Assembly: GCA_025455065.1 (NCBI GenBank)
Contig: JALONG010000043.1
Coordinates: 1 to 64,000, forward strand
DNA from: Candidatus Kapaibacterium sp.
GTDB taxonomy: Bacteria; Bacteroidota; Ignavibacteria; Kapaibacteriales; UBA4661
Length of the DNA: 64,000 nt
Direction of reading: 5' to 3'
Shown here: one piece after another, positions 1 through 64,000 of the stretch
Layout: each line of letters begins with the position of its first letter
Position numbering within the stretch: the stretch's first letter is position 1
Program-made: the position numbers and the translations under genes
The notes under the pieces: model-generated
Databases searched by the model: none
Told to the model about the DNA's origin: nothing
What the model saw: the letters and a program-made list of their open reading frames with translations, nothing else

Positions 1-2
1 AG

Positions 3-77
3 CAATGTAAAAAACTCTCGCCCAGCGTCTTTGCCAAAACTATCAAAGAACTCTTTCAAAACCTCTGGAAAACCTAG
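3..77 (+). CDS. possible C-terminal fragment of a gene entering from the left
   Basis: The window opens with 24 codons in frame 3 ending in TAG at 75-77. The residues end in KTIKELFQNLWKT, a plausible amphipathic protein tail. No start lies inside the window and the fragment is too short to assign a family. It could be chance. Bases 78-200 hold nothing I can recognise. Confidence 0.2.
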   Translation, partial: QCKKLSPSVFAKTIKELFQNLWKT

Positions 78-200
78 CAAAATCCGTTAGGTACTAAAGT
101 ACTGTCCATAGTTTTGAATGATATGATTGAGAGATTCTCTTACATGAGAAAACAAGCGTTGGAGAGCATTAGAGACGAGCCGTAATTTTGCAATTCATCA

Positions 201-629
201 TCACCTCTGCTCCGCAAGCGTCCTTTCAATAGCATCAAAAAAGATTTTCGGCGGTCGCACGGGCTTCATTCCTTCCGCCGTGACAAAGGCATGAGACGTA
301 TAACCGCTTACGAGTTCTTCCTCGCCGCGTTTGATGATGTATTCAATCCGTATCGTCGGTGTGCGCTCCAGCGTGTAGGTGGCGTAAATATCCAGCAAAT
401 CGTCATAGACCGCAGGCGCTTTGTACCGGGCATATGCTTCCAAAACAGGAAGCAAATATCCCGCTTTTTCTAATTCGACGTAAGGCAGCCCGCAACCGCG
501 CAACAGCTCGGTTCGTCCGATTTCAAAGTAAATGAGGTAATTCCCGTTATAGACAATTTTCATTTTGTCCGTGTCGGCGTAGCGAACACGCACTTGTGAG
601 CGGTGAGTAACAGAGCGGTTTTCGGGCAT
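201..629 (-). CDS. YbgC/4HBT-type acyl-CoA thioesterase
   Basis: Small cytoplasmic hotdog-fold thioesterase of the YbgC/4-hydroxybenzoyl-CoA thioesterase type, about 142 residues, which hydrolyses acyl-CoA thioesters. The N-terminal signature RVRYADTDKMKIVYNGNYL followed by YFEIGRTELLR matches the family motif; the Asp of YADTD is the expected catalytic acid. The usual VYHxNY is VYNGNY here, so a His common in the motif is Asn. An upstream in-frame extension exists to 692, but the ATG at 629 begins at MPENRS just before the conserved domain and fits the family length. It runs toward the window start, with an unrelated peptidase gene further upstream on the same strand. The natural substrate cannot be told from sequence. 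Confidence 0.85.
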   Translation of the reverse strand: MPENRSVTHRSQVRVRYADTDKMKIVYNGNYLIYFEIGRTELLRGCGLPYVELEKAGYLLPVLEAYARYKAPAVYDDLLDIYATYTLERTPTIRIEYIIKRGEEELVSGYTSHAFVTAEGMKPVRPPKIFFDAIERTLAEQR

Positions 630-734
630 AGTATCTTTTTTTTTCGGAAAGAACAGTTCCGAACCCGTACCACCGCTCAGAAGCGGTAGCACGGGGAATC
701 GGACATAATGATTACATTCTTATTTCTCGTTCTT

Positions 735-864
735 ATACCAATTTACGCTGAGGATTGTGCATTATTTTTCAATGCTTTTCTCTGTAAGCAGCATAAATAC
801 TCGCACAGACAAGAATGTCTGTGCCACTGAAGCCGGATTTTTTTGCACAGTTATCAACTCAAAT
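735..864. repeat. dispersed palindromic repeat family A, long form, copy A1
   Basis: This 130-bp block is almost identical to 40013-40146. It begins ATACCAATTTACG, contains the perfect palindrome core GCACAGACA..TGTCTGTGC at 803-824, and ends TTATCAACTCAAAT. In the other copy the ends form an ACCAATTT/AAATTGGT inverted repeat; here the right end is degraded. It lies directly behind the M28 peptidase gene and just touches its stop codon, so it may act as that gene's transcript end. Confidence 0.85.
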
Positions 865-2304
865 AAGGCGGCTTGCGGTCAAAAATGTGTTCACGTACTT
901 CGCAAAATAGCGGAAGTTAAAATTGTCGCCCGCTTCATCGCCGAGTTTATGATAATACTTGTTAATTTCTGCATCAAACGCTGTAAAACCCGCAGAAAGA
1001 GTCGGTGCGGGAATACCAAGACGCGCAAAACTCACGTTGTCCGAGCGGTCGAACAAGTTCTGCTCCGGCGCGGGGTCGCCTTTTGCCGTCAGACCATTGA
1101 CCTTTGCGGCTTCGTCAATGAGCGGCTGAACACTTGTGCGGTCGTACCCGAAAATTGTTACAAGCGTTGTATCGTTAAACCCCGCGTTATCGGTGTTGAG
1201 ATTGTAAACAACGTTTTTATGCGGTACGGCGGGATTTGCAGCATAATACCGACTTCCCAGCAAGCCCATTTCTTCCGCAGTGCAGGCAAGCAGCAAAACT
1301 GAGCGTTTCGGCGGCTTTGCTGCAAGATATTTTGCGGCAACAAGAAGCGCCGTCGTTCCCATCGCGTTATCACGCGCACCGTTGTAAATGGTGTCTTTGG
1401 TCTCAGCACTTTTGCCTGTGCCGATGTGGTCGTAATGCGCCGAAAGCACGATATACTCTTGGCTGAGAGCCGCATCTGTACCTTTAATCACACCAACAAC
1501 GTTATTGGAAAAAATTGAATCCACGCGAGGTTCTTCCAACGTCATCGCAACAGGAATCAAGCGCTTCTGTGCGGCTTCGGCACTGAGTTTTGCGGTGAGT
1601 TTCTTGCCGCCGTCGTAGGCGATGATCCAATTCATCGTAGTCGGTCGGTTTTCCGTCGCCAATTCCGGTCGTCCACCTTTGTAAAACCCCGTGATATTAC
1701 CCCAAGCAAAGGGATTTTCCGGTGTAAAAAGTTCGATAAACCCAACAGCGCCTTTTTTCGCAGCAAATTCCTGTTTGCGAGCCATTGCGTTAAACCCACG
1801 CCGAATATCGGTGCTATCGTTTTCACCAAACTGCACAATAACAATTTTTCCTTGTACATCCAAACCCGCGTAATCATCACGCTTTGAGGCGGAATCCACA
1901 ATGCCGAATCCTGCAAAAACCGCATTACCCGATAACACGGCATTTTTCACCATTATAGGAATAAAGCGGCGTTCTAGCGCAAGCGTATCACCGGCAATGA
2001 TGAGTGTTCCTGATTTTGCGGGATGACGTTTGATAAACGGAACGGGCTGAAAGTAGGATTTCATGCTACCTGCAAGCCCGATATTATTTTTGCGAAATTC
2101 TTCGGCGATATACCGCGCAGCTTCATCGTTACCGGGTGTTCCGGTCATGCGCCCCATGAGTTTATCGGAAGCGAGATACTGCAAATGTGCTTTACATTCG
2201 GCTTCTGTGGCGGTTTGGGCGAAACTTACGTTTGCCTTTCCCACAAGCAAATACGCAAGGCAGAGAGCCGCAATAACGCGGCGAATACGGGTATAGTGAT
2301 TCAT
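859..2304 (-). CDS. M28 family zinc aminopeptidase, exported
   Basis: Exported di-zinc aminopeptidase of family M28, 481 residues. Residues 1-30 form a signal peptide ending near SFAQ. A PA-domain-like insert (about 110-250) precedes the catalytic domain. Metal ligands are visible in order: AHYDH, the Asp in ARDNAMG, the Glu pair in TAEEMGLLGS, the Asp in NLNTDNAG, and the late His in YYHKLGDE. The set is complete, so the enzyme should be active, trimming N-terminal residues of peptides in the periplasm or outside the cell. The gene stands alone and its 3' end meets a palindromic repeat. Substrate preference is unknown. Confidence 0.9.
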   Translation of the reverse strand: MNHYTRIRRVIAALCLAYLLVGKANVSFAQTATEAECKAHLQYLASDKLMGRMTGTPGNDEAARYIAEEFRKNNIGLAGSMKSYFQPVPFIKRHPAKSGTLIIAGDTLALERRFIPIMVKNAVLSGNAVFAGFGIVDSASKRDDYAGLDVQGKIVIVQFGENDSTDIRRGFNAMARKQEFAAKKGAVGFIELFTPENPFAWGNITGFYKGGRPELATENRPTTMNWIIAYDGGKKLTAKLSAEAAQKRLIPVAMTLEEPRVDSIFSNNVVGVIKGTDAALSQEYIVLSAHYDHIGTGKSAETKDTIYNGARDNAMGTTALLVAAKYLAAKPPKRSVLLLACTAEEMGLLGSRYYAANPAVPHKNVVYNLNTDNAGFNDTTLVTIFGYDRTSVQPLIDEAAKVNGLTAKGDPAPEQNLFDRSDNVSFARLGIPAPTLSAGFTAFDAEINKYYHKLGDEAGDNFNFRYFAKYVNTFLTASRLI

Positions 2305-2348
2305 AATTCAGAAAACAAAAAATGGAAGAAGTGAGTAAAACTGAAGAT

Positions 2349-3992
2349 TTACAACGAAGTCAGCAGTAATTGTGCAAACAAAATTTTTACAATCGTCGCC
2401 ACCGGATAAACAGTCGTATAGCCGATACTCGGCTCGTCGTTGCTTGTTTGTTCGGTTGCGTAGCCCAAAAGAGCGGGCTGCGTTTGCATCCCTGCAATAA
2501 CACCCATTAAGCGGTCAAAGGGTATGGCAAATACGAAGCGCCCAAGCAATAACGCCAATACTGCAACACTGCACGTTATCAGCGCTCCGGCGGCAAAAAT
2601 ACCCAAACCGCCTTGCTGCAAAAATGTGCTGACAAACGCATAGCCGGAACGTGTGCCGACACCCGCTAAAAATAGCGCCAAGCCAAGTTGCCGAACAAGT
2701 AGATTCGCGCTAAAAGGCATATCCCAAACCAACGTACCGGTGCGCCCCCAATAGCCCAACACCAAGCCGACAATCAAGGGACCACCAGCAAAACCTAAAC
2801 GAAACGTTTCACCGCCGGGCATCGGAAAAGGAATCAACCCCAAAAGCAATCCTGCGGCAATCCCCAAACCAAAGGTCATCAAATCTATCTCGCTGAGTGC
2901 TTTGTAGGAATCGCCAAAGAACACCGTCAAATCGTTCATCCGCTCGGTCGGAGCCACAACACGGATTCTGTCGCCTAAGTGCAGTTCCATCGTCGGCACA
3001 GCAAGCAAATCTGCATCACCACGCCGCACCCGCGTAATAACCGCACCAAACTGCTCATCCAGACGCAAATCCGCAATCGTTTTCCCGACAAGCGAACGCC
3101 TTGACACAAAAATTCGACGAAAATCCAGCGCACTGCGGTCGTATTCCAAATGTTCGTCCGTCATCTCGCCAAGCGTTTCAGCAATGCGCTCAAGAACCTC
3201 TGCCGCCGCGACAACACTCACGCGGTCGCCGTGTTCCAAAAGCGTATCTCCTTCCGCCAAGCGCAATCGTTTTCCTTGACGAACCCGCACAAAAACTGCG
3301 TTCCAGCCCTGTTCTTCACGAAGTTGCTCAAGCGTCTTCCGAGCAGGTGGTCTGAGAATGCGAATAGTTGCATTGCGCAAGCGGTCATCCGCCGCATCGT
3401 TATTGCGTTCTGCGGTAAATGCAATCTTCCATAATCGCTGGGCAATGTTCATTGCGAAAATCATGCCGACAACACCGACGGGATAACATAACGAATAGGC
3501 AACAACAGGCTCGGCAAGGATGATTTGAAGCGGTACGGCGAGGTTTTGACCGACAGAATGATGTTTCAAAAATTCGAGAATATTGGCGAGGGCAGGAGTA
3601 TTGGTGAGGCTACCGGCAAACATTCCCGCAGCCATGGTAGGTTTTAAGCCAAGAGATGACCGCAAGACGACCGTCAAACCAAGCCCGAAGGCAATACACA
3701 CCAGCGCCAGAAGATTATACCGAAGTCCCTGCTTGCGAAGCGAAGCAAAGAAACTGCCACCACTGCTTAACCCCACTGTATAGACAAAGAGCGAAAGCCC
3801 AAGAATATAGACCAGTTCCGGTAATTTCAACTCAGGATGCAGCGAACCGACGGCAATACCGACAAACAGCACCGCAGCCACTCCCAAACTCAATCCTGCA
3901 ATCTTCAAGCGTCCAAGCGGATACCCCAATGCAATAACAACAAACAACAGCAAAATCGGGCTTTCCCGCAAAACATCAATCACAACGTTCAT
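2349..3992 (-). CDS. AspT/YidE-type transporter with two TrkA-C domains
   Basis: Inner-membrane transporter of the aspartate:alanine exchanger (AspT/YidE/YbjL) family, about 547 residues. It has two blocks of five to six hydrophobic helices flanking a central soluble region (about 200-365) that reads as two RCK_C/TrkA-C domains, with GDRVSVVA and GDRIRVVA each ending a domain. The ATG at 3992 is preferred because GGGAGGA sits six bases upstream and MNVVIDVLRE is a normal hydrophobic start. The longer frame to 4118 reads through a 15-bp tandem repeat (SIWVN repeats) and is unlikely to be translated. The substrate is unknown; family members exchange amino acids or dicarboxylates. Confidence 0.85.
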   Translation of the reverse strand: MNVVIDVLRESPILLLFVVIALGYPLGRLKIAGLSLGVAAVLFVGIAVGSLHPELKLPELVYILGLSLFVYTVGLSSGGSFFASLRKQGLRYNLLALVCIAFGLGLTVVLRSSLGLKPTMAAGMFAGSLTNTPALANILEFLKHHSVGQNLAVPLQIILAEPVVAYSLCYPVGVVGMIFAMNIAQRLWKIAFTAERNNDAADDRLRNATIRILRPPARKTLEQLREEQGWNAVFVRVRQGKRLRLAEGDTLLEHGDRVSVVAAAEVLERIAETLGEMTDEHLEYDRSALDFRRIFVSRRSLVGKTIADLRLDEQFGAVITRVRRGDADLLAVPTMELHLGDRIRVVAPTERMNDLTVFFGDSYKALSEIDLMTFGLGIAAGLLLGLIPFPMPGGETFRLGFAGGPLIVGLVLGYWGRTGTLVWDMPFSANLLVRQLGLALFLAGVGTRSGYAFVSTFLQQGGLGIFAAGALITCSVAVLALLLGRFVFAIPFDRLMGVIAGMQTQPALLGYATEQTSNDEPSIGYTTVYPVATIVKILFAQLLLTSL

Positions 3993-4055
3993 TTGTCCTC
4001 CCGTACAATAGCGCGGAAAGTAGGAATGGAGACGTATAGAGGAAGTTGATGCATC

Positions 4056-4104
4056 ATTTACCCATATTGAATTTACCCATATTGAATTTACCCATATTGA
4101 ATTT
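4056..4104. repeat. 15-bp tandem repeat, 3.3 copies
   Basis: ATTTACCCATATTGA is repeated three times exactly and then breaks down. It lies between rodA and the AspT-like gene, upstream of the start chosen for the latter. It is one of several short tandem arrays with units of 7-16 bp in this window. Confidence 0.9.
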
Positions 4105-4118
4105 GCCGATAACCGCAT

Positions 4119-5381
4119 TTAGACATCATAGCGCTTCCGCATTTGTCGGAAGAAGTTCATCACCAAACCCAGCATTGCCAAATTTATCACAAGCGACGTT
4201 CCACCTGCGCTCATAAAAGGCAGAGGAATCCCGATAACGGGCAATAAACCAAGCGCCATACCGATATTGACGAAGGTATGATACGCCCAAATGCTGGCAA
4301 TTCCGGCAATAATTGTACTTTCAAATTTGCGCTGCACAAGTTCGGCAATTTTCAAAAGGCGCATACACAAGCCAGCAAGCAAGGCAATAACGAGCGTCCC
4401 GCCTACAAAGCCAAATTCTTCCGTCGGAACGCAGTAGATAAAATCCGTCCATTGTTTGGGGATATAGCGCAACTGCGTTTGCGTACCTTGCTGGAAGCCG
4501 CGTCCCCACAAGCCTCCACTCCCGATTGCCATTTTTGACTGCACGACGTTGTAGCCCTGACCACGAGGGTCTTTGTTGGGGTCGAGCAGAATTTCGATAC
4601 GCTGCTTTTGATACGGCTTCAAGACATTGTTAAACACCCACGGCATTGCGTAACCCGCACCAATGTTGATGCCGATGACAACCAACGTAACCACGATTGC
4701 TTTGCGAAACATCAGTGTTCCCAGCGAAACCAGCACCAGTGCTATGAGCAGAGGCTTAATGCCAAAAAGCGCTGTCAAAGCCACAATCGGCGGCGTTACC
4801 AGCGCGTAAAGCAGCATCAAATCCGCACCGCCCCAAAGCGCAATACCAAGAAAGAGCGCCGCAAAGACCGTCGCAGAGCCAAAGTCCGGCTCTAAAATAA
4901 TCAAGACCACAGGCGCGGCAACGTACAGAAGCACTGTTGCTAAATCCCGTATAGTGTGGAGATTTACATTCGGACGTGAAAGAAACCGCGCAATAGCGAG
5001 CAGTGTTGTTATTTTTGCCAATTCCGACGGCTGAAACGTAATGGGACCAAGCGCAATCCAGTTTTTCTGCCCGTTTACCACTTTTCCCACCAGCAACACC
5101 GCCACAAGCAAAAGTAGCCCCAACCCATACACAAATGGCGTAGCAACTTCAATCCAGCGCACAGGCGTAAAAATAATGCCGACCATGAGCGCAAGCCCGA
5201 TGACCGTAAAAGCGGCTTGTTTGGTGAAATATGTCGGCATTCCGGCATTAACCGTTGCGCTGTAAATGGAAAGCAAGCCCCACGCACACAACACAAGCAC
5301 CATCGCAAGCGAAGACCATTCCACGACGCTTGCACCCTCGCTTTGTGAGCCGATGCGTTCACCAAGATAGTTTCGAGCCAT
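4119..5381 (-). CDS. rodA: rod-shape SEDS glycosyltransferase RodA
   Basis: SEDS-family peptidoglycan glycosyltransferase (RodA/MrdB), about 420 residues with roughly ten membrane helices, which polymerises lipid II during cell elongation together with a class B PBP. Family blocks seen are LLSIYSA near the N-terminus, GGLWGRGFQQGTQTQL, and YIPKQWTDFIYCVPTEEFGF, followed by PFMSAGGTS near the end. I start at the ATG at 5381 (MARNYLGER); a TTG at 5420 would add 13 residues with no better ribosome site. It lies 47 bp behind rfbB on the same strand, so envelope sugar and cell-wall genes may be co-transcribed. No PBP2 is adjacent. Confidence 0.92.
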   Translation of the reverse strand: MARNYLGERIGSQSEGASVVEWSSLAMVLVLCAWGLLSIYSATVNAGMPTYFTKQAAFTVIGLALMVGIIFTPVRWIEVATPFVYGLGLLLLVAVLLVGKVVNGQKNWIALGPITFQPSELAKITTLLAIARFLSRPNVNLHTIRDLATVLLYVAAPVVLIILEPDFGSATVFAALFLGIALWGGADLMLLYALVTPPIVALTALFGIKPLLIALVLVSLGTLMFRKAIVVTLVVIGINIGAGYAMPWVFNNVLKPYQKQRIEILLDPNKDPRGQGYNVVQSKMAIGSGGLWGRGFQQGTQTQLRYIPKQWTDFIYCVPTEEFGFVGGTLVIALLAGLCMRLLKIAELVQRKFESTIIAGIASIWAYHTFVNIGMALGLLPVIGIPLPFMSAGGTSLVINLAMLGLVMNFFRQMRKRYDV

Positions 5382-5428
5382 AATGTTTGAGGTCAAAGAA
5401 AAGGAAAGAGGAGAGTTCAACGGGTAAT

Positions 5429-6442
5429 TTACACGCTATACTGCTTCGCATAATACTCCTTATACGCCCCGGAACGCACGTTTTGAAGCCATTCTTTGTT
5501 GGACAAATACCAATCAATCGTTTTTTGCATTCCGCTTTCAAACGTTTCTTTCGGCTTCCAGCCTAGTTCGGTGTGGATTTTGGTAAAGTCAATCGCGTAA
5601 CGGCGGTCATGCCCCGGGCGGTCGGTAACGTACTTGATGAGCGATTCCGGCTTGCCCAGAAGATTCAAAATTGTTTTGACAACCTCAATATTCGGCTTTT
5701 CCGAAGCGCCACCGGCGTTATAGACCTCGCCCACACGCCCACGTTCATAGACCGCCCAAATAGCGGCACAATGGTCTTCCACAAAAATCCAATCGCGGAC
5801 GTTCATGCCGTCACCATAAACCGGAAGCGGCTTGTTTTCAAGCGCATTGGCAATCATAAGCGGAATAAGTTTTTCGGGAAATTGATATGGTCCGTAATTG
5901 TTCGAGCAGCGCGTGGTCATGGCAGGAAGCCCGTGCGTGTGGACAAATGCCCGCACAAGCATATCCGATGCGGCTTTCGAGGCAGAATACGGCGAATTGG
6001 GCTGAAGCGGCGTTTCTTCAGTGAATAATCCTTCTGCACCCAACGAGCCATAGACTTCATCGGTCGAGACCTGTACAAAACGGCTTATTTCCAATGCCTT
6101 CGCCACTTCGAGCAGCGCAAGCGTACCTTGAATGTTCGTATCCACAAAAGGTGCGGCGCTCATAATGGAGCGGTCCACGTGGGATTCCGCCGCAAAATTG
6201 ATAATGCCCGTTACGCCGTATTTACGGCACACGAACTCCAGAAGTTCTTTGTTTTGGATAGAGCCGTGAATGAAGTGGTAATGCGGGTTTTGGGGCGAAA
6301 TACCGCGAAGATTTTCCAAATTCCCCGCGTAGGTCAAAGCGTCAAGATTGATGATAGTATGCGGCGTATGCGCCAACATAAAATGAACAAAGTTTGAGCC
6401 GATAAAGCCGGCTCCGCCTGTTACTAAGAGTGTTTCGTTCAT
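5429..6442 (-). CDS. rfbB: dTDP-glucose 4,6-dehydratase
   Basis: Extended short-chain dehydrogenase of 337 residues, full length for RfbB. It converts dTDP-D-glucose to dTDP-4-keto-6-deoxy-glucose, the second step of dTDP-rhamnose synthesis. The NAD-binding TGGAGFIGS is at residues 8-16, the catalytic T127-D128-E129 in STDEVYGS, and Y152/K156 in PYSASK. The TDE triad separates it from UDP-sugar epimerases. rfbA, rfbC and rfbD are not in the window. It probably forms a transcript with rodA downstream. Confidence 0.95.
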
Positions 6443-6492
6443 TGGTTCAAGGTCAGTAAAAAAACTCGGTGAGCAAGAAAAAGAAACATGAT

Positions 6493-7428
6493 TTACCGCG
6501 ATGCCGGAGCAAGATGTTCCTGCTTTTCGTGCATAAGTCCGATGAAAATTTCTTCAAGCGTACTTTTCTTCGGTGCGACCGATTGCAGCAAACACTCATG
6601 CTTGCGGAGCGCATCAATAGCCTCGTTGAGCGCCTTCGCGGTGTGTGCGACAAGTTCCACTTCTTGCGTTTCGGCGTTGTAATGCGTCAATCCGGCAAGG
6701 GTATTAGGCGGCGTTCCGGCACTGAGGGTAATGATGTAAGTGTCGTGCGACTGCGTGAGTTCATGAGTGTTTCCAGCTTTGACAACAACACCTTTGCGCA
6801 AAATCGCAACGCGGTCGGTGATAAGTTCCACTTCGGAAAGCAGGTGTGAATTAACGAAAATTGTTGTGCCTTCTTTCCGAACTTGTTCCAAAATGTGGCG
6901 TATTTCCATGCGTCCAACGGGGTCAATACCGTCGGTGGGTTCATCCAAAAAGAGCAGTTTCGGACGGTTGAGCAATGCTTGTGCCAAGCCGATACGCTGC
7001 ATCATCCCTTTGGAATAGCGTTGAATCTTGAGTTTACGCCATTCGGTCATATTGACAAACTCCAACACCTCATCAATTCGTGTGGAGAGCGTTTTCCCCG
7101 ACAATCCGCCCAAATTGCCGTAAAACTCCAACATCTGCTGCCCCGACAAATACAGGGGAAAACGGTGGTTTTCAGGCAGATACCCGATAAGTTCTTTGGC
7201 TTTGAGCGAAGAAATATCTTCACCCAGAATGTGGCAAGAACCGCTTGTCGGAGCGATAATCCCCAACATGAGTTTAATCATCGTGGTCTTACCGGCTCCG
7301 TTAGGACCAAGCAGACCGAAAATTTCGCCCTGCGCAATGTCCAAATCAATCGGCTTGAGGGCTTCAATCAGTTGTTTGTTGTTTTTGTAGGTCTTGGAAA
7401 GACCGCGTATTTCGATACAATTACTCAT
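6493..7428 (-). CDS. ABC transporter ATP-binding protein (ABC-2 export type)
   Basis: Cytoplasmic ATPase subunit of an ABC exporter, 311 residues. Walker A is GPNGAGKTT near residue 40, the Q-loop follows, the signature is the variant YSKGMMQR, and Walker B is [12 protein letters not shown]. The C-terminal 80 residues form the regulatory extension common in DrrA/NatA-like ATPases. Such subunits pair with an ABC-2 permease. None is adjacent; the only one in the window is 55 kb away at 62836-63663, so the partner is unknown. The LSGGQ signature is replaced by YSKGM, common in this subfamily. Confidence 0.9.
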
Positions 7429-7505
7429 TTGCTGTGTGAAGGATGAAATAAAGGGTGTTGTCGTTGTGAAGTACCAACGTCACATTGCGGCGAAGAGCAA
7501 CGGAA

Positions 7506-7733
7506 TTAGTGCAGCCTGTCATATTCTTCCGGTTCGACATCGGGAACTCGCTTTAATACTTGGTCGAACTCTTCTTTGGTTGCTGTTTTAGAGCGTTCTT
7601 GCCAATATAATTCCAAAGTAGCGTAGAATTGCTCTTGTACCAACTGCTCCAAAGAAATATGCCTCGCAGCAGCGAGGTTTGCAGCTTTTTGATACATTCT
7701 TTCAGGAATATCTATCGTGATAGTGTGCGTCAT
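7506..7733 (-). CDS. putative antitoxin of a PIN-type toxin-antitoxin pair
   Basis: 75-residue protein starting MTHTITIDIPERMYQKAANLAAARH, which reads as a ribbon-helix-helix-like strand followed by helices, then an acidic C-terminal tail suited to binding a toxin. Its ATG overlaps the stop of the PIN gene by four bases (ATGA), so the two are translationally coupled. The order is toxin first, the reverse of the usual arrangement. The antitoxin role is inferred from size and neighbour. Confidence 0.65.
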   Translation of the reverse strand: MTHTITIDIPERMYQKAANLAAARHISLEQLVQEQFYATLELYWQERSKTATKEEFDQVLKRVPDVEPEEYDRLH

Positions 7734-8152
7734 AGTATTTCTCCAAGAATATCTAAAAATTCTTTAGGAGTGATGATAGGTATGCCATACTCATTATGAA
7801 TAGGCTCTAAATCGGATTTATTGTAGCTAATAACATAGTTTGCTTGAGCAGCAAAGGCAATATCAGCAATCATATCGTCATCAACATCACGTGTAATAGG
7901 TCGTACTGCATAGTAAATTTTGTGCTTAACAGCAAGACTATACAAATTTGACAAAAACGTATTTATATCGTGGGTTGCCGTTGAAGTCTTTGAGTATAGC
8001 TGCTCTTCGTATTCATACAGCAATGGGGTTGAAAGATGGAGGACAATATCCTCACGATAGAGCATTTGTACGAGCCTGAAAGAAGCCCCATTCTGTGATC
8101 TCAACGCTGCAACGATAACATTAGTATCAATCACGATATGATAGCTGTTCAT
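7730..8152 (-). CDS. PIN-domain nuclease, putative toxin component
   Basis: 140-residue single-domain protein of the COG1569 PIN type (putative toxin component). The first acidic residue is in VIDTNVIVAALRS, a conserved Glu follows in LLYEYEEQLY, and late acidic residues sit in DVDDDMIADIAF. PIN toxins are Mg-dependent RNases that act on tRNA, rRNA or mRNA. It lies three bases behind mazG and overlaps the antitoxin gene, so all three are likely one transcript. The RNA target is unknown. Confidence 0.75.
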   Translation of the reverse strand: MNSYHIVIDTNVIVAALRSQNGASFRLVQMLYREDIVLHLSTPLLYEYEEQLYSKTSTATHDINTFLSNLYSLAVKHKIYYAVRPITRDVDDDMIADIAFAAQANYVISYNKSDLEPIHNEYGIPIITPKEFLDILGEIL

Positions 8153-8155
8153 ACG

Positions 8156-9010
8156 CTAAGAAGGCAGATGTTTTTTCTCTTCCGCCTTCGCACGATTCCA
8201 AAGCGCATCCATTTCAGCGAGGCTCATAGAATCAAGTGTTGTTGCGGTTTCTGCGGCAAGTTCTTCGATGCGCTTAAAACGGCGCATAAATTTTTCATTC
8301 GCTTTTTGTAAAGACTGCTCTGCATTAACGCCGATAAAGCGGGAGGCATTGACGAGTGCAAACAGCGCATCGCCAAATTCTTCCTCAATATCCGCTTGGT
8401 TATTGGCTTCGCGGGCAACGCGGAGTTCGTTAAATTCCTCTGCAACCTTTGCCAGAGCGCCTTCTGCGTTGTCCCAATCAAAACCGACGGCAGCAACTTT
8501 TTCTTGAATCCGTGTTGCACGAAGAAGTGCCGGAAGGTGCTTCGGTACGCCTTCAACGACGGATTTACGCCCTTCGCGCATTTTTATCTGCTCCCAATTT
8601 CGCTTCACATCGTCGGCGGAATCGGCGGAAACATCGCCGAAAACGTGCGGATGACGTGTAACGAGTTTGTCAAATTCGCGCTGAAGAATTTCCTTCATCG
8701 AAAACGCCTCAGTTTCTTCTGCAATAACGGCGTTCATCACCACGTGCAGCATGATGTCGCCGAGTTCTTTCGCAAGTTCCGGTGCGTTATGGGCTTCTGC
8801 CGCATCTATCGTTTCATAGACTTCCTCAAGCAATAACGGCATCAAGGTTGTATGGGTCTGCTTTCTGTCCCAAGGACACTCTACGCGCAGAATACGCACC
8901 AATTCTACAAACGAGCGGAAAAGTTCTACTTCATCGTGCGGAGCGGCGATTGTCGGCACAGCAGATGGTAGAGCGCCTTGCGAAGTGTTCAAGGAAGATT
9001 CGGATGGCAT
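8156..9010 (-). CDS. mazG: nucleoside triphosphate pyrophosphohydrolase MazG
   Basis: All-alpha NTP pyrophosphatase of 284 residues, the normal two-domain length. The N-terminal MazG domain has CPWDRKQTH, then the metal-binding LLEEVYETIDA and KELGDIMLH. A second copy has VAEEFNELRVA and EEEFGDALFAL. The enzyme hydrolyses (d)NTPs to monophosphates and PPi, cleansing the nucleotide pool and, in E. coli, lowering ppGpp. The first 25 residues are a non-conserved Ser/Pro/Ala-rich lead. It heads a three-gene unit with the PIN toxin and antitoxin, with a three-base gap. Confidence 0.92.
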   Translation of the reverse strand: MPSESSLNTSQGALPSAVPTIAAPHDEVELFRSFVELVRILRVECPWDRKQTHTTLMPLLLEEVYETIDAAEAHNAPELAKELGDIMLHVVMNAVIAEETEAFSMKEILQREFDKLVTRHPHVFGDVSADSADDVKRNWEQIKMREGRKSVVEGVPKHLPALLRATRIQEKVAAVGFDWDNAEGALAKVAEEFNELRVAREANNQADIEEEFGDALFALVNASRFIGVNAEQSLQKANEKFMRRFKRIEELAAETATTLDSMSLAEMDALWNRAKAEEKKHLPS

Positions 9011-9146
9011 ACGGAAGCAGTTGAATGGAAAAAATTGTGTGCATTGCTTGAAGACAAATTTCTTACAGTACGCACCTTTTCGCGCCGCAACTTACGAAAG
9101 ACCAACGAGGAAAACAACGTCGGTTTTGTTAGTATTACAACACCTT

Positions 9147-9377
9147 CTACTGCGCAAACTCATACATCGCCACGCGAATATCAAACGTGTCGCCGGGCGT
9201 GTAAGGAAGCGCTGTGTCGAGAGATTCTTTCACTTCCACCGTCGCCCAGCAGCCGCCGCTATATTTCAGGATTTCTGCGGTATAAACGGGTGCGCCCTCA
9301 TGCAAGAGCGTGTAAACGCCGCCCTGTTCGGGGCGAGCATCCTTGGGAAGTTTTTCGTGTTTGATTCCGAATTTCAT
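9147..9377 (-). CDS. small conserved-looking protein of unknown function
   Basis: 76 residues, MKFGIKHEKLP to VAMYEFAQ, with alternating short strands and no membrane segment or metal motif. Codon use and composition look like a real protein, and the opposite-strand frames do not. It sits alone between mazG and a nested repeat. No function can be offered. Confidence 0.6.
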   Translation of the reverse strand: MKFGIKHEKLPKDARPEQGGVYTLLHEGAPVYTAEILKYSGGCWATVEVKESLDTALPYTPGDTFDIRVAMYEFAQ

Positions 9378-9410
9378 AGCGTTTCACAAAAACAGAAGTA
9401 CGACAAAGTT

Positions 9411-9749
9411 TTTTCCACGAATCACATGAATTACCACGAATCATTTTTGTAACCATTTAGCTCTTCGACGCAGATTATCATGATTAAACTGATTGCGCTG
9501 ATTTTGAGCGGCTTTCGAGATCGTTTTCGGACAGTCGTTTGTATGAAAACAATCATGAAAATCTGTTAAACCATGAAAATCTGCGTCAAGATTTTACGAC
9601 CTAAACAGTTACCATTTTTTTTGCAATTATTTAAGCCTTTTACTCCGTGCATCCTCATTCGTGAGGATTCAGGCGGTTTACAAGGTATTTACCCTAATTA
9701 CGGCAGAGTACACATTGATTCGTGGAAATTCGTGCGATTCGTGGAAAAT
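9411..9749. repeat. nested inverted-repeat element flanking repeat B1
   Basis: A left arm at 9411-9443 (TTTTCCACGAATCACATGAA then TTACCACGAATCA) is matched in inverted form at 9716-9749 (TGATTCGTGGAAATTCG then TGCGATTCGTGGAAAA). The interior holds the B1 element at 9449-9612 and about 100 bp of plain sequence. There is no reading frame worth calling. With its surroundings this fills the gene-free stretch 9378-9767. Confidence 0.75.
9449..9612. repeat. MITE-like repeat family B, copy B1
   Basis: 164-bp block beginning GTAACCATTTAGCTCTTCGA and ending CTAAACAGTTAC, so the ends are imperfect terminal inverted repeats. Sub-terminal CGCAGATTATCATGATTA is partly mirrored by an AATCTGCGTC arm near the right end. 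A second copy lies at 34084-34246. It has no coding capacity, so any movement would need a transposase supplied elsewhere. Confidence 0.85.
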
Positions 9750-9767
9750 CGTAGATTATGAGATACA

Positions 9768-11039
9768 TCACATTGCAAGCGCTTCTTTGAGTAATTCTCC
9801 AAAGCGCCAAACGTCTTCAAACGAGTTGTAGAGCGGTGCCGGAGCAGCACGAATCACATTTGGTTCGCGCCAATCTACAATCGCGCCATTTGCCAGCAAA
9901 TACTCAAACACAGCACGACCATTTTTCTCAATAAACAACGACAACTGCGCTCCACGTTCCGCAGGATTTGTCGGCGTGATAATCGTGATGCGGCTTCCGG
10001 CAACATCGCGTATAACAAATTCCAAAAAGCCCGTCAATTCCTCACTTTTTTTGCGGAGGCGCTCTATTCCTGCCTCGTCGAAAATCTCCAATGCCGCTTT
10101 ATGAGCCGCCATCAGAATTGCCGGCGGATTGCTGAGTTGCCAAGACTGTGCGCCCAAGGCAGGGCGAAAGCCTTTTTTCATCTGAAAGCGCTCCGACTCT
10201 TCATTGCCCCACCACCCTGCAAGGCGCGGTAAATCTTTGTTTGTGGCATGGCGCTCGTGGACAAACATCCCCGCAACACCGCCGGGCGAAGAATTGAGAT
10301 ATTTATACGAACACCACACAGCCGCATCAACACGCCATTCGTGGAGTTTCATCGGAATATTTCCCACTGCATGAGCAAGGTCAAAACACGCAAACGCGCC
10401 CACGTGGTGCGCTGCGTACGTGATGGACTTCATATCGAACACCTGCCCCGTATAATACTGCACTCCGGCAAACATCACCAGCGCAAGACTCTGCCCCGCA
10501 TTGCGGATTGCTTCCAGAATATCTTCACTGCGAAGCGTGGTTTCGCCTTGTCTTGGAGCGATTTCCACAATCACATCTTCCGGCTTTAAGCCCCTCATGC
10601 GGACGTGAGTTTCCAGCGCATAATCATCCGACGGGAACGAGCCTGCCTCGCAGAGAATCTTGTACCGTTCAGGTGTTGGCTGGTAAAATGTTACCAACAT
10701 CAAATGCAGATTGACCGTCAGAGAGTTCATCGCAACGACTTCTTCCGGCTTTGCGCCGATAACCCGCGCAAGCGGCTCTTGAAGCGCTTTGTGGTACTGC
10801 CACCATGGCGTAGTTGCGTGAAAGTGTCCCTCCACGCCGAGCGCCGCCCAATCTGACAATTCCTGCTCCAACGCCGTGCGCACCGATTTGGACTGCAAGC
10901 CCAATGAATTTCCCGTAAAATACACCACTTCGCGGTCATCATGTTGCGGAAATAAAAAACGATTACGAAAATCCTGAAGCGGGTCGGATTCATCGCTTTG
11001 CCGCGCAAAATCAAGGGTGTTGTGGTAAACGGGAAGCAT
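9768..11039 (-). CDS. kynU: kynureninase
   Basis: PLP-dependent kynureninase, 423 residues, full length. It cleaves kynurenine or 3-hydroxykynurenine to (3-hydroxy)anthranilate plus alanine in tryptophan catabolism or de novo NAD synthesis. Visible family blocks are FTGNSLGLQ near 41, NSLTVNLHLMLVTFY near 105-119, FDLAHAVGN at 219-227, and the PLP lysine K246 in CSYKYLNSSPGG. No other kynurenine-pathway gene is in the window. It reads toward the repeat-rich gap. Confidence 0.95.
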   Translation of the reverse strand: MLPVYHNTLDFARQSDESDPLQDFRNRFLFPQHDDREVVYFTGNSLGLQSKSVRTALEQELSDWAALGVEGHFHATTPWWQYHKALQEPLARVIGAKPEEVVAMNSLTVNLHLMLVTFYQPTPERYKILCEAGSFPSDDYALETHVRMRGLKPEDVIVEIAPRQGETTLRSEDILEAIRNAGQSLALVMFAGVQYYTGQVFDMKSITYAAHHVGAFACFDLAHAVGNIPMKLHEWRVDAAVWCSYKYLNSSPGGVAGMFVHERHATNKDLPRLAGWWGNEESERFQMKKGFRPALGAQSWQLSNPPAILMAAHKAALEIFDEAGIERLRKKSEELTGFLEFVIRDVAGSRITIITPTNPAERGAQLSLFIEKNGRAVFEYLLANGAIVDWREPNVIRAAPAPLYNSFEDVWRFGELLKEALAM

Positions 11040-11202
11040 TGGTTGGGGGAAGTGTTGATTGGAAGAAGTGTTGAGTTTTGAGTGCTGAGTTTTATTACGG
11101 GAATATCAAGAGGAACAAGATTCTATGAGCGGTTGAGAAAAAAGGTCATTCTGATACGCTGCATTTCAGCCCTTATCCTTTATCCCTCAGCCCTTTTTCC
11201 TT

Positions 11203-12303
11203 TCACTGAATTTTCGTGAAATTAAGCTGCATCTGGGGTTTGACGAACATCACGCCTTTAGTAACGATGGTATCGCCGTCTTCCAAGCCGCTTATAACCT
11301 CGACTTTATCGGCAGTACGCAGCCCTGTTTCGATGGGCTGCATGGTGGCTTTTCCTTCACGGGAAACAATCACGCTTTTACCGCGTGTTTGCGGGATAAC
11401 GGCTTGTGTGGGAATCATAATTCCGCGCTGTTGCTTGAGCGGAACGCGCACTTTGGCAAATGCTCCGGGAGCAAGTTTGCCTTTGCTGTTGTTGAATCGG
11501 GCGCGGATACGAATGGTGCGCGTCGCGGGGTCAATCTTTGCATCAAGAGCATAAATGCTTGCTTTGAGCGTGTCAGGAGAGCCTTCGGTATTAAATTGCA
11601 CAACGGAACCAACGGTTATATCATCACTGTATTTTTCGGGCAGAGAGAAATCCATTTTGAGCGAAGAAGTCTGCTGAAGCGTGGTCATTACTTGCGTAGG
11701 AGACACAACCGCACCAACACTCACGGAGCGCAAACCGACTTTGCCATTAAAAGGCGCACGAATTTCGGTTTTTGCGATATTTGCCTTTACAACCTCAATA
11801 TCGGCGCTGGATGCAGCGAATTGTGCTTCGGCGACATCTAGCCCTTGCTGGCTAGTTCCTTGCACGGCAAGCAAGGCTTTTTCGCGCTCCATCGTCTTTT
11901 GCAAGACGGTGTATTGCGCTTGAACGCGCTGTAATTGCGCTTGCAAATCACCGTCGTAGAGCTTCACAAGCAGTTGTCCTTGCTGAACATTCTGCCCTTC
12001 GGTGAAGTTGATTTTGGTGATTCTGGCGGTGATTTCGGATTTAATTTCTGTTTCTTCATTTGCCAAGAGTGTCCCACTACTCAACGTCTCGCTTGCAATA
12101 ACGACTTCTTTCGCAATAACGCCTTCAACTGCTATTGGAGCGTTTTTTCCGGCAGCGCCGCTATTTGCGCCACCGCTATTTGCGCCGCTTGCAGAAGATT
12201 CGGGTTTGTCGGATTTAGCAGATTTGCTGCGATAAAGAAAGATTGCCCCAAACGCAGCGAGAATACAAGCCGTGATGAGAAAAGGCTTCAAAAAGCGTTG
12301 CAT
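11203..12303 (-). CDS. RND efflux periplasmic adaptor (membrane fusion protein)
   Basis: 366-residue periplasmic adaptor of the HlyD/AcrA family that would bridge an inner-membrane RND pump and an outer-membrane channel. There is one N-terminal membrane helix (about 6-24), a Ser/Gly/Ala/Asn-rich linker (30-55), a lipoyl half-motif (about 85-115), a helical hairpin (115-165) and the second lipoyl half IRAPFNGKVGLRSVSVGAVVS. The beta-barrel and membrane-proximal regions follow (IPTQAVI, VISGLEDGDTIVTKG). No pump or TolC-like gene is nearby, so the partner must be encoded elsewhere. Confidence 0.9.
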   Translation of the reverse strand: MQRFLKPFLITACILAAFGAIFLYRSKSAKSDKPESSASGANSGGANSGAAGKNAPIAVEGVIAKEVVIASETLSSGTLLANEETEIKSEITARITKINFTEGQNVQQGQLLVKLYDGDLQAQLQRVQAQYTVLQKTMEREKALLAVQGTSQQGLDVAEAQFAASSADIEVVKANIAKTEIRAPFNGKVGLRSVSVGAVVSPTQVMTTLQQTSSLKMDFSLPEKYSDDITVGSVVQFNTEGSPDTLKASIYALDAKIDPATRTIRIRARFNNSKGKLAPGAFAKVRVPLKQQRGIMIPTQAVIPQTRGKSVIVSREGKATMQPIETGLRTADKVEVISGLEDGDTIVTKGVMFVKPQMQLNFTKIQ

Positions 12304-12668
12304 GATGCCGTGAAAAAGTACCGTAAAAAAGTGAAGTGTTCCGAGAGTAATGACGAATGACAGACATTAGAATTGATGATTGCCAAACGATTGCCTACTG
12401 GTGATGATAAAAAGTGTATCTGCAAACTTACGCGAAAGAACGTATATTTACCACATATTTTTATCGGATATTTTCCCACACTTTTCGTAAAATCAATTCC
12501 GAAGTATTTTGTATCTTCGTTACAGATTTTTGCAGTATTACGATGACAGACACTCAACACCATAGATTTTATCACGCTTTAACCGTCTTTCAACCGTCGT
12601 CTTTCAACCATCGTCTTTCGACAATAGTTTTTCGTAACCGTATTCGATAACAGTTGCCAACGCACATT
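12304..12668. other. gene-free stretch between divergent genes
   Basis: 365 bp between the leftward fusion protein and the rightward TIGR03643 gene, so it must hold both promoters. I see only a short imperfect tandem repeat of a CGTCTTTCAACC-like unit at about 12583-12625 and no convincing gene. The shadow frames here lack protein-like composition. Confidence 0.6.
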
Positions 12669-12962
12669 ATGAACCCTACTTCTACTCCCAATCCCGGAAA
12701 AGCACTTTTGGATTCTCTCTCGCCGGAAGCGCGAGATCGCATTATCGAAATGGCATGGGAAGACCGAACACCGTTTGAAGCCATTTTCAACCAATTCGGC
12801 TTGCGCGAAAACGATGTACGCCGCCTTATGCGACGCACGATGAAAACATCCAGCTTCAAGATGTGGCGTGAGCGTGTGAGTGGTCGCAAAACCAAACACG
12901 AGCAATTACGCCCCGAAGAAATGAATGATAAACCGCGCTTTCGGTCGCGGAATCAGAAATAA
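12669..12962 (+). CDS. TIGR03643/DUF2805 family protein
   Basis: 97-residue basic protein with the family hallmark DRIIEMAWEDRTPFEAIF, then QFGLRENDVRRLMRR and SSFKMWRERVSGRKTKH. The helical centre resembles a helix-turn-helix, suggesting nucleic-acid binding. The family is common in Bacteroidota and some marine proteobacteria but has no assigned function that I know of. I chose the ATG at 12669; the frame opens 15 bases earlier. Confidence 0.85.
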   Translation: MNPTSTPNPGKALLDSLSPEARDRIIEMAWEDRTPFEAIFNQFGLRENDVRRLMRRTMKTSSFKMWRERVSGRKTKHEQLRPEEMNDKPRFRSRNQK

Positions 12963-13117
12963 ATGACCAAATTACCCAAATAATGCGCTAAAAAATTTGT
13001 CAAGCGCGGCGATTTTACTAAATTGTGCCTTCGTGAATTCTAATGCGGCTTGCTTCCGTGCGCACAGCCCGTAAAATCACCGTTTTCACCCTCATCAACC
13101 ACATTCCGATTCCGTTT

Positions 13118-14710
13118 ATGCTCCTTGCAACGCTCTTCGCACCTCTTGTCGGCGCACTTGCGCTTTTGCTGGTCAGCCGCGATGCTAAGAAAGCGCTGAA
13201 ATACTCGTCGTTACTTGTGTCACTCATTACCTTTGTCTTTGGTTTAGTGGCGCTGCTGCAATTCGACCGCTCTAACCCCAATATGCAAATGCTTACTTCG
13301 CAAGCGTGGATTCCCTCGCTGGATGCGGGTTTTCGGATTGGTGTGGACGGGATGTCGGTGCTGTTCGTTTTTTTGACGACGCTCACAATGCCTGTCGTCA
13401 TTTTGGCAGGTTTTGACAGTATTAAAGAGCATGAAAAAGAATTTTACGCGCTGATTTTACTTTTAGAATTTGGCGTTATCGGAATTTTTGCTGCATTAGA
13501 TACCTTCCTTTTTTACGTCTTTTTTGAACTTATTTTGATACCGATGTATTTTCTCATTGGTATTTGGGGCGGTGAGCGCCGTGCTTTTGCAGCAATCAAG
13601 TTTTTTATTTACACGATGTTTGGTTCTCTGGTGATGCTCGTTGCCCTGATATGGCTTGGTTACTATGTTCAGCAGACAACAGGACATTTCACCACGAATT
13701 TGCTTCTTCTACGCGAAATCGCTCCGACAATCCCGCTTGAAACGCAGAAATGGATGTTCTTCGCCTTTATGCTGGCGTTTTGTATCAAAGTGCCGCTTTT
13801 TCCCGTTCACACGTGGCTCCCGGATGTGCAGTCCGAATCGCCACTTGTGGCAACGGTCGTTGTGGGCGCGGTTCTCTTCAAAATCGGCATTTACGGCTTG
13901 ATTCGCTTCGGTCTGGAAATGTTCCCGCAATCGTCGCTGGAGTACGCAAAAGTGATGTGTACGCTGGGTGCAATCGCTGTGGTCTATGGCGCTCTGGTGG
14001 CAATCGTGCAAACCGATATGCGCCGTTTGGCTTCCTACGCGCTTGTCAGTAGTTTGGGAACAATGGTGATGGGCGTATTTTCCATGACTCCCGAAGGCGT
14101 TCAAGGTGCAATTTTGCAGACCTTTAATCACGGTTTATCGGTAACGGGCTTGTTTTTGTGCTTGGGCGTTCTCACCGAACAGCGCGGGACAACGAATCTC
14201 GCTGATTACGGCGGCGTTGCGAAGGTTATGCCGATGTTTGCGGTGTTGTTTGCAATTTCGATGTTCTCGCTGGCAGGCTTGCCGGGCTTAAATGGCTTTA
14301 TTGGCGAGTATTTGCTGCTCTTGGGAACATTTCGCTCACCGTTTTTGAATAATTGGGTTTACGGTATCGTCGGCGCAACAACAGGAACATTTGTAGCGAT
14401 GTATATGCTGAAACTCTACAATAATGTGTGCTTCGGCAAAACGCCCAACGAAGAAAGCGCTTCGATGAAGGATTTGACGACAAAAGAACTTGCAACGCTC
14501 ATTCCGGCGACGATTCTGATGATTTGGATTGGTGTTTATCCTTCAACATTTATGCGCTTTTCCGAAGAATCCACCAAAGCACTTGTCGGCAAACTTGAAA
14601 TTATCAAATTCGGCACCACCAAACACACCGACACCCTGAAAAAACTTCATGCTGCACCGCACGAAGGCGCTGCGCATAATAGCGCGGCACAGTCCGGTAG
14701 TGGACATTAG
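13118..14710 (+). CDS. nuoM: NADH-quinone oxidoreductase subunit M
   Basis: Antiporter-like proton-pumping subunit of respiratory complex I, about 530 residues and some 14 membrane helices. Key charged residues are present: the Glu in FYVFFELILIPMYFL and the Lys in FCIKVPLFPVHTWLPDVQSE. The first ATG at 13043 would add a hydrophilic lead (MRLASVRTARK); the ATG at 13118 gives the usual MLLATLFAPLVGALA start. The C-terminus has a His/Ala/Ser-rich tail. nuoN follows after 256 bp containing repeat A2. The other complex I subunits are not in the window. Confidence 0.95.
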   Translation: MLLATLFAPLVGALALLLVSRDAKKALKYSSLLVSLITFVFGLVALLQFDRSNPNMQMLTSQAWIPSLDAGFRIGVDGMSVLFVFLTTLTMPVVILAGFDSIKEHEKEFYALILLLEFGVIGIFAALDTFLFYVFFELILIPMYFLIGIWGGERRAFAAIKFFIYTMFGSLVMLVALIWLGYYVQQTTGHFTTNLLLLREIAPTIPLETQKWMFFAFMLAFCIKVPLFPVHTWLPDVQSESPLVATVVVGAVLFKIGIYGLIRFGLEMFPQSSLEYAKVMCTLGAIAVVYGALVAIVQTDMRRLASYALVSSLGTMVMGVFSMTPEGVQGAILQTFNHGLSVTGLFLCLGVLTEQRGTTNLADYGGVAKVMPMFAVLFAISMFSLAGLPGLNGFIGEYLLLLGTFRSPFLNNWVYGIVGATTGTFVAMYMLKLYNNVCFGKTPNEESASMKDLTTKELATLIPATILMIWIGVYPSTFMRFSEESTKALVGKLEIIKFGTTKHTDTLKKLHAAPHEGAAHNSAAQSGSGH

Positions 14711-14743
14711 CAATTTATAGAACTCTCAATGTTCAATCTTCCC

Positions 14744-14883
14744 GTAGCACAGACTGAGCGCGGCGCTCACTTGTCTGTGTCCGAAATGAGCGAAGCGAAT
14801 AATCTTCAAAGCCAGTCTGTACAACACTTTCGTTGATTACGCCTAACGGCGTTAATGGCACAGACAAGAATGTCTGTGCTACA
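14744..14883. repeat. dispersed palindromic repeat family A, copy A2
   Basis: 140-bp element between nuoM and nuoN. Its ends are inverted repeats, GTAGCACAGAC at 14744 and GTCTGTGCTAC ending at 14883, and a GCGCGGCGCTC hairpin lies inside. It aligns along its length with copy A3 at 21548-21699. It lies in the transcript gap of an otherwise tight gene pair, so it may add hairpins to the nuoMN message. Confidence 0.85.
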
Positions 14884-14966
14884 TTAAGAAAAAACAATAC
14901 CTTCCGAGCATTCAAATATCTGCACAACCCAGAAAATTTATCCCTTATCCTTCATCCTTTACTTCC

Positions 14967-16403
14967 ATGCTGCAAGACGTATACTACTCGTTACCGATAG
15001 CGCTGTGTTCATTTTTTGGCATTACGGCAATGCTCTTAGGCGCACTTGTGCAAAAAAATCGCAGTAATATCGTGATGCCGTATTCAACTATTGGTTTGGT
15101 GACGGTGTTCACCTTTGCTGCGCTCTTTTGGGGCAGAAACGGCACGGCTTTTAACGGTATGATTACGATTGGGATGTACCCGTATTTTTTCGATATGCTT
15201 TTTGCGGCAGCAGGAATTTTGGTGATGATTGCGGCGCGACCCTATTTACAGCGCATGAATTGGGAATTTGACGAATTTTACGTCTTAGTGCTGTTCGCCG
15301 TGAGCGGCATGATGCTGATGGCGCACGCGAACCATTTGCTGATAACGTTTATCGGCATCGAGATTATGTCTATCAGTTTTTACGTGCTTGCGGCGTATAT
15401 GCGCAATGAATCGCTGTCGGTGGAATCGGGCTTGAAGTATTTTCTTTTGGGCGCGTTTTCAACGGGATTTTTGCTCTACGGCATGGCGCTAATTTACGGC
15501 GCAACGGGCGGAAAAATGGAATATCCTGCAATTCGCGCTGCGGTTAGCTACGGCTCACAAATGCCGCTACTACTGCTTGCGGGAACGGGTTTGATTATCG
15601 TCGGTCTCTGTTTCAAAGTCGCAGCGTTTCCCTTTCACGTGTGGGCACCGGACGTGTATCAAGGCGCTCCGACAGTCGTTACGGCGTTTATGAGTACAGG
15701 AGGCAAAGCGGCTGCGTTTGCGGCGTTTATTCAACTTGGTGCAGTGCTTATTCCCAACGGCGGACCGGACAGCGTGAAAATCACACATCTTTTGGCAATA
15801 ATTTCTGCTGCATCTATGCTCTACGGCAATATTGCCGCTTGCGCACAGCAAAATGTGAAACGCCTTTTGGCATATTCTTCCATCGCACAAGCCGGATACA
15901 TGATGATTGGGATTGTGGCAGGCACGGGGCGCGGTACAAGCGGCTTGATGTTCTATCTGGCAGCATATTTGTTCACCCAAATTGGCGCGTTTATCGTTGC
16001 AGCGGCACTGGAAAATGAATACGGCAAGCAGTTAGAATTCAGTGATTATGCGGGTTTGGCGAAACGTCATCCGCTCTTGGCAGGGGTAATGTCGCTGTTT
16101 ATGTTCTCGCTTGTCGGCTTGCCGCCGTTTGCAGTCTTTTTTGGCAAATACTACCTTTTCACTGCCGCTATTGAAGCGGGTTATACGTGGCTTGCGCTGG
16201 TGGGTGTGCTTGCAAGCGTGATTTCAGCCTACTTTTATCTTGGACTTATTGTCGCAATGTATTTCCGCACCCACGAAACAGGCGAAATACAGCCTGCCGC
16301 ACCCGGTATGTCTGGCGTAACGATTGCATTAGCTGTGGCGGGTGTGATTCTTCTCGGCTTGATTCCTGCGGCTGTGCTACGGATTACAGGCGGGGGGATG
16401 TAG
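14967..16403 (+). CDS. nuoN: NADH-quinone oxidoreductase subunit N
   Basis: Complex I antiporter-like subunit N, 478 residues, about 14 membrane helices. Conserved features are the Glu in FIGIEIMSISFYVLAAYMR, the Lys in CFKVAAFPFHVWAPDVYQGAP, and the LAYSSIAQAGYMMIG block. It couples electron transfer to proton translocation with NuoL and NuoM. It is the last gene before a convergent junction with the Lol-type permease and follows nuoM on the same strand. Confidence 0.95.
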   Translation: MLQDVYYSLPIALCSFFGITAMLLGALVQKNRSNIVMPYSTIGLVTVFTFAALFWGRNGTAFNGMITIGMYPYFFDMLFAAAGILVMIAARPYLQRMNWEFDEFYVLVLFAVSGMMLMAHANHLLITFIGIEIMSISFYVLAAYMRNESLSVESGLKYFLLGAFSTGFLLYGMALIYGATGGKMEYPAIRAAVSYGSQMPLLLLAGTGLIIVGLCFKVAAFPFHVWAPDVYQGAPTVVTAFMSTGGKAAAFAAFIQLGAVLIPNGGPDSVKITHLLAIISAASMLYGNIAACAQQNVKRLLAYSSIAQAGYMMIGIVAGTGRGTSGLMFYLAAYLFTQIGAFIVAAALENEYGKQLEFSDYAGLAKRHPLLAGVMSLFMFSLVGLPPFAVFFGKYYLFTAAIEAGYTWLALVGVLASVISAYFYLGLIVAMYFRTHETGEIQPAAPGMSGVTIALAVAGVILLGLIPAAVLRITGGGM

Positions 16404-16445
16404 TCACAAACATTACATTGATGATTGTGTGTTGAGTATATTTTA

Positions 16446-16524
16446 GTGGCACAGACATTTTTGTCTGTGCGAGTTTTTATGCCTATTTTGAGCAATTTCG
16501 CACAGACAAAAATGTCTGTGCCAC
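16446..16524. repeat. dispersed palindromic repeat family A, short form, copy A4
   Basis: 79 bp in the convergent gap between nuoN and the Lol-type permease. Both ends are palindromic (GTGGCACAGACATTTTTGTC and its mirror) and they also mirror each other, so the block can fold as one long hairpin or two short ones. Position and symmetry suit a bidirectional transcription terminator. Confidence 0.85.
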
Positions 16525-16564
16525 CCACACTTTACATACTTATTTTTCGTCAAGCCTAAATTCC

Positions 16565-17920
16565 TCACACACGCTCTTTCCGCAATAGTGCCAACGCTGA
16601 CCGTATTTTTCCCGCTTCACGGGCAGGTGCAAAGCCTGAGAGCAGCGATAGTGTAAGAGCAATAACACAAACTACCGCCACATCGCTCCATTCCACCAGC
16701 AAAGGCAAAATCGGAATCACATACCGCGTCGTATCAAGCGCAATCCATCCGAAGTTCATTTGCCCCCAGCACACTCCCACACCCAACACTGCCCCAAGCA
16801 CTGTTCCCGTTACACCGACTAAAAAACTGTGGCTGAAAAAGATAGTGACAATTAACGATGACCGAGCGCCGAGCGCCTTGAGCATACCGATTTCCGCACG
16901 TTTTTCCGCAACGGTCATCGAAAGCGACGCGAAGATATTGAACACCGCCACCAGCACAATTATCAACAACACACAAAACGCTGCCAAGCGTTCAAAGCGC
17001 ATGATGTTGTAAAGTTCGCGGTGTAAATCGAACCATGTTTCGACGCGAAACCCCGTTCCTAATGCGGCTTGCAGAAGATTTTTTCCGTTTGTACTCAGTT
17101 GCACGTTTTCCAAGCGCACATCCACATATTGCGCGGCAAAATCGTCGGTGGGCAATTTCAACAAACGCCGTGCGGCTGCAAGCGAGGTGTAGGCTTGTGT
17201 TGCGTCGTATTCTTTGGTATTCGACTGAAACACCCCCACAATCACCCCGCGCACCATTTTTGGCGGAACAGCCTGTGTTATTGCGGCTTCTATCGCATTG
17301 GGCGAGAGCAACTGTACGGTGTCGCCCACAACCAAGCGCAAATTATCCGACAGTGCAGCGCCCATCACAAGCGGTACGAGGTTGCTATTCTCTTCCGATT
17401 CCAAACGAAATTCCCCCGTAACCAAGGTTTTACGCAGCCCCGAAACAATATCCACTTTGGATTGCTCAATACCGATAAGTTGAAACGGCTGCATAGAACG
17501 CCCATTTACACAGACCATTTTTCCGCTTGCCACCGGGGCAATGTAGGATGCACCAAGCGGCTGCAACGCTGTGGTGATGAGCTTTTGCAAGGAATCATCT
17601 GCCCGAAGCCACTGCACGGATGTATTCGATGATGCACTATTGGCGGCACTATTTACCACACTAATTCGCAAATGTGGGTCGAAACCAATAAGGAAGCGGT
17701 CTATGAGCGATTGAAAGCCATTAAAAAGCGACATCACAATAATCAACGCCGCCACACCAAGCATAATACCGCCAATAGAAATTCCGGTAATGACGGTGAT
17801 AAAATTCAGCGAATGTTTTGAACGCACATAACGGCGGGCGATAAACAACGAAAGCCGCAGCGAAGCGAGTTTGGAAGCGGTTTGTGGCGGAGGAGTTGCC
17901 TGAGGTTGGATGCTGTTCAT
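16565..17920 (-). CDS. LolC/E-type ABC permease (lipoprotein-releasing family)
   Basis: 451-residue inner-membrane permease of the FtsX/LolE type. It has an N-terminal helix after FIARRYVRSKHSLNFITVIT, a large periplasmic domain (about 75-305), and three C-terminal helices with the family signature MTVAEKRAEIGMLKALGA. LolCDE extracts lipoproteins from the inner membrane for delivery to LolA. No LolD ATPase is adjacent, so the role is inferred from family. A short family A repeat lies just upstream of the gene. Confidence 0.88.
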   Translation of the reverse strand: MNSIQPQATPPPQTASKLASLRLSLFIARRYVRSKHSLNFITVITGISIGGIMLGVAALIIVMSLFNGFQSLIDRFLIGFDPHLRISVVNSAANSASSNTSVQWLRADDSLQKLITTALQPLGASYIAPVASGKMVCVNGRSMQPFQLIGIEQSKVDIVSGLRKTLVTGEFRLESEENSNLVPLVMGAALSDNLRLVVGDTVQLLSPNAIEAAITQAVPPKMVRGVIVGVFQSNTKEYDATQAYTSLAAARRLLKLPTDDFAAQYVDVRLENVQLSTNGKNLLQAALGTGFRVETWFDLHRELYNIMRFERLAAFCVLLIIVLVAVFNIFASLSMTVAEKRAEIGMLKALGARSSLIVTIFFSHSFLVGVTGTVLGAVLGVGVCWGQMNFGWIALDTTRYVIPILPLLVEWSDVAVVCVIALTLSLLSGFAPAREAGKIRSALALLRKERV

Positions 17921-17987
17921 AACGGCTTTGGGGATGATGTTCGTTTATTACTGACAAAATACTGAGGGGTGGGAGTAAAAATGTAAG

Positions 17988-18065
17988 TGGCACAGACATT
18001 TTTGTCTGTGCGAAATTGCTCAAAACCAGCACAAACACTCGCACAGACAAAAATGTCTGTGCCAC
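17988..18065. repeat. dispersed palindromic repeat family A, short form, copy A5
   Basis: 78 bp almost identical to A4: GTGGCACAGACATTTTTGTC at the left, AAAAATGTCTGTGCCAC at the right, with a CGAAATTGCTCAAAA spacer also found, inverted, in A4. It lies between pgsA and the Lol-type permease. Confidence 0.85.
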
Positions 18066-18103
18066 TGATTCTCAAAATTATTCACATATTTCGCAAACAA
18101 TCT

Positions 18104-18679
18104 TTACGCTACACTCGTAGGCGGTGTCGGTGATTTCAGCACGTTGAAAAAGCGCACCACATACAAAACCGACGAAACCAGTACCATAACAAGCGCCGCA
18201 CCCATACTCCACTCAATAGACCATGCGGGCGCTTCCAACACAACACAAGACATCATCACAATCATACAAAAGACCGCGATTTTCCCTGCGGTATTGGACG
18301 GCATCACAAAGCCCGTGCGCTTGGTCAGGTAAATCCCCGCAAGCATGATTAGCACATCACGAGCAATCACCAGCGCCACAAACCAAAGCGGCAAGCGCCC
18401 TTGCACCACCAGCATCCCTGTAATAACGGCAACATAAATTTTATCGGCAAGCGGGTCAATCACTTTCCCCGCTTCGCTGACTTCGTTCAGTTTCCGCGCA
18501 AGCCAGCCGTCCAGCAAATCAGTGATGTACGCCAAAACACCGATGGAATAGGCAAGGTAATTATGCCCCTGCCACAGCAGCACTGCCGAAGGAATTGTCA
18601 GCAAAGCACGAAGCATACTGAGTCCGTTGGAATACGTCCAGATTTTATCGGACATTTTATGAGCGCTGGTGCTGGACAT
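18104..18679 (-). CDS. pgsA: CDP-diacylglycerol-glycerol-3-phosphate 3-phosphatidyltransferase
   Basis: CDP-alcohol phosphatidyltransferase, about 191 residues, making phosphatidylglycerol phosphate in the inner membrane. The family motif D..DG..AR........G...D...D is exact: DLLDGWLARKLNEV then SEAGKVIDPLADK. Four to five hydrophobic helices follow. The open frame extends to 18847 into the end of the epimerase gene; I start at the ATG at 18679 (MSSTSAHK), which avoids the overlap, and MSDKIW at 18655 is also possible. It follows the epimerase in a leftward run of envelope genes. Confidence 0.9.
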   Translation of the reverse strand: MSSTSAHKMSDKIWTYSNGLSMLRALLTIPSAVLLWQGHNYLAYSIGVLAYITDLLDGWLARKLNEVSEAGKVIDPLADKIYVAVITGMLVVQGRLPLWFVALVIARDVLIMLAGIYLTKRTGFVMPSNTAGKIAVFCMIVMMSCVVLEAPAWSIEWSMGAALVMVLVSSVLYVVRFFNVLKSPTPPTSVA

Positions 18680-18794
18680 GGCGGTAATGGAGAAAGTTGG
18701 GAAAGTGTTCAATATGATGAAGAGAACGTAAAAGAGCGAGGCTCTTGCTGCGTTGCAAGCGTCTCGCTCCCCGAAAGATGTAGAATCCGGCAGA

Positions 18795-19718
18795 TTATTT
18801 CGTATTCGCCTTAAACCAATCCACTGTGCGCCCCAAACCCTCTTCAAAGCTGACTTCGGGCTGCCATTGGAGAAGATTTTTCATCTTGGACGAAGTACAA
18901 ACGCTGCGTTTTTGCTCACCGGCTTTTGCCGGAGCGTGGACGCGCTTAATTGGTTTGCCGACTTTCATTTGCAAAAGCTGGAAAAGCGTATTAACACTGT
19001 ATTCTGCCCCTGTCGAAACGTTGTAAATGCCGCGTGCTGCTTCGGTCAGTGCCAACACATTTGCCCGCGCAACATCACCAACATAGACGTAATCTCGCGT
19101 TTGTGTCCCTTCGCCGTTGATGATTGGCTGTTCACCTTTGAGCATTTTCAGGGCAAAAATCGCAATAACGCCTGCTTCGCCGTGCGGGTTTTGGCGCGGT
19201 CCGTAAACGTTGGTATAGCGAAAAATCACGTTTTCGATACCATGCACAGTTTTGTAATAACCAAGATATTTCTCGTTGGCGAGTTTGGTTACGCCGTAAG
19301 GCGAAAGCGGACGTTTGGAGTGCTTTTCATCGGCGGGGAAATAATCTTGCTCACCGTAGATAGCGCCTCCGCTTGAAGCAAAGACAATGCGGCGCACTTT
19401 GGCTGCCCGCGCCGCTTCGTAAAGATTGAGCGTGTCAAGGATATTCACTTGCGCATCGGCTTTCGGGTCATCAACAGAGATGCGAACACTGATTTGCGCG
19501 GCGTGGTGGTTCAGAATCTCAATTTTTTCATCCTGCAAAAGTTGAGCGATTTTTTTATCACCAATGCCGATTTTGTGAAATGTTGCTTTCGGGTTGATAT
19601 TCGTTTTCACACCGGAACTCATATCATCAATGATAATGACGTTATGCCCCGCTTCGATGTAACTATCAACAATGTGTGAGCCGATAAAGCCTGCTCCGCC
19701 TGTAACTGCGATATTCAT
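18795..19718 (-). CDS. NAD-dependent sugar epimerase/dehydratase (GalE-like)
   Basis: 307-residue extended SDR enzyme. [10 protein letters not shown] at residues 6-15 binds NAD, SSGGAIYG gives the catalytic Ser, and Y141/K145 in PYGVTKLANEK complete the active site. The closest familiar group is UDP-glucose/UDP-GlcNAc 4-epimerase-like proteins. The exact sugar cannot be fixed from sequence. It sits between an outer-membrane protein pair and pgsA on the same strand, which fits cell-surface glycan synthesis. Confidence 0.88.
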   Translation of the reverse strand: MNIAVTGGAGFIGSHIVDSYIEAGHNVIIIDDMSSGVKTNINPKATFHKIGIGDKKIAQLLQDEKIEILNHHAAQISVRISVDDPKADAQVNILDTLNLYEAARAAKVRRIVFASSGGAIYGEQDYFPADEKHSKRPLSPYGVTKLANEKYLGYYKTVHGIENVIFRYTNVYGPRQNPHGEAGVIAIFALKMLKGEQPIINGEGTQTRDYVYVGDVARANVLALTEAARGIYNVSTGAEYSVNTLFQLLQMKVGKPIKRVHAPAKAGEQKRSVCTSSKMKNLLQWQPEVSFEEGLGRTVDWFKANTK

Positions 19719-19813
19719 AGCGTGTACAACTTGATTGGTAAAAAGGGAGAGAGAAAAATGTGCGCAAATTTACGGATTTATGCGAGATTTCTCCAAATAG
19801 TTCAGAAAAAACC

Positions 19814-20506
19814 TCAAAAGAAAAAGCGCAATGCCACGTTTGCCGACGTGAGTACCGCATCGCTGGTGCGTCCCGCCGGAAAGCGTACAGGATAATCACT
19901 CGGCGGAGGATTCGTCGAAGACATCGCACCGGTTGTATAGCTGGCGAGATGTGCTTCCGCACCAAGCGCAAAGTGCCGTGCAAAGCGGTATTCAAAGCCC
20001 AACACCCCGCCAAACCAAAATGAACCGATATTTTCCAAATACACAAACGGGCTGGGCATTACCCTGTCCAGCAAAAACGTTTCCCAGCGCACCGCCGAAA
20101 CGACCACACCAGAGCGAACTCCGGTATATACGCGGGTCTCAGCATCAAACGGATGCGTGTAATATACGCCCATTCCCACACGCGAGAACGTGCTTGTGCG
20201 ATAATGCCGCGCCGGAACGGTGTTGTTGTTCAAATTCAACCGCAAGGAATCATTCGCTTGTGCAAAGGCAAATTCCGTTTCCCAGCGAAAATGCTGACCA
20301 AACTGCACCGGAATATACCATGAATGCACTCCGGCGGGCTGCACCAAATATGTGTCGTTATTGGGAAAGGTGTAAGGCAGTATGCTCACGCCAATACCCA
20401 CACGCGGCGCTTCGGAGGCTGCTTCCAAGGAATCTTTTTGCGCAGAACGCAGCAACGGGTGAAACAGAAATGCAATAACAACGACACAAAACAACGATTG
20501 TATCAT
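19814..20506 (-). CDS. predicted outer-membrane beta-barrel protein
   Basis: 230 residues with a hydrophobic signal sequence (about 1-22, ending near LRSAQ) and then many alternating amphipathic strands (WYIPVQFGQHFRWETEF, GGVLGFEYRFARHFALG). It ends with the aromatic ALRFFF expected of a barrel terminal strand for BAM insertion. No named family is recognised. It starts 21 bp behind the DUF2279 gene, so the two probably share a transcript. Confidence 0.75.
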   Translation of the reverse strand: MIQSLFCVVVIAFLFHPLLRSAQKDSLEAASEAPRVGIGVSILPYTFPNNDTYLVQPAGVHSWYIPVQFGQHFRWETEFAFAQANDSLRLNLNNNTVPARHYRTSTFSRVGMGVYYTHPFDAETRVYTGVRSGVVVSAVRWETFLLDRVMPSPFVYLENIGSFWFGGVLGFEYRFARHFALGAEAHLASYTTGAMSSTNPPPSDYPVRFPAGRTSDAVLTSANVALRFFF

Positions 20507-20527
20507 AGATTCAAGGGCAATGATTGG

Positions 20528-21889
20528 CTAAAACGGAATTTTGAACGGAAACACCAAATACGCACGGACAGGCATCGGGCGGACATTCCCCTTGCCGTCG
20601 TCGAATACGCCAAACTCCAGCGCCGGAGCAGGTAGTTTCAGGATATTGAGATATTGCTTGAGCCAATTCCAAAACGGCGCACCGTCGGGCAGAAGTTTTT
20701 CGAGGTCGTAATCCAGACTGATGATGTAGCGGCGTGATTGCTCGCCTTGCCATTCTAAATTCCGCGACGCATACCCAAAAGCAAGATTGAGCCACGAGGG
20801 CCAATACGGCTTCGCAGCTTCCGGCAAGATACCATGCACATCCAACGAAAGCCACCACGTCCACGCGCTGTAATCGTCAATCGGATTCGTTGAGCCTTTG
20901 CGCGTCTTTTCGCCAAACCACGGCGCGGGGTAAAATTCCGCTTTCATTTTCACGTATTGTAACCCGGGAACATAGCGCTGGGCAATATGCAAACCCGCAC
21001 CAAGTGTATTGGCGACCATATCACTCGGCGAAAAACCCCAACCATTGCCGTAACCGTCTTGAATTTCCACGAAAAATTGGTAGCCCAAGCCCATCAAACC
21101 GCCGCCAATCGTTGCAATATCCTCGCCAAAACCCGCAGAAAGCAGAACATCCGTCGAAAATTTCGACATAAAATATCCCGCAAACATATGTCCGGCTTTG
21201 TCTGCGCCTAACTCCAAATCGCCGTCCTCAATAATCCGAAACGACAATCTGTCCGACCAAAATGCTTGGTATTGATAATACTGCGCCGCACCGACACCAA
21301 GCCCATAAACACCGCCATACAGCAGGGCTTTCCCGACATCAATTTGCGTCGTTTTTCGCACCGGCGCACCGTCAAACGTGTAGCGGTATGGGCGCTCCAA
21401 AGGCGCTTGAGAGCTTGGTTGGTACATGAGAACAGGTTGGTTGCGCTGTTCTGTAATGATGCTGTCTTGTATGGGAGCGGCATTATCCGCCAAGGCTGAT
21501 TCCTGCTTGTTTGGGAATGATGAAAGCATCACCAAACTATCTTCACCGTAGCACAGACTGAGAGCGCGGCGCTCAACTTGTCTGTGCCATGAATACGCGC
21601 AGCGTATAGTCTTCAAATGGCAGTCGTTGTCAGCATGTTCAAAATTTTCGGTATTACGCCTGTCAGCGTTAATGGCACAGACAGGAATGTCTGTGCTACG
21701 AAGATGTTGTTCGCTCACGCCCGCAAGCGGCATTACGTCTGCATTTTCAACCGATTGGATTAGTGTGGAAGTGGGCAAAGAATATTTCCACAAGACCGAA
21801 GGATAATGCGGCAATGGCGCAGCAACAAGCGCCGAGCGCATAGAGGTCATAAGCAATACGAAAACAATGAATTGAACGAAGGAACGCAT
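20528..21889 (-). CDS. DUF2279/YfiM-like envelope protein carrying an in-frame repeat insertion
   Basis: 453-residue envelope protein of the DUF2279 (YfiM-like) type. Domain hallmarks are SFRIIEDGDLELGADKAGHM followed by AGYFMSKF, then a glycine-rich segment and GFSPSDMVANTLGAGL; the His and Asp residues are conserved in the family. Residues 1-25 are a signal peptide. Residues about 64-115 are encoded by repeat A3 and have no relation to the family; the frame continues through the insertion without a stop. The C-terminus reads like barrel strands ending FPFKIPF. The molecular function of the family is unknown. Confidence 0.8.
   Translation of the reverse strand: MRSFVQFIVFVLLMTSMRSALVAAPLPHYPSVLWKYSLPTSTLIQSVENADVMPLAGVSEQHLRSTDIPVCAINADRRNTENFEHADNDCHLKTIRCAYSWHRQVERRALSLCYGEDSLVMLSSFPNKQESALADNAAPIQDSIITEQRNQPVLMYQPSSQAPLERPYRYTFDGAPVRKTTQIDVGKALLYGGVYGLGVGAAQYYQYQAFWSDRLSFRIIEDGDLELGADKAGHMFAGYFMSKFSTDVLLSAGFGEDIATIGGGLMGLGYQFFVEIQDGYGNGWGFSPSDMVANTLGAGLHIAQRYVPGLQYVKMKAEFYPAPWFGEKTRKGSTNPIDDYSAWTWWLSLDVHGILPEAAKPYWPSWLNLAFGYASRNLEWQGEQSRRYIISLDYDLEKLLPDGAPFWNWLKQYLNILKLPAPALEFGVFDDGKGNVRPMPVRAYLVFPFKIPF
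21548..21699. repeat. dispersed palindromic repeat family A, copy A3, inside a gene
   Basis: 152-bp element with GTAGCACAGAC at the left and GTCTGTGCTAC at the right, homologous to A2 at 14744-14883. It lies wholly inside the DUF2279 coding region and encodes residues about 64-115, including TDIPVCAINADR, without a stop or frame shift. It is a mobile repeat turned into coding sequence. Confidence 0.85.
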
Positions 21890-22198
21890 AGTACCTCGAA
21901 AGGTTAGTACCTCGAAAAGTGTCAGACAACGTGTTTACGGCATTTGCAAACGATTGAGCAAAGAATTTTACTGCCGGAAGGAGCGCCAATATACGAACAA
22001 ATGATGATTTCCTGTGTGTGTTCGTGAAAAAAAAGTCCCCGTTCAAGGAAATTTCTCTGCAAAAGAATCGTTGTTGGACAAAACGAGGTTGTCGAAATCA
22101 CATTTCCTCTGTAAATTGCATGGCGATTGTTTGCTCGTTCTCTGCGAAATTATCGCCCCTAACCGAAAACATTGTTTGACCAATAACCCGCATCCACA
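21890..22198. other. divergent intergenic region
   Basis: 309 bp between the leftward DUF2279 gene and the rightward SiaB-like gene, so it should hold both promoters. I see a two-copy direct repeat of TAGTACCTCGAAA at 21890-21919 beside the DUF2279 start and nothing else convincing. Confidence 0.6.
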
Positions 22199-22771
22199 GT
22201 GAATTTCGAGACACTTGCTCATCAATACCGCGAAATGACCGACAAGGGTATTCTCATGTCGTTCAAAGGGGCATTTGCGCAGCCAATTCTTGTTGAAATC
22301 GGTCAAACGCTGCGCGGAAAAATTGCCGTGCAGCCGATTGAATCAATCTCAGAACGCACAATGCTGACAAAAAAAATTTTCGCTATTTTTGTCGAATTGA
22401 CACAAAACGTGATGTTCTATTCGGCAGAGCAGGAATTGGATGAACACGGCAAAGAATGTGGCATCGGGCTTCTGGTCATTAGCGAAACGCCGGAAACATA
22501 CCGCATCAGCTCTGCAAATCAAATCGTAACAGCAGATATGGAACGTGTTCGCCAGAAATGTGAATCACTTCAACGTTTGTCGAAAGAAGAACTTAAAAGC
22601 CGCTACAACGAACAGCGCCGCGAACCTCGCTCATCAAGTAAGGGTGCGGGTTTGGGTTTTTTAGACATTGCCCGCAGAGCCGATTTGCCGCTTGATTTTG
22701 CATTTACACCACTCAATGATGAACGTGCTTTATTCATGCTTTCGGCATCGGTGCTGAAACATTCTGCATAA
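22199..22771 (+). CDS. siaB: SiaB-family protein kinase (DUF6272)
   Basis: 190-residue GHKL-like kinase of the SiaB family. In Pseudomonas aeruginosa SiaB phosphorylates SiaC, opposing the SiaA phosphatase. The family start ILMSFKGAF is at residues 18-26, an N-box-like FAIFVELTQNVMFYS at 61-75, and a glycine-rich ATP lid GAGLGFLDIARRA near 150. The start is a GTG with no obvious ribosome site; the next ATG (22235) would remove 12 residues. It opens a plus-strand cluster with a dsRNA-binding protein, SiaC and a class III cyclase. No SiaA-like PP2C phosphatase is in the window. Family recognition is firm; the kinase role is by homology. Confidence 0.85.
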   Translation: MNFETLAHQYREMTDKGILMSFKGAFAQPILVEIGQTLRGKIAVQPIESISERTMLTKKIFAIFVELTQNVMFYSAEQELDEHGKECGIGLLVISETPETYRISSANQIVTADMERVRQKCESLQRLSKEELKSRYNEQRREPRSSSKGAGLGFLDIARRADLPLDFAFTPLNDERALFMLSASVLKHSA

Positions 22772-22830
22772 CAAAAGCATTACTCCTTCACAACAACGTA
22801 ACAAGAGTATCACTTTTTCCGTCACTCATC

Positions 22831-23283
22831 ATGCCAGCAGCGAAAGCAACCACAGCGAAAGTAACCCTCACAAAAGCAACCGCAGCAAAGATAACCCCGA
22901 CAACAGAGGAAACAAAAGCGGTAAAAAAAACGCCCAAAGCATCGGCGAAAACATCAACCGAAGTAGCCTTTGCGACAAGTATTGACCATGTTCGCACGGC
23001 ATTTGCCGCACTTGCCCCCGAAGAGCAGCGTACCTTGCTTGCAGAGTGGACGCAGGCGATAACAAGCGCGAACTCGCTTACGCAGCTTGTCGAACTTGTG
23101 CAAAAAGAATACGGTGCAAATTTAACAACGGAAGTCTGGACAGAAGGCGCTGCACACGTTCCACTTGTCTATTGCAAAATCACGCTTCCCAACGGCACAG
23201 AATACACCGCAAGCGGCAAAAACCAGAAAGCCGCAAAACAGCTTGCCGCCGAAGAAGCACTTTCTGATTTGAAGAACGCATAA
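22831..23283 (+). CDS. double-stranded-RNA-binding domain protein with a basic tail
   Basis: 150 residues. Residues 1-45 are a Lys/Thr/Ala-rich, histone-H1-like disordered tail. Residues about 82-147 form a dsRBD: helix 1 SLTQLVELVQKEYG, loop EGAAHVPLVYCKI with the conserved His109, strand TLPNGTEYTASG, and the helix 2 phosphate-contact pattern KNQKAAKQLAAEEAL (K133, K136, AA). This matches the RNase III C-terminal domain, but no nuclease domain is attached. It lies between siaB (59 bp) and siaC (33 bp) on the same strand. The RNA target is unknown; free-standing dsRBD proteins are uncommon in bacteria. Confidence 0.85.
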   Translation: MPAAKATTAKVTLTKATAAKITPTTEETKAVKKTPKASAKTSTEVAFATSIDHVRTAFAALAPEEQRTLLAEWTQAITSANSLTQLVELVQKEYGANLTTEVWTEGAAHVPLVYCKITLPNGTEYTASGKNQKAAKQLAAEEALSDLKNA

Positions 23284-23316
23284 AACCTCTCTGAACAAAA
23301 GAACGTCAATAACACC

Positions 23317-23700
23317 ATGAACGATATTTCTCTTACCAAAACCACCACCACCCCAGCAATCACGGCACGTGTAGCCGACGGCTTTGTCGAGATTGACGGG
23401 GACTCATATCCCGAAAACTCGGTTGATTTTTTTCAGCCAATTTTTCAGTGGTTTCGGGATTTTATGGCGACGCAAAAGCGCCATTTGACCGTACATTTCC
23501 GTATGCCTTATTTCAACACCAGTTCTTCAAAATGTTTGCTGGATATTTTGGATATGCTCCAAAGTTACCACTACACAAGTGGCGGCGCGGTTGAAGTTAC
23601 GTGGTGGTACGATGAAAACGATGACGATATGCTGGAAAGCGGCAAAGAATTAGGTGACGGCTTAGATTTGAAGTTCCTTTTTATGCCCTACGCGGACTGA
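23317..23700 (+). CDS. siaC: SiaC-family regulatory phosphoprotein (DUF1987)
   Basis: 127-residue SiaC homologue. The phosphorylation site motif YFNTSSSK places Thr68 at the same number as the regulatory Thr68 of P. aeruginosa SiaC. In that system unphosphorylated SiaC binds and activates the diguanylate cyclase SiaD. Family blocks VEIDGDSYPENSVDFFQP and VTWWYDENDDDMLESG are present. The gene follows the dsRBD gene and precedes a class III cyclase, so the likely client here is that cyclase rather than a GGDEF enzyme. That last step is inference. Confidence 0.88.
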   Translation: MNDISLTKTTTTPAITARVADGFVEIDGDSYPENSVDFFQPIFQWFRDFMATQKRHLTVHFRMPYFNTSSSKCLLDILDMLQSYHYTSGGAVEVTWWYDENDDDMLESGKELGDGLDLKFLFMPYAD

Positions 23701-23846
23701 GGAAAAAATGAAGGAAAAAATGAAGTTCTGAAGCGCTCTTCGGACATTCTTATCTTTCCCTTCCACTATCCCCGAAAAAAAAACACTACCGATTTTTCAC
23801 GCTTTCGAGAGAAGCATTTGTACACAAGCACGTGGACACAAGCACT

Positions 23847-24902
23847 ATGAAATCCGGCACGATGACACAACAAAGCAGCATCAGTGCTTCCGTTGCCTCG
23901 GTGCTGGGGTCGTCAGCGACGGATAATCTGACGGAAATGTTCAAAAGCGAACTCGAAACGCTGGAGCAGTATCACCGCACCATTAACAGCCCCGAACTTA
24001 CTTTTGAAGAGCTTCTCCAAGAATATCGGATGCTGGGGGAACGCTACGAAAATCTTGTCAGGCAAGCCGGCAAACTCACGCGCATCGGCGATGTGGCACA
24101 GCGCAAACTTATCAATGCCAAAGGTGAGCTTGCAGCACAATCGGAAGTGATTGAAAGGGCAAATTCCGAACTCCAAGAAAAAAATGAGCGTTTGCGCGAA
24201 TCGTTGGAAGAAATCAATCAACTGAACGTCAATTTAGGCATCGAACAGGCGCAAGCAGACAATCTGCTTTTGAACATTTTGCCGCCGGACATCGCAGCAC
24301 GCCTCAAAGAAGGGGAAGAAAATATTGCGGATTTGTTCGAGGATGCAACCGTCGTTTTTACCGACATCGTAGGTTTCACCAATCTTGCATCCTTAGTTTC
24401 CGCCACAACGATTGTCAAACTCCTCAATATGCTTTTTTCCCGCTTCGACAAACTTCTTGACCATTTCCCCGTCGAAAAAATCAAGACCATTGGCGACAGT
24501 TATATGCTTGCCTCCGGCATCCCGACACAACGCAAAGACCACGCCTTGCAAGCAGCATCCTTCGCCTTTGCAATGCAAAATGAACTCAATCGTTTCGTAG
24601 CAGAAACAGGCTACCCGATTTCCATGCGTATCGGCTTGCATAGCGGTCCGGTTGTAGCAGGAATTATCGGCACTCGGAAGTTTGTCTATGACCTTTGGGG
24701 CGACACGGTAAACATCGCAAGCCGCATGGAATCTCATGGGCAGCCGGGGAAAATTCACTGTTCGGAGACGGTGTATGAACGCCTGAAAACTGTCTATCAA
24801 TTTGAACGGCGCGGCGCTATTGACATCAAAGGCAAAGGCAAAATGGACACCTATTTTTTGATTGGCAGCCTCACGAATAATTCTGCGTTGCAAGAATTGT
24901 AA
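23847..24902 (+). CDS. class III adenylate cyclase with N-terminal coiled coil
   Basis: About 351 residues; a GTG at 23832 is an alternative start. Residues 35-140 are a long coiled coil, including EYRMLGERYENLVRQAGKLT, resembling the signalling stalk of SiaC-controlled cyclases. Next comes the cyclase transducer NLLLNILPPDIAARLKEG and the catalytic domain: metal Asp173 (FTDIVGF) and Asp217 (IGDSYM), base-selecting Lys211 and Asp282 (YDLWGDT), then Asn289 and Arg293. Lys plus Asp at the selecting sites predicts ATP, giving cAMP. There is no membrane segment, so it is cytosolic. It ends the SiaB/dsRBD/SiaC cluster, 146 bp after siaC. Confidence 0.92.
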   Translation: MKSGTMTQQSSISASVASVLGSSATDNLTEMFKSELETLEQYHRTINSPELTFEELLQEYRMLGERYENLVRQAGKLTRIGDVAQRKLINAKGELAAQSEVIERANSELQEKNERLRESLEEINQLNVNLGIEQAQADNLLLNILPPDIAARLKEGEENIADLFEDATVVFTDIVGFTNLASLVSATTIVKLLNMLFSRFDKLLDHFPVEKIKTIGDSYMLASGIPTQRKDHALQAASFAFAMQNELNRFVAETGYPISMRIGLHSGPVVAGIIGTRKFVYDLWGDTVNIASRMESHGQPGKIHCSETVYERLKTVYQFERRGAIDIKGKGKMDTYFLIGSLTNNSALQEL

Positions 24903-24923
24903 GATTAACGAATCCCTTCAACT

Positions 24924-26183
24924 TTACCAATGCTTGACGAGCCACACAACGCAGTAAATCAGTAATCCCACCATACCACCAACTATCGTGCCGTTAATGC
25001 GAATAAACTGCAAATCGCGTCCGATGTAGAGTTCAACGCGGTCGGACATCGTGTCGGCATCCCACTTTTTGACGGTATCGCTGATGATTGCCGTAATTTC
25101 ACTTTTGCGGTTGATGATGATACTGAGCAAAATATCTCGGAGCCACGTATTGATGCGGTTGCGCACCTGCTCGTCATTGAGCAGCGATGCGGAAAGTGAT
25201 TGCAGGCTTTCGTAAATTTGCTGGCGGATATTGGAATCGGGGCGCTCCGCGTCAGTAACAATGCGGTATTTCACATCTGCCCAGAGTGATGAGAAATACT
25301 GCCGCACGAGGGGATTTGCCAGCAAATCTTCTTTCATCACTTCGATTTTTTGCCGATAATCGTCGGAATGACGAAGGTTTTGAATAAAATTCTGTACCGC
25401 TACGTTGAACTTTTGACGCAGTTCGTGGTCATTATCCAAATTCACCTCGCGCAAGGTTTGTTCGGCTTTAGAAATGATTGTGTCGTAAATCCGATTATCC
25501 ACAAACTTCGGCACGTACCAAGGGCTTTCCTCCTCAATTTTCCGCCGAATAAAATCTTTATTATTATTCAAAACCCGTTCTGCAACTTTTAGCGCCTCAT
25601 CAAGCAAAAATTGATGACGATTGTTGGTTGTCATTGCCGACAGCACGTTGCCCGCTAGTGGTGCAACTTCCAGCGCACGTACTCTCGCGGCAATGTTCTC
25701 CTCCAAAAAGCGCTGCACATCGTCATGCTTCAGTGCGTTCAAAAACTCAGGAATGACCGCCGTTACGCGGTGCGCAATCTCTTCCGCATTTTCCGGTGCA
25801 GCAAGCCAGAGTGCCATACGGTGCGGAATGTCCATCGTGTCAAGTTTCCCCGCAATCACCTCCGGCGTAAGAAAATTATTCTGCACAAAATTCCCCAAAC
25901 TCGCACCAATACGGTCTTTGTTCTTGCGAATAATAGCAGTGTGAGGAATGGGAACATTCAGAGGATGCCGAAAAAGTGCCGTTACCGCAAACCAATCCGC
26001 CAAAGCGCCTACCATTGCTGCCTCGGCGAAAGCCCGCACAAAAGCAGCCCACGCATACTGTTCTTCCAACGCCAACGCCACAGCAAAGAGACACACCATA
26101 CCAAGCAGTAAGCCCGTTGCAAACTGCTTCATCCGCGCAAGGTCGCGTCGCATCTCGGCTTCATTGGCAATAGGAAGGTTCAT
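24924..26183 (-). CDS. DUF445 family membrane protein
   Basis: 419 residues of the DUF445/YjiN type. Two N-terminal membrane helices (about 20-65, including the family block ALADWFAVTALFRHPLNVPIPHT in two parts) precede a long helical soluble region. A C-terminal helix ends GGMVGLLIYCVVWLVKHW, with the conserved FIRINGTIVGG before it. Function is unknown in all members I know. It lies six bases behind the SLBB export gene and is probably co-transcribed with it. Confidence 0.88.
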   Translation of the reverse strand: MNLPIANEAEMRRDLARMKQFATGLLLGMVCLFAVALALEEQYAWAAFVRAFAEAAMVGALADWFAVTALFRHPLNVPIPHTAIIRKNKDRIGASLGNFVQNNFLTPEVIAGKLDTMDIPHRMALWLAAPENAEEIAHRVTAVIPEFLNALKHDDVQRFLEENIAARVRALEVAPLAGNVLSAMTTNNRHQFLLDEALKVAERVLNNNKDFIRRKIEEESPWYVPKFVDNRIYDTIISKAEQTLREVNLDNDHELRQKFNVAVQNFIQNLRHSDDYRQKIEVMKEDLLANPLVRQYFSSLWADVKYRIVTDAERPDSNIRQQIYESLQSLSASLLNDEQVRNRINTWLRDILLSIIINRKSEITAIISDTVKKWDADTMSDRVELYIGRDLQFIRINGTIVGGMVGLLIYCVVWLVKHW

Positions 26184-26189
26184 GATTTG

Positions 26190-28034
26190 TTATGGAGTTC
26201 TTAATAAATCTCGGAAGATAACATACAAACCTGTTGCAGAGCCGATGCCACTCAAGATAATCTGCCAGATTTGCATTGATTTTTGTGCTTCCAATGCTTC
26301 TTTCTGCACTTGCAAACTTTTCTCTTGAATTTCTGCCGAAACCCTCTTCAATGCTAAATCCGAGTTTGCATCCGGCACACGCGGGACATAGATTTGGTCG
26401 CCGGCTTCCAGAGCAATGCTCGTGCCTTTCGCTGCACCTGTGGTGATGCGGGGTTCAAGCCAGAGACGGTTTTTTGCTTTGATAACCCTGACACGTGCTG
26501 TGTCGGCACCGGGAGCGTAATTTCCCGCAGCGTTCAAATACCATTCCACCGTTTTTCCTTCGGCAGCTTCAACAAAACCGGGTTTATTGACTTGTCCGAA
26601 AACGAAGATATTACGCGGGTTTGCGGCAATCGTGATAATGTCGCCGTCTTGCAAAACGACGTTATCCGCTTCGGAATTGCCTTGCAGCGCAGCCGCCACA
26701 TCACACGCGACAATCGGGCGGCGCATGGTCTCGTCCAGCTTGTAACGGAGCGTGTCTTCAGGTGTGAGTGTGGTGTACTGGAAATTCCGTGAAAGGTCGG
26801 CTGCATCGGTGCGAAAGACCAGCGACTTGATTTCACGGCGCGTTACGCTGGAAAGGGGCAAATGTGCGTTTTTCGTGATTCCTCCGGCTTGCTTCACAAT
26901 CGCTGAAAGCCGCGTCCTGTCTGCTTCTATTGCATACACGCCCGGTTGCGCGACTTCTCCCAACACCGAGACTGTGCCGAAACGCTTGATATTCTCTACC
27001 TTTTCGCGGACAACAATGCTTGCGCCTGCGGTGAGTTCAATATCATCCTGCCCGCTCATAATTCGCGCCATTGTCATTGTTTTTGCGGCATTGCCTGAAG
27101 CACCCGCAGAAACACTTTCCAAAAGTTCAATTTGCGCAGAATCCGCATTATCACTCAGCCCAAAAGCAGCTTTGATGAGCAGTGACACGCGGTCACCACG
27201 TCTGAACGGTAGTAAACATGGGCGTTGTACCGCTCCGGCAATCGAAAGTAATGCGCCGTTGCGCGTGGCTTCGTGTTCAAAGGGAACATAGATTTCATCA
27301 CCTTCGCGTAGCACACCATCTGCCGCCGCGTCGTTTGTGAGGCGTGAGCGCAGCGCGTCGGAAATATCGGTTTTGCCGTTGCGATGCAAAACGTTGATAT
27401 TGCGCTGGGAATACGGAATGGCATACTGCCCCGAAGGCGCATTATCACTCATGGTTGTGAGAGAACGATTCACAGGAAGGCGTTCTTTGGAAAGCGGCAT
27501 TGTTTCTTGATTCGCAATCGCCACTGCCGAAGAAACACGCATGGATGCGGGGAGCGAGTACATCCCGGGCGCAACCACATTCCCGCTTATGCGTACAAAC
27601 ACCGTGCGCGGACGCTGAAGCGTGAGATAGGCTCGGTTATTCGCGTTGCGGCTTTGCACAAGGCGCTGTATCTCGCTTTTGACTTCTGCCAATGTTTTTC
27701 CCGTAACGCTCAATTCCCCCAAACGCGGCACTAACACAACGTTTTCCGGCGAAACAACCAAAGGAACGGTCAGCGAAACCGGACCAACAATTTCCAACGC
27801 CAGAACATCACCGGGTCCCAAAAAATAATGCTCCGCACTCACGACGTTATCCGCCGCAAAGCCGCTTCCAGCCTGACTTGCTGAAGCACCAAGCAATGAT
27901 GCGTCCGGCTGGAGGAGTTTTTCGACATCGCCGCCCGTAGAAGCACCGATGCGGCTTTGAGCATACAAACCGGAAGAAATACAACCAATAACGATAACCC
28001 AGAGCGCCGCGAGGCGAAAAGAGAGAACTTGCAT
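26190..28034 (-). CDS. polysaccharide export protein with SLBB domains (Wza-like)
   Basis: About 614 residues. A signal peptide (to GLYAQ) is followed by the Poly_export domain with YFLGPGDVLALEIVGP near residue 87, then SLBB beta-grasp repeats (for example GTVSVLGEVAQPGVYAIEA and NIFVFGQVNKPGFVEA). The C-terminal helix IWQIILSGIGSATGLYVIF could cross a membrane. It would form or gate an outer-membrane pore for exopolysaccharide. The frame extends to 28109 into fabF; the ATG at 28034 (MQVLSFRL) avoids this. No Wzc kinase or glycosyltransferase is adjacent. Confidence 0.88.
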   Translation of the reverse strand: MQVLSFRLAALWVIVIGCISSGLYAQSRIGASTGGDVEKLLQPDASLLGASASQAGSGFAADNVVSAEHYFLGPGDVLALEIVGPVSLTVPLVVSPENVVLVPRLGELSVTGKTLAEVKSEIQRLVQSRNANNRAYLTLQRPRTVFVRISGNVVAPGMYSLPASMRVSSAVAIANQETMPLSKERLPVNRSLTTMSDNAPSGQYAIPYSQRNINVLHRNGKTDISDALRSRLTNDAAADGVLREGDEIYVPFEHEATRNGALLSIAGAVQRPCLLPFRRGDRVSLLIKAAFGLSDNADSAQIELLESVSAGASGNAAKTMTMARIMSGQDDIELTAGASIVVREKVENIKRFGTVSVLGEVAQPGVYAIEADRTRLSAIVKQAGGITKNAHLPLSSVTRREIKSLVFRTDAADLSRNFQYTTLTPEDTLRYKLDETMRRPIVACDVAAALQGNSEADNVVLQDGDIITIAANPRNIFVFGQVNKPGFVEAAEGKTVEWYLNAAGNYAPGADTARVRVIKAKNRLWLEPRITTGAAKGTSIALEAGDQIYVPRVPDANSDLALKRVSAEIQEKSLQVQKEALEAQKSMQIWQIILSGIGSATGLYVIFRDLLRTP

Positions 28035-28062
28035 TATGAAGGGGGAAAGTGAAGAAATTTTG

Positions 28063-29310
28063 CTATATTTTTTTGAACACCAGCGTTGCATTGTGTCCGC
28101 CAAAACCAAAGCCGTTGTTCAAAACATACGAAATAGAGCGCTCTTGCGGCGTATTCGCCGTAACGTTTACGTCAATTTCTTCGTCTTGGTTGAAGACGTT
28201 AATCGTCGGCGGAACGATTTGGTGCTTGATTGCAAGCAAACACGCGATAGATTCAATCGCTCCGGCTGCACCAAGTAAATGCCCCGTCATAGATTTGGTC
28301 GAACTGATATTGACCTTTGAGAGCGCAGCAGTGCTATCGCCGTAAAGTTTTTTGATAGATTTCACTTCGGCAATATCGCCAAGCGGCGTGGAAGTGCCGT
28401 GCGTGTTGATGTAATCAAGATGCTCTGCTTTTATTCCCGCAGAATCAAGCGCCATTTGCATAGACCGCACAGCGCCTTCGCCTTCGGGGTGCGGAGCAGT
28501 CATATGGTGAGCGTCGGCAGACATACCGATACCCGCAACTTCCGCGTAAATATGCGCTCCGCGAGCCTTTGCCGATTCCAATGTTTCCATGACAAACGCC
28601 CCTGCACCTTCGCCCATCACAAAGCCGTCGCGCTCTTTGTCGTAAGGGCGTGAAGCGGTTTCGGGGCTGTCGTTGCGCGTGGAAAGCGCTTGCATATTGC
28701 CAAATCCGGCAATCGCCATTGGTGTAATCGAAGCTTCCGCACCGCCGCAAATCATCAAATCTGCCATGCCGTGTTGCAAAATCATGTAGGCATCAATCAT
28801 CGCGTGGAGCGATGTTGCACAAGCAGAAACGGTCGCGTAATTCGGACCGCGAAGATTATTACGAATCGAAATCATGCCCGCAGCCATATCAGGAATCATC
28901 TGCGGCACAAAAAACGGGCTGACGCGGCGCGGACCGCCCGCCATGTACCCGCGAAACTGCTCGTCGTAGGAAATCATCCCGCCGATACCCGAACCATACA
29001 CAACGCCGATGCGCGTCGTGTCCATATCGGGCAGGTGAAATTTCGCATCGTTCATTGCCATTTCTGCTGAGATGATGCCGAATTGGCAGTATTTATCAAG
29101 GCGGTTGAGCGATTTGCGGTCGAGATATTTCGCGGCATCAAAATTGCGCACTTCGCAAGCAAACTTGCAGTGATACTCCGACGCATCGAAGCCCGAAATC
29201 GGCACAGCGCCGCTTTTGCCCTGAACGAGTCCTTCCCAATACGCATCTACGCCTTCTCCAATCGGAGTAATAGCACCGATGCCGCTAATGACGATAGTTT
29301 TACGTTGCAT
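28063..29310 (-). CDS. fabF: beta-ketoacyl-ACP synthase II
   Basis: 415-residue condensing enzyme of fatty-acid elongation. The catalytic triad is complete and in FabF positions: Cys164 in VSACATS, His about 304 in [11 protein letters not shown], His about 341 in [11 protein letters not shown]. It condenses malonyl-ACP with acyl-ACP in the cytoplasm. No acpP lies upstream in the window, which is unusual because acpP-fabF is a common pair. The SLBB gene follows after 28 bp. Confidence 0.95.
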
Positions 29311-29491
29311 AACTTGTTAGACAGTGAAAAATGAAAATAATACTACGTTTTATCCTGAACACTTGATTGTATGGGATCCACAATGGCGTTGATTATGCCA
29401 AGCGAAACTGTGAAGGCTTTTTTGAAAATAACTTCGTTATCTAAAACGGGCGAGTACCATACTTGTTACACGAAAAATGTGGCTTGTGTGC

Positions 29492-29950
29492 TTATCTTTC
29501 CGTGCCGATCTTCATCAAATTACTCGTTCCACGCGCCAGAAGTTTGCTTTTATCAGCGTTCCAAACTTCGCATTGCGCATTGATAATCGTCGAACCTTCT
29601 TTCACAATGGCAGTTTGGGCAATAATTTTTTCATCCTTTTTTGCCACAGCAAAGTAATCTACAACAAGATTAACAGATGTAAAAAAGTTTTTCTTACCGA
29701 GCATAAAAATTGTTGCACCAATCACATCATCCATCAGTGCAGCAATCGCTCCGCCGTGAAATGTTCCTGCGGGATTCAGTAATTCGGGACGAATAATCAT
29801 TGCGACTTCGAGCATACCGCGCTCTGCTGCTATGATGGTGCAATCAAGCCAGCGCCCAAGCGGTGACGGGCTGTGCTGACTGAAATTTGTGCCGACAAGT
29901 TGGCGGAAATGTTCCAAGACGGGATTGGTACTGGTTGATTGTTCAGGCAT
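29492..29950 (-). CDS. PaaI-type hotdog thioesterase
   Basis: 152 residues from the ATG at 29950 (MPEQSTS); the longer frame to 30238 is a shadow of the TetR gene. The hotdog signature GTFHGGAIAALMDDVIGATI with HGG and the catalytic Asp of MDD matches the PaaI/acyl-CoA thioesterase group. It is the third gene of a leftward MFS, TetR, thioesterase run controlled from the operator region at 31763-31821. Substrate unknown. Confidence 0.85.
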   Translation of the reverse strand: MPEQSTSTNPVLEHFRQLVGTNFSQHSPSPLGRWLDCTIIAAERGMLEVAMIIRPELLNPAGTFHGGAIAALMDDVIGATIFMLGKKNFFTSVNLVVDYFAVAKKDEKIIAQTAIVKEGSTIINAQCEVWNADKSKLLARGTSNLMKIGTER

Positions 29951-29979
29951 AGTTGCTTTATTATTTGTTGAGAGAATTA

Positions 29980-30540
29980 TTATTCCGAAAGATTCCCCAC
30001 AGCCCGCTCTGTTGCCTGCCGGAGGAAGGTTTCGTCGTTGTAAAGCCGTGTGAGCATAATGCCACCTTCCACATCCTGCATAATCTTCCACGCCAGCGTT
30101 TCTGCGGTTTGTGGCTCGTATTGTGAGCGGAGAATGTGCATGAGAGCTGCGTGCCATCTGTCGCTGACATCGCGTAATGTGGTGGCAAATTCGGGTTCGC
30201 TGTTGAGCGTTTCGGCGGCGATATTGGCGATTAAGCAACCGCCGTTGCCACGCAGCATTATTTGGGCATGACGCTCCAGCATAGATTTCATGCGCTTTTT
30301 CGGCGAGTGTTTATTGTCAAAGGCAAGCGTAAAAACATGGTCGGCGAAATAATCCCGTGTCTGCGCAAGCCCTTCACGCAAGATGTCATCTTTGCTGCTG
30401 AAATAATGATAAAAGCTGCCCTTCTGTAACCCGCATACTTCTGCAAGTTCGTGCATAGTGGTTCGGTGAAAACCGTGTGTGCGGAAGCGTTCAACGCATT
30501 TGTTCAAAATTTCTTCGCGGGTAATTTTTTGTAACGGCAT
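29980..30540 (-). CDS. TetR-family transcriptional repressor
   Basis: 186 residues. The N-terminal HTH reads TTMHELAEVCGLQKGSFYHYF, a textbook TetR recognition helix, preceded by ILNKCVERFRTHGFH. The C-terminal ligand domain is all-helical. The gene lies between the efflux transporter (20 bp upstream) and the thioesterase on one strand. Two copies of an ACCAAAC-GTTTGGT-type palindrome upstream of the transporter are the likely binding sites, so it would autoregulate the operon. The inducer is unknown. Confidence 0.9.
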   Translation of the reverse strand: MPLQKITREEILNKCVERFRTHGFHRTTMHELAEVCGLQKGSFYHYFSSKDDILREGLAQTRDYFADHVFTLAFDNKHSPKKRMKSMLERHAQIMLRGNGGCLIANIAAETLNSEPEFATTLRDVSDRWHAALMHILRSQYEPQTAETLAWKIMQDVEGGIMLTRLYNDETFLRQATERAVGNLSE

Positions 30541-30560
30541 TTGCTACAATCCTTTCAACG

Positions 30561-31757
30561 CTAGATTTTACGCGACAACGTGACAAAAAAGAGCAATCCG
30601 CAAAGGCTCATCGTCAGCATGGCGATTGGAACGGCGAATATGGGAATATGCGCCAAACGTCCAAACAACGCCGTTCCCAGCGATGCCCCCAACATTTGCA
30701 AAAAGCCCGCAAGCGCAGAAGCGGCACCTGCCCGTTCAGGAAAATCACGAAGCGCTTCGGCGATGCTCAGAGACAGCGTAATTCCTAATCCTGCGACAAA
30801 TACAAACATACAACCATTGTAGGCAAAGGGGTTTACAATGCCCGAAAGCGGAAACGCAAGCATGAGAGACGCTCCCACAAGCATCATAACAAGCCCGATA
30901 AACGAAAGACGCTCTGCGCCGTAGTCCATAATAAGTTTTCGCGCAGCAATACCGCCTGCAACGAAGCCCAGCACGGTAAAACTAGGATACAAGCCATATT
31001 CCGCAGGAGAAACGTGCAAATCGTGGATAAAGAGTTGCGGTCCACCGCTAAAAAACACGTACAATCCGCCCATGGCAAACGATGAAGCGCCGATATAGAC
31101 CATAAATCGCCACGACTGCCAAAGTGGTTTGTAGAGTTCCCAAATGCTCTTCAGTGTGAGATTTGACGGGCGTTGCAGATGTGTCTCGCGGAGGAAAATT
31201 ATCACGCAGCACAGCAAGAGTATCGCTAAGATTGATGAAGCTAAAAACGTCGAGCGCCAGCCAAATGACACTTCCAAAAAACCACCCAAAAGCGGCGCTA
31301 ATCCGGGCGCGGCGGAAAAAACAATCGTGATTATCAGCAATGCCTGTGCGAGTGCCATGCCGCTATGAGTATCACGGGTGACAGCCCGCCCCACGACAAT
31401 CGTTGCGCTGCCGCCGATGCCTTGAACAGCACGCCCCAAAATCAGCAACGCAAGCGTTGGTGAGGCATAGCTCAAAATCGAACCTGCGAGAAAAGTGATA
31501 ATCCCAACGTACAAAATCGGCTTTCTGCCGAATCGGTCGGTGAGCGGTCCAAAGATGATTTGAAACACGGCAAAACAGAGCAGATACACCAGCAGCGTTA
31601 ATTGCACCATCGGAACAGGTGCGGAAAATTCTCGACCAATGGACGGTAAGGACGGCAAATACACGCTTGTAGCGAATTGCCCCATTGCCGTTAAACCACT
31701 CAAGAGCGTGAGAAATGAAAACGAGAGAGCAGATTGCTCAGATAATTCCGATTCCAT
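30561..31757 (-). CDS. Bcr/CflA-type MFS multidrug exporter
   Basis: 398 residues with 12 membrane helices. The Bcr/CflA drug:proton antiporter signatures are present: YLPSLPSIGREF after helix 1, GPLTDRFGRKPILY in the first cytoplasmic loop, and AVQGIGGSATIVVGRAVTRD in helices 4-5. It exports small drugs such as bicyclomycin or chloramphenicol in known relatives. It leads the TetR-controlled operon. No Shine-Dalgarno is visible before the ATG. Confidence 0.92.
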   Translation of the reverse strand: MESELSEQSALSFSFLTLLSGLTAMGQFATSVYLPSLPSIGREFSAPVPMVQLTLLVYLLCFAVFQIIFGPLTDRFGRKPILYVGIITFLAGSILSYASPTLALLILGRAVQGIGGSATIVVGRAVTRDTHSGMALAQALLIITIVFSAAPGLAPLLGGFLEVSFGWRSTFLASSILAILLLCCVIIFLRETHLQRPSNLTLKSIWELYKPLWQSWRFMVYIGASSFAMGGLYVFFSGGPQLFIHDLHVSPAEYGLYPSFTVLGFVAGGIAARKLIMDYGAERLSFIGLVMMLVGASLMLAFPLSGIVNPFAYNGCMFVFVAGLGITLSLSIAEALRDFPERAGAASALAGFLQMLGASLGTALFGRLAHIPIFAVPIAMLTMSLCGLLFFVTLSRKI

Positions 31758-31762
31758 ATTGT

Positions 31763-31821
31763 TATCAAACGTTTATTTGGTAAAATTTATTTATACAAAC
31801 ATACCAAACGTTTGTTTGGTA
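31763..31821. promoter_or_regulatory. two TetR-type operator palindromes
   Basis: TACCAAACGTTTGTTTGGTA at 31802-31821 and the near copy TATCAAACGTTTATTTGGTA at 31763-31782 lie 6-65 bp upstream of the MFS start, with centres 39 bp apart. Both are inverted repeats of (A/T)CAAAC. Position and symmetry fit binding by the TetR protein encoded two genes on. The assignment to that regulator is inferred. Confidence 0.75.
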
Positions 31822-31960
31822 AAAAAAGAAAAAAAGAAGAAATAAAAAAAAGCAAACCAATATTGTTGGTTTGCTTTGAATGTCACAAGAGAAAAGTTTT
31901 CAGGAAATGCTTAAACACTACACTTGTTGATATTTCTTCCTTTATACTTCTTGCCTTTTT

Positions 31961-32335
31961 TCAAAGGCGTTTTTTCACAAACACCCAATTTGTTTTCGTA
32001 GCTGCATCACGGTACATATGAATTTGCACATTGGTCGGGCGCATTTTGTAGGTGAAGGTGTAGGGAAGCGCAACATTAAGATTATTTGCTGCAACGCCGT
32101 CTTTGAAGCGTCCAAAGAAGAGACGGTTATTGGTACATGGTGCAACTTGCGTGAAGAAATTTCTGCCTTCGGCTTCTTTAGGAGCAATGCCGGCTAATTC
32201 GGATTCATATTTATTGTAGAGTTGGACAACTCCGGCATCATCAACTTTGACAATACCAAAATCACATGAGTCCGCATCTTGACGCTGAAGAGAAGCGAGT
32301 TTTTGAAGAACGGTTTCGGGAACAAAACTTGTCAT
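31961..32335 (-). CDS. pyp: photoactive yellow protein homologue
   Basis: 124-residue PAS protein collinear with Halorhodospira halophila PYP (125 residues). The chromophore cysteine is Cys67 in NFFTQVAPCTNN (family Cys69), Tyr40 equals Tyr42, Glu44 equals Glu46, and the tail YTFTYKMRPTNVQIHM and WVFVKKR match. PYP binds p-coumaric acid through the Cys and is a blue-light sensor. Family Thr50 and Arg52 appear as Ala48 and Ile50, which should alter colour tuning or the photocycle. No tyrosine ammonia-lyase or coumarate ligase is in the window. A small coiled-coil gene lies upstream on the same strand. Confidence 0.88.
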   Translation of the reverse strand: MTSFVPETVLQKLASLQRQDADSCDFGIVKVDDAGVVQLYNKYESELAGIAPKEAEGRNFFTQVAPCTNNRLFFGRFKDGVAANNLNVALPYTFTYKMRPTNVQIHMYRDAATKTNWVFVKKRL

Positions 32336-32457
32336 AGTCGGTACAAAAATTCAGTGGTGAATATCAGTTAGTAGTAGAGATATAATTTTCGATAACAACA
32401 CAGATGGTAAGAGCCTTAGTACAGCTTTAGTAGCAGTCGAAAAATTCCAAAGACATA

Positions 32458-32640
32458 TCACGAAGTTGCGATGTCCGCATAAAGGGCGCTTAACTGCTCT
32501 TCTAGTGAGCGTACCATGGCAATAATGTCTTCCGCGTCGGAAATGCCGAGCGATGTTTCTAAGAGTTCTTTTTCACGATAAAGGTCTTGTAATTGTTCGT
32601 CAAAACCTTCTATCAGTGCAGTGGCGGTGGTTGCATCCAT
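32458..32640 (-). CDS. small acidic coiled-coil protein next to the PYP gene
   Basis: 60 residues, MDATTATALIEGFDEQLQDL to ALYADIATS, almost wholly helical with heptad leucines and no Cys or Trp. It is 122 bp upstream of the PYP gene on the same strand. No family is recognised. It could be a helical partner, but the pairing is inferred from position only. Confidence 0.55.
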   Translation of the reverse strand: MDATTATALIEGFDEQLQDLYREKELLETSLGISDAEDIIAMVRSLEEQLSALYADIATS

Positions 32641-32834
32641 ACGGTTTAATTTATATCCTGTAAAGTATGACGGAAATCCGAGTGAATTATTTTCGCTTCA
32701 AATCTACGAAAAAACTGATTCGCAAAAGCGAGTTTTTTCGTAAACATTTGCAAGCAAAAGAATGCTTTCTCGAAACTGTCTCACAAAATCTTCGTAATTT
32801 TGCAAGCATATCTGTTTCACTTTCTTGACAATTT

Positions 32835-34073
32835 GTGATTCCGCCCGAACTTTCACCACTCTCCACACCGCTTCCCGTCTCGCATCCCGCACTTTGGCGG
32901 CGTAATGTCAATGTTCTCTGGATAGCATCGTTTATCGCCATGATAGGCATGAACGCTTGTTTGCCGTTTTTACCGCTCTACGTTCGCGCACTTGGCGTAA
33001 CCGATTTCGCCGAAGCGCAGAAATGGACGGGGTTGGTCTATGCGGGCGCATTTATGCTTTCGATTTTCACTGTTCCGCTTTGGGGAGCGCTTGGCGACAA
33101 ATATGGAAGGAAATTGATGATTGTTCGCGCAATTTTCGGTTTGACGCTGGCAATGTTTCTTATGGGCTTTGCGCAAAATGTTTGGCAGCTTTTTTTTCTG
33201 CGAGTTTTTCAAGGCGGCGTGAGCGGTTTTATTGCTGCGGCGATTTCGCTTGTCAGCACAAGTGCGCCCGAACACAAGCGCGGCTGGGCAATTAGCGTCA
33301 TCCAAACGGCAATTTCCGGCGGCACGGTGATTGGTCCGCTCATCGGCGGTGCGATTGCGGATGCCTTCGGTGTGCGCAGTTTGTTTACGATGGTGGCGGG
33401 ATTTTGCTTCGTGAGCGGCATCGTTGTTGTGCTGTACGTCCGGGAAACACCCGAAACCAAAACCGCCAAAGACGCACCAAGCCTGAGCAACACGTTGCGC
33501 TTTGCATGGAACGAGCCGCTTTTGCGCGGGCTTTTGTGGACGATTGTGCTTGTGCAGGCAGCGCTCAATTTTACGCCGTCTATTTTGGCATATTTCATCG
33601 AAGAAAAGGGCGCTCCGCCGCAGTTCCTCGCTACAACAACGGGCGTTGCAGTGGGCTTGGTCGGTGTTCTGATTGTGATTTTTGCTCCGCGCTGGGGACG
33701 GCTGACAGACAGACGTGGTTTTGTGTGGGTGATGCTGCGCGTCTTGCCTTGGCTTGGTCTGGCAACGATGCTTCAAGCCGCAATCCCACATTACGAGTGG
33801 ATTTTCCCCTTGCGTGTGGTCATCGGCATATTTGCCGGTGCAGCTACCCCGACGCTTTACACTGCGCTTAGTAAACACGTGCCTTCGGAGCGCAACGGCG
33901 GTATTATGGGGCTTGCTTCCAGTGCAACGCTTATTGGCGGTCTGCTTGCGCCGATTCTTTGCGGCTGGCTCACGGCTCAGTGGGGCATGGAATGGGGCTT
34001 TGTGGCAAGTGGTCTGCTGTTTTTGGCGGCGCTGCCGATGATTGCTGCGATGAGAAAGCATTTGTCTCGCTAA
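32835..34073 (+). CDS. MFS transporter (multidrug/sugar efflux type)
   Basis: 412 residues, 12 membrane helices. The loop 2-3 motif GALGDKYGRKLMIVRAIFG and the helix 5 motif GPLIGGAIADAFG mark a DHA1-like major facilitator. The mid-loop GRLTDRRGFVWVMLR is a second motif-A copy. The GTG start at 32835 gives a Pro/Ser lead of about 25 residues before helix 1; a later start is possible. There are no adjacent regulator or pathway genes. Substrate unknown. Confidence 0.88.
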   Translation: MIPPELSPLSTPLPVSHPALWRRNVNVLWIASFIAMIGMNACLPFLPLYVRALGVTDFAEAQKWTGLVYAGAFMLSIFTVPLWGALGDKYGRKLMIVRAIFGLTLAMFLMGFAQNVWQLFFLRVFQGGVSGFIAAAISLVSTSAPEHKRGWAISVIQTAISGGTVIGPLIGGAIADAFGVRSLFTMVAGFCFVSGIVVVLYVRETPETKTAKDAPSLSNTLRFAWNEPLLRGLLWTIVLVQAALNFTPSILAYFIEEKGAPPQFLATTTGVAVGLVGVLIVIFAPRWGRLTDRRGFVWVMLRVLPWLGLATMLQAAIPHYEWIFPLRVVIGIFAGAATPTLYTALSKHVPSERNGGIMGLASSATLIGGLLAPILCGWLTAQWGMEWGFVASGLLFLAALPMIAAMRKHLSR

Positions 34074-34083
34074 ATGATTATTC

Positions 34084-34246
34084 GTAACTGTTTAGCTCTT
34101 CGACGCAGATTATCATGATTACACTGATTTCGCTGATTTTGAGAGGCTTTCAGGAGATATTTCGGGTTGTCGTTTGTATTTGCACAATCATGAAAATCTG
34201 TTAAATCATGATAATCTGCGTCAAAAATTTATGACCTAAACAGTTA
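34084..34246. repeat. MITE-like repeat family B, copy B2
   Basis: 163-bp element with perfect 13-bp terminal inverted repeats, CGTAACTGTTTAG (from 34083) and CTAAACAGTTACG (to 34247). Inside are CGCAGATTATCATGATTA and its mirrored AATCATGATAATCTGCGTC. It aligns with B1 at 9449-9612. It begins ten bases past the MFS stop and fills much of the gap to the sigma-factor gene. Confidence 0.88.
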
Positions 34247-34267
34247 CGATTATTCTTTGTGTTTCAG

Positions 34268-34320
34268 ACCCGCATCCACACTGTTTTCTACGCAGTATGG
34301 ATGTGGGTTTATATTTTTTT
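34268..34320 (+). terminator. rho-independent terminator
   Basis: ACCCGCATCCA pairs with TGGATGTGGGT (one wobble) across a 19-base loop, followed by TTTATATTTTTTT. It would end rightward transcription after the MFS gene and repeat B2. Confidence 0.7.
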
Positions 34321-34396
34321 GCAGAAAATGTAACTTTCCCCATGGCTTGTGGCTCTTCCTGCTTAAATCCTCTATTTCGGCATTTCAACAGCATTG

Positions 34397-35023
34397 ATGG
34401 AACTTGTATTGACCGCAGAACATTCGCATAGCTCACACATTGGACCCGCGACGGAGGCTCGCTCTGCGTTATCGGACGCTCAGGAGCGTGAGGAGCGTTT
34501 TTTGGCGCTGCTGCTGCCCGCAAAACATTCGCTGTCGCGCTTCATTGCTGCTTTGGAGCGCAACGACGATGATGCCCGTGATTGCATGAGCGAGACGATT
34601 GCTGTTGCGTGGCGCGAATTTGATGCGCTGACAAGCAATGAAGCCTTTTTGTCGTGGATAATGACGATTGCGCGGCGTTTGGTTTATCGTAAAGAACGGC
34701 GAGAAAAGTTTCGCGGTTGGCTCAGACAGCCGCGCCGCTTCTTTGCCCAGTATGACGACGATGACTACGCTGAAGACGATTTTTCGTTGCTTTCCGACGA
34801 TGAAAATTCTGCATACTCGCCCGACACCGCGACCGACATTCAGATTTTGTACGCAATGCTCACCCGCCTGCCCTTCAAACAGCGCGAAGCTGTGATTTTA
34901 TCAGAAATTGTTGGGTATTCGTTGCAGGAAATCGCGGAAATGCAAGGCGACGGACTTTCTGCCGTCAAGCAGCGTGTTGTGCGTGGGCGGGAGAAATTGC
35001 GGGCGATGCTACGAGATAACTAA
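34397..35023 (+). CDS. ECF-family RNA polymerase sigma factor
   Basis: 208 residues. Region 2 spans RFIAALERNDDDARDCMSET to FLSWIMTIARRLVYR, and region 4 is LPFKQREAVILSEIVGYSLQ, EIAEMQGDGLSAVKQRVVRG, with a normal sigma-70 r4 helix-turn-helix. Between them is an acidic linker (YDDDDYAEDDFSLLSDDEN). It starts at ATG 34397 with TTG just before. Two plus-strand genes follow, a secreted protein and a membrane-anchored protein that may be its anti-sigma factor. That pairing is inferred. Confidence 0.9.
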   Translation: MELVLTAEHSHSSHIGPATEARSALSDAQEREERFLALLLPAKHSLSRFIAALERNDDDARDCMSETIAVAWREFDALTSNEAFLSWIMTIARRLVYRKERREKFRGWLRQPRRFFAQYDDDDYAEDDFSLLSDDENSAYSPDTATDIQILYAMLTRLPFKQREAVILSEIVGYSLQEIAEMQGDGLSAVKQRVVRGREKLRAMLRDN

Positions 35024-35173
35024 GTACATGATTCTTAAATTAAGCGTTTATTTTTAGCCAAGTATTTATGCGGTGTTGCAAAATCAAAGTGGCTTCAATA
35101 CTTGTTTTCCAGTAGTTATTTATTTCAAGAATAATGTACTAAGGAACGCGAAATAAATCAAAGCGCATTTGCT

Positions 35174-35201
35174 GTAAGGGCGAAAAATTTTTCGCCCCTA
35201 C
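35174..35201. repeat. short GC-armed palindrome
   Basis: GTAAGGGCGAAAAATTTTTC runs into GCCCCTAC, a 28-base near-perfect palindrome in the 319-bp gap between the sigma factor and the next gene. It could be a REP-like dispersed hairpin or a terminator. I saw no second copy in the window. Nothing else stands out in 35024-35342. Confidence 0.55.
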
Positions 35202-35342
35202 GTGCGCGGTACACGGCAGAATAATCGTTCTGCTCTAAAAAAATGCGCTTTTATTCGACTCGCATTCCTAATAATGAGATTTATAGCCATTTTTGCCAAT
35301 TTTTTTATCACAACGATTATCGTTTTACAAAGGAAATACACC

Positions 35343-35960
35343 ATGCAATGCGTAATTATAATTCTTTGCTCACTTTGCTTATGCCTTTATCCGTTTGTGA
35401 CCTCCGCCCAGAATCAGGATAAATTCATCCTTTCGAGCGAATTTGGTCCAAAATCGGAGGAGTTACTTGATTATTACCGCTTTGCCGGAATTGATTACTT
35501 TAGAATGAAAGCGAAAGGTCAACCCCTAGCGGATAAACATTTTATGCTTATTGCGAAAGAGTATTGGGACGGCAAAGTAACAAAGATTGATACGTGCGAG
35601 AACAGCCGTGATATAGGCATTAAAGTAGATACCAATGACTTCAATTTTTCGGTTATTGCCCAAAAAGAGAATAAAAATTCAGTCAAATTCATGTTTGCCT
35701 TCCCACGTTTTCATCTTTATCGTCATTTCAAAGCAACACGTGGCGATTACAGTTTACGCGACCCATTTAACGGGAAAGAATGTGAATATTCGAGCAATCA
35801 ACCGATTATGCTTCTCGTGTACAGTTTACCCTACCAAAATCCTCAAAAACCGGGCTGGTCAAGTTATTGCGAACTCAGTAGCACTGGCGTTCCTCCAGCA
35901 GAATGGGGTAAAAAATATGGTATAAAGCACCACATCACTTTTGAAATTCAATTTTACTAA
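35343..35960 (+). CDS. secreted protein of unknown function
   Basis: 205 residues from the ATG at 35343, which has AGGAAA eight bases upstream; the frame is open back to 35202 but that part is not protein-like. A signal peptide (IIILCSLCLCLYPFVTSA) is followed by a mature domain with two Cys pairs. It ends in a strand-rich region HHITFEIQFY. No family is recognised. It lies between the ECF sigma factor and the membrane protein on the same strand. Confidence 0.65.
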   Translation: MQCVIIILCSLCLCLYPFVTSAQNQDKFILSSEFGPKSEELLDYYRFAGIDYFRMKAKGQPLADKHFMLIAKEYWDGKVTKIDTCENSRDIGIKVDTNDFNFSVIAQKENKNSVKFMFAFPRFHLYRHFKATRGDYSLRDPFNGKECEYSSNQPIMLLVYSLPYQNPQKPGWSSYCELSSTGVPPAEWGKKYGIKHHITFEIQFY

Positions 35961-36026
35961 ATAGGCTTTAACACTCCATATAATCAAGAGTATCCCGACT
36001 TTCTTCTTTGTTACTTTCAATACTTC

Positions 36027-37355
36027 ATGCAATTTCCACAGCCACATAACAACCACAATTCAAGAATTGATGTGCTTTTTCATGCAATGCGCGAACGAAA
36101 AGACTTGCTTTCGGATGATGAAGTGCGTACTATTGTTCGCTTGGAAGCCCAGGCTGTCAAACGAGAAAGTCGCCTGAAACAAAGCATTACATCCTTTGGC
36201 AAGACGGGAGCGAATTTGAAAAAATCGTTGCTATACAGCATACCTCTGCTTTCAGGCATCGCTTTGATGCTACTGTGGCTGTCCTTAACAAAGCACAATA
36301 CTGAAGCTGCAATTGCTAATTATCAAGCATCACCTTTACCAAGTGTTACCACCTCACCCAATAGCACAGAAAAGAGACTCCATGCACTTTCCACATCAGA
36401 GCTGAGAATGTCTAATCTCCGCCATACAAACAAACAATCATCAAAGAAATCGCCAGTAACCACGGATATTTCCTTGAATACAACAGGTATTCATTTCTTG
36501 GAGCTCACATCCGAAGAAGCGCAGCGATTCGGTCTTCTTCTTACAGATACTATTCTGAAGTCGGTGTATGTTGAGCAGGGAATGACTGTCCAAAGCGCTG
36601 ATAAAAACGAAGTAACGGAAGGTTCGGTACTAAAAATTGATTACACAGAAAATTTCACACTGATTGACCTAACAAATGAAATCCCCAAAGAATTACGCTT
36701 TGAAAACGCCATCAAAGCCTCACCATTTCTGGTAACTTCGAGCCATAAAAAAGACGGAATCATGCAGCAGCGCATGACACCGCCAGAACTTGACTCTCTT
36801 TCAAAACACCTGAATAGCGCTATTGCACTGGGTTTTGATGTACGAAAGAATAAATCTTCCCGCACCACTCCGAAAAATTGGGGTGGTTACGTTGTTTTAT
36901 GGTATCACAACACCCCTGAAACTCGTTCTGCTCTCCCCGACCGCTACCGCGTACCGCTTGAACGAGAGCTTGCCGCCGCCGCGAAATACTCCTCGCTCTG
37001 CGAAATTCCCACACGCGAAGAGCGTGAGGAATTGGAACAAATTATCGCCGGAAAGCCATTTTTGGAAACATGGCGTTCCTGTTCCGGTGCGCTAACGGCA
37101 AAGAACATCAGCCCCAATCCTGCACAGAATGACGTTACCACACGCTTTGTTCTCACTGCACCGCGCACCGTCAGTGCCGCCTTACACGACATTCGGGGTG
37201 TGCATCTCGAAACGCTGACAAGCGCACAAAACCTGAGTGCAGGCGAACATCAACTCTCGCTCACTATCGCGCGGCATCCGGCGGGGATGTACTTGCTTGT
37301 TTTGACCACACCGCAAGGCGAGCAGACCGTTCAGCGCGTGATGATTGAGAAGTAA
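36027..37355 (+). CDS. membrane-anchored protein with a Por/type IX-like C-terminal domain
   Basis: 442 residues. Residues 1-70 are soluble and charged, one membrane helix lies at about 72-92 (SIPLLSGIALMLLWLSL), and a Ser/Thr-rich periplasmic stalk follows. The last 80 residues read as a Por secretion-type tail: NISPNPAQNDVTTRFVL through AGMYLLVLTTPQGEQTVQRV. A cytoplasmic N-domain plus one helix behind an ECF sigma gene is the plan of an anti-sigma factor, yet the tail is that of type IX cargo. There is no cleavable signal peptide. Function is unproven. Confidence 0.65.
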   Translation: MQFPQPHNNHNSRIDVLFHAMRERKDLLSDDEVRTIVRLEAQAVKRESRLKQSITSFGKTGANLKKSLLYSIPLLSGIALMLLWLSLTKHNTEAAIANYQASPLPSVTTSPNSTEKRLHALSTSELRMSNLRHTNKQSSKKSPVTTDISLNTTGIHFLELTSEEAQRFGLLLTDTILKSVYVEQGMTVQSADKNEVTEGSVLKIDYTENFTLIDLTNEIPKELRFENAIKASPFLVTSSHKKDGIMQQRMTPPELDSLSKHLNSAIALGFDVRKNKSSRTTPKNWGGYVVLWYHNTPETRSALPDRYRVPLERELAAAAKYSSLCEIPTREEREELEQIIAGKPFLETWRSCSGALTAKNISPNPAQNDVTTRFVLTAPRTVSAALHDIRGVHLETLTSAQNLSAGEHQLSLTIARHPAGMYLLVLTTPQGEQTVQRVMIEK

Positions 37356-37407
37356 CAACTGTAAGTAATAACTGTGGCAGAACAGCGTAAGTAATACAAG
37401 GACAATA

Positions 37408-37447
37408 AAAAAGCCGCATGAGTAATCATGCGGCTTTTGGTTTTTTT
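37408..37447 (+). terminator. rho-independent terminator
   Basis: AAAAAGCCGCATGAGTAATC continues to ATGCGGCTTTT and then a T run, giving a ten-base-pair stem over a short loop. It ends transcription of the anchored protein gene and lies directly beside the left attachment site. Its stem AGCCGCAT resembles the terminators at the right end of the integrative element. Confidence 0.85.
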
Positions 37448-37448
37448 T

Positions 37449-37470
37449 GAGTACGCCCGACAGGACTCGA
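37449..37470 (+). other. attL: displaced tRNA-Arg 3' end
   Basis: GAGTACGCCCGACAGGACTC plus GA, identical to the 3' end of the tRNA-Arg gene at 50603-50624. The match stops after 22 bases, where the tRNA continues ACCTGTT and this copy reads TATTTCC. It is the left junction of the element. Confidence 0.9.
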
Positions 37471-37592
37471 TATTTCCTGCCTTTCATAACTTTACATCTT
37501 CCTACAAAGCCGTAAGTTTTTGAAGAACAACAATATTTTCTTAGTTTGAAGAATATGAACAACCCTAAAAAACTATAAGAAAGCCTTATTTC

Positions 37593-37614
37593 TGCCCCCA
37601 ATTTTGCCCCCAAT
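37593..37614 (+). promoter_or_regulatory. paired TGCCCCCA sites, probable integrase arm sites (left)
   Basis: Two direct copies of TGCCCCCAAT 12 bp apart, directly abutting the integrase start codon and 123 bp inside attL. The same pair with the same spacing lies at 50530-50551, inside attR. Matching pairs near both ends are the hallmark of integrase arm-binding sites. Here they could also let the integrase repress its own gene. Confidence 0.65.
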
Positions 37615-38808
37615 ATGAAAGTTACCTTTGAATTGAGAAAACCACCCGACAAACACGGCAAATGCAGAATACGCGCCGTTGCGTGCTTTATGGGTAAACG
37701 AGTGCGCATAGCAACAGGAAACTACATAGCGGAAAAGAATTGGGATAAAACCAGTTACAAGGCAAAGCGAAATAGTGCCGATTCTGCCAGCATCAATGCC
37801 TCACTTGCCGATATTGAGGCACGGCTTTCGGAGTTATATCATAGGCATAAACACCTATTGACTGCGGAAATTATTCAGAATGCTTTCAAAGATGATAAAC
37901 CGCCTCTACAACATAATTTTTTTGAGATACTTGAAAAGTTTCTTGCCGTGTCTCCTTTTACTGAAAGTCGTAAAAACGGCTATCGTGCATTAGCAAGGCA
38001 TTTGAAGAGCTTTGAAACTGAATACCGCTATCCGATTACATTTGAAAGCATAACACAAGATTTTTATGACAAATTTCGTGAATATGCTCTGGCTATACCT
38101 CTGCAAAATAGTACCTTCGCAAGGTATATCAAAGCATTAAAGGCTTTTATGCGGTGGAGTAGTGAAACGTGGAACTACCACACAAACCTTGTGTTTAAGC
38201 GTTTCAAAGCTCCCAAAGAACAAAAAAAACACCAACTTTCCCTGACCGAAGAAGAGTTACTTGCCCTTGAAACACTTGACCTTTCAACACCTGACCTACA
38301 ACACCTCACAAAGAGCCGTGATGCCTTTCTTTTTGCCTGCTACACGGGTTTTCGGATTAGTGATGTGAAACAATTACAAGCTGCAAATATTCATAACAAC
38401 GAAATTAAAATTATTACAAAGAAAACAAAAGATGCTCTTACTATTGGATTCACCAATAAAACCCTTCCAATATGGGAGAAATACCAAGAAACAGGCTTAA
38501 TTGATATTGAAGAACAAACATTAAACAAGCATTTGAAGATTATTGGGCAAAAAGCAGGTCTGACAAATCCCATACAAGAACTGCTTGTATATGGTACGAT
38601 AACAGAGGCTAAGACCTACGAGCGGTGGGAATTTCTGAGTTTCCACGTTGCAAGGCGCACCTTTGCTACGTTGTCGTTTGCGCGAAACAAGATGACCGCA
38701 GAATCAATCATGCAGATTACAGGGCATAAAGACCTCAAAACATTCTACGCCTACATCAACTATACGCCTAAAATGGTCAATGACGAATATCAAAAAACAT
38801 GGAATTGA
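37615..38808 (+). CDS. int: tyrosine-family site-specific integrase
   Basis: 397-residue tyrosine recombinase. An N-terminal arm-binding domain (residues 1-80, basic, FELRKPPDKHGKCRIRAV) is followed by a core-binding SAM-like domain (about 95-195) and the catalytic domain. Catalytic residues are Arg about 247 (CYTGFRISD), His about 344 and Arg about 347 (FHVARRTFATL), His about 372 (ITGHKDLKT) and the Tyr in FYAYINY about 379. It should integrate and excise the element at tRNA-Arg. The start codon abuts the arm sites. Confidence 0.93.
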   Translation: MKVTFELRKPPDKHGKCRIRAVACFMGKRVRIATGNYIAEKNWDKTSYKAKRNSADSASINASLADIEARLSELYHRHKHLLTAEIIQNAFKDDKPPLQHNFFEILEKFLAVSPFTESRKNGYRALARHLKSFETEYRYPITFESITQDFYDKFREYALAIPLQNSTFARYIKALKAFMRWSSETWNYHTNLVFKRFKAPKEQKKHQLSLTEEELLALETLDLSTPDLQHLTKSRDAFLFACYTGFRISDVKQLQAANIHNNEIKIITKKTKDALTIGFTNKTLPIWEKYQETGLIDIEEQTLNKHLKIIGQKAGLTNPIQELLVYGTITEAKTYERWEFLSFHVARRTFATLSFARNKMTAESIMQITGHKDLKTFYAYINYTPKMVNDEYQKTWN

Positions 38809-38961
38809 TAAATTTGTTTCTTTCTATGGCTTTTGGTAAGTTTCTATGGCACTGCATCTCGCATACATTCCCACTATTCACTTACGCCGATGCAATTTGA
38901 TTCGTCGGTCATGCCCGAAAACCCGAAGCTACAACCCGCATAAAACCTTGTTTTTCAAACT

Positions 38962-39333
38962 ATGAAACAAATTCTTTTGACCAGAGCCGAAGAGAACGCA
39001 CAGGCGGCTTCGTTGCTGCTCCAAGCAGGACTTTACAACGCGAGTGCTAACCGTGCATACTACGCTGTTTTTCATGCGGCTGCGGCTTTTATCCTTGCTT
39101 ACGGAATGACTGTGGAGATTGACCACAGGAAAGTACAAGCACTCTTCAATAACGAGTTTATCAATCGTCGCAAGGTAATTCCCGCACAATTCAAAGGAAC
39201 ACTTGCCGAAATGCAAAAAATCAGGAACAATGCCGATTATGAAGCGGAAGGCGTAAGCAAAGCAAAAGCAACTGAGCAATTACGCCATGCAAATACTTTT
39301 TTGTCCATTATCAAAGAGAAAATAACGCTATGA
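38962..39333 (+). CDS. HEPN-domain protein, possible RNase toxin
   Basis: 123 residues, all-helical. The N-terminal block EENAQAASLLLQAGLYNASA then RAYYAVFHAAAAF is typical of HEPN proteins. The family active-site R..xxxH is in the RNNADYEA form, which is usual in the HEPN/nucleotidyltransferase-pair branch. Such proteins are RNases or structural toxins neutralised by a partner. It overlaps the next gene by four bases (ATGA). A role as toxin or defence effector is inferred. Confidence 0.78.
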   Translation: MKQILLTRAEENAQAASLLLQAGLYNASANRAYYAVFHAAAAFILAYGMTVEIDHRKVQALFNNEFINRRKVIPAQFKGTLAEMQKIRNNADYEAEGVSKAKATEQLRHANTFLSIIKEKITL

Positions 39334-39620
39334 ATACCAATGACCTCAACCTAAGATTTGACCTTGCACCCAAGCAAAAAGAACTTATTCAAGACCTATT
39401 TGGCAAGGTACAAGAACGCTATCCCGAAATTTCGTTTTTGCGACTTGGTACAAGCCCTGAAGACCGCGAACACATTTGGATTTACGTCTCTGCACCCATG
39501 CCCGAAGAGCGTGAAATCGAACTTTCCCGCTTTGCAAGCGAACTGGAAGCCGATATACTCACCGATTACGGGTATATGTTCTCTGTGATGACGAAAAATC
39601 CAACGCTGCAACCCGCATAA
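39330..39620 (+). CDS. HEPN partner protein, unknown family
   Basis: 96 residues, translationally coupled to the HEPN gene by an ATGA overlap. It contains EISFLRLGTSPEDREHIWIY and ASELEADILTDYGYMFSV. The strand-helix order and partner position recall a minimal nucleotidyltransferase antitoxin, but the GSxxxG and DxD motifs are absent, so it would be a degenerate or different fold. Function not established. Confidence 0.6.
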   Translation: MNTNDLNLRFDLAPKQKELIQDLFGKVQERYPEISFLRLGTSPEDREHIWIYVSAPMPEEREIELSRFASELEADILTDYGYMFSVMTKNPTLQPA

Positions 39621-39629
39621 ATACTCACT

Positions 39630-39893
39630 ATGAACTCCGTCAAAATCATTATAGAACAACGAAAAAAGGGCATTGTTGCTTATCCTGCCGATTTCGCTTC
39701 CCAAGAACTTATCGGCAAAGGTGCAACACCTACGGAGGCTCTTGAGCCAAAGGTAGGTGCAAAGTACAAAATGACCACAGAAGAAATCACCAAAATAGGA
39801 GAAGCCGCCGTAGAAGAGTTTCTCGCAGACATTACCCCCGAAGAACTCGCCAGATACAAATCATACAATCGTCGTGATGATGACGAGGACTAA
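39630..39893 (+). CDS. small protein resembling HicB-type antitoxins at its N-terminus
   Basis: 87 residues. The opening VKIIIEQRKKGIVAYPADF has the strand pattern of HicB/UPF0150 proteins (KVIVERHDDGFVAYP-like), and GATPTEALEPKVGA fits the following helix. The C-terminus is acidic (YNRRDDDED). No HicA toxin is adjacent. It sits nine bases behind the HEPN pair and may belong to that unit. Weak family call. Confidence 0.5.
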   Translation: MNSVKIIIEQRKKGIVAYPADFASQELIGKGATPTEALEPKVGAKYKMTTEEITKIGEAAVEEFLADITPEELARYKSYNRRDDDED

Positions 39894-39950
39894 GCAAACA
39901 CGAAAGCCGCGTAAAATCTTGTTTCTTAAAGTATGCAACATATCTACACA

Positions 39951-39988
39951 CAAAATCACCATGTTTTGCCGATATGGTGATTTTTTTT
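39951..39988 (+). terminator. rho-independent terminator
   Basis: AAAATCACCAT pairs with ATATGGTGATTTT around GTTTTGCCG, followed by a T run. It ends the HEPN module transcript. Confidence 0.85.
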
Positions 39989-40012
39989 GTGATTTTTCGA
40001 CACGTCCCTATA

Positions 40013-40146
40013 ATACCAATTTACGTTGAGGATTGTGCATTATTTTTTTTTAATGCTTTTCTCTGGAAGCAGCATAAATACTCGCATAGACAAGAATGTC
40101 TGTGCCAGTGAAGCCGAATTTTTTTTGCACAGTTATCAACTCAAAT
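40013..40146. repeat. dispersed palindromic repeat family A, long form, copy A6
   Basis: 134 bp nearly identical to A1 at 735-864. Here the ends are intact: ACCAATTT at the left and AAATTGGT (to 40151) at the right form a perfect 8-bp inverted repeat. The core GCATAGACAAGAATGTCTG is one base off the palindrome. It lies inside the integrative element, so the repeat moves between chromosome and element. Confidence 0.88.
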
Positions 40147-40180
40147 TGGTCTTTATTCAGTAACCTTACGAGATATTGCA

Positions 40181-41296
40181 ATGATAGTGATTCCTATTGA
40201 CGGAATAACCGAGTATGATGCTTTTGGAAGCATGAAAAAGTATTTTATCGAAATCCCTGAAATTTGCTTGGGAAACGAGGCAGTAATTGAGGCAAAGAAG
40301 CAGGAAGTTATTACACAATATGAGCGAGACAAGCAAGAAGCAGAACGGGAAAGAGCGCGTAAGGAAGCGCAGTATTTGCAAGATCTTGAAATAATTAACG
40401 AAAAGAACAGCAATAGCCATAATGATAACAAAACAGATACAATACAAAAAGTGGAGTTTGTAACCTCCGAGCAACTACAACGATTTTGGGACGCAAAGAC
40501 GACAGAACGTATGAAAGTTGTAAAATCTATTTTTACAGAGTTAGGTTATTCTGAACTCAATTTGCGGACTATTCCAATGGACTACGCAAGAGCCACACAT
40601 TACGATTACCTTATCAAGTGGCTTATTGAGCTATACTTACCATTTAAGCCTGACGAAAATTCTTGGAAGGATATTGATGATATTAGGGATGAGGCGGATA
40701 GAATTCTAAGTCATTTACAGCATCATCTTTTGAGCATTACGGATACAAATCAACAAGCTACGTTTCTCATGCACTTTTGGATAATTTTGCAGAATGGCGA
40801 CGATTACACTAGGGTAAAGAATGAATCCGCAATCAGATATATCGGCTATGTAATTACAAGTTATATTGGTAGGCTTTCAACCCGCAAAGGAATTTATGAT
40901 AGTAGATTTTCTCTTGAAGATTTACAGGTGAATCAAGGTATTGCAACGTTTGCACAGTTTATGGATGAAGTATTTGAAGATTCAGCCCCGCCAGACAACT
41001 TGATTTTGCAGTGGACTGGCACTGAATCACTTATCTATCGCCTTGCGTATGGATTTTTGTATTCAAACGAAATGGAACAGCATCGTGTGTGTATGCGGCA
41101 TGGTGATAATGCTCTGTTTATCAAAAGATTTGTAAAATTTTTCGGTATTCAAACAGACAATAGCGACCCCGCTAATAAAATTCAAAATTTACCCAAGTCC
41201 CCATTTAAAGCCCTTGAGGAAGGATTGGAAAACTACGAGGATAGTAAATCAAAAGGGAAAACTATGAAAGAAAAAGGTTCAAAATCAAGTAAATAA
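40181..41296 (+). CDS. protein of unknown function in the integrative element
   Basis: 371 residues with no family I recognise. Residues 35-90 are a charged Glu/Lys/Arg-rich coiled coil. The centre (100-330) is helical and acidic with many aromatic residues (YDYLIKWLIELYLPF, WIILQNGDDYTR), and the tail is Lys/Ser-rich (SKGKTMKEKGSKSSK). There is no signal peptide or membrane helix. It stands alone between repeat A6 and the HTH gene, a usual cargo position. Confidence 0.65.
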   Translation: MIVIPIDGITEYDAFGSMKKYFIEIPEICLGNEAVIEAKKQEVITQYERDKQEAERERARKEAQYLQDLEIINEKNSNSHNDNKTDTIQKVEFVTSEQLQRFWDAKTTERMKVVKSIFTELGYSELNLRTIPMDYARATHYDYLIKWLIELYLPFKPDENSWKDIDDIRDEADRILSHLQHHLLSITDTNQQATFLMHFWIILQNGDDYTRVKNESAIRYIGYVITSYIGRLSTRKGIYDSRFSLEDLQVNQGIATFAQFMDEVFEDSAPPDNLILQWTGTESLIYRLAYGFLYSNEMEQHRVCMRHGDNALFIKRFVKFFGIQTDNSDPANKIQNLPKSPFKALEEGLENYEDSKSKGKTMKEKGSKSSK

Positions 41297-41419
41297 GCTA
41301 TTTCGAGGATTCTTCTGTACATAGTTATTCATACCTATTAGCTTCAACTTTTCCTCTTTCGCATTTTTGTAACCAATAAGACGATCACACAATTTTTTCA
41401 CAGTCTATTGGAGACAATA

Positions 41420-41734
41420 ATGACACACGCAAGCGTTGTAATCGTTCCTTTGGAAGAACTCCAAACCATGATGACAGATATTGTGAACAATGCTGTTCGC
41501 AATATCGTACCAGACCGCCCCACAAGCCTCACACCCGATGAAGATTACCTAACCCGCGAAGAAACAGCAAAAATGCTGCGTATCTCCTTGCAAGGTTTGA
41601 CGAAGTACATGAGCGAAGGGCGTGTCCCCTTCCACAAACTTGGACGGCGCACCCTCTTCAAACGCAGCGAAGTAGAAAAAGCAATCTCCAAGCAAAAACC
41701 GCACGGCAACCGCACCAAAGCCGCCGCAAAGTAA
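41420..41734 (+). CDS. excisionase-family helix-turn-helix protein
   Basis: 104 residues from the ATG at 41420, which has GGAG seven bases upstream. The C-terminal half is an HTH_17/excisionase domain: DYLTREETAKMLRISLQGLT followed by KYMSEGRVPFHKLGRRTLFK and RSEVEKAI. Such proteins bend DNA at att sites to direct excision or act as local regulators. A basic Lys-rich tail follows. The role in this element's excision is inferred. Confidence 0.82.
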   Translation: MTHASVVIVPLEELQTMMTDIVNNAVRNIVPDRPTSLTPDEDYLTREETAKMLRISLQGLTKYMSEGRVPFHKLGRRTLFKRSEVEKAISKQKPHGNRTKAAAK

Positions 41735-41960
41735 TTTCCCAAAACTTTTTATCAACACTCCCACAACACACGCATTTACGCGCTGTGCAGGGGTTCTTTT
41801 TGCCTTTTTTACAAAAAAAACTATGCTCACCGATGCTTTCTGCTTGCGCACAAGCCCACAAAACGGTACTTTTGCAGTATCCCAAAACAAAACAGCGCAC
41901 CTAAACCGCCGCGCAGCGCGGTTTTCGTGTGTTCATACCATATTGCAAGCTAATCGAATT

Positions 41961-42038
41961 AGCCACAGACACGCCGCTATCCGTGAGGACGCGGGCAACC
42001 TTCTGTTTTGGGTTGGGATAAAGTCTGTGGCTTTTTTA
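41961..42038 (+). ncRNA. possible structured RNA leader ending in an intrinsic terminator
   Basis: AGCCACAGAC (41961) pairs perfectly with GTCTGTGGCT (42023-42032), followed by TTTTTATT. Inside are two more hairpins: CCGC-TA-TCC-GTGA-GGA-C-GCGG with a GNRA-type tetraloop, and CAACC...GGTTG. Together they make a three-way junction. It ends 26 bp before the next gene. It matches no riboswitch or ribozyme I know, so it may be an attenuator, a small RNA or a plain terminator. The rest of 41735-42064 has one GC hairpin at about 41911-41925 and no gene. Confidence 0.45.
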
Positions 42039-42064
42039 TTATCCATAATCAAAACAGGTGTTTT

Positions 42065-42355
42065 ATGAACCCCAACAACCATGCGCCCCGCAAGGCGCAA
42101 CCCGCCGCACAACCCCAACTGACACAATCCACGCTCCCAAACTCCTTTTGGGACGACCTCACGCCCGAAGAGAAGTGCGAAACCAAACTACAAATGCTCT
42201 CACTTGTCGTTGAGAGTGCTGCGGAGTTTCTTTTCGACCACCATTTGAAAGAGCCGTATGGTCAGGAATTAAGTAATTTACTTGGTTACACGTTGCTCGA
42301 ATACAAGGAAGCACTTGCCGACCTTGACAAAGCACGGAAAGCAGGTGTAGCATGA
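42065..42355 (+). CDS. small protein upstream of the primase gene
   Basis: 96 residues from the ATG at 42065, with AGGTG seven bases upstream. A Pro/Gln/Ala-rich lead (1-28) is followed by a helical domain (WDDLTPEEKCETKLQMLSLV to YKEALADLDKARKAG). Its end overlaps the primase start by four bases (ATGA), so the two are coupled. No family is recognised; a replication accessory role is a guess from position. Confidence 0.65.
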   Translation: MNPNNHAPRKAQPAAQPQLTQSTLPNSFWDDLTPEEKCETKLQMLSLVVESAAEFLFDHHLKEPYGQELSNLLGYTLLEYKEALADLDKARKAGVA

Positions 42356-44625
42356 GTAACCGTATAAAACCTAGCATCTTTGATGTACCTGTGTCTCAAT
42401 TCCGCTCTGCATCAGACAAAACACCGAAGCAAGTACATCTTTCTTCGATACTTCGAGAAATCAAAAGCAACAAATACCGCGTAGTTATTCAGTATTTACG
42501 CGGATTGGAAGAGGCACAATATGACGAAGAGAAAAAGCTACTTCCTGCCTTCACCGTTGCAGGAACATTCTACGAAGAGCGAAAAGCAAAGAATATTGAA
42601 CATCATAGCGGCTTTGCTGTTATTGATTTTGATGATATACCACATCTCGCCGATGCAAAATTTGCCCTGAAGCAAGACCGCCACACGGCGGCTTGTTTCC
42701 TATCTCCAAGTGGCAAAGGCTTGAAAGTGGTTGTGCGTGTCGTAGGAATCACCTCGCCTGAAGAGCATAAAGCACTATATGAGCCGCTTGCGACATATTA
42801 CCGCACCAAACATGGATTAAACCTCAGTCTTGATGAAAGCGGCAAGGATGTAAGCCGCCTCTGCTTCGTTTCATGGGATGCAGACTTGTATGTAAACGAA
42901 CAAGCGGAAATATTCTCTGTTGAGGGGGGAAGCCTGCCAACACATGAACAAAAACGCAACACAGCCCCTATAAGCGATTCTACAACAAAAACCGCAATCA
43001 ATACCAGACACACGCGAAAAATCGCTCTGAAGGCTCTGGAAAAAGCAAAAGAAGCTATTCGCAGCGCTCCCAAAGGCACACGCCACGAAACGCGGCTCAA
43101 ACATATTGAAACAGTCGGCGGCTACATTCAGATAAACGGCTTGACAGAAAGTGAGGTACGGGCTGAGTTACTCCCGATTGTGCGGGATTCGTCGGATTCC
43201 CCTGAAAGAGCAGAAAAAGAGTTTGAAGAATTTTTGATGTATGGCATTGAACACCCGATAGATATTGAGAATGAGGTTCGCAAACAGCGAGAATATGCGG
43301 CACGGAAGGAAACATACTCCAACGGAACAGAGCATAAAAAAAGCCCCGCCCCCAATAGGAGCGAAGCAGAAATATTTTCAATGCCACACGAAAATACGAA
43401 GCAAAGCGTTACGGAGCAAGGGGAAACAACGAAAAAGAAAAAATCTCGCGCAAACTCGACGCGCCAACAAACAAAGATTGATTTTGTCGAATCATGGCTT
43501 TCCGAGCGGTACGAGTTTAGGAATAATGCGATTTCGAGCGCATCGGAATTTCGGGCAAAAGGTGCAAAAGAATGGAAAACGATTGATGACCACTACCTTT
43601 CAAGCATCTGGCGAGCTATGGAAAAGAATGATGTGAAATTTTCGGAAAGTCGTCTCCAACGCTTGATTGTATCGGACTTTGCCGACTATTTTAACCCCTT
43701 CACCGATTACTTCACCACCCTTCCAGCGTGGGACGGAACGGAACGTATCTGTGAATATGCGGGGTTTGTACACGTGCTGGAAGAACAAACGGAAGTCTGG
43801 CAAAAATACTTTCGTCGTTGGTTACTCGCACTTGTCGCAACAGCCTTACAGCGTGGTCTCAATACCTCGTGTTTAGTGATTGTCGGAGCGCAGAACTTAG
43901 GCAAGAATACATACTTTCGCAATCTTATGCCAAGTGCCTTACAGACGTACTACCACTCAACGGCAGCAGATTTCAGCAATACCAACAACAAGGACGCAGA
44001 ATTTATGCTGACTTCCAATCTCGTATTGATGCTGGATGAGATGGAAAGCGTGAACAAAAAGGAAGTCGGTACGCTGAAAAGCCTTATCACACGCCCTGAA
44101 ATAAACGCCCGTCGCCCTTATGACCGCTTACCAAAGATTCTTCCGCGCTACGCCTCGTTTTGCGGCAGCGTCAATCACAGTAGCTTTTTAAGTGATTTGA
44201 CAGGCAGCCGCCGATTTCTTTGTGTGGAAGCGACGCGCATAGAATGGCATTCTCCCACTGACGAGTATTTGCACCAACTCTACGCCGAAGCCCTTCACGC
44301 ACTGGACACGGGCGAAACATTCAGTTTTTCGCTTGATGAAATTGCAGAAATCAATACAATGAATGAACAGTTTCAAGTAGCTTCTTCAGAGGTAGAGGAA
44401 ATTTTAGAGACCTTTGCGCCCATTGCAAAAAAGGATGCAAAAGCAGAGAATTTTTACACAACAAATCAGATAATGAAAAAACTTCAAGAGCGAAATCCAA
44501 ACTTCAAAACGGGAACAAAAACATTGGGAATTGCACTTGAAAAATGCGGTTTTGAAAAGGGTACAAAGCGCATCAATTCTAGTCCCGTGAAGTGCTATTT
44601 CGCTCAAATTGTACAAAGTGTGTAA
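42352..44625 (+). CDS. VirE/BT4734-type primase-helicase replication protein
   Basis: 757 residues. Residues about 20-150 match the VirE N-terminal/BT4734-like domain (GFAVIDFDDIPHLADAKFAL, SPSGKGLKVVVRV). Residues about 430-690 match the VirE (PF05272) ATPase, with P-loop GAQNLGKNTYF near 513 and Walker B LVLMLDEME near 558. The layout is that of plasmid or island primase-helicases that start replication at a nearby iteron origin. The iteron array begins 23 bp past its stop, supporting this. The usual GKT is GKN here. Confidence 0.88.
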   Translation: MSNRIKPSIFDVPVSQFRSASDKTPKQVHLSSILREIKSNKYRVVIQYLRGLEEAQYDEEKKLLPAFTVAGTFYEERKAKNIEHHSGFAVIDFDDIPHLADAKFALKQDRHTAACFLSPSGKGLKVVVRVVGITSPEEHKALYEPLATYYRTKHGLNLSLDESGKDVSRLCFVSWDADLYVNEQAEIFSVEGGSLPTHEQKRNTAPISDSTTKTAINTRHTRKIALKALEKAKEAIRSAPKGTRHETRLKHIETVGGYIQINGLTESEVRAELLPIVRDSSDSPERAEKEFEEFLMYGIEHPIDIENEVRKQREYAARKETYSNGTEHKKSPAPNRSEAEIFSMPHENTKQSVTEQGETTKKKKSRANSTRQQTKIDFVESWLSERYEFRNNAISSASEFRAKGAKEWKTIDDHYLSSIWRAMEKNDVKFSESRLQRLIVSDFADYFNPFTDYFTTLPAWDGTERICEYAGFVHVLEEQTEVWQKYFRRWLLALVATALQRGLNTSCLVIVGAQNLGKNTYFRNLMPSALQTYYHSTAADFSNTNNKDAEFMLTSNLVLMLDEMESVNKKEVGTLKSLITRPEINARRPYDRLPKILPRYASFCGSVNHSSFLSDLTGSRRFLCVEATRIEWHSPTDEYLHQLYAEALHALDTGETFSFSLDEIAEINTMNEQFQVASSEVEEILETFAPIAKKDAKAENFYTTNQIMKKLQERNPNFKTGTKTLGIALEKCGFEKGTKRINSSPVKCYFAQIVQSV

Positions 44626-44647
44626 AAAGTCTTGAAAAACGTTGTTT

Positions 44648-44969
44648 GAAGTTACTACGCTACTACAACGGCATTTAAGATATTTTATATCAGTAGTTTA
44701 CAGTGTAGTAACTTCCTCAAAAAACGAAATTACTACACTACGAAGTTACTACACGCATCATTGGCACAACGCAATTAGTCATAGCCCACGAAGTTACTAC
44801 ACGTTACTACAAAGTTACTACAATGGAAAATGTTTATACATATACACTTATGCTCTATTCTCTGTTGGGGTGTAGTAACTTCATTTTACCAAGTTACTAC
44901 CAAGTTACTACAATAGAAGTATATGTTTTTTCAATCTTTTGTAAGTTTTTTTAGTCTTGTAGTAACTTC
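44648..44969. repeat. iteron array, probable replication origin of the element
   Basis: About eleven copies of an 11-13-bp iteron, consensus GAAGTTACTACA. Direct copies start at 44648, 44726 (GAAATTACTAC), 44742, 44790, 44811, 44890 and 44901, a shorter ACGTTACTAC is at 44801, and inverted GTAGTAACTTC is at 44705, 44872 and 44959. Spacers are AT-rich. It lies immediately behind the primase-helicase gene and fills most of the gene-free 44626-45024. This is the plan of iteron origins in plasmids and phage satellites. Confidence 0.85.
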
Positions 44970-45024
44970 AAATTGATGTTTTAACCTTTTTTTTCTTTTC
45001 AAGCACACACTTTTACAGAGAATT

Positions 45025-45285
45025 ATGACTATCTCAGAATCACCCTCAAAACGCAAGCGTGTAACACCCTTCCGAAGAAGAGGCGACTTACAACGCTTTG
45101 CCGAAGAACATAATATGACCGTCCACATTATTCGGCGGCGCTGGAAAAACAACGATGCCGATGTTATCAAGAAAATAAAGCAATTCCTCAACCGCCAAGC
45201 CGTTGAGATGGCGATAATCCAACAAACTAAAGACAAATTGTTGAAAGAAGCCGCATTATATTCAAAGAAAGGACACAAACCATGA
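45025..45285 (+). CDS. small basic protein, possibly DNA-binding
   Basis: 86 residues, strongly basic (KRKRVTPFRRRG, IIRRRWKNN), helical. EEHNMTVHIIRRRWKNNDAD could be a helix-turn-helix. It follows the iteron array and overlaps the next gene by four bases (ATGA). No family is recognised. Confidence 0.6.
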   Translation: MTISESPSKRKRVTPFRRRGDLQRFAEEHNMTVHIIRRRWKNNDADVIKKIKQFLNRQAVEMAIIQQTKDKLLKEAALYSKKGHKP

Positions 45286-45827
45286 CCGGCAATCAATTCC
45301 GCCTTATTCGTAAAGCGAACAGTGTATCACAGGAAGCAATTTTCCAACGAATTGGCAAGGGTGATAGGAATAGCATCTACCGAGCCGAACATTTACCATA
45401 CGTCCCCCTATCGTTTATCCGTGCGCTAGGTGAGATTATCGGCGTAAACTTGACCAAAGCCGAAGAAGCAGAAAAATACATGAAGCAGCTTGGCGTAAAA
45501 CCGCCCCCTGAGATAGATGCAGTAGATTGGAAGCGTGTTTCCGACGAATACAACTGCACAGAGTTCAAGCATGAAAACCTCCTTATTGGTTATCGGCGCT
45601 GCTTTAACCGTGCTACGACACGCAGTGAATTTGTTGATATTCTGTTTCAAGCGCTGGAGCGTGGAGAATTGCGGCAAATTGCGCACGGAAACGGGATAAA
45701 ATATGTTATCAATGCTGTGATACCTGAAAATTCGGCGGAAACTCACAAAAAAACGGCTGTAAACCGCTCTAAAAAACCGAAAAACGGCACTTTTGAGGAA
45801 GAAAAAGACGATAATTTCGATGAATAA
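45282..45827 (+). CDS. XRE-like helix-turn-helix protein
   Basis: 181 residues. The N-terminal 60 (NQFRLIRKANSVSQEAIFQR, IGKGDRNSIYRAE, SFIRALGEIIGVNL) resemble a Cro/CI-type HTH. The rest is helical with a Lys-rich then acidic tail. Coupled to the preceding gene and next to the origin, it could control copy number or replication. That role is inferred from position. Confidence 0.65.
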   Translation: MTGNQFRLIRKANSVSQEAIFQRIGKGDRNSIYRAEHLPYVPLSFIRALGEIIGVNLTKAEEAEKYMKQLGVKPPPEIDAVDWKRVSDEYNCTEFKHENLLIGYRRCFNRATTRSEFVDILFQALERGELRQIAHGNGIKYVINAVIPENSAETHKKTAVNRSKKPKNGTFEEEKDDNFDE

Positions 45828-46114
45828 TGCTCGCCGTTGTTTCGTGGAGTATTTGCCGTTGTTTCGCTGTTGTTTCGTCAATGTTTGCCATGTATTTCCG
45901 TGATGTTCGCCGTTTCGCGCCAATGTTCACAAAAAGCCCGTTCGTGTGTTCGCTCATGCTCACCAAGCATGATGTTGAGAAAATAAGCGTCTTTTTTTGT
46001 CATGTTCGCTGAAACAAGGTATCACATAGGCTCTCTACGGCTCATTACATGAAATACAAGTGTCCAATTTTGTCATTTACCCTGTCCAATTTTGTCCAAT
46101 CCAGAGAAAAAGTC
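45828..46114. other. repeat-rich region without a convincing gene
   Basis: 45830-46010 carries at least six variants of GTTGTTTCG/TGTTCGC (for example CGCCGTTGTTTCG, TGATGTTCGCCG, CATGTTCGCTG). 46063-46100 has TGTCCAATTTTGTC twice. A 61-codon frame spans the first part but its composition follows the repeats. These could be protein-binding arrays for the element's regulators. Confidence 0.45.
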
Positions 46115-46474
46115 ATGTCCACGAACCGCAACGACCGTTATTCTGAGGATGACCGCAGGTTATATAACCAGCATTATTACTCAACCCACAGAGAAAAACT
46201 CAATCGTAACCGCAATAAACGGAGGGCTTCATGCAAAATACGCCCACATTCACGCCGTGTAATTCTCGCAACGCAGATACCTTCTGAAGTGCTTGAAATC
46301 TTGGCTTCGTGGGTATGCGACGGCTCAGACGACGAGATTACTATTTCGTCCGTTCTGAGCAAAAGCCAAGTTCGACGGGCTTTGTCCGCACAGGCGCGTG
46401 AAATCGTGTTCCGTAACGTTGTAGTTTTTGACAATACCGCTCAAAACAGCCCAAAACAAAACGAAGGAATATAA
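46115..46474 (+). CDS. small basic protein of unknown function
   Basis: 119 residues from the ATG at 46115 (MSTNRNDRYSEDD); the frame extends 22 codons upstream through repeats. The N-terminal half is Arg/Asn-rich (REKLNRNRNKRRASCKIR). The C-terminal half holds a helical segment with a possible RHH-like strand (RRVILATQIPSEVLEILASW). It may bind nucleic acid. No family is recognised. Confidence 0.5.
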   Translation: MSTNRNDRYSEDDRRLYNQHYYSTHREKLNRNRNKRRASCKIRPHSRRVILATQIPSEVLEILASWVCDGSDDEITISSVLSKSQVRRALSAQAREIVFRNVVVFDNTAQNSPKQNEGI

Positions 46475-46550
46475 TATTATTGGTAATAATTTGCCCCAAA
46501 CACAGCGCAAAATCTAGGCGCGATTACCGTTTCACTTTTTCAGTTTTATC

Positions 46551-46850
46551 ATGGCTAAAACACATTCCGTACAAGTCCCCGTAACATCGGACGAATACAA
46601 AACAATCCGCAAAGCCGCTTCCGAACATGGAATGTCGGCACGAGAATACGCAAAAGAGCGACTGCTAGGCACTAATACACCGTCACAGTCTCTTGTACAA
46701 CAGCCTTCATCGGCAGTGGACTATTCTATTACACAGGGACAACCCACGAACATCTACATTGAGAACGCAACACTCAATCTGCCCGCCGGGACACGCATTG
46801 TTGCGCCGAACATTGATACGATTATCGAAGACCGCAACGGAAAGCGTTAA
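46551..46850 (+). CDS. MobC/ribbon-helix-helix-like protein
   Basis: 99 residues. The N-terminal half, SVQVPVTSDEYKTIRKAASE, HGMSAREYAKERLLG, has the strand-helix-helix pattern of MobC-type relaxosome accessory and RHH proteins. The C-terminal half is a low-complexity linker ending in IVAPNIDTIIEDRNGKR. A relaxase would be expected nearby if this is MobC, but none is seen. A plain RHH regulator is the alternative. Confidence 0.55.
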   Translation: MAKTHSVQVPVTSDEYKTIRKAASEHGMSAREYAKERLLGTNTPSQSLVQQPSSAVDYSITQGQPTNIYIENATLNLPAGTRIVAPNIDTIIEDRNGKR

Positions 46851-46873
46851 GCCGCTTTCCGCCGTTTTTCCCA

Positions 46874-46910
46874 ACCGCTTAGAGGCTGGCACTCTCAAGC
46901 GGTTTTTTTA
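46874..46910 (+). terminator. rho-independent terminator
   Basis: AACCGCTT-AGAG pairs with CTCT-AAGCGGTT and is followed by TTTTTTT. It ends transcription behind the MobC-like gene. Confidence 0.88.
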
Positions 46911-46931
46911 TGACTAATCACTCACAACACC

Positions 46932-47915
46932 ATGAATACACAACAAGTACAAGACCTAATCCGCCGCATAGCCCGTGAAGAGAATGTAAATGCGGACTAT
47001 ATGCTCAAAGTCGCAGCTATCGAATCGGAATTTAATCCCGAAGCCTTCAATCCCAGAAGCGGCGCGGCTGGGCTGTTTCAAATCCTGCCCATGAACAAGG
47101 TACAAGACGTGTTCAACCCTGAAGTAAACACGCGCTGGACGGCAAAATTTACTCGTGAAAACGCACAACATCTTAACCGCAAAGGGATTCCCGTCAATGA
47201 AGAGACGCTCTACTTGGCTCACCAGCAAGGCAGAGAAGGCGCATCAATCATCTGGAATGCCCTGCAAAGCGGCAAGAATATCAATAATCTTCCCCCGCAA
47301 ATAGAGCGCAATGTCAATGCCAACAACCCGCGCCGTTACACGTCGTTGCGGGATTGGTACGAGTTCTGGGCAAACAAAATGCGTTCAATGCCGAATCCTT
47401 CCGAAAATCCGCTTGCGTACAGTGGACGCGGTAACACGCCGAATAATGCTCCGACTAGGCTTCCAAGCGGCAGCACAGGCAGAAATCCGAGTGGAAATCA
47501 AGGCGGTTATTCCAATAATTCGCCGAATACGCTTCCCACAGCCAGAAACACAGGCACAGGCTCACAATACGGGCAAAATCGCAATACTATTCCCTACGGC
47601 GGCAATAATGGAAATAATCCAGATAGAAGCGGCTACGGAAGCGGTTATGATAATGGCAATGGCTACGGTGGTTATGAGAATGACTATGGAAACGGTTACG
47701 GGAATGGTTATGGTTATGGAGACGACGATAATAATCTCTACCCCTCACAGAGAACTACTCAGGAAGCCGATTCAGGCAGTGGTGTAGGCGGTTTGCTATT
47801 TTTGGGAGCGTTGGGAGGTTTAATCTATGCGTTTTTTAACAGCAAAGAAGAGCGAAAGCCGCAGAAATACATGATTTCTATCAAAGTTAATGAAGAAGAA
47901 AAGCAAGAGGTGTAA
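46932..47915 (+). CDS. lytic transglycosylase with Gly/Asn/Tyr-rich linker and C-terminal anchor
   Basis: 327 residues. Residues 3-150 are an SLT domain: LKVAAIESEFNPEAFNP with catalytic Glu31, then GAAGLFQILPMN. Residues about 165-280 are a Gly/Asn/Tyr-rich, probably disordered linker. Residues about 288-305 (GGLLFLGALGGLIYAFF) form a membrane helix, with a short charged tail. There is no N-terminal signal, so export would be tail-anchored or unconventional. Such enzymes open peptidoglycan for conjugation machines or act as phage-type lysins. No other transfer gene is present. Confidence 0.8.
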   Translation: MNTQQVQDLIRRIAREENVNADYMLKVAAIESEFNPEAFNPRSGAAGLFQILPMNKVQDVFNPEVNTRWTAKFTRENAQHLNRKGIPVNEETLYLAHQQGREGASIIWNALQSGKNINNLPPQIERNVNANNPRRYTSLRDWYEFWANKMRSMPNPSENPLAYSGRGNTPNNAPTRLPSGSTGRNPSGNQGGYSNNSPNTLPTARNTGTGSQYGQNRNTIPYGGNNGNNPDRSGYGSGYDNGNGYGGYENDYGNGYGNGYGYGDDDNNLYPSQRTTQEADSGSGVGGLLFLGALGGLIYAFFNSKEERKPQKYMISIKVNEEEKQEV

Positions 47916-47917
47916 CG

Positions 47918-48394
47918 ATGACATTTTTGATTGCGATAATCTTTTTCTTTGCTTCATTGACACAAGCGCAAGAGCCGCGTAGCGCCGAATTATGGTATCA
48001 AGAAGGGGTGCGATTATGCCGCAGCACTTCCACCAATCTTGATGAAGCGTTAAAAGCCTTTGATACGGCTTTAATCCTCAATCCTCGCCTTTCTGCCGAT
48101 GTGTACAAATGGCGTTCTTGGGTGAGACAAAAGAAGGGTGATATGCACGGTGCGCTTGATGACATAAACCAAGCAATCACGATGAACACACGAAACGGAA
48201 GGCTCTATGCTGTCCGAGCCGATTTGAGGCGACAAATGCACGATTTGGCAGAAGCAATCTACGATTATGCCATAGCATTGCAGTTGGCAGAAACAGACGA
48301 AGATGTGAAAGTGTACAAAATACTCCGTGATAGCTGCATTACTGAGCAAGATTCCCTTGTTGCAAGCACTAAGCGTAGCAACAAAAGCAGATGA
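47918..48394 (+). CDS. exported TPR protein
   Basis: 158 residues. A signal peptide (LIAIIFFFASLTQAQ) is followed by about three tetratricopeptide repeats (AELWYQEGVRLCRS, ALKAFDTALILNPRLS, ALDDINQAITMNTRNG, LAEAIYDYAIALQL). TPRs mediate protein binding in the periplasm. It starts two bases after the transglycosylase stop, so the two are likely one unit. Confidence 0.75.
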   Translation: MTFLIAIIFFFASLTQAQEPRSAELWYQEGVRLCRSTSTNLDEALKAFDTALILNPRLSADVYKWRSWVRQKKGDMHGALDDINQAITMNTRNGRLYAVRADLRRQMHDLAEAIYDYAIALQLAETDEDVKVYKILRDSCITEQDSLVASTKRSNKSR

Positions 48395-48424
48395 TTTCTA
48401 TGATATGGATTTTTCAAATAACAA

Positions 48425-48461
48425 AGCCGCATAAACTGAGTGTTTATGCGGCTTCTTTTTG
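48425..48461 (+). terminator. terminator, left copy flanking the cargo operon
   Basis: AGCCGCATAAACTGAGTGTT runs to TATGCGGCTTCTTTTT: a perfect stem AGCCGCATAAAC/GTTTATGCGGCT with a short loop and T tail. The same 37 bases occur with one change at 50422-50458, in the same orientation. It ends the TPR transcript and meets the end of the leftward cargo operon. Confidence 0.9.
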
Positions 48462-48477
48462 TGCTTTTGGGTAATGA

Positions 48478-49149
48478 TTATTTTGATTGTTTGTATAACC
48501 TACCGTCATTTATTGCTTGATTGATAATTTTGGCATTTGTCGTAAAAAGATGCACGTCGGTAAAATTGTAAAAATCACCATCATTCGAGAAGATATACTT
48601 GTTCGATGCTTCCACGTGGCGCACAATGGCGTACAAGGCAAAATCACCAAAATCTACTTCGGAACTCATTTCTCGAACATTTAGGTTTTGTGGAGTGTCG
48701 AGTTTGTAGATAGGAAATTTTTTATCAAATGTTTCGGTGAATCTTTTGATTTGCAGATTCCATCCATGAGCAAAATCAGGGTCGTTTTGTCGAAGCTCCT
48801 TAAAATAATCCGTTTTGAAGGGTATATCTTTCTGGTTGTAGCTACGAAAGAAGCCATGTTGAATATGCTTGTAATACTCAATCGCGGTAGACAGTGTGCT
48901 ATACGCAACAATACCAGAGCCTTTCAGGGCATTAACGGCACGTTCAATTGTTTCTACTCTACGTTTTATCTCGGCACTATCCAACGAGCGCGAGAATTGG
49001 TCTCGAAAATCAATGAGGATATTGGTATCTGCAAAAAAAGCCTTGCAACCAAGATGGTTACAAAGCTCTTTGACCTTGCCAGATGCTTCGGGTGAAAATT
49101 CCCGTGCATCTATCACCACACCTTTTTCAGACAGGGATTCTTGTTGCAT
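48478..49149 (-). CDS. PIN-fold nuclease, third gene of the cargo operon
   Basis: 223 residues. A lead of about 35 residues precedes a PIN domain: CKAFFADTNILIDFRD with Asp41, Glu91 in TAIEYYKH, Asp166/Asp169 in VDFGDFAL, and FSNDGDFYNF with Asp190/Asp192. All acidic positions of a metal-dependent RNase are present. It overlaps the STAS gene by 23 bases, so expression is coupled. Its neighbours suggest an RNase effector held by a GHKL/STAS switch; that is inference. No RHH antitoxin is adjacent. Confidence 0.78.
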   Translation of the reverse strand: MQQESLSEKGVVIDAREFSPEASGKVKELCNHLGCKAFFADTNILIDFRDQFSRSLDSAEIKRRVETIERAVNALKGSGIVAYSTLSTAIEYYKHIQHGFFRSYNQKDIPFKTDYFKELRQNDPDFAHGWNLQIKRFTETFDKKFPIYKLDTPQNLNVREMSSEVDFGDFALYAIVRHVEASNKYIFSNDGDFYNFTDVHLFTTNAKIINQAINDGRLYKQSK

Positions 49150-49483
49150 AAAATTCTTCTGTATTTATATTGTTTGCTAAGAGATTACGGCGCTGTTGTA
49201 CGTTAAACAAGCAAAGTTCTAATTCTTCTGCATCATCTTCGCTCAAGCCTTGTATTTTGATGTTCTTACCAAAATCATCGTGATTCCACGCTTCTTCAAT
49301 GCAAAGCGCACCAAAGGCATAGTTGAAAAAAGTGCTGGAAATAAACTGATAGCCTGTAAAATCAACAGCAACAAAAGGGAAAGACTCCAAAGCCTTTATT
49401 ATGGCTAATTTGAGGGTTTCACCTTTCTCGGAAGCAAGCAAAACAGGGCTTCCTACTATGTTAAGAACATGGAGAGCTTGCAT
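49127..49483 (-). CDS. STAS-like DUF4325 protein, second gene of the cargo operon
   Basis: 118 residues. FVAVDFTGYQFISSTFFNYA gives the STAS-like strand-helix with Ser49/Ser50 where anti-sigma antagonists carry their phosphorylated Ser. DUF4325 proteins are commonly found beside GHKL ATPases, as here: the ATPase gene ends five bases upstream. By analogy with SpoIIAA/SpoIIAB it may be the phosphorylation or binding partner of the ATPase. That role is inferred. Confidence 0.75.
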   Translation of the reverse strand: MQALHVLNIVGSPVLLASEKGETLKLAIIKALESFPFVAVDFTGYQFISSTFFNYAFGALCIEEAWNHDDFGKNIKIQGLSEDDAEELELCLFNVQQRRNLLANNINTEEFYATRIPV

Positions 49484-49488
49484 ATGGT

Positions 49489-50319
49489 TTACGATTGGTG
49501 TTTATAGGAATATGACAGTGAGGTTTGACGGACTTTGATACTGACCAGCGTACCATGCAGAAAATGTTGAAGGGCTTTACATTGCGGTTCTTGATTGCCT
49601 TGTCTTTCATAGTATCCATTTCCAGAAGCAATTTGGAGAAATCCATTGTTGATTCCAAGAAATTTCTGCAATAAAAATAATCCCATGCCTCCAGATTCTT
49701 TCGATGGTCTTGTAGTTGTACCGCTTCGTAATGCCCATTCAATACAACCAGCATCCGAATCAATACGTTCTCCATAGTTCCGTACGTTCTGCGGAATTCC
49801 AACTCCTGCATCATAAAAGGCAATTTCAAAAGTTTTTTTTTGAGGGAACAGTTGCCCGAAAACACTAACTCCATGAGATGAATGACTATGTACCATCCCG
49901 TTATGAACTATTTCATACACTTTCTTCACCATATCCCTTTCGAGTTCAGAAGTAAAATTAGGAAAATGTACCATTACTTGCTCTCGTACCCAAGCCAAAA
50001 CAATTTCATCGTCTCTGCGATTGGTAAATGCTTTTAATCCTGTTCTACGCCGTCTATCAAAAGGCGAAAAGTGTGTCGGAGCGTTTGGAGCAAGGAATTC
50101 AAAGCCGGCATCACGCAAATAAGTGTTTACTGTTGGATTTGATAAATACAAGGATTTTGGTCGTGATTGTGTACGAAACTGTTGGTCGAGGAATACTACA
50201 CAAATTGGGCGAAGGAATTCGCTTACTAATTCGACTGTCTCACTTGTAGTTGCGTTTAAGTGCTGACCAAATTGACCCAGAAAATTCACCGCTTCATAGG
50301 ATAAATCAAAATATTTCAT
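49489..50319 (-). CDS. GHKL/HATPase-fold protein, first gene of the cargo operon
   Basis: 276 residues. The C-terminal GHKL domain has an N-box VKKVYEIVHNGMVHS (Glu136, Asn140), G1 box YDAGVGIP (Asp170), G2 box ESGGMGLFLLQKF near 208-220, and the closing HGTLVSIKV near 255. The N-terminal 110 residues are unassigned and may be the sensor. There is no histidine-kinase dimerisation helix or phosphoacceptor His motif, so it resembles an anti-sigma-type Ser kinase or a bare ATPase. It leads the operon with the STAS and PIN genes. Confidence 0.78.
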   Translation of the reverse strand: MKYFDLSYEAVNFLGQFGQHLNATTSETVELVSEFLRPICVVFLDQQFRTQSRPKSLYLSNPTVNTYLRDAGFEFLAPNAPTHFSPFDRRRRTGLKAFTNRRDDEIVLAWVREQVMVHFPNFTSELERDMVKKVYEIVHNGMVHSHSSHGVSVFGQLFPQKKTFEIAFYDAGVGIPQNVRNYGERIDSDAGCIEWALRSGTTTRPSKESGGMGLFLLQKFLGINNGFLQIASGNGYYERQGNQEPQCKALQHFLHGTLVSIKVRQTSLSYSYKHQS

Positions 50320-50421
50320 ACATTTCAGTAGTTCACACGTTTATTGTATTGATTATTTTCAACAACAGGTTATCAATTTCATGCGAAATCACACTAGCTC
50401 AGTAAGTAGTATCGTAGAAAA

Positions 50422-50458
50422 GCCGCATAAACGGAGTGTTTATGCGGCTTCTTTTTTC
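50422..50458 (+). terminator. terminator, right copy flanking the cargo operon
   Basis: Same sequence as 48425-48461 except one loop base (AAACGGAG for AAACTGAG), same orientation, 1,997 bp away. No rightward gene ends here, so a terminator in this direction has nothing of its own to stop. It is best explained as a duplication that accompanied insertion of the cargo. It could block read-through into the cargo's upstream region. Confidence 0.8.
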
Positions 50459-50529
50459 GCTTTTTCCAGAGGGATTATTTTGATACAGTAATTTCACCTT
50501 TCAGAAAATAGCATTGAAAGATAAAAAAC

Positions 50530-50551
50530 TGCCCCCAAATTTGCCCCCAAT
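50530..50551 (+). promoter_or_regulatory. paired TGCCCCCA sites, probable integrase arm sites (right)
   Basis: TGCCCCCAAATTTGCCCCCA: two direct copies 12 bp apart, 53 bp inside attR, matching the pair at 37593-37614 in sequence, spacing and orientation. Confidence 0.65.
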
Positions 50552-50602
50552 TCTAAAGTTTATTTACTAAAGAATTGAAAAACAAAGAACTCTTGAAAGG
50601 AA

Positions 50603-50624
50603 GAGTACGCCCGACAGGACTCGA
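50603..50624 (+). other. attR within tRNA-Arg
   Basis: 22 bases identical to attL at 37449-37470. They cover the acceptor 3' strand and most of the T-arm of tRNA-Arg, the usual crossover zone for tRNA-targeting integrases. Confidence 0.9.
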
Positions 50625-50679
50625 ACCTGTTACCCACAGCTTAGAAGGCTGTTGCTCTATCCAGATGAGCTACGGGCGC
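50606..50679 (-). tRNA. tRNA-Arg (anticodon UCU)
   Basis: 74-nt tRNA read on the minus strand: acceptor GCGCCCG pairs with CGGGCGT (one G-U), D-arm GCTC...GAGC, anticodon stem ACAGC/GCTGT with loop CTTCTAA (anticodon TCT), T-arm ACAGG-TTCGAGT-CCTGT, discriminator A. No CCA is encoded. Its 3' end is the integration site of the element, which restores the gene. Confidence 0.95.
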
Positions 50680-50783
50680 AAAAAGAACATTTGGATGTAC
50701 AAAACATCACCGACAAAATTACGCGAGTTTGCCCAAAGAAACAAGTTTTTTCCACACTCATTTGGGCTTGTGAAAAAAAATTC

Positions 50784-50814
50784 TTGGACAACAATCGCAC
50801 AACCCGTATATTTG
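50784..50814 (+). promoter_or_regulatory. candidate Bacteroidota-type promoter
   Basis: TTGG, 19 bp, then TATATTTG. This resembles the Bacteroidota housekeeping pattern of a TTTG-like -33 box, about 19 bp, and a TAnnTTTG -7 box. It lies about 110 bp before the SRP RNA on the same strand. Motifs this short occur by chance. Confidence 0.35.
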
Positions 50815-50923
50815 AAATCTGTCCCAATTTTGACAGACCTTTGATAGAAATTTACCAAGCAATACACACAGATAACGTTCTTCATAGTTCAAGAACGTTT
50901 CAGACAATTCATCTCGACGATAC

Positions 50924-51020
50924 AGGTCAAGTCCCGTGCGGCTGCGACAAGCCCAACCCCGTGAGGTCCGGAAGGAAGCAGCGGTCCGTTTGCTCTCAGC
51001 GCGATGCGGTCAGCTTGACC
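50924..51020 (+). ncRNA. ffs: signal recognition particle RNA (4.5S, small bacterial type)
   Basis: About 97 nt. GGTCAAG at the 5' end pairs with CTTGACC at the 3' end, and the apical SRP hairpin GAGGTCCGGAAGGAAGCAGC, with the GGAA tetraloop and the Ffh-binding asymmetric loop, is exact. A T run follows directly as terminator. With Ffh it targets membrane proteins to FtsY and Sec. Confidence 0.95.
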
Positions 51021-51137
51021 TTTTTTTATGCCTTTTTGCCTTCCTCGCATCGTTCCTGCCTGTTTTTTTTGTAAGTTTGTGCTTTGTTTATGTTCCATTC
51101 TTGATGTACACGTGCTTCCACAGCACATTGCCCGATT

Positions 51138-52937
51138 ATGAAAAAAGAAATTCTTATTAACGCTGCTCTCAGCGAAATCCGCGTTGCTATCACCGAAAAC
51201 GGTCGTCTTGCCGAACTTTTCTGGGAACTGCCCGAAAAAGAACGCCATGTCGGCAATATCTATCTTGGGCGCGTCGAGCGCATTGTACAAGGCATGAACG
51301 CTGCCTTTGTGGATATTGGTGAAATTCAAGATGCCTTTCTCCATTTCTCTGATGCCGGCGAACTTGATGCCGATGATGACGATGACGACGATGATAACGA
51401 CGACACCGACGATGACGATGACCGCCGCATGACCGGACGGCGCGACAATTCCGAGCGCCAAACCGCTTCACGCAGCGCTTCCGGTGCATCGCGTGGCTCT
51501 TCGCGGGCTGCTGCGGTAGCGGAGCCGGAAGAAGAATTATCGGAAGTTGCCGCGATTGCTCTTCGCAAAAAAGCCTCACCCTTAGCCGCCGCTAATGCTC
51601 CCATGCCGACTTTTTTCACGCGCCGTGTTGGCGAAGTAACCATTAGCTTGGAACTTGGGCAGCTTGTGATGGTGCAGGTTACACGCGAGGCGTATGCCAC
51701 AAAAGGTTTGCGCGTTACCACCAAAATTTCCCTTCCGGGTCGCTATTTGGTGCTGTTGCCCTTTAGCAGCTCGATAGGTGTTTCCAAGAAAATCTGGGAT
51801 TTCAAAGAGCGTAAGCGCCTTCGCGCTATGGCAAAATCCATCTTGCCGGACGATATTGGCTGCATTGTTCGCACCGAAGCCGCCGAACATGACGACGCAA
51901 CACTCCGCAAAGATTTGGGTGATTTGCTGGCAAAATGGCAACGCATCCAAGAGCAGGTGAAATCTCTCGAAGAACCGGAACCGATGCTGCTCCACAATGA
52001 CGTAAGCCTTGCACGAGCCTTGGTGCGGGATTTGCTCACTGCCGATGTCAGTCACGTCGTTGTGGATTCGGAACAACTGTACCACGATTTGAAAGAATAC
52101 GCTGAATGGGCTGCGCCTAAATTAGCACACAAAGTCAAGTGGTATGCCGCAAAAGAGCCTATTTTCGAGGCATTTTCGCTTGCGCAGGAAGTGGAGCGAG
52201 CCACAGCACGGAACGTGCCTCTGCCCTTTGGCGGGTATTTGATTTGGGATTATACCGAAGCAATGACCGTTGTGGATGTCAATAGTGGGCGCTTTGCCGC
52301 TGACCGCGACCAAGAAGTAAACGCTCTGCGCACCAACATTGAAGCCGCCCGCGAGGTTGCGCGGCAAATTCGTCTGCGGGATATTGGCGGCATGATTGTG
52401 GTGGATTGTATTGACATGACGCAAGAAATGAACCGCCGCCGCGTTGTCGAAGAACTTTACCGCGCTACCCGTGCCGACCGCGCTCAAGTTACCGTCTATC
52501 CCATAACGCAACTCGGTTTGCTGCAAATGACGCGAAAACGTGTGCGGCAGAATATTTTGCAAGTGGTGAACGAAACCTGTCCCACCTGCAACGGTGCAGG
52601 AATGGTGCAATCCGTCAGCACCGTCGTCAGCGAGATAGAACGTTGGTTGCGCCGCTTTACGACCATAACGCGCCAACTGCAAACACCCGCAAAAACAGTA
52701 AATAAGCCGCACAGCGACCGCAATGCCGAACCGAAAAATAACCGTGAATTTACGCTTATTCTCAAGGTGCATCCCCGCGTTGCGCAAGAATTAGCAGCCG
52801 GAACGTTTTCTAAATTGCATCGGCTGATGCTCCGCTTTTTTGTGAAAATTCGCTTGGAGCAAGATGAACACTTGCGCCATGAGGAGTTCCAATTTTTCTC
52901 CGTGCGCCGTCAGCGCGATATTACGGCAGACTTTTAA
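51138..52937 (+). CDS. rng: ribonuclease G/E
   Basis: 599 residues. S1 strands at 35-75 (VGNIYLGRVERIVQGMNAAF, VDIGEIQDAFLH) are interrupted by an Asp-run and Arg/Ser/Ala-rich insert (about 77-155) before the domain resumes (GQLVMVQVTREAYATKG). The catalytic Asp residues are in TVVDVNSG (about 380) and GGMIVVDCID (about 420); Zn-link CPTC is at 481-484. It cleaves 5'-monophosphate RNA and matures rRNA and tRNA. It lacks the long RNase E scaffold tail. It lies 117 bp behind ffs. Confidence 0.93.
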   Translation: MKKEILINAALSEIRVAITENGRLAELFWELPEKERHVGNIYLGRVERIVQGMNAAFVDIGEIQDAFLHFSDAGELDADDDDDDDDNDDTDDDDDRRMTGRRDNSERQTASRSASGASRGSSRAAAVAEPEEELSEVAAIALRKKASPLAAANAPMPTFFTRRVGEVTISLELGQLVMVQVTREAYATKGLRVTTKISLPGRYLVLLPFSSSIGVSKKIWDFKERKRLRAMAKSILPDDIGCIVRTEAAEHDDATLRKDLGDLLAKWQRIQEQVKSLEEPEPMLLHNDVSLARALVRDLLTADVSHVVVDSEQLYHDLKEYAEWAAPKLAHKVKWYAAKEPIFEAFSLAQEVERATARNVPLPFGGYLIWDYTEAMTVVDVNSGRFAADRDQEVNALRTNIEAAREVARQIRLRDIGGMIVVDCIDMTQEMNRRRVVEELYRATRADRAQVTVYPITQLGLLQMTRKRVRQNILQVVNETCPTCNGAGMVQSVSTVVSEIERWLRRFTTITRQLQTPAKTVNKPHSDRNAEPKNNREFTLILKVHPRVAQELAAGTFSKLHRLMLRFFVKIRLEQDEHLRHEEFQFFSVRRQRDITADF

Positions 52938-52964
52938 CTTGTTTCTATCCCTCACCATTCCACC

Positions 52965-54254
52965 ATGCACGATACAATAATCATCGGCGGCGGTCTTGCA
53001 GGCTTGACTGCGGCATTAGAACTCACCAAACGCAATATCTCGTGGATGCTGTTGGAGGCGACAGACCGCTTGGGCGGGCGCGTTGCGACTGATGAGGTCG
53101 AAGGGTTTTTGTTGGACCGAGGGTTTCAAATTTTGCTCAGTGCCTACCCGGAAGCCGCACAGATTCTGGATTACGGCGAACTGAACCTGCGCCCCTTTCA
53201 TGCCGGAGCGCGAGTATGGCTTGGAGACCGCTTCACTACTGTCTCTAATCCTTTGGAGCATCCACAACATTTGCTTTCCACAGCACTTTCACCCGTTGGG
53301 ACATTCACGGACAAATTTGCTATTCTGACCTTACGCTCCATGCTGGAACGCAGTACGTTAGACGATATTTTCGAGCGCCGCGAGCGCACGACACACGAGT
53401 ATCTGCGCGAGTTTGGCTTTAGTGAACGGATGATGCAGCGCTTTTTTACGCCGTTTTTGGGCGGTGTGTTTTTGGACAGCAAATTGGATACGTCCAGCCG
53501 AATGTTTGAATTTGTGTTCAAAATGTTTGCCTCCGGCAAAGCAACGCTCCCCGCAGCAGGAATGGCGCGGATTCCGAGACAACTCGCCATGAAGTTGAAC
53601 CCCGACAATATCCGCCTTAGCGCTGCCGTTGCATCGTTGCAAGAAGAACACCGCGAAGGCGGCGATAAAGCAGTAACGGTGCGCCTTGCAGAAGGTCAGC
53701 CGCTTCGCGCAAAAGCTGTGCTTCTTGCCACCGACTGGCAAGCCGCAGCACACCTCATTTCCACGATGCCTCAGCCACGCCCGACCTTGACCACGCCCAA
53801 AAGCCGCTCTACAACTTGTCTTTACTTTGCCGCCCCCAAAGCCCCACTCGCAGAGCCGTTGCTTGTGTTGAATGGTACGGGGCGCGGATTGGTGAATAAT
53901 GTCTGCGTTCCAAGTAATCTCGCGCCTTTGTACGCACCGGAAGGACAAGCTCTTCTTTCGGTGAGTATTGTCGGTTCGTCCAAAGCCGATGACGAAACAT
54001 TGATTGAAGCTGTGCGAAAAGAAATGCAGGCGTGGTTTGGCGCTGAAACGCAGCAATGGCGGCATCTGCGGACGTATCGCATCGAAAATGCGCTACCTGA
54101 CCAAACGCCTCCTGCGCTCACGCCGTCGGAGCGACCTGTGCGTCTTTCGGAAAACATTTGGGTTGCGGGCGACCACCGCGCAACCGCTTCGATACAAGGA
54201 GCAATGGTCTCCGGCAGACACGCTGCCGAACAAATCGCTCAAGCGCTTGCATGA
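52965..54254 (+). CDS. FAD-dependent amine oxidase/phytoene desaturase-like oxidoreductase
   Basis: 429 residues. The N-terminal dinucleotide fold IIIGGGLAGLTAALEL at 5-20 and EATDRLGGRVATDEVEGFLL are typical of the flavin amine oxidase/protoporphyrinogen oxidase superfamily. The FAD-closing ENIWVAGDHRATASIQGAM with SGRHAAEQIA is at the C-terminus. The substrate is unknown. Its stop overlaps the next gene's ATG (ATGA), so it is coupled to an AMP-forming ligase. Confidence 0.88.
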   Translation: MHDTIIIGGGLAGLTAALELTKRNISWMLLEATDRLGGRVATDEVEGFLLDRGFQILLSAYPEAAQILDYGELNLRPFHAGARVWLGDRFTTVSNPLEHPQHLLSTALSPVGTFTDKFAILTLRSMLERSTLDDIFERRERTTHEYLREFGFSERMMQRFFTPFLGGVFLDSKLDTSSRMFEFVFKMFASGKATLPAAGMARIPRQLAMKLNPDNIRLSAAVASLQEEHREGGDKAVTVRLAEGQPLRAKAVLLATDWQAAAHLISTMPQPRPTLTTPKSRSTTCLYFAAPKAPLAEPLLVLNGTGRGLVNNVCVPSNLAPLYAPEGQALLSVSIVGSSKADDETLIEAVRKEMQAWFGAETQQWRHLRTYRIENALPDQTPPALTPSERPVRLSENIWVAGDHRATASIQGAMVSGRHAAEQIAQALA

Positions 54255-55780
54255 TTGTTCAAACTCATTCCCCTTGGCAGACGCGCCTCAGAGAGCGCCT
54301 TTTCGAGCAGCCTTATCCGCTTTGGATTGATAACGACGGCATCCTTCCTGCCGCCTCGCTCTGGTATGCTGTCCGAGAGCGCCTCAGCGAGCTACGCAGC
54401 CATAATGTGCAAGCCGGAGACCGCGTTGTTCTTGCCTTGCCGCCTCAGCGAACCTTGCTTGAATGGATGTTTGCCGCACTTTGGCAGGGCTGCACAGTTG
54501 CACTTGCTCCGCAAACGGCGAATGGTGTGGCTTTGGGTGCTTTTTTTGATGCTGTGTGTGTTGTTTCCTCTGAAGGTGCAGTGTTTACTCAGTCCGGTAG
54601 AATCCCCCCAACACCTGATATTTCCTTCCTTCTCGCAAGCTCCGGGACAAGCGGCGCACAGCGTTGGTATGCGCTTTCGGCGGAGAATGTGTTTAGTGTG
54701 ATTGATTCTCACCTTCCCGCATTAAATTTGTTCGACAATCAGCATCACAACGGCTCTACAAGCAATTTTGTAAGCAATTCTATAAGCAATTCTACAAACA
54801 ATTTTGCAAGCAATTCTACAAGCAATGGGTATTCCGCAGCACGAGTGCTGTCGCTCTTGCCGTTGCATCATGCTTTTGGTTTAGTTATTGATTTTTTTAT
54901 GGCATTTTTTGCCGGAGCAGAAATTGTCCGCGACGGGCAAAATGGGCGTGACACCGCACAAATCCTCGCTCTCGCCGAAGAGCATCACATCACGCATTGC
55001 AGCATGGTTCCGCTTTTAGCACGAAGGCTTGCGGCACACGAGGAAGGGCGCAGGATGCTTCGGGGTTTGCAAGGCGGTGTTATTGGTGGAGCGCCTGTCC
55101 ATGCGGCATTAGCGGATTTCCTTGCCACAACACGCTTGCGTGTGGGGTATGGTCAAACCGAAGCCTCACCGGGCATCACATTGGGAGAAGCAGGCGCTTG
55201 GTGCGAAGGATACATCGGTACGCCACTGGGCTGTGAAACCCGTATTAATGCTGATGGTGTGTTAGAATTTCGAGGAAAAAACCTTCATATCGGGCGTTGG
55301 ACAGAGCAAGGTTTTGTGCGGCGTAGAGGTGAAGAGTGGTTTGCCACGAATGATTACGTGCAAACAATCCCCCAAGCCCCAAGTAACCAAGCCCCAAGCA
55401 ACCAAGCCCCAAATAACCACGACTTGCCGGGGTACATTTTTATCGGTCGTGCGGACGATACCTTCAAACTCGCCAATGGGCGCTTTATTCCTGCACCGCA
55501 TTGGGAAGCACTGCTCAAAAGCCGCATTGCGGGCTGCACTGAAGCGATGATTTGTTCATTAGACGAAGAAACGTGTTCGATTGCACTCCTGAATGAAGCA
55601 CCTCAAATACCGCATCAAATCAAGGGTTTGAAGCATGAAGTTTCAGTGATTCTCGAAATTCCTGTGGAATTAGTGAGCAATGTTTGTTTGCTTACGAGCC
55701 AGCAATGGATGTACACACCGAAAGGCAGCACTGACCGCAAGGCTCTTCAAACCTTGCTTTTGAGTGTAAGCACTCTATAA
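54251..55780 (+). CDS. divergent AMP-forming acyl/aryl ligase
   Basis: 509 residues of the ANL adenylating superfamily. A3 is SSGTSGAQRWY (usual TSGTTGxPKG, with the Lys changed), A5 is GYGQTEASPGI, A7 is GEEWFATNDY (TGD to TND), and A8 is GRADDTFKLANGRFI. Two low-complexity inserts from in-frame tandem DNA repeats lie at about 169-192 and 375-389. The start at 54251 overlaps the oxidoreductase stop. It probably activates a carboxylic acid as AMP ester then thioester; the substrate is unknown. The altered A3 and A7 leave its activity uncertain. Confidence 0.82.
   Translation: MIVQTHSPWQTRLRERLFEQPYPLWIDNDGILPAASLWYAVRERLSELRSHNVQAGDRVVLALPPQRTLLEWMFAALWQGCTVALAPQTANGVALGAFFDAVCVVSSEGAVFTQSGRIPPTPDISFLLASSGTSGAQRWYALSAENVFSVIDSHLPALNLFDNQHHNGSTSNFVSNSISNSTNNFASNSTSNGYSAARVLSLLPLHHAFGLVIDFFMAFFAGAEIVRDGQNGRDTAQILALAEEHHITHCSMVPLLARRLAAHEEGRRMLRGLQGGVIGGAPVHAALADFLATTRLRVGYGQTEASPGITLGEAGAWCEGYIGTPLGCETRINADGVLEFRGKNLHIGRWTEQGFVRRRGEEWFATNDYVQTIPQAPSNQAPSNQAPNNHDLPGYIFIGRADDTFKLANGRFIPAPHWEALLKSRIAGCTEAMICSLDEETCSIALLNEAPQIPHQIKGLKHEVSVILEIPVELVSNVCLLTSQQWMYTPKGSTDRKALQTLLLSVSTL
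54754..54826. repeat. in-frame 12-bp repeat inside the ligase gene
   Basis: About six imperfect copies of a 12-bp unit like AAGCAATTCTAC, translated as (S/F)(T/V/I/A)SN tetrapeptides. The unit is a multiple of three, so copy number can change without breaking the frame. Confidence 0.88.
55373..55417. repeat. in-frame 15-bp repeat inside the ligase gene
   Basis: Three copies of CAAGCCCCAAGTAAC, translated as QAPSN. The complement, GTTACTTGGGGCTTG, closely matches the intergenic array unit at 63675-63815. Confidence 0.9.
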
Positions 55781-55945
55781 AAATTCTTAGGAAGCAAGAT
55801 GAATATCGCAGTCAAGACACTTGAAAATAGTATATTTGTACGCATACTTTGCAAAAAGCAACCGAAGTATTTTCGCTCTGTGTGTTGTGTATGTTGAAGT
55901 ATCAACAACACCAAGCACTGCATCACAATACCATTTTTTATTCAA

Positions 55946-56278
55946 ATGTCTGAACAGCGCTCCCTCCCGAATCCTTCACAAGCCGCACCACGCCTTATGG
56001 AGCGGCGCTGGGCAGTGTTGGGCGGATTAGCATTATCAGCGCTGGTGATTGTGCTGTTTGTAAACAATGTTCTGCGCGTGGGGAAATTAACCGTTGAAAT
56101 GGAAACGATGAAAAAAGAGCATCAGCGCATCGTTCACCAAAACGAGGTTCTTCGTGCCGAAATCATCCGTTTACAATCGCCGGAGCGCATTACTACTGTT
56201 GCAAAATCCCGTCTAGGCTTGGTTCCCGCTTCTTCCGCGCCGACGCATATTCCTTCTGCCCCGAAAGAAGAGAAATAA
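55946..56278 (+). CDS. FtsL/DivIC-like cell-division protein
   Basis: 110 residues. A short cytoplasmic lead, one membrane helix (about 25-44, LGGLALSALVIVLFVNNVL), a coiled coil (KLTVEMETMKKEHQRIVHQN) and the tail SPERITTVAKSRLGLVP are the pattern of FtsL, the bitopic divisome scaffold that works with FtsB/DivIC and FtsQ. It is not in a dcw cluster here; it precedes a pseudouridine synthase. FtsL is the best reading, DivIC the alternative. A TATATTTG promoter-like box lies at 55833. Confidence 0.7.
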   Translation: MSEQRSLPNPSQAAPRLMERRWAVLGGLALSALVIVLFVNNVLRVGKLTVEMETMKKEHQRIVHQNEVLRAEIIRLQSPERITTVAKSRLGLVPASSAPTHIPSAPKEEK

Positions 56279-56310
56279 TTCTGCCTGTGTTATCCCCGCC
56301 TGCAAACCGC

Positions 56311-57402
56311 ATGAATACTGATTTTGACCCGAATTATCCGCCACACGTTGAGCGAATTTTTACGATTGTTATTCCTCCAAAACAAGCCGCAGTGCGGCTT
56401 GACGTGTATTTGACCGAAGTGCTGCCGAATGCGACGCGCTCGAAAGTGCAAGATGCAATCGAAGCCGGAGCCGTTACCGTGAACGGGCTTCCGGCGAAAG
56501 TGAGCCGCAAAATTCAGCCCGCCGATGTGATTGAATGTCGGCTGATGAAGCCACCGCCGCTTGAACTTGTTCCCGAAAATATTCCGCTTGATATTCGCTA
56601 CGAAGACGAGAATTTGCTTGTGATTTATAAGCCCGCAGGAATGGTTGTTCATCCGGGCTTTGGAAATCGTTACGGAACGCTTGTTAATGCGCTATTGTGG
56701 CATTTTGGGCAGCGTGAGGCGATTCCTCTTTTGGAGCAACACGACGGCGATGAGGATGACGACAATCACCATGACGAAGAAAGCAACCAAGCTGATGAAT
56801 ACACGCTTCTTGCAAGCGATGCCGTGCGCCCGGGCATTGTTCACCGCTTGGACAAGGATACATCGGGTATTTTGGTGGTGGCGAAAGATGCCGTTTCTCA
56901 TGCACGTTTGGCAAAACAGTTCGCCGAGCGCACGGCAAAACGGCAGTATTACGCGCTTGTGTGGGGCATTGTTAAAGACGATGCCGGAGTGATTGAAGGA
57001 GATTTGGGGCGCTCACCCAGAGACCGCAAGAAAATGGCGGTGGTGCAAAAAGGCGGTAAACACGCCATTACCGAATATGCCGTTTTGGAACGCTTCCAAT
57101 CGTGTACGCTGCTTGTCTTAAAACTGCGCACGGGCAGAACGCACCAAATTCGCGTCCACTGTGCGCATATCAAGCACCCGCTTGTCGGCGATGAGGATTA
57201 TGGCGGCGGAAGCGTCGTTTATGCAGGAAATAGCGGACAATGGAAATCGCTTGGGGAGCGGCTTTTGAAGCAAATTCCCCGTCAGGCTCTCCACGCTAAA
57301 ACGCTTGGTTTTACGCACCCTGCAACAGGTAAATGGTTAGAATTTGATTCCGAATTGCCGATGGATTTTCAAGCAGCGCTGGCGGAAGCCCGAAAAGGTT
57401 AG
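56311..57402 (+). CDS. rluD: RluD-type 23S rRNA pseudouridine synthase
   Basis: About 363 residues from ATG 56311 (GTG 56287 is possible). An N-terminal S4 domain (VRLDVYLTEVLPNATRSKVQ, VTVNG) precedes the RluA-family catalytic domain with HRLDKDTSGILVVAK, catalytic Asp about 181, then LRTGRTHQIRVH. RluD makes three pseudouridines in helix 69 of 23S rRNA. An acidic/His insert (about 141-164, DEDDDNHHDEESN) interrupts the domain before the HRLD motif. Specificity for helix 69 is by similarity only. Confidence 0.9.
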   Translation: MNTDFDPNYPPHVERIFTIVIPPKQAAVRLDVYLTEVLPNATRSKVQDAIEAGAVTVNGLPAKVSRKIQPADVIECRLMKPPPLELVPENIPLDIRYEDENLLVIYKPAGMVVHPGFGNRYGTLVNALLWHFGQREAIPLLEQHDGDEDDDNHHDEESNQADEYTLLASDAVRPGIVHRLDKDTSGILVVAKDAVSHARLAKQFAERTAKRQYYALVWGIVKDDAGVIEGDLGRSPRDRKKMAVVQKGGKHAITEYAVLERFQSCTLLVLKLRTGRTHQIRVHCAHIKHPLVGDEDYGGGSVVYAGNSGQWKSLGERLLKQIPRQALHAKTLGFTHPATGKWLEFDSELPMDFQAALAEARKG

Positions 57403-57431
57403 AGGGCAGAGTCTGTGCGCTCTACTGCTTC

Positions 57432-58289
57432 TTACGCTCGCAGTTGCTCCTTCAAAAACGCCACCGTGCGCTTCCATGCTGTTTCGGCGGCTTCTTTGTT
57501 GTAGCGTGCTTGCGAGGTGTCATTGTTAAACGCATGATTTACGCCTTCGTAAGTGTGCAAGGTGTACTTTTTTCCCGCTTTTTTAAGTGCTTCCTCAAAT
57601 GCCGGAATCCCCTCGTTTACTCTCGCGTCTAAACCTGCATAATGCAAGAGCAACGGCGCGGAAATGGCTTCAATGCCTACTTTCGGTTGCCGCCCGTAAT
57701 AAACCACGCCTGCTTTCAAATTCGGCGAGTTTACCGCTAGTTCACCAACCGTGCCGCCACCCCAGCAAAAGCCCATTGCACCAACGTTTCCGTTGCTTCG
57801 TGCGTCTTTGCCGAAATGCGCGATTGCGGCAGCAAGATTTTTCATCGTATCGGCAAGCACGAGTTTTCCAATCAATTCCCGCGCTGCATCTTCATTTTGC
57901 GGTGTTCCGCCAAGCGGCGAAAGCAAATCCGGCGCAATCGCAAAAAAACCTTCCAAGGCAATGCGCCGCGTAACATCTTCAATATGCGGATTCAACCCAC
58001 GATTTTCGTGTATCACCAGCACCGTTGCCAGTTTTGATGCGCCTTTGGGAGCAGCAGTGTAGGCTTTAACTTCACCTGTTCCGCCAGGAAACACTGCTCG
58101 TGCGGTTTCCAGCCGCGTATCATCAGGGGCAAGTTGGGCGGCGTGTGCCTGATTGGCTTCCAGCAAGGGAACAAGCGCCATTGCAGCCGACAAACCGCCT
58201 GCTAATTCTGCAAGCCGCGTCAAAAATGTACGACGGTCAAGCGGCGTGTGGGTGTATTCATCGTAGAGGTTAATGATTTCTTGGTTCAT
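57432..58289 (-). CDS. Tat-exported dienelactone hydrolase family protein
   Basis: 285 residues. A twin-arginine signal, DRRTFLTRLAELAGG at 18-32, is followed by a hydrophobic stretch ending AHA at about 50. The alpha/beta-hydrolase domain has catalytic Cys175 in MGFCWGGGT, Asp220 in AGLDARVNEG and His251 in EGVNHAF, the Cys-Asp-His triad of dienelactone hydrolases. It acts in the periplasm. The natural substrate is unknown. It is convergent with the pseudouridine synthase. Confidence 0.9.
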   Translation of the reverse strand: MNQEIINLYDEYTHTPLDRRTFLTRLAELAGGLSAAMALVPLLEANQAHAAQLAPDDTRLETARAVFPGGTGEVKAYTAAPKGASKLATVLVIHENRGLNPHIEDVTRRIALEGFFAIAPDLLSPLGGTPQNEDAARELIGKLVLADTMKNLAAAIAHFGKDARSNGNVGAMGFCWGGGTVGELAVNSPNLKAGVVYYGRQPKVGIEAISAPLLLHYAGLDARVNEGIPAFEEALKKAGKKYTLHTYEGVNHAFNNDTSQARYNKEAAETAWKRTVAFLKEQLRA

Positions 58290-58340
58290 TGGAGTTCAGG
58301 AAAAAATGATAAAAAAAATTGCTGCATAATTGCTCTGAAA

Positions 58341-59372
58341 TCAAGCATTGGCGCGGATAAGTGGAGCTACTCGTGTTCCCAGAAGTTCAATCGCCCGCAT
58401 GAGTTTCGCGTGAGAAAGCGAGGCAATATCCATTTGAAACGTAACCCGCGACAGCCCCCCCAGAGCCTTGCTGTGGCGCAAAATCCGCTCTGCGACTTCT
58501 TCCGCATCACCGACGAGAATTGCACCTAAAGGCGTAGTTTGCGCCTCAAATGTTTCGCGTGTAACAGCACTCCAGCCCCGCTCTTTGCCAATGTCGGTAA
58601 AGGATTTCGCATATCCCAGAAAGAAGCCGTCAAGCGCTTGTTGGCGCGTTTCGGCGACATAGCCCAACGAATGAAGCCCCACTTTGAGGCGCTCCGGCGG
58701 ATGTCCTGCCTTTCTGCCTGCTTCGCGGTAGAGTTCCACAAGTGGCGCAAAACGGTGTGTTTCCCCGCCAATAATCGCCACCATAAGCGGTAATCCGAGC
58801 AGACCTGCTCTGGCAAATGAAGTCGGCGTGCCGCCTACACCAATCCAAATTGGTAAAGGGCTTTGAAGCGGGCGTGGATAGACACCTTGCCCCGTGAGCG
58901 CAGGGCGGTATTTGCCCGACCAATGGACAAATTCTTCTTCGCGGAGCGTGAGCAAAAGTTCGAGTTTTTCCGCGAAAAGATCATCGTAATCCTGCAAATT
59001 ATAGCCAAAAAGCGGAAACGCTTCAATAAACGAGCCACGACCGACAACCATTTCGATACGCCCTTCGGAAACAAGATCAAGTGTGGCGAAATTCTGAAAC
59101 ACCCGCACAGGGTCGGCTGCACTCAGCACCGTTACTGCGCTTGTGAGGCGAATACGTTTTGTGCGGGCTGCGGCGGCGGCAAGTATTACCGTCGGTGCGG
59201 AATCAAGAAATTCTTTGCGGTGATGTTCGCCAATGCCGAAAATATCCAGCCCGACTTCATCAGCAAGTTCAATGCGTTCAAGAATTTGCTTCATTGCCTC
59301 GGCTGGGCTTATGGGTTTACCGGAATCGTTGTCAAAAAGTGCGGAAACAAAACTGTCTATGCCGATTTCCAT
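58341..59372 (-). CDS. LLM-class flavin-dependent oxidoreductase
   Basis: 343-residue luciferase-like monooxygenase. Family blocks: LADEVGLDIFGIGEHHRKEF near 36-55, ILAAAAARTKRIRLTSAVTVL near 62-82, DPVRVFQNFATLDLVSEGR and VVGRGSFIEAFPLFGY. It would use reduced FMN, often with a separate reductase, to oxidise an unknown substrate. It precedes the Tat hydrolase by 52 bp on the same strand, so they may be co-expressed. Confidence 0.9.
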   Translation of the reverse strand: MEIGIDSFVSALFDNDSGKPISPAEAMKQILERIELADEVGLDIFGIGEHHRKEFLDSAPTVILAAAAARTKRIRLTSAVTVLSAADPVRVFQNFATLDLVSEGRIEMVVGRGSFIEAFPLFGYNLQDYDDLFAEKLELLLTLREEEFVHWSGKYRPALTGQGVYPRPLQSPLPIWIGVGGTPTSFARAGLLGLPLMVAIIGGETHRFAPLVELYREAGRKAGHPPERLKVGLHSLGYVAETRQQALDGFFLGYAKSFTDIGKERGWSAVTRETFEAQTTPLGAILVGDAEEVAERILRHSKALGGLSRVTFQMDIASLSHAKLMRAIELLGTRVAPLIRANA

Positions 59373-59545
59373 TGGGGATGGGGGTAAAAAGTAAGAAGAA
59401 AGTGACGATTTGCCGTGCTTACAGCCTGTAATCTACAAAAAAAATTCCTGAATTATTGTCGTTCTCTTTTCCTGTGCCAGATAACTTATACTCCGGCGAA
59501 GAAAGCGTAATACGGGAAGGAGCAACACTATATTTAGTTTTTTTT

Positions 59546-62500
59546 CTACCCCACCAGCGTCAAAAACCCATCCGCATCCAAACTTCCTCGTGCTTCGGTC
59601 ACAGACCAGAGTGTATCGTGCTTAGTGGCATCCGAAGAAGCATGAAACGGCGCTCCGATGCGCACTCGCCCGATTTCCCCTAATGGCTTTTCCTCGCCCG
59701 TTGCTTCATCCACAATGCCCAAAGCGCAGCCCGGAAGCGGCATCCCGACTGTTCCCGGCTTTGTGCCGACTTGCACACTCCACTCGCCCGGTGTCATTGC
59801 ATCCGGCACATTGACCGAAACCACCGGTGTTACGTCGCTTGCACTGAAACCGTCATACACGCTCACACCGAATTTTTGCTTGAACGCCGCTTGAGTGCTT
59901 GCTTCTGAGGCTTCGGTGTTGCCGTTTGTTCCCGTTACCACTAGGCGCAAGGACGCAAACATAAGTGGATGAAGCTGCTCCGCAGCAGCAAAGACGCGCA
60001 GTTGCCAAGGTTCGGCAAAAAGGAGCGTTGCATTGTTTCGTGCGGCAAATTTCCCCAGCGTCGGAATATCGGCATTTTCCGCACATACCAGCGTCATACC
60101 ACTCACAAGCGGCATCAGTGCGGACATGACCAAACCAAACGAGGTACAAAGCGGCTGCACACCAAGCACTGTGTCGTCTTCGCGCGGATTCAGCACCTCC
60201 GACGCTTGGCGAATGCTGAGCATGATGTGCTGGTGCGTGTACGCCACAGGGCGCAATGTTTCGCCCTTTCCTGCAAAGACCACGACCGCAGGCAAGGTTG
60301 CATCAGCTTTAGCGGAACCAGTGTTGGTAAAGTATTGCCGTTGCAATAGCCACACGGGAGCAAATTTCACCCACAAACCTTGCGCAAGGCTTATTTCCAT
60401 GCGGCTTGTGCCACTACTTTTTTGAATATCTTCCACATAGAGCAGTTTCACTGACGACAAGAGCGAAAGGATATTCGGAAAGCGCTGGCGTAAGGTTTCA
60501 AGATAGCTGCGCGTCGTGATTACCGCAGAGAGCGCTTGATTGCTTATTGTATGCCGTACTCCTGTGGCGAGGTCTTCCGCAGAACCCGTGTAATCAAGCA
60601 TGACGGCTGTTTTGGCGTTCATCATCAGTGCGAGCGTTGTCATCACGCCTTCGGTGCTTGTCGGCAGCAAAACGCCGATTGCCTTGCTTTGCGGAACATT
60701 TTCGCTCAAAGCCCGCTTCAACCCTTGCGAAAACGCGAGTGTTTGCGCAAGAAAATTTACCGATGTAAAACGCCGTTTGTCTGCTCCAACCAAGGCAATA
60801 TCAAGCGGGAAGCGCCGTGCTGTCTTGAGAAATGCCGCGTGGATGCTGTCCAGTGTTTCGGCGTAATCGCGCCACGCCTGAATCGAAAGTGCGGTAACGC
60901 TTTGTTTTACCTGCGCTGCCGTACTGCTCGGCGGCATTCGCTCGCCGAAAGCAACGGTAATGGAGCGTTTTCCACGCTGCAAGCCGCTCTGCTGCTGGTG
61001 CCGCGTGGCATACGAAAATGCCGTCCCCCAAAGTCCGCGTAAATAAAACGGCACAATATGGACAGGTTCAGCACTTTCCAACCTCTCCACAACACGCTCA
61101 AAACCTCGCTTGAAGTTTGCTAATTGCCCGTTACGGCTGATGCGTCCTTCGGGGAAAATTGCGACGACATCGCCGTTTTGAAGTGCTTTGCGAATATGCA
61201 CGAGTGATTCTTCGACATCTTTGCCTGGTGCTATCGGAATCACGCCGAAGGTCTTCAGCAAGCCCTTCAGCACGGGAAGTTCGTAAATAGAGCGCAACAT
61301 CACATAGCGAATCGGACGCGGACAGGCAATTTGCAGTACCGCCCAATCAAACCAACTCGCGTGATTCCCCAAAAGTAAGACTCCACCTGTGCTGGGGATA
61401 TTTTTCATGCCCAAAACCCGCAACGCATATCGCTGCGAAGCCATCACCAAGACCACGTACCGCACAAATGCTTGTGGCAGACGCGACAATGCAAAAATTG
61501 AGCCGACACCCGCCACAACCGCCATTCCGTAGAGCATCCATACGCTGTTGATGTTCAAAAAGCCCGTCAGCACTGCCGTCAGCACCAAAAACGACGACAT
61601 GAGCAGATTTTGCATGAAGTTATTCGCCGCCAGCACCGTTCCCGCCTCGTCGCTGCCTGCATTGAACTGCACGAGGGCGTTGAGTGGTATGAGAAATAAT
61701 CCACCCATAATGCCGTACACCAAAAAGAGCGCTGCCAAGCCCCAAAGCGAGTGAACAAGCGGCAAGACACAGAGCGAAACCGTGATACCAAGCGCTCCCA
61801 AAGGGATAACGCCCGTTTCGATAAAATCTTTTGACGCTTTTCCTGCGATGAAAGAGCCGATGATAATTCCCAAGCCGCCAACGCCCATTAAGCCGTTGGA
61901 AATGGTTGTGTTCTGGACGTGGAGTGTTTCTTTCAAATACGCAGGAAAGGCAGCCAAGACAACCTGATTCACGCCCCAAAAGACGGAAATACCAATGATA
62001 CTGAGCCAAATCACCTCCGAAGAGCGCACAGCACCTAGGTTTTGGCGCAAATATCCGAAACTCACGTATTTTCGCACATTAAAGCGCAACGCAGTGTTTG
62101 TGTCGTGTTTATGCGGCAGACGGAGGGTAAAAAGCAGTTCCAACACGGAAAAGCCCACGAGCAGCCACCCAAGCGGTGCGATAGATTGCAACAAAGCGTG
62201 TATGGAAGCGGCATCGGGGGCGATATATGCCTCGAACAGTGCGGAAAAAGCGACCGTGCCGCCCAAAATGGAAATAATCGTTACAGCCTGCACAAAAGCA
62301 TTTGCTCCGGCGATGTTCTCTTTTCCCGCAAGTTCCTTGATGTAGCCGTACTTTGCGGGGGAATAAAACGCGGCTTGAATCCCCAAAAGCAGCGTCATAG
62401 CGAAGGCGAGTTCAAACCAGCCCATGTAATACGCCAGCGTAATGACCAACGTCAAAGGCACGGCACACGCCGCCGCAACTTGAATAATGCGCTCTTTGGG

Positions 62501-62719
62501 AAATTTATCCGCCAAAAAACCCGTCGGTGTAAAAAACAGCACAAACGGCAAGACGATACACGCATTTACGAGCGCCGTCAGCACAACCTGTGTCGTGCCG
62601 TCATAGAACTTAAAAATGGTGTTTTGGATAATGATTTTATGTCCCAAATCGGTAAAGGCGTTCAAAAAGGCAATAATCAAATATGCTGCGAAGCCGCGTA
62701 TTTTCAGGATATTGAGCAT
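59546..62719 (-). CDS. LplT-PlsC-AMP-ligase fusion (Aas-like) with a decayed, truncated ligase
   Basis: 1057 residues. Residues 1-400 form a 12-helix MFS transporter (LplT-like). Residues about 425-640 are a PlsC acyltransferase with LLGNHASWFDW (HX4D) and FPEGRISRNG. Residues about 650-1057 align with acyl-ACP synthetase, but A3 reads VVFAGKGETLRPVAYTHQ, A5 is GFSASDVTP, and the chain stops at DADGFLTLVG, before the A8 GRxxDxxK motif and the C-terminal lid. The full fusion imports lysophospholipids and re-acylates them. Here flipping and acyltransfer look intact and acyl activation looks lost. No other frame restores the lid. Confidence 0.85.
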   Translation of the reverse strand: MLNILKIRGFAAYLIIAFLNAFTDLGHKIIIQNTIFKFYDGTTQVVLTALVNACIVLPFVLFFTPTGFLADKFPKERIIQVAAACAVPLTLVITLAYYMGWFELAFAMTLLLGIQAAFYSPAKYGYIKELAGKENIAGANAFVQAVTIISILGGTVAFSALFEAYIAPDAASIHALLQSIAPLGWLLVGFSVLELLFTLRLPHKHDTNTALRFNVRKYVSFGYLRQNLGAVRSSEVIWLSIIGISVFWGVNQVVLAAFPAYLKETLHVQNTTISNGLMGVGGLGIIIGSFIAGKASKDFIETGVIPLGALGITVSLCVLPLVHSLWGLAALFLVYGIMGGLFLIPLNALVQFNAGSDEAGTVLAANNFMQNLLMSSFLVLTAVLTGFLNINSVWMLYGMAVVAGVGSIFALSRLPQAFVRYVVLVMASQRYALRVLGMKNIPSTGGVLLLGNHASWFDWAVLQIACPRPIRYVMLRSIYELPVLKGLLKTFGVIPIAPGKDVEESLVHIRKALQNGDVVAIFPEGRISRNGQLANFKRGFERVVERLESAEPVHIVPFYLRGLWGTAFSYATRHQQQSGLQRGKRSITVAFGERMPPSSTAAQVKQSVTALSIQAWRDYAETLDSIHAAFLKTARRFPLDIALVGADKRRFTSVNFLAQTLAFSQGLKRALSENVPQSKAIGVLLPTSTEGVMTTLALMMNAKTAVMLDYTGSAEDLATGVRHTISNQALSAVITTRSYLETLRQRFPNILSLLSSVKLLYVEDIQKSSGTSRMEISLAQGLWVKFAPVWLLQRQYFTNTGSAKADATLPAVVVFAGKGETLRPVAYTHQHIMLSIRQASEVLNPREDDTVLGVQPLCTSFGLVMSALMPLVSGMTLVCAENADIPTLGKFAARNNATLLFAEPWQLRVFAAAEQLHPLMFASLRLVVTGTNGNTEASEASTQAAFKQKFGVSVYDGFSASDVTPVVSVNVPDAMTPGEWSVQVGTKPGTVGMPLPGCALGIVDEATGEEKPLGEIGRVRIGAPFHASSDATKHDTLWSVTEARGSLDADGFLTLVG

Positions 62720-62756
62720 GGTTTGCGAAAAAAGTGCGGAAGAAAATTGTTATACC

Positions 62757-62808
62757 AAAAACCCGCCGGACGGCATACACTCTGGGTTTGTAGCTCGTCG
62801 GGCGGGTT
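62757..62808 (-). terminator. rho-independent terminator
   Basis: On the minus strand AACCCGCCCGACG pairs with CGTCCGGCGGGTT (one bulge) around a 26-base loop and is followed by TTTT. It ends the ABC-2 permease transcript and separates it from the fusion gene. Confidence 0.8.
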
Positions 62809-62835
62809 GTACCAATATCTAAACTTGTTGTCTGC

Positions 62836-63663
62836 TTAAAACTCTTTCCGCGAAAAACTCCACGCAGAAAGCACAAAAAAGACAATACCGTAAGCAAGCG
62901 AATTAACATAGGGAACGCTGTTGGTAACGGTTTTTTCTTGGACGATATTGCTGGTAATTTGTGCCATATCAGCCACTTGCGGCGTGAGTTGATAGACCGC
63001 AGAAATCATCGTGCGCCAAAAATCGCTTGTTACGGCTTGGAACAAGAGTTCTTCACGGCTAAAAAGAAGCGGGCTGACGGTATAAACAATCAAAAAGCAA
63101 ATAACCATGCCGCTTACAGCCGAGCGCGATTGAATCCCCACAAAAACCAAAACGCCATACAACCCAAAAAATGTGAGAACAAGCGGGAAAAAGGACAGCA
63201 TATACCCCGTCGTCCACACGCCCGTTGCAATGGCAATAATAAGCCACGACCCCAGCATAAAATACAATGTCAGCAGCACAACCACCGCTAAACCGCCTAA
63301 AACCTTGCCTGTGAGCAGCATTACCCGCGAAAGTGGCTTGGAAAGCAGTAGGTCTATAACGCCTTTGGTCATCATGTTCGGCACAAGGTCGGAAGTGATG
63401 ATAATGGCAAGAATTAGCGCTGCATTAAAAAATGCAAAACTGAGACCGCTTTGCAACGAGCGCAATTTCTCGCGGAGTGCCACACCAAGCGGGTCGTCGG
63501 CTGTCGGCTGGAGATTTTGAATCTGTTCCTGAAAACCGGAACTTGAGCAGTATGCCAGCAAAATGAGCAGTCCTGCTGTCGAAATAAAGAAGAACACGAC
63601 GAACACTTTCTTGGAAAGCGCTTCGAGAAAGGTTTCGCGGATAAGAGCGTAGATTTTTATCAT
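62836..63663 (-). CDS. ABC-2 type permease
   Basis: 275 residues with six membrane helices. It starts MIKIYALIRETFLEALSKKV and contains DLVPNMMTKGVIDLLLSKPL, SRVMLLTGKVLGG, the common ABC-2 permease signature. It would form the membrane channel of an exporter. The matching ATPase is not adjacent; the orphan at 6493-7428 is a possible but unproven partner. A 15-bp tandem array lies just upstream. Confidence 0.85.
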   Translation of the reverse strand: MIKIYALIRETFLEALSKKVFVVFFFISTAGLLILLAYCSSSGFQEQIQNLQPTADDPLGVALREKLRSLQSGLSFAFFNAALILAIIITSDLVPNMMTKGVIDLLLSKPLSRVMLLTGKVLGGLAVVVLLTLYFMLGSWLIIAIATGVWTTGYMLSFFPLVLTFFGLYGVLVFVGIQSRSAVSGMVICFLIVYTVSPLLFSREELLFQAVTSDFWRTMISAVYQLTPQVADMAQITSNIVQEKTVTNSVPYVNSLAYGIVFFVLSAWSFSRKEF

Positions 63664-63674
63664 GGTGAAGATTA

Positions 63675-63815
63675 GTGCTTAGTTACTTGGTAGCTTGGTG
63701 CTTGGTTACTTGGTGCTTGGTTACTTGGTAGCTTGGTGTTTGGTTACTTGGTAGCTTGGTACTTGGTTACTTGGTGCTTGGTAGCTTGGTTACTTGGTGC
63801 TTGGTTACTTGGTGT
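63675..63815. repeat. intergenic 15-bp tandem array
   Basis: About nine imperfect copies of a 15-16-bp unit, GTTACTTGGTGCTTG, mixed with TAGCTTGG variants. It lies between ilvE and the ABC-2 permease, in the latter's upstream region. The unit closely matches the complement of the in-gene repeat at 55373-55417. Confidence 0.9.
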
Positions 63816-63833
63816 TTTTGAGCTAAATTTTGT

Positions 63834-63873
63834 CTATGACCTAGAACCCATGACCTAGAGCCTATGACCTAAG
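63834..63873. repeat. heptamer tandem repeat
   Basis: CTATGAC CTAGAAC CCATGAC CTAGAGC CTATGAC CTAAG: a 7-bp unit alternating between two forms, five and a half copies, next to the end of ilvE. Confidence 0.85.
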
Positions 63874-63876
63874 AAT

Positions 63877-64000
63877 TTACAAAAAAGAAAGCCAATTATA
63901 GGAATCAAGTCCATTTTGCGTAATATCCGCCATACGAGTCTTGAGTTTTTTGGTGATTTCGCCCTGTGTGCCGTTGCCGACGGGCTGTTTGTCCACTGAG
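63877..64000 (-). CDS. ilvE: branched-chain amino acid aminotransferase, C-terminal end only
   Basis: The last 40 codons of a leftward gene that enters from the right edge, ending TAA at 63877-63879. KQPVGNGTQGEITKKLKTRM closely follows the conserved C-terminus of IlvE (G.PVGNG..G.IT..L), ending YNWLSFL in place of the usual YGW. IlvE transaminates Val, Leu and Ile with PLP; the active-site part is outside the window. Confidence 0.8.
   Translation of the reverse strand, partial: SVDKQPVGNGTQGEITKKLKTRMADITQNGLDSYNWLSFL

Follow-up and report, generated by a model that had tools for sequence, protein, structure and literature searches.

The sia cassette and its genes

The window, by which we mean the whole stretch of 64,000 nucleotides that was analysed, encodes a SiaB kinase, a SiaC protein and a class III cyclase, all on one strand, with the following genes and features:

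22199..22771, + strand: gene for a SiaB-like kinase of GHKL type (190 aa, starting with GTG; PF19788 (DUF6272), E 9.6e-39)
22831..23283, + strand: gene for a dsRNA-binding-motif protein, inside the cassette (150 aa; PF00035, E 1.1e-7)
23317..23700, + strand: siaC-like phosphoprotein gene (127 aa; PF09345, E 1.6e-38)
23518..23520, + strand: codon of SiaC Thr68, which is predicted to be phosphorylated and aligns with P. aeruginosa T68
23832..24902, + strand: class III nucleotide cyclase gene with a predicted N-terminal SiaC-docking stalk (356 aa counted from the GTG at 23832; PF00211)
23913..24161, + strand: stalk region, about residues 28-110 of the cyclase (stalk profile A6, E 1.1e-27)
24063..24116, + strand: predicted SiaC-docking motif, cyclase residues 78-95, aligned with SiaD 74-91
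24336..24863, + strand: class III cyclase catalytic domain as delimited by Pfam (Lys218 at 24483-24485, Asp287 at 24690-24692)

The earlier note on this DNA had recognised SiaB, SiaC with its Thr68 and the class III cyclase on one strand, and Pfam together with alignments to the P. aeruginosa proteins bears out all three; it had also described the three genes as standing in a row, which has to be corrected, as the gene for the dsRNA-binding protein sits between siaB and siaC. A dsRBD gene occupies the same position in G468 (= L048) and G469, and in G467:C269 it precedes siaC. The window SiaB matches P. aeruginosa SiaB (6kko_A) with an E-value of 7.4e-20, and its Glu66 (codon 22394-22396) aligns with the conserved Glu of IEMTQN in 6kko_A, a residue presumed from this alignment to be the equivalent of the catalytic E61 of PMC7647112. 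For SiaC the corresponding match has an E-value of 4.1e-21, with N67-T68-S69 aligned. The PF00211 match of the cyclase spans residues 169-344 (E 4.1e-64), and the true start of this protein is probably the ATG at 23847 rather than the GTG at 23832, because a homologue of 79% identity (L048) begins there. A scan for promoters and terminators gave nothing informative: the whole scan found 7 terminator-like sites against 4.8 expected, which is near chance level. One weak site of this kind, at 23727-23744, falls in the gap separating siaC from the cyclase gene.

The cyclase stalk and its relation to SiaD

The cyclase motif RIGDVAQ stands where SiaD has RISDRYQ. The A6 score of the window stalk must be read with the caveat that the window cyclase is itself among the 14 rows of that profile; a second stalk profile, A5, contains no GGDEF protein, its rows being 6 histidine kinases, 4 membrane proteins and 2 cyclases, and it places 7e6g SiaD 1st of 177,635 PDB sequences (E 0.014, SiaD 64-100), the match falling on the SiaC-contact motif. 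This E-value is not significant by itself, and a profile of only two stalk sequences ranked SiaD 4th (E 0.26). A control profile built on the coiled coils that precede the catalytic domain in 10 other cyclases of the genome did not have SiaD among its 27 matches; on the strength of this control and of the genome counts of stalk and SiaC given below, we rejected a chance coiled-coil resemblance. The SiaD type of stalk proposed in the earlier note is real as a resemblance and lies on the SiaC-binding motif, but the contact core is not EYRMLGERYENLVRQAGKLT, as had been supposed; it starts at the end of that segment. An AlphaFold2 model of the cyclase from a two-sequence alignment had a mean pLDDT of 49.6, with only the helix 58-149 fair and the catalytic domain not modelled.

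The residues through which SiaC and SiaD touch were taken from the crystal-structure paper (PMC8457831) and compared over 34 SiaC/stalk pairs besides the P. aeruginosa reference, of which three were left out of the counts (L004, a truncated copy of L002, and L049 10434 and L140, whose automatic anchors were misplaced). Among the 31 usable pairs D83 is kept in all and Q86 in 30, while Thr68 is found in 27, with Ser in the other 4. The window cyclase has Gly instead of SiaD Ser82, which is one of the two residues hydrogen-bonding Thr68 and whose mutation together with Gln86 weakens SiaD function, and it has no Tyr85; furthermore, it carries a single docking motif as against two in L104 and L102, and SiaD also has two. 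The same comparison hints at a charge swap, with SiaC Arg103 accompanying acidic or polar residues at SiaD position 91 and Asp103 elsewhere accompanying basic or polar ones; we do not count it as evidence, because the Arg103 group consists of 3 rows that group together.

We read the segment as the place where unphosphorylated SiaC would dock and activate the cyclase. SiaC might instead dock with the opposite sense, holding the cyclase off or acting in its phosphorylated form, since SiaD is the only measured case and both the Gly for Ser82 and the single motif could alter the outcome. We nonetheless regard this as unlikely: Thr68 is kept, and so are the Asp and the Gln with which SiaD contacts the Thr68 loop, and class III enzymes need two catalytic domains brought together.

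Distribution of stalk, SiaC and phosphatases across genomes

The source genome encodes three SiaC proteins and three stalk proteins, the latter being the window cyclase and two histidine kinases (one on C86 and an orphan on C112). Among the 26 class III cyclase domains of this genome the stalk profile picks out the window's alone, and the view that it is one of many similar cyclases was rejected on this ground. These cyclases were read within flanks of about 1.5 kb, too short to reach a stalk placed a long way upstream of the domain in a long protein; a whole-genome stalk search without the flank limit, in which 13 of the 29 first-look candidates and then all 29 were scored, returned the same three matches. 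A stalk-bearing GGDEF enzyme elsewhere in the genome, which the earlier note had named as grounds for refutation, was not found either, as the sole GGDEF match (on C54) is not among the stalk matches. That note had also remarked that no SiaA is nearby and had proposed a search for a SpoIIE-type phosphatase. The remark holds for the window, with no SpoIIE match on contig C128 and no siaA beside the window genes, but not beyond it: SiaA-type phosphatases are encoded beside the genome's two other siaBC pairs, and siaA lies inside the cyclase operon of congeners.

A survey of 395 genomes of the phylum found the stalk in 17, SiaC in 21 and both in 16 (Fisher p 2.8e-23), although these genome counts are not phylogenetically independent. 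Stalk genes lie less than 3 kb from siaC and on its strand in 21 of 29 cases; seen from the other side, 68 of the 80 named SiaC loci have no stalk gene adjoining siaC by the adjacency criterion applied. One of the searches in the analysis was confined to the best 80 of its 556 rows. Besides class III cyclases, the stalk is fused to histidine kinases, GGDEF domains, PP2C phosphatases and membrane anchors. Nine siaC-cyclase cassettes occur in 8 genomes of the source organism's family, and 4 of them contain a gene for a sensor phosphatase in the order siaA-siaB-siaC-cyclase. In G467:C269 the order dsRBD-siaC-cyclase is retained, and no neighbouring siaB was found. The SiaC of L252 is present, though hidden by the greedy choice of ORFs in the cassette survey. 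Neither the sharing of the stalk by many output enzymes nor the place of siaA in the operon of related genomes had figured in the earlier note.

The SiaCs partnered with a cyclase fall into a single clade (88/79), and the branching within it follows that of the cyclase tree. Near-identical SiaCs (including that of G466) were left out of the SiaC tree, which includes 8 of the 82 SiaCs for which no partner was in view; the cyclase tree is restricted to domains of at least about 150 residues, with exact duplicates removed. These trees bear on the possibility of cross-talk, whereby the window SiaC would mainly control the stalk histidine kinases (that of C86 or the C112 orphan) and the cyclase would answer to several SiaCs. 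Three SiaCs facing three stalk proteins in one genome, the lack of a dedicated siaA at the window locus and the missing siaB beside one congeneric cassette would all fit such an arrangement; yet SiaC and cyclase have been inherited together, with matching branching and apart from the SiaC clade paired with the C86-type kinase, and we consider cross-talk of this kind quite improbable.

Still less can be said for the stalk being an ordinary coiled-coil linker, with the proximity of siaC a matter of operon convenience and SiaC acting elsewhere. According to PMC1592074, signalling helices do couple sensors with cyclases and kinases as well as with PP2C and GGDEF domains; however, the confinement of the stalk profile to 17 genomes, all but one with SiaC, its failure to match the other coiled-coil cyclases of the source genome, the absence on inspection of the S-helix ERT signature from cyclase residues 1-165, and the coincidence of the stalk motif with the SiaC contact of SiaD leave this explanation very little room.

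Catalytic residues and predicted product

The catalytic domain contains D178, D222, N294 and R298, which we take to be the two metal Asp residues, the transition-state Asn and the transition-state Arg, respectively. The adenine-type Lys and Asp on which the earlier note had relied are indeed present as K218 and D287, presumably the adenine-selecting positions; both align with mammalian AC9, which is also matched by EKIKTIG and YDLWGDTVNIASR, and the best PDB matches of the domain are adenylate cyclases. The genome encodes 19 cNMP-binding domains. The product is predicted to be cAMP, an inference without activity data, and since only two residues, presumed to select the base, inform this prediction, cGMP synthesis or the lack of a strict preference can be imagined; with both residues as in adenylate cyclases and such enzymes as the closest structures, it is highly improbable.

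Discussion

The Sia switch has so far been known from a biofilm-controlling pathway, in which it turns on an enzyme that makes c-di-GMP. Here the switch appears instead to be coupled, via the same short docking segment, to a predicted cAMP-making enzyme. SiaB would phosphorylate SiaC on Thr68, and a SiaA-type PP2C phosphatase, encoded elsewhere in this genome and within the operon in related ones, would strip the phosphate; unphosphorylated SiaC would then dock on the stalk dimer, rendering the cyclase active in cAMP production, whereas phospho-Thr68 would prevent docking. We hold it likely that the locus is such a partner switch with an adenylate cyclase as its output, although the binding and phosphorylation of SiaC, the direction of the switch and the product are all inferences. 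What the sequences themselves show are the homologies, a docking motif held in common and tied specifically to SiaC, cassettes that have been conserved, and residues of the adenine type; at this level the gating of the cyclase by SiaC is well supported, having passed every sequence test applied to it. Against it stand the lack of binding, phosphorylation or activity data, the Gly for Ser82, the missing Tyr85, the single motif and the want of siaA in the window operon; the SiaD E-value, the poor structural model, the cassette without siaB, the many SiaC loci with no adjoining stalk gene and the weak terminator-like site also count against it.

The closest known system is SiaABCD of P. aeruginosa (6kko, 7e6g), which likewise has a SiaB with the presumed catalytic Glu, a SiaC with Thr68, an effector gene adjoining siaC and a SiaC-binding motif on the effector stalk (in the window, at the level of sequence alone). 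The differences are that its effector SiaD is a GGDEF enzyme rather than a PF00211 cyclase, that SiaD has two motifs and Ser82 where the window cyclase has one motif and Gly, that siaA belongs to its operon, and that it lacks the dsRBD gene of the window cassette. In the RsbT-RsbU/stressosome systems (B. subtilis; the Moorella diguanylate cyclase), to judge from the available text of PMC12143880, a partner protein similarly imposes order on a helical linker and causes an exchangeable output domain to dimerise; there, however, the binder is the RsbT kinase acting on the N-terminal domain of RsbU, instead of the STAS-like phosphoprotein SiaC on a different stalk, and the outputs which that text lists (PPM, histidine kinase, GGDEF and protease adaptor) include no class III cyclase. 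No Pfam family of the RsbU N-terminal domain was found among the matches up to E 1. Class III adenylate cyclases whose linker is a signalling helix likewise have this catalytic domain joined to an N-terminal helix, but the window cyclase has no fused sensor domain and is predicted to be controlled in trans by SiaC.

If this holds, a partner switch would control cAMP synthesis, and a docking motif recognisable in sequence would predict which enzymes are under SiaC control in other bacteria. The authors of PMC8457831 proposed that modulating neighbouring proteins is a general role of the SiaC family (DUF1987); the stalk profile would convert that suggestion into a list of partners with named residues. 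We are inclined, by a small measure, to go further and see SiaC as the hub of a plug-in system, in which a stalk of about 50 residues for dephosphorylated SiaC is placed on at least five kinds of output and thereby leads to cAMP, c-di-GMP, phosphorelay or phosphatase action, with a single Chlorobia-type SiaC driving both messengers. The last point rests on three Chlorobia-type genomes that have a single SiaC beside a stalk-GGDEF gene (its reading frame broken in one of them) and a second, unlinked stalk-cyclase, which suggests that one SiaC may drive both enzymes.

Results

The siaC-cyclase locus

The earlier note had described genes for a SiaB-like kinase, a SiaC-like protein and a class III cyclase in a row on one strand. 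Pfam matches bear out the genes and their strand, but a gene for a 150-residue dsRNA-binding-motif (dsRBD) protein had been overlooked:

22199-22771, + strand, SiaB-type kinase gene (PF19788, E 9.6e-39)
22831-23283, + strand, dsRNA-binding-motif protein gene, 150 aa (PF00035, E 1.1e-7)
23317-23700, + strand, SiaC protein gene (PF09345, E 1.6e-38)
23832-24902, + strand, class III cyclase gene (PF00211, E 4.1e-64)

Searched against solved structures, SiaC matches its Pseudomonas aeruginosa counterpart at E 4.1e-21 with the previously noted Thr68 in register, and the corresponding match of SiaB has E 7.4e-20 and conserves the Glu of IEMTQN. The cyclase probably begins at ATG 23847, because a 79%-identical homologue starts there. 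The position of the stand-alone dsRNA-binding-motif protein within the cassette is kept in three further genomes of the genus (G468, G469 and G467).

Resemblance of the stalk to SiaD

A profile made from two stalks (the putative SiaC-docking N-terminal helices), those of the window cyclase and of a histidine kinase encoded on contig C86 of the same genome, ranked the diguanylate cyclase SiaD (7e6g) fourth among 177,635 PDB sequences (E 0.26); enlarged with siaC-adjacent relatives and containing no GGDEF protein, the profile had SiaD as its top match (E 0.014), at SiaD residues 64-100. As a control, a profile was built on the helices that precede the catalytic domains of 10 further cyclases in the genome; SiaD was absent from its 27 matches. 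According to PMC8457831, the SiaD residues touching SiaC are R74, K77, V78, R80, I81, S82, D83, R84, Y85, Q86, M88, R90 and D91, and Thr68 of SiaC bonds S82 and Q86. The window cyclase carries Q78, K81, L82, R84, I85, G86, D87, V88, A89 and Q90 at the ten contact positions from R74 to Q86. The suggested likeness of the cyclase stalk to that of SiaD is thus upheld by a GGDEF-free profile, and precisely at the SiaC-contact motif.

On C86 the order is siaC, a DnaG-like gene and then the histidine kinase, whose N-terminal stalk is similar to that of the cyclase. At locus L046 (7214-10618) a DnaG-like primase gene separates siaC from its stalk histidine kinase, and a similar-sized gap occurs at the G337 and G470 loci.

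Association of the stalk with SiaC

Among 1,159 ORFs chosen from the best 80 of 556 named SiaC loci, mainly from Bacteroidota, the first stalk profile yielded seven matches outside its training set (E <= 1e-3), six of which begin <= 62 bases past the siaC match, while the remaining one, at L049, belongs to the same cluster and lies two genes on. A co-directional ORF begins <= 150 bases past siaC at 17 of these 80 loci, and 12 of the 17 bear a stalk; at the other 63 there is no such ORF, and therefore most SiaCs of this mainly Bacteroidota sample are without a visible partner.

Across a phylum sample of 395 genomes, the stalk profile matched in 17, PF09345 in 21 and both in 16 (Fisher p 2.8e-23); 21 of 29 stalk genes lie <= 3 kb from siaC on the same strand, and 21 of 32 SiaC genes have a stalk <= 3 kb away. 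An overlapping order sample of 123 genomes gave 18, 20 and 17, respectively, and neither co-occurrence count is corrected for kinship. In the phylum sample, SiaC and stalk matches are equal in number in the genome under study (3, 3) and in two congeners (4, 4; 3, 3), while in the order sample SiaC exceeds the stalk by one in three more congeners and G465 has seven SiaC matches versus one stalk. Judged by these sequence profiles, the stalk belongs with SiaC. Several of the seven matches in G465 (contigs C194, C295 and C141) are weak and lie in longer frames (246-333 aa), so that SiaC fusions are possible.

Cassettes and phylogeny

Nine siaC-cyclase cassettes were found in eight genomes of the family (seven of the eight genomes of the genus and one of another genus).

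Gene order in the nine siaC-cyclase cassettes
siaA-siaB-siaC-cyclase: four (G275, G466, contig C473 of G467, G465)
siaB-dsRBD-siaC-cyclase: three, including that of the window
dsRBD absent: one (G337)
dsRBD-siaC-cyclase, no adjacent siaB match: one (contig C269 of G467)

SiaA of G275 has CHASE8, HAMP and SpoIIE domains. The nine cassette cyclases form one clade (99/95), from which the siaA-bearing G465 splits off first; the cyclase-adjacent SiaCs (8 rows) likewise group in one clade (88/79), and they branch in the same order. By parsimony, the ancestral operon contained siaA, and this gene was lost or relocated in the lineage of the window. In the cyclase tree a second clade comprises four stalk cyclases, of which three belong to a Chlorobia-type family and the fourth to a different family; the tree requires two changes, and a single origin is not ruled out.

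Sia components elsewhere in the genome

The genome search returned three SiaC, three SiaB, 26 PF00211 domains, one GGDEF, eleven SpoIIE phosphatase domains and 19 cNMP-binding domains. The earlier note was right that no SiaA lies near the window operon; two of the eleven SpoIIE phosphatases, however, directly adjoin the remaining siaBC pairs (C42 and C86) and fall in the PP2C subfamily of a congener's operonic SiaA (E <= 9e-50, the genome's remaining matches being 6e-7 or weaker), so that the cell probably has a SiaC phosphatase, predicted to be encoded outside the window operon.

Three proteins match the stalk profile: the window cyclase, alone among the 26 cyclase domains, and two kinases, the histidine kinase of C86 and an orphan encoded on C112. 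The profile misses the single GGDEF; a SiaD-like stalk on it would have refuted the proposed wiring.

Discussion

The earlier observation is confirmed with the corrections given here, and its reading, a SiaC switch gating the cyclase, is supported at the level of sequence and widened: the cyclase would be one of several outputs bearing a SiaC-docking stalk. By homology with SiaABCD (PMC7278518, PMC7647112, PMC8457831), SiaB would phosphorylate SiaC at Thr68, SiaA would remove the phosphate and free SiaC would order the enzyme's stalk dimer. Class III active sites are formed by the dimer, so ordering of the stalk may plausibly be the activating step. The base-selecting residues, as had been proposed, are present (Lys218 and Asp287, both aligned with AC9) and predict ATP as substrate. 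The AlphaFold2 model of the cyclase offers a single helix (58-149), its remainder being unreliable.

Our search found no description of a class III cyclase or histidine kinase on which SiaC acts, although subscription journals were poorly covered and an earlier mention is not excluded. In a comparative-genomics paper (PMC9239204), SiaABCD is cited as merging with c-di-GMP alone. RsbT-RsbU shares the ordering principle with Sia docking but is built of other parts, and its listed outputs include phosphatase, kinase, GGDEF and protease adaptor (PMC12143880).

The C-terminal parts of stalk proteins are class III cyclase, GGDEF, HisKA-HATPase, SpoIIE/PP2C or short helices with likely transmembrane segments (judged by eye), or the stalk stands alone. 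In G125, G272 and G133 the sole SiaC adjoins a stalk-GGDEF gene (frame broken in G272), and stalk cyclases (L146, L148 and L150) lie on contigs without a siaC match; one SiaC may therefore drive two messengers. The contig of a fourth such cyclase (L138, G280) likewise lacks siaC, and that genome has no SiaC match.

Right after siaC in G196 and G385, L192 (5967-7013) and L193 (5379-6401) encode proteins in which the stalk precedes a phosphatase domain of PP2C/SpoIIE type, recognized by Pfam in the former (PF07228, E 2.1e-35) and by eye in the latter; a SiaC-controlled phosphatase cascade is possible. L077 (9413-10378) holds a SiaB-SiaC fusion in a single 322-residue frame; after it comes a short stalk protein that is probably anchored in the membrane. 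At L142, L143, L144 and L152, SiaC stands beside stalk-only proteins of 77-99 residues, and position 68 is Ser, not Thr.

What the first reader, a model, noticed from the sequence alone, without database searches (positions are those of the whole stretch)
49127..50319. GHKL ATPase plus STAS-like DUF4325 plus PIN nuclease: candidate new switch-controlled RNase system
Seen: three leftward genes (with PIN at 48478-49149) spaced by 5 bp and a 23-bp overlap: a GHKL fold with intact N, G1 and G2 boxes but no His-kinase helix, a DUF4325 protein with Ser in the STAS position, and a PIN domain with all acidic residues. They sit as cargo at the end of an integrative element, a usual place for defence genes. 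Known: GHKL/STAS pairs act as partner switches (SpoIIAB/SpoIIAA). Inference: the switch restrains a PIN RNase and releases it on a signal such as phage infection. I know no described system with this trio.
Basis: partly seen in the sequence, partly recalled or inferred. Interest (0 to 1): 0.85.

Follow-up and report, generated by a model that had tools for sequence, protein, structure and literature searches.

The report
Divergent VapKSC kinase-switched RNase toxin operon
Three genes on a mobile element encode a kinase, a molecular clamp and an RNA-cutting toxin that the kinase probably unleashes when DNA is damaged, for example by a phage; this is a distant branch of the VapKSC system published in June 2026, so it is real but no longer new.

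Summary
Window 50319-48478 (- strand) holds an intact three-gene operon: GHKL kinase, DUF4325/STAS protein, PIN nuclease, with a 5-bp gap and a 23-bp overlap. The trio is conserved: in all 34 loci examined the PIN gene lies directly downstream of the STAS gene, and the kinase precedes it in 31. It occurs in Ignavibacteria/Bacteroidota, a Deinococcus plasmid, a Streptococcus prophage and E. coli.

It is not new. Chambers et al. (EMBO J, June 2026, PMC13373217) named it VapKSC, with a crystal structure (9z7o), toxin-antitoxin assays and about 2-log protection against phage Bas42. Profiles built only from the window's branch find 9z7o as best PDB match (VapS E 1.6e-10; VapC E 8e-4). Phospho-acceptor, PIN and kinase residues align. 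The window belongs to a divergent branch (100/100 support in the kinase tree).

Two additions. The operon is terminal cargo of a 13.2-kb tRNA-Arg element (22-bp att repeats at 37449 and 50603). In relatives it often sits directly behind restriction-modification genes (5 of 8 testable loci of its branch), suggesting that restriction may help to trigger it. That coupling is inference.

The parts
49489..50319 (-). VapK-like kinase (N-terminal region in the STAS position of VapK, then GHKL domain), 276 aa
   Evidence: Model pLDDT 77.9, pTM 0.82. Best Foldseek match SpoIIAB; VIA-align top nine all Ser-kinase anti-sigma factors, Z 8.6-10.4. E136, N140, H144, D170, G172, G211 and G213 in 15/15 homologues.
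49127..49483 (-). VapS-like antitoxin: STAS/DUF4325 domain with Ser50 and a C-terminal tail of about 25 aa, 118 aa
   Evidence: Pfam PF14213. Branch-only profile finds only Escherichia VapS 9z7o_A in PDB at E<=0.1, E 1.6e-10. Ser50 aligns with VapS Ser48; S or T in 17/17.
48478..49149 (-). VapC-like PIN-domain RNase toxin, 223 aa (start codon uncertain: ATG 49149 or GTG 49119)
   Evidence: Branch-only profile finds Escherichia VapC 9z7o_C, E 8.1e-4, over nearly the whole domain. All PIN acidic residues invariant in 17/17; Asp41 aligns with VapC Asp28.
48423..48460 (.). terminator-like hairpin downstream of vapC, near-identical copy of the upstream one
   Evidence: direct read and repeat scan
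50419..50456 (.). terminator-like hairpin upstream of vapK; with the downstream copy it brackets the operon
   Evidence: direct read and repeat scan
50603..50624 (+). att copy of the integrative element, overlapping the 3' end of tRNA-Arg (tRNA at 50605-50679, - strand)
   Evidence: 22-bp exact repeat GAGTACGCCCGACAGGACTCGA; tRNA
37449..37470 (+). other att copy of the 13.2-kb element
   Evidence: same 22-bp repeat
37615..38808 (+). tyrosine-recombinase-like integrase of the element, just inside the left att copy
   Evidence: ORF of 397 aa with integrase-like sequence, read by eye; not scanned against a family library

Best explanation
The operon is a divergent member of VapKSC. At rest the STAS protein VapS binds the PIN toxin VapC and its C-terminal tail keeps RNA out of the active site. 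A DNA-damage signal, probably single-stranded DNA produced during phage infection, DNA repair or restriction, activates the kinase VapK. VapK phosphorylates VapS on Ser50, VapS lets go, and free VapC cuts host RNA and stops growth, which limits phage spread. The steps VapS-VapC complex, antitoxin activity, loss of binding by the phosphomimic and phage protection were shown experimentally for the Escherichia homologue (PMC13373217). ssDNA activation was shown for the related kinase CapK and only modelled for VapK. For the window's branch every step is inferred from homology and conserved residues.
For: Same gene order in all complete loci. Branch-only VapS and VapC profiles have Escherichia VapS and VapC (9z7o) as their best PDB match. 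Catalytic residues of kinase and PIN are invariant and Ser/Thr at the phospho-site is 17/17. The kinase model resembles SpoIIAB, UsfX and RsbW best. Kinase, STAS and PIN trees show the same two-branch split, with the window and L059 as sisters in all three, so the trio moves as a unit. Mobile or defence settings: integrative element, Streptococcus prophage Javan172, Deinococcus plasmid, prophage end in E. coli, restriction operons. In L126 nearly the whole kinase gene is deleted while vapS-vapC is intact, and in L047 the kinase and the catalytic N-terminus of VapC are lost while VapS remains, as expected if VapS is the antitoxin and VapK the trigger.
Against: The branch is distant: about 16-24% identity to E. 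coli VapC and VapS, and branch-to-branch VapC hhalign gives only 46.6% probability over the C-terminal part. The VapC model of the window is unreliable. The VapS tail differs in sequence between branches. ssDNA sensing is untested in this branch and was not shown biochemically for any VapK.
Confidence: 0.87

Rival explanations
1. Restriction-coupled fail-safe: in this branch the trio works mainly as a second layer behind a restriction-modification system, fired by DNA ends or ssDNA made by the restriction enzyme or by a disturbed enzyme, in the manner of the PrrC anticodon nuclease behind a type I enzyme.
For: Directly upstream genes on the same strand: type I M+S (L046), type I R (L045), type IIG with 4-bp overlap (L060), type IIG two genes up (L124), DNA methylase plus DUF3800 (L059), i.e. 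5 of 8 testable loci of the branch, plus a SIR2 defence gene in L123. Canonical branch: hsdM-S (L056), hsdR-M-S (L125), type III res/mod (L141).
Against: The window copy has no restriction gene upstream (tRNA instead) and prophage copies have none. VapKSC alone protected an E. coli strain lacking restriction systems (PMC13373217). Three of the eight loci are from one genus. Shared defence-island location would give the same pattern.
Confidence: 0.3
2. Plain addiction module: a VapBC-like toxin-antitoxin that stabilises the mobile element, with the kinase as a regulator and phage defence incidental.
For: Position on integrative element, plasmid and prophages. VapS alone neutralises VapC in Escherichia (PMC13373217). 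L126 keeps vapS-vapC without the kinase.
Against: The kinase is intact in nearly all loci, which addiction alone does not need; the Escherichia operon protects against a phage and needs the kinase's putative ssDNA site.
Confidence: 0.15
3. A separate switch with a different trigger, unrelated to ssDNA, that shares only domain types with VapKSC.
For: Low identity between branches; long branch separating them.
Against: Best PDB matches are VapS and VapC themselves; an aromatic residue (F or W) at window Phe35 is kept in 15/15 kinases of both branches, a candidate for the ssDNA-contacting F54/W68.
Confidence: 0.08

Closest known systems
VapKSC (Chambers et al., EMBO J 2026, PMC13373217; PDB 9z7o)
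   Same: Gene order, GHKL kinase without HTH, STAS protein with Ser/Thr and C-terminal tail, PIN toxin with the same catalytic residues, defence and mobile setting
   Different: About 16-27% identity to the E. coli proteins; separate well-supported branch; different VapS tail sequence; not individually recognised by the Pfam PIN model, unlike canonical VapC
CapK/CapS (Chambers et al. 2026)
   Same: GHKL kinase plus STAS substrate with conserved Ser
   Different: CapK has an N-terminal HTH and CapS a DNA-binding wHTH that represses an immune operon; here no HTH in either protein and the target is a PIN protein
SpoIIAB/SpoIIAA and RsbW/RsbV partner switches
   Same: GHKL Ser-kinase fold (best structural match) and a STAS domain with Ser at the phospho-site
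   Different: No sigma factor; regulated partner is a nuclease
VapBC toxin-antitoxin
   Same: PIN-domain toxin held by an adjacent antitoxin
   Different: Antitoxin is a STAS protein, released by phosphorylation, not a DNA-binding VapB

Membership tests
VapKSC | Three-gene operon in the order kinase, STAS, PIN | tested here: met
   conserved in relatives
VapKSC | VapS: STAS domain homologous to Escherichia VapS with Ser/Thr at the Ser48 position | tested here: met
   Profile match to 9z7o_A, E 1.6e-10; Ser50 aligned, S/T 17/17
VapKSC | VapS C-terminal tail reaching the VapC active site | tested here: inconclusive
   A tail of similar length is present with its own conserved ending, but sequence differs; no complex was modelled
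VapKSC | VapC: PIN nuclease homologous to Escherichia VapC with Asp28 | tested here: met
   Profile match to 9z7o_C, E 8.1e-4; Asp41 aligned with Asp28, six acidic residues 17/17. De novo model poor
VapKSC | VapK: GHKL Ser-kinase domain with intact catalytic residues | tested here: met
VapKSC | VapK: N-terminal STAS domain | tested here: inconclusive
   Canonical VapK profile matches STAS structures (1sbo E 4.9e-4); the window's N-terminus aligns with it and is modelled as alternating helices and strands, but was not matched to a STAS fold directly
VapKSC | VapK aromatic residue for ssDNA (F54) | tested here: inconclusive
   Phe35 column is F or W in 15/15, but the published protein's own sequence and numbering were not at hand
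VapKSC | VapC toxicity, VapS antitoxin action, phage protection | not testable with these tools
   needs experiment
CapK/CapS | HTH on kinase and wHTH on STAS protein | tested here: not met
   Proteins of 276 and 118 aa with no HTH among Pfam hits; the STAS protein has no room for a wHTH
VapBC | Small DNA-binding VapB antitoxin next to vapC | tested here: not met
   Neighbour is DUF4325/STAS

The most novel reading that the evidence does not exclude
This branch of VapKSC is a dedicated second stage of restriction-modification: DNA cleavage by the linked restriction enzyme produces the signal that releases the RNase, so restriction and growth arrest form one graded response.
Probability: 0.25. 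Interest if true: 0.6.

Novelty: new member of a known kind. Interest (0 to 1): 0.38.

Why it matters
It extends a newly described phage-responsive kinase/toxin switch to a deeply divergent branch in the Ignavibacteria/Bacteroidota group, and shows it as cargo of an integrative element. The repeated placement behind type I, IIG and III restriction genes gives a direct, testable link between restriction and growth arrest. The published paper raised that link for the related CapK/CapS regulators, and for VapKSC reported only that 36% lie within 10 kb of an immune gene.

Tried and rejected
Single-protein searches of Pfam, NCBIfam, PADLOC, PDB, plasmids and phages with the window's PIN protein found no credible relative, and a viral-contig scan confirmed none; branch profiles were needed. 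PADLOC's DrmA hit to the kinase reflects only the shared GHKL domain (inference). The AlphaFold model of VapC (4-row alignment) is too poor to use and was not searched. A three-way search of papers for STAS-like, GHKL and PIN found nothing; the key paper came from a two-of-three search. DefensePredictor's PIN systems (PMC13092281) are one- and two-gene systems of other composition. 'Categorically new system' was rejected. Using E. coli as a centre for the genome search was not possible. VIA-align rows cover mainly residues 90-271, so the kinase's N-terminus is barely tested by fold.

Full report
What is there. The minus strand from 50319 to 48478 carries three intact, tightly packed genes. The first encodes a 276-aa protein with a GHKL domain, the second a 118-aa DUF4325 (STAS-like) protein, the third a 223-aa protein with all PIN acidic residues. 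The 23-bp overlap depends on the start codon chosen; relatives begin about eight residues later. Near-identical terminator-like hairpins bracket the operon (48423-48460 and 50419-50456).

Mobile context. A 22-bp repeat at 37449-37470 and 50603-50624, the second copy lying in the 3' end of a tRNA-Arg gene, bounds a 13.2-kb element with an integrase-like ORF just inside the left end, a VapE/primase-like gene, a NikA-like mobilisation protein and a lytic transglycosylase. The trio is the last cargo before the tRNA. Only two of eight genomes of the genus carry it, at 44-50% protein identity and in different settings, which fits horizontal transfer.

Conservation. Searching for the PIN protein, for its profile or for DUF4325 in relatives gave loci that were read out with their neighbours. 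Across 34 loci with the PIN gene, counting the E. coli one from its annotation, the STAS gene is always directly upstream; the kinase precedes it in 31. The three exceptions are a contig end (L041), a kinase deletion with vapS-vapC intact (L126), and a decayed locus that lost the kinase and the N-terminal half of the PIN protein but kept the STAS gene (L047). Some weaker PIN matches (for example L116, L118 and L119) were not fetched with their surroundings. The trio also occurs in Streptococcus phage Javan172, on Deinococcus gobiensis plasmid P5, where NCBI already labels the genes ATP-binding, STAS-like and PIN, and at a prophage end in E. coli JNE25-001.

It is a described system. A literature search led to Chambers et al., EMBO J, 9 June 2026 (PMC13373217), who define VapKSC: VapK (STAS-GHKL kinase), VapS (STAS plus short C-terminal region) and VapC (PIN). 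They report 289 loci, 36% within 10 kb of an immune gene; a VapS2VapC2 crystal structure; VapC toxicity abolished by D28A; neutralisation by VapS, lost with S48E or without the C-terminal region; and about 2-log protection against phage Bas42 that needs VapC D28, VapS S48 and VapK F54. ssDNA activation was shown biochemically for the related CapK, and modelled for VapK. It is the only held paper that uses the name.

Is the window a member? A VapS profile made only from the window's branch finds Escherichia VapS (9z7o_A) as its only PDB match at E<=0.1, with E 1.6e-10, and places Ser50 on Ser48. A VapC profile from the same branch has Escherichia VapC (9z7o_C) as best match at E 8.1e-4, the next being about 1, and places Asp41 on Asp28. 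Across both branches the kinase residues, the Ser/Thr and all six PIN acidic residues are kept. The kinase model (pLDDT 77.9) has SpoIIAB as best Foldseek match, and the top nine VIA-align rows are Ser-kinase anti-sigma factors SpoIIAB, UsfX and RsbW. The branches are far apart: support 100/100 for the split in the kinase tree, 99/99 in the PIN tree, 86/79 in the STAS tree. I therefore file it as a divergent member. The N-terminal STAS fold of this kinase, the aromatic ssDNA contact and the action of the VapS tail remain inconclusive.

Restriction neighbours. Of eight loci of the window's branch with a readable gene upstream of the kinase, five have restriction-modification genes in the first two positions (L046 type I M and S; L045 type I R; L060 type IIG overlapping by 4 bp; L124 type IIG; L059 DNA methylase behind DUF3800), one has a SIR2 defence gene (L123), and two, including the window, have none. 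In the canonical branch the same holds for L056, L125 and its near relatives, and L141. The loci are few and partly from one genus, and no matched background was computed, so this supports an association and not a mechanism. The paper discusses restriction upstream of CapK/CapS and proposes that restriction-made DNA damage may activate it; extending that to VapKSC is inference.

Verdict. The finding is a new, divergent member of a known kind, of moderate interest for its branch, its mobile setting and its restriction linkage.

Noticed in passing
window 37449-50624: 13.2-kb integrative element at tRNA-Arg with 22-bp att repeats, integrase-like ORF, VapE/primase, NikA-like mobilisation protein and lytic transglycosylase.
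   Followed up: partly
window 48423-48460 and 50419-50456: Near-identical terminator-like hairpins in direct orientation bracket the operon, as if it were an insulated or exchangeable cassette.
   Followed up: no
L043:6003-6882, L044:4875-6893, L048:4944-6896, L053:4840-6762: DUF4325-type genes followed by a 182-204 aa protein with N-terminal hydrophobic stretches and no Pfam match, in three loci after a larger GHKL-like protein; possibly a membrane-effector relative of VapKSC/CapKS that I did not find described.
   Followed up: partly
L040:3896-6158: PIN_8 protein (326 aa, Pfam E 1.5e-55) upstream of a GHKL protein and a STAS-like protein: a different PIN family joined to a similar switch.
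   Followed up: partly
L039:2411-6020: Trio preceded by an AAA ATPase and a DUF4276 protein (PADLOC HEC-01A/HEC-01B), apparently in one operon.
   Followed up: partly
L126:1624-2845: Nearly complete deletion of vapK with vapS and vapC intact, behind hsdR-M-S; natural support for VapS being sufficient to hold VapC.
   Followed up: yes
L089:4494-5683 (CP147646.1, Streptococcus agalactiae): GHKL plus STAS-like pair without a PIN gene at the lysin-paratox end of a prophage-like region.
   Followed up: no
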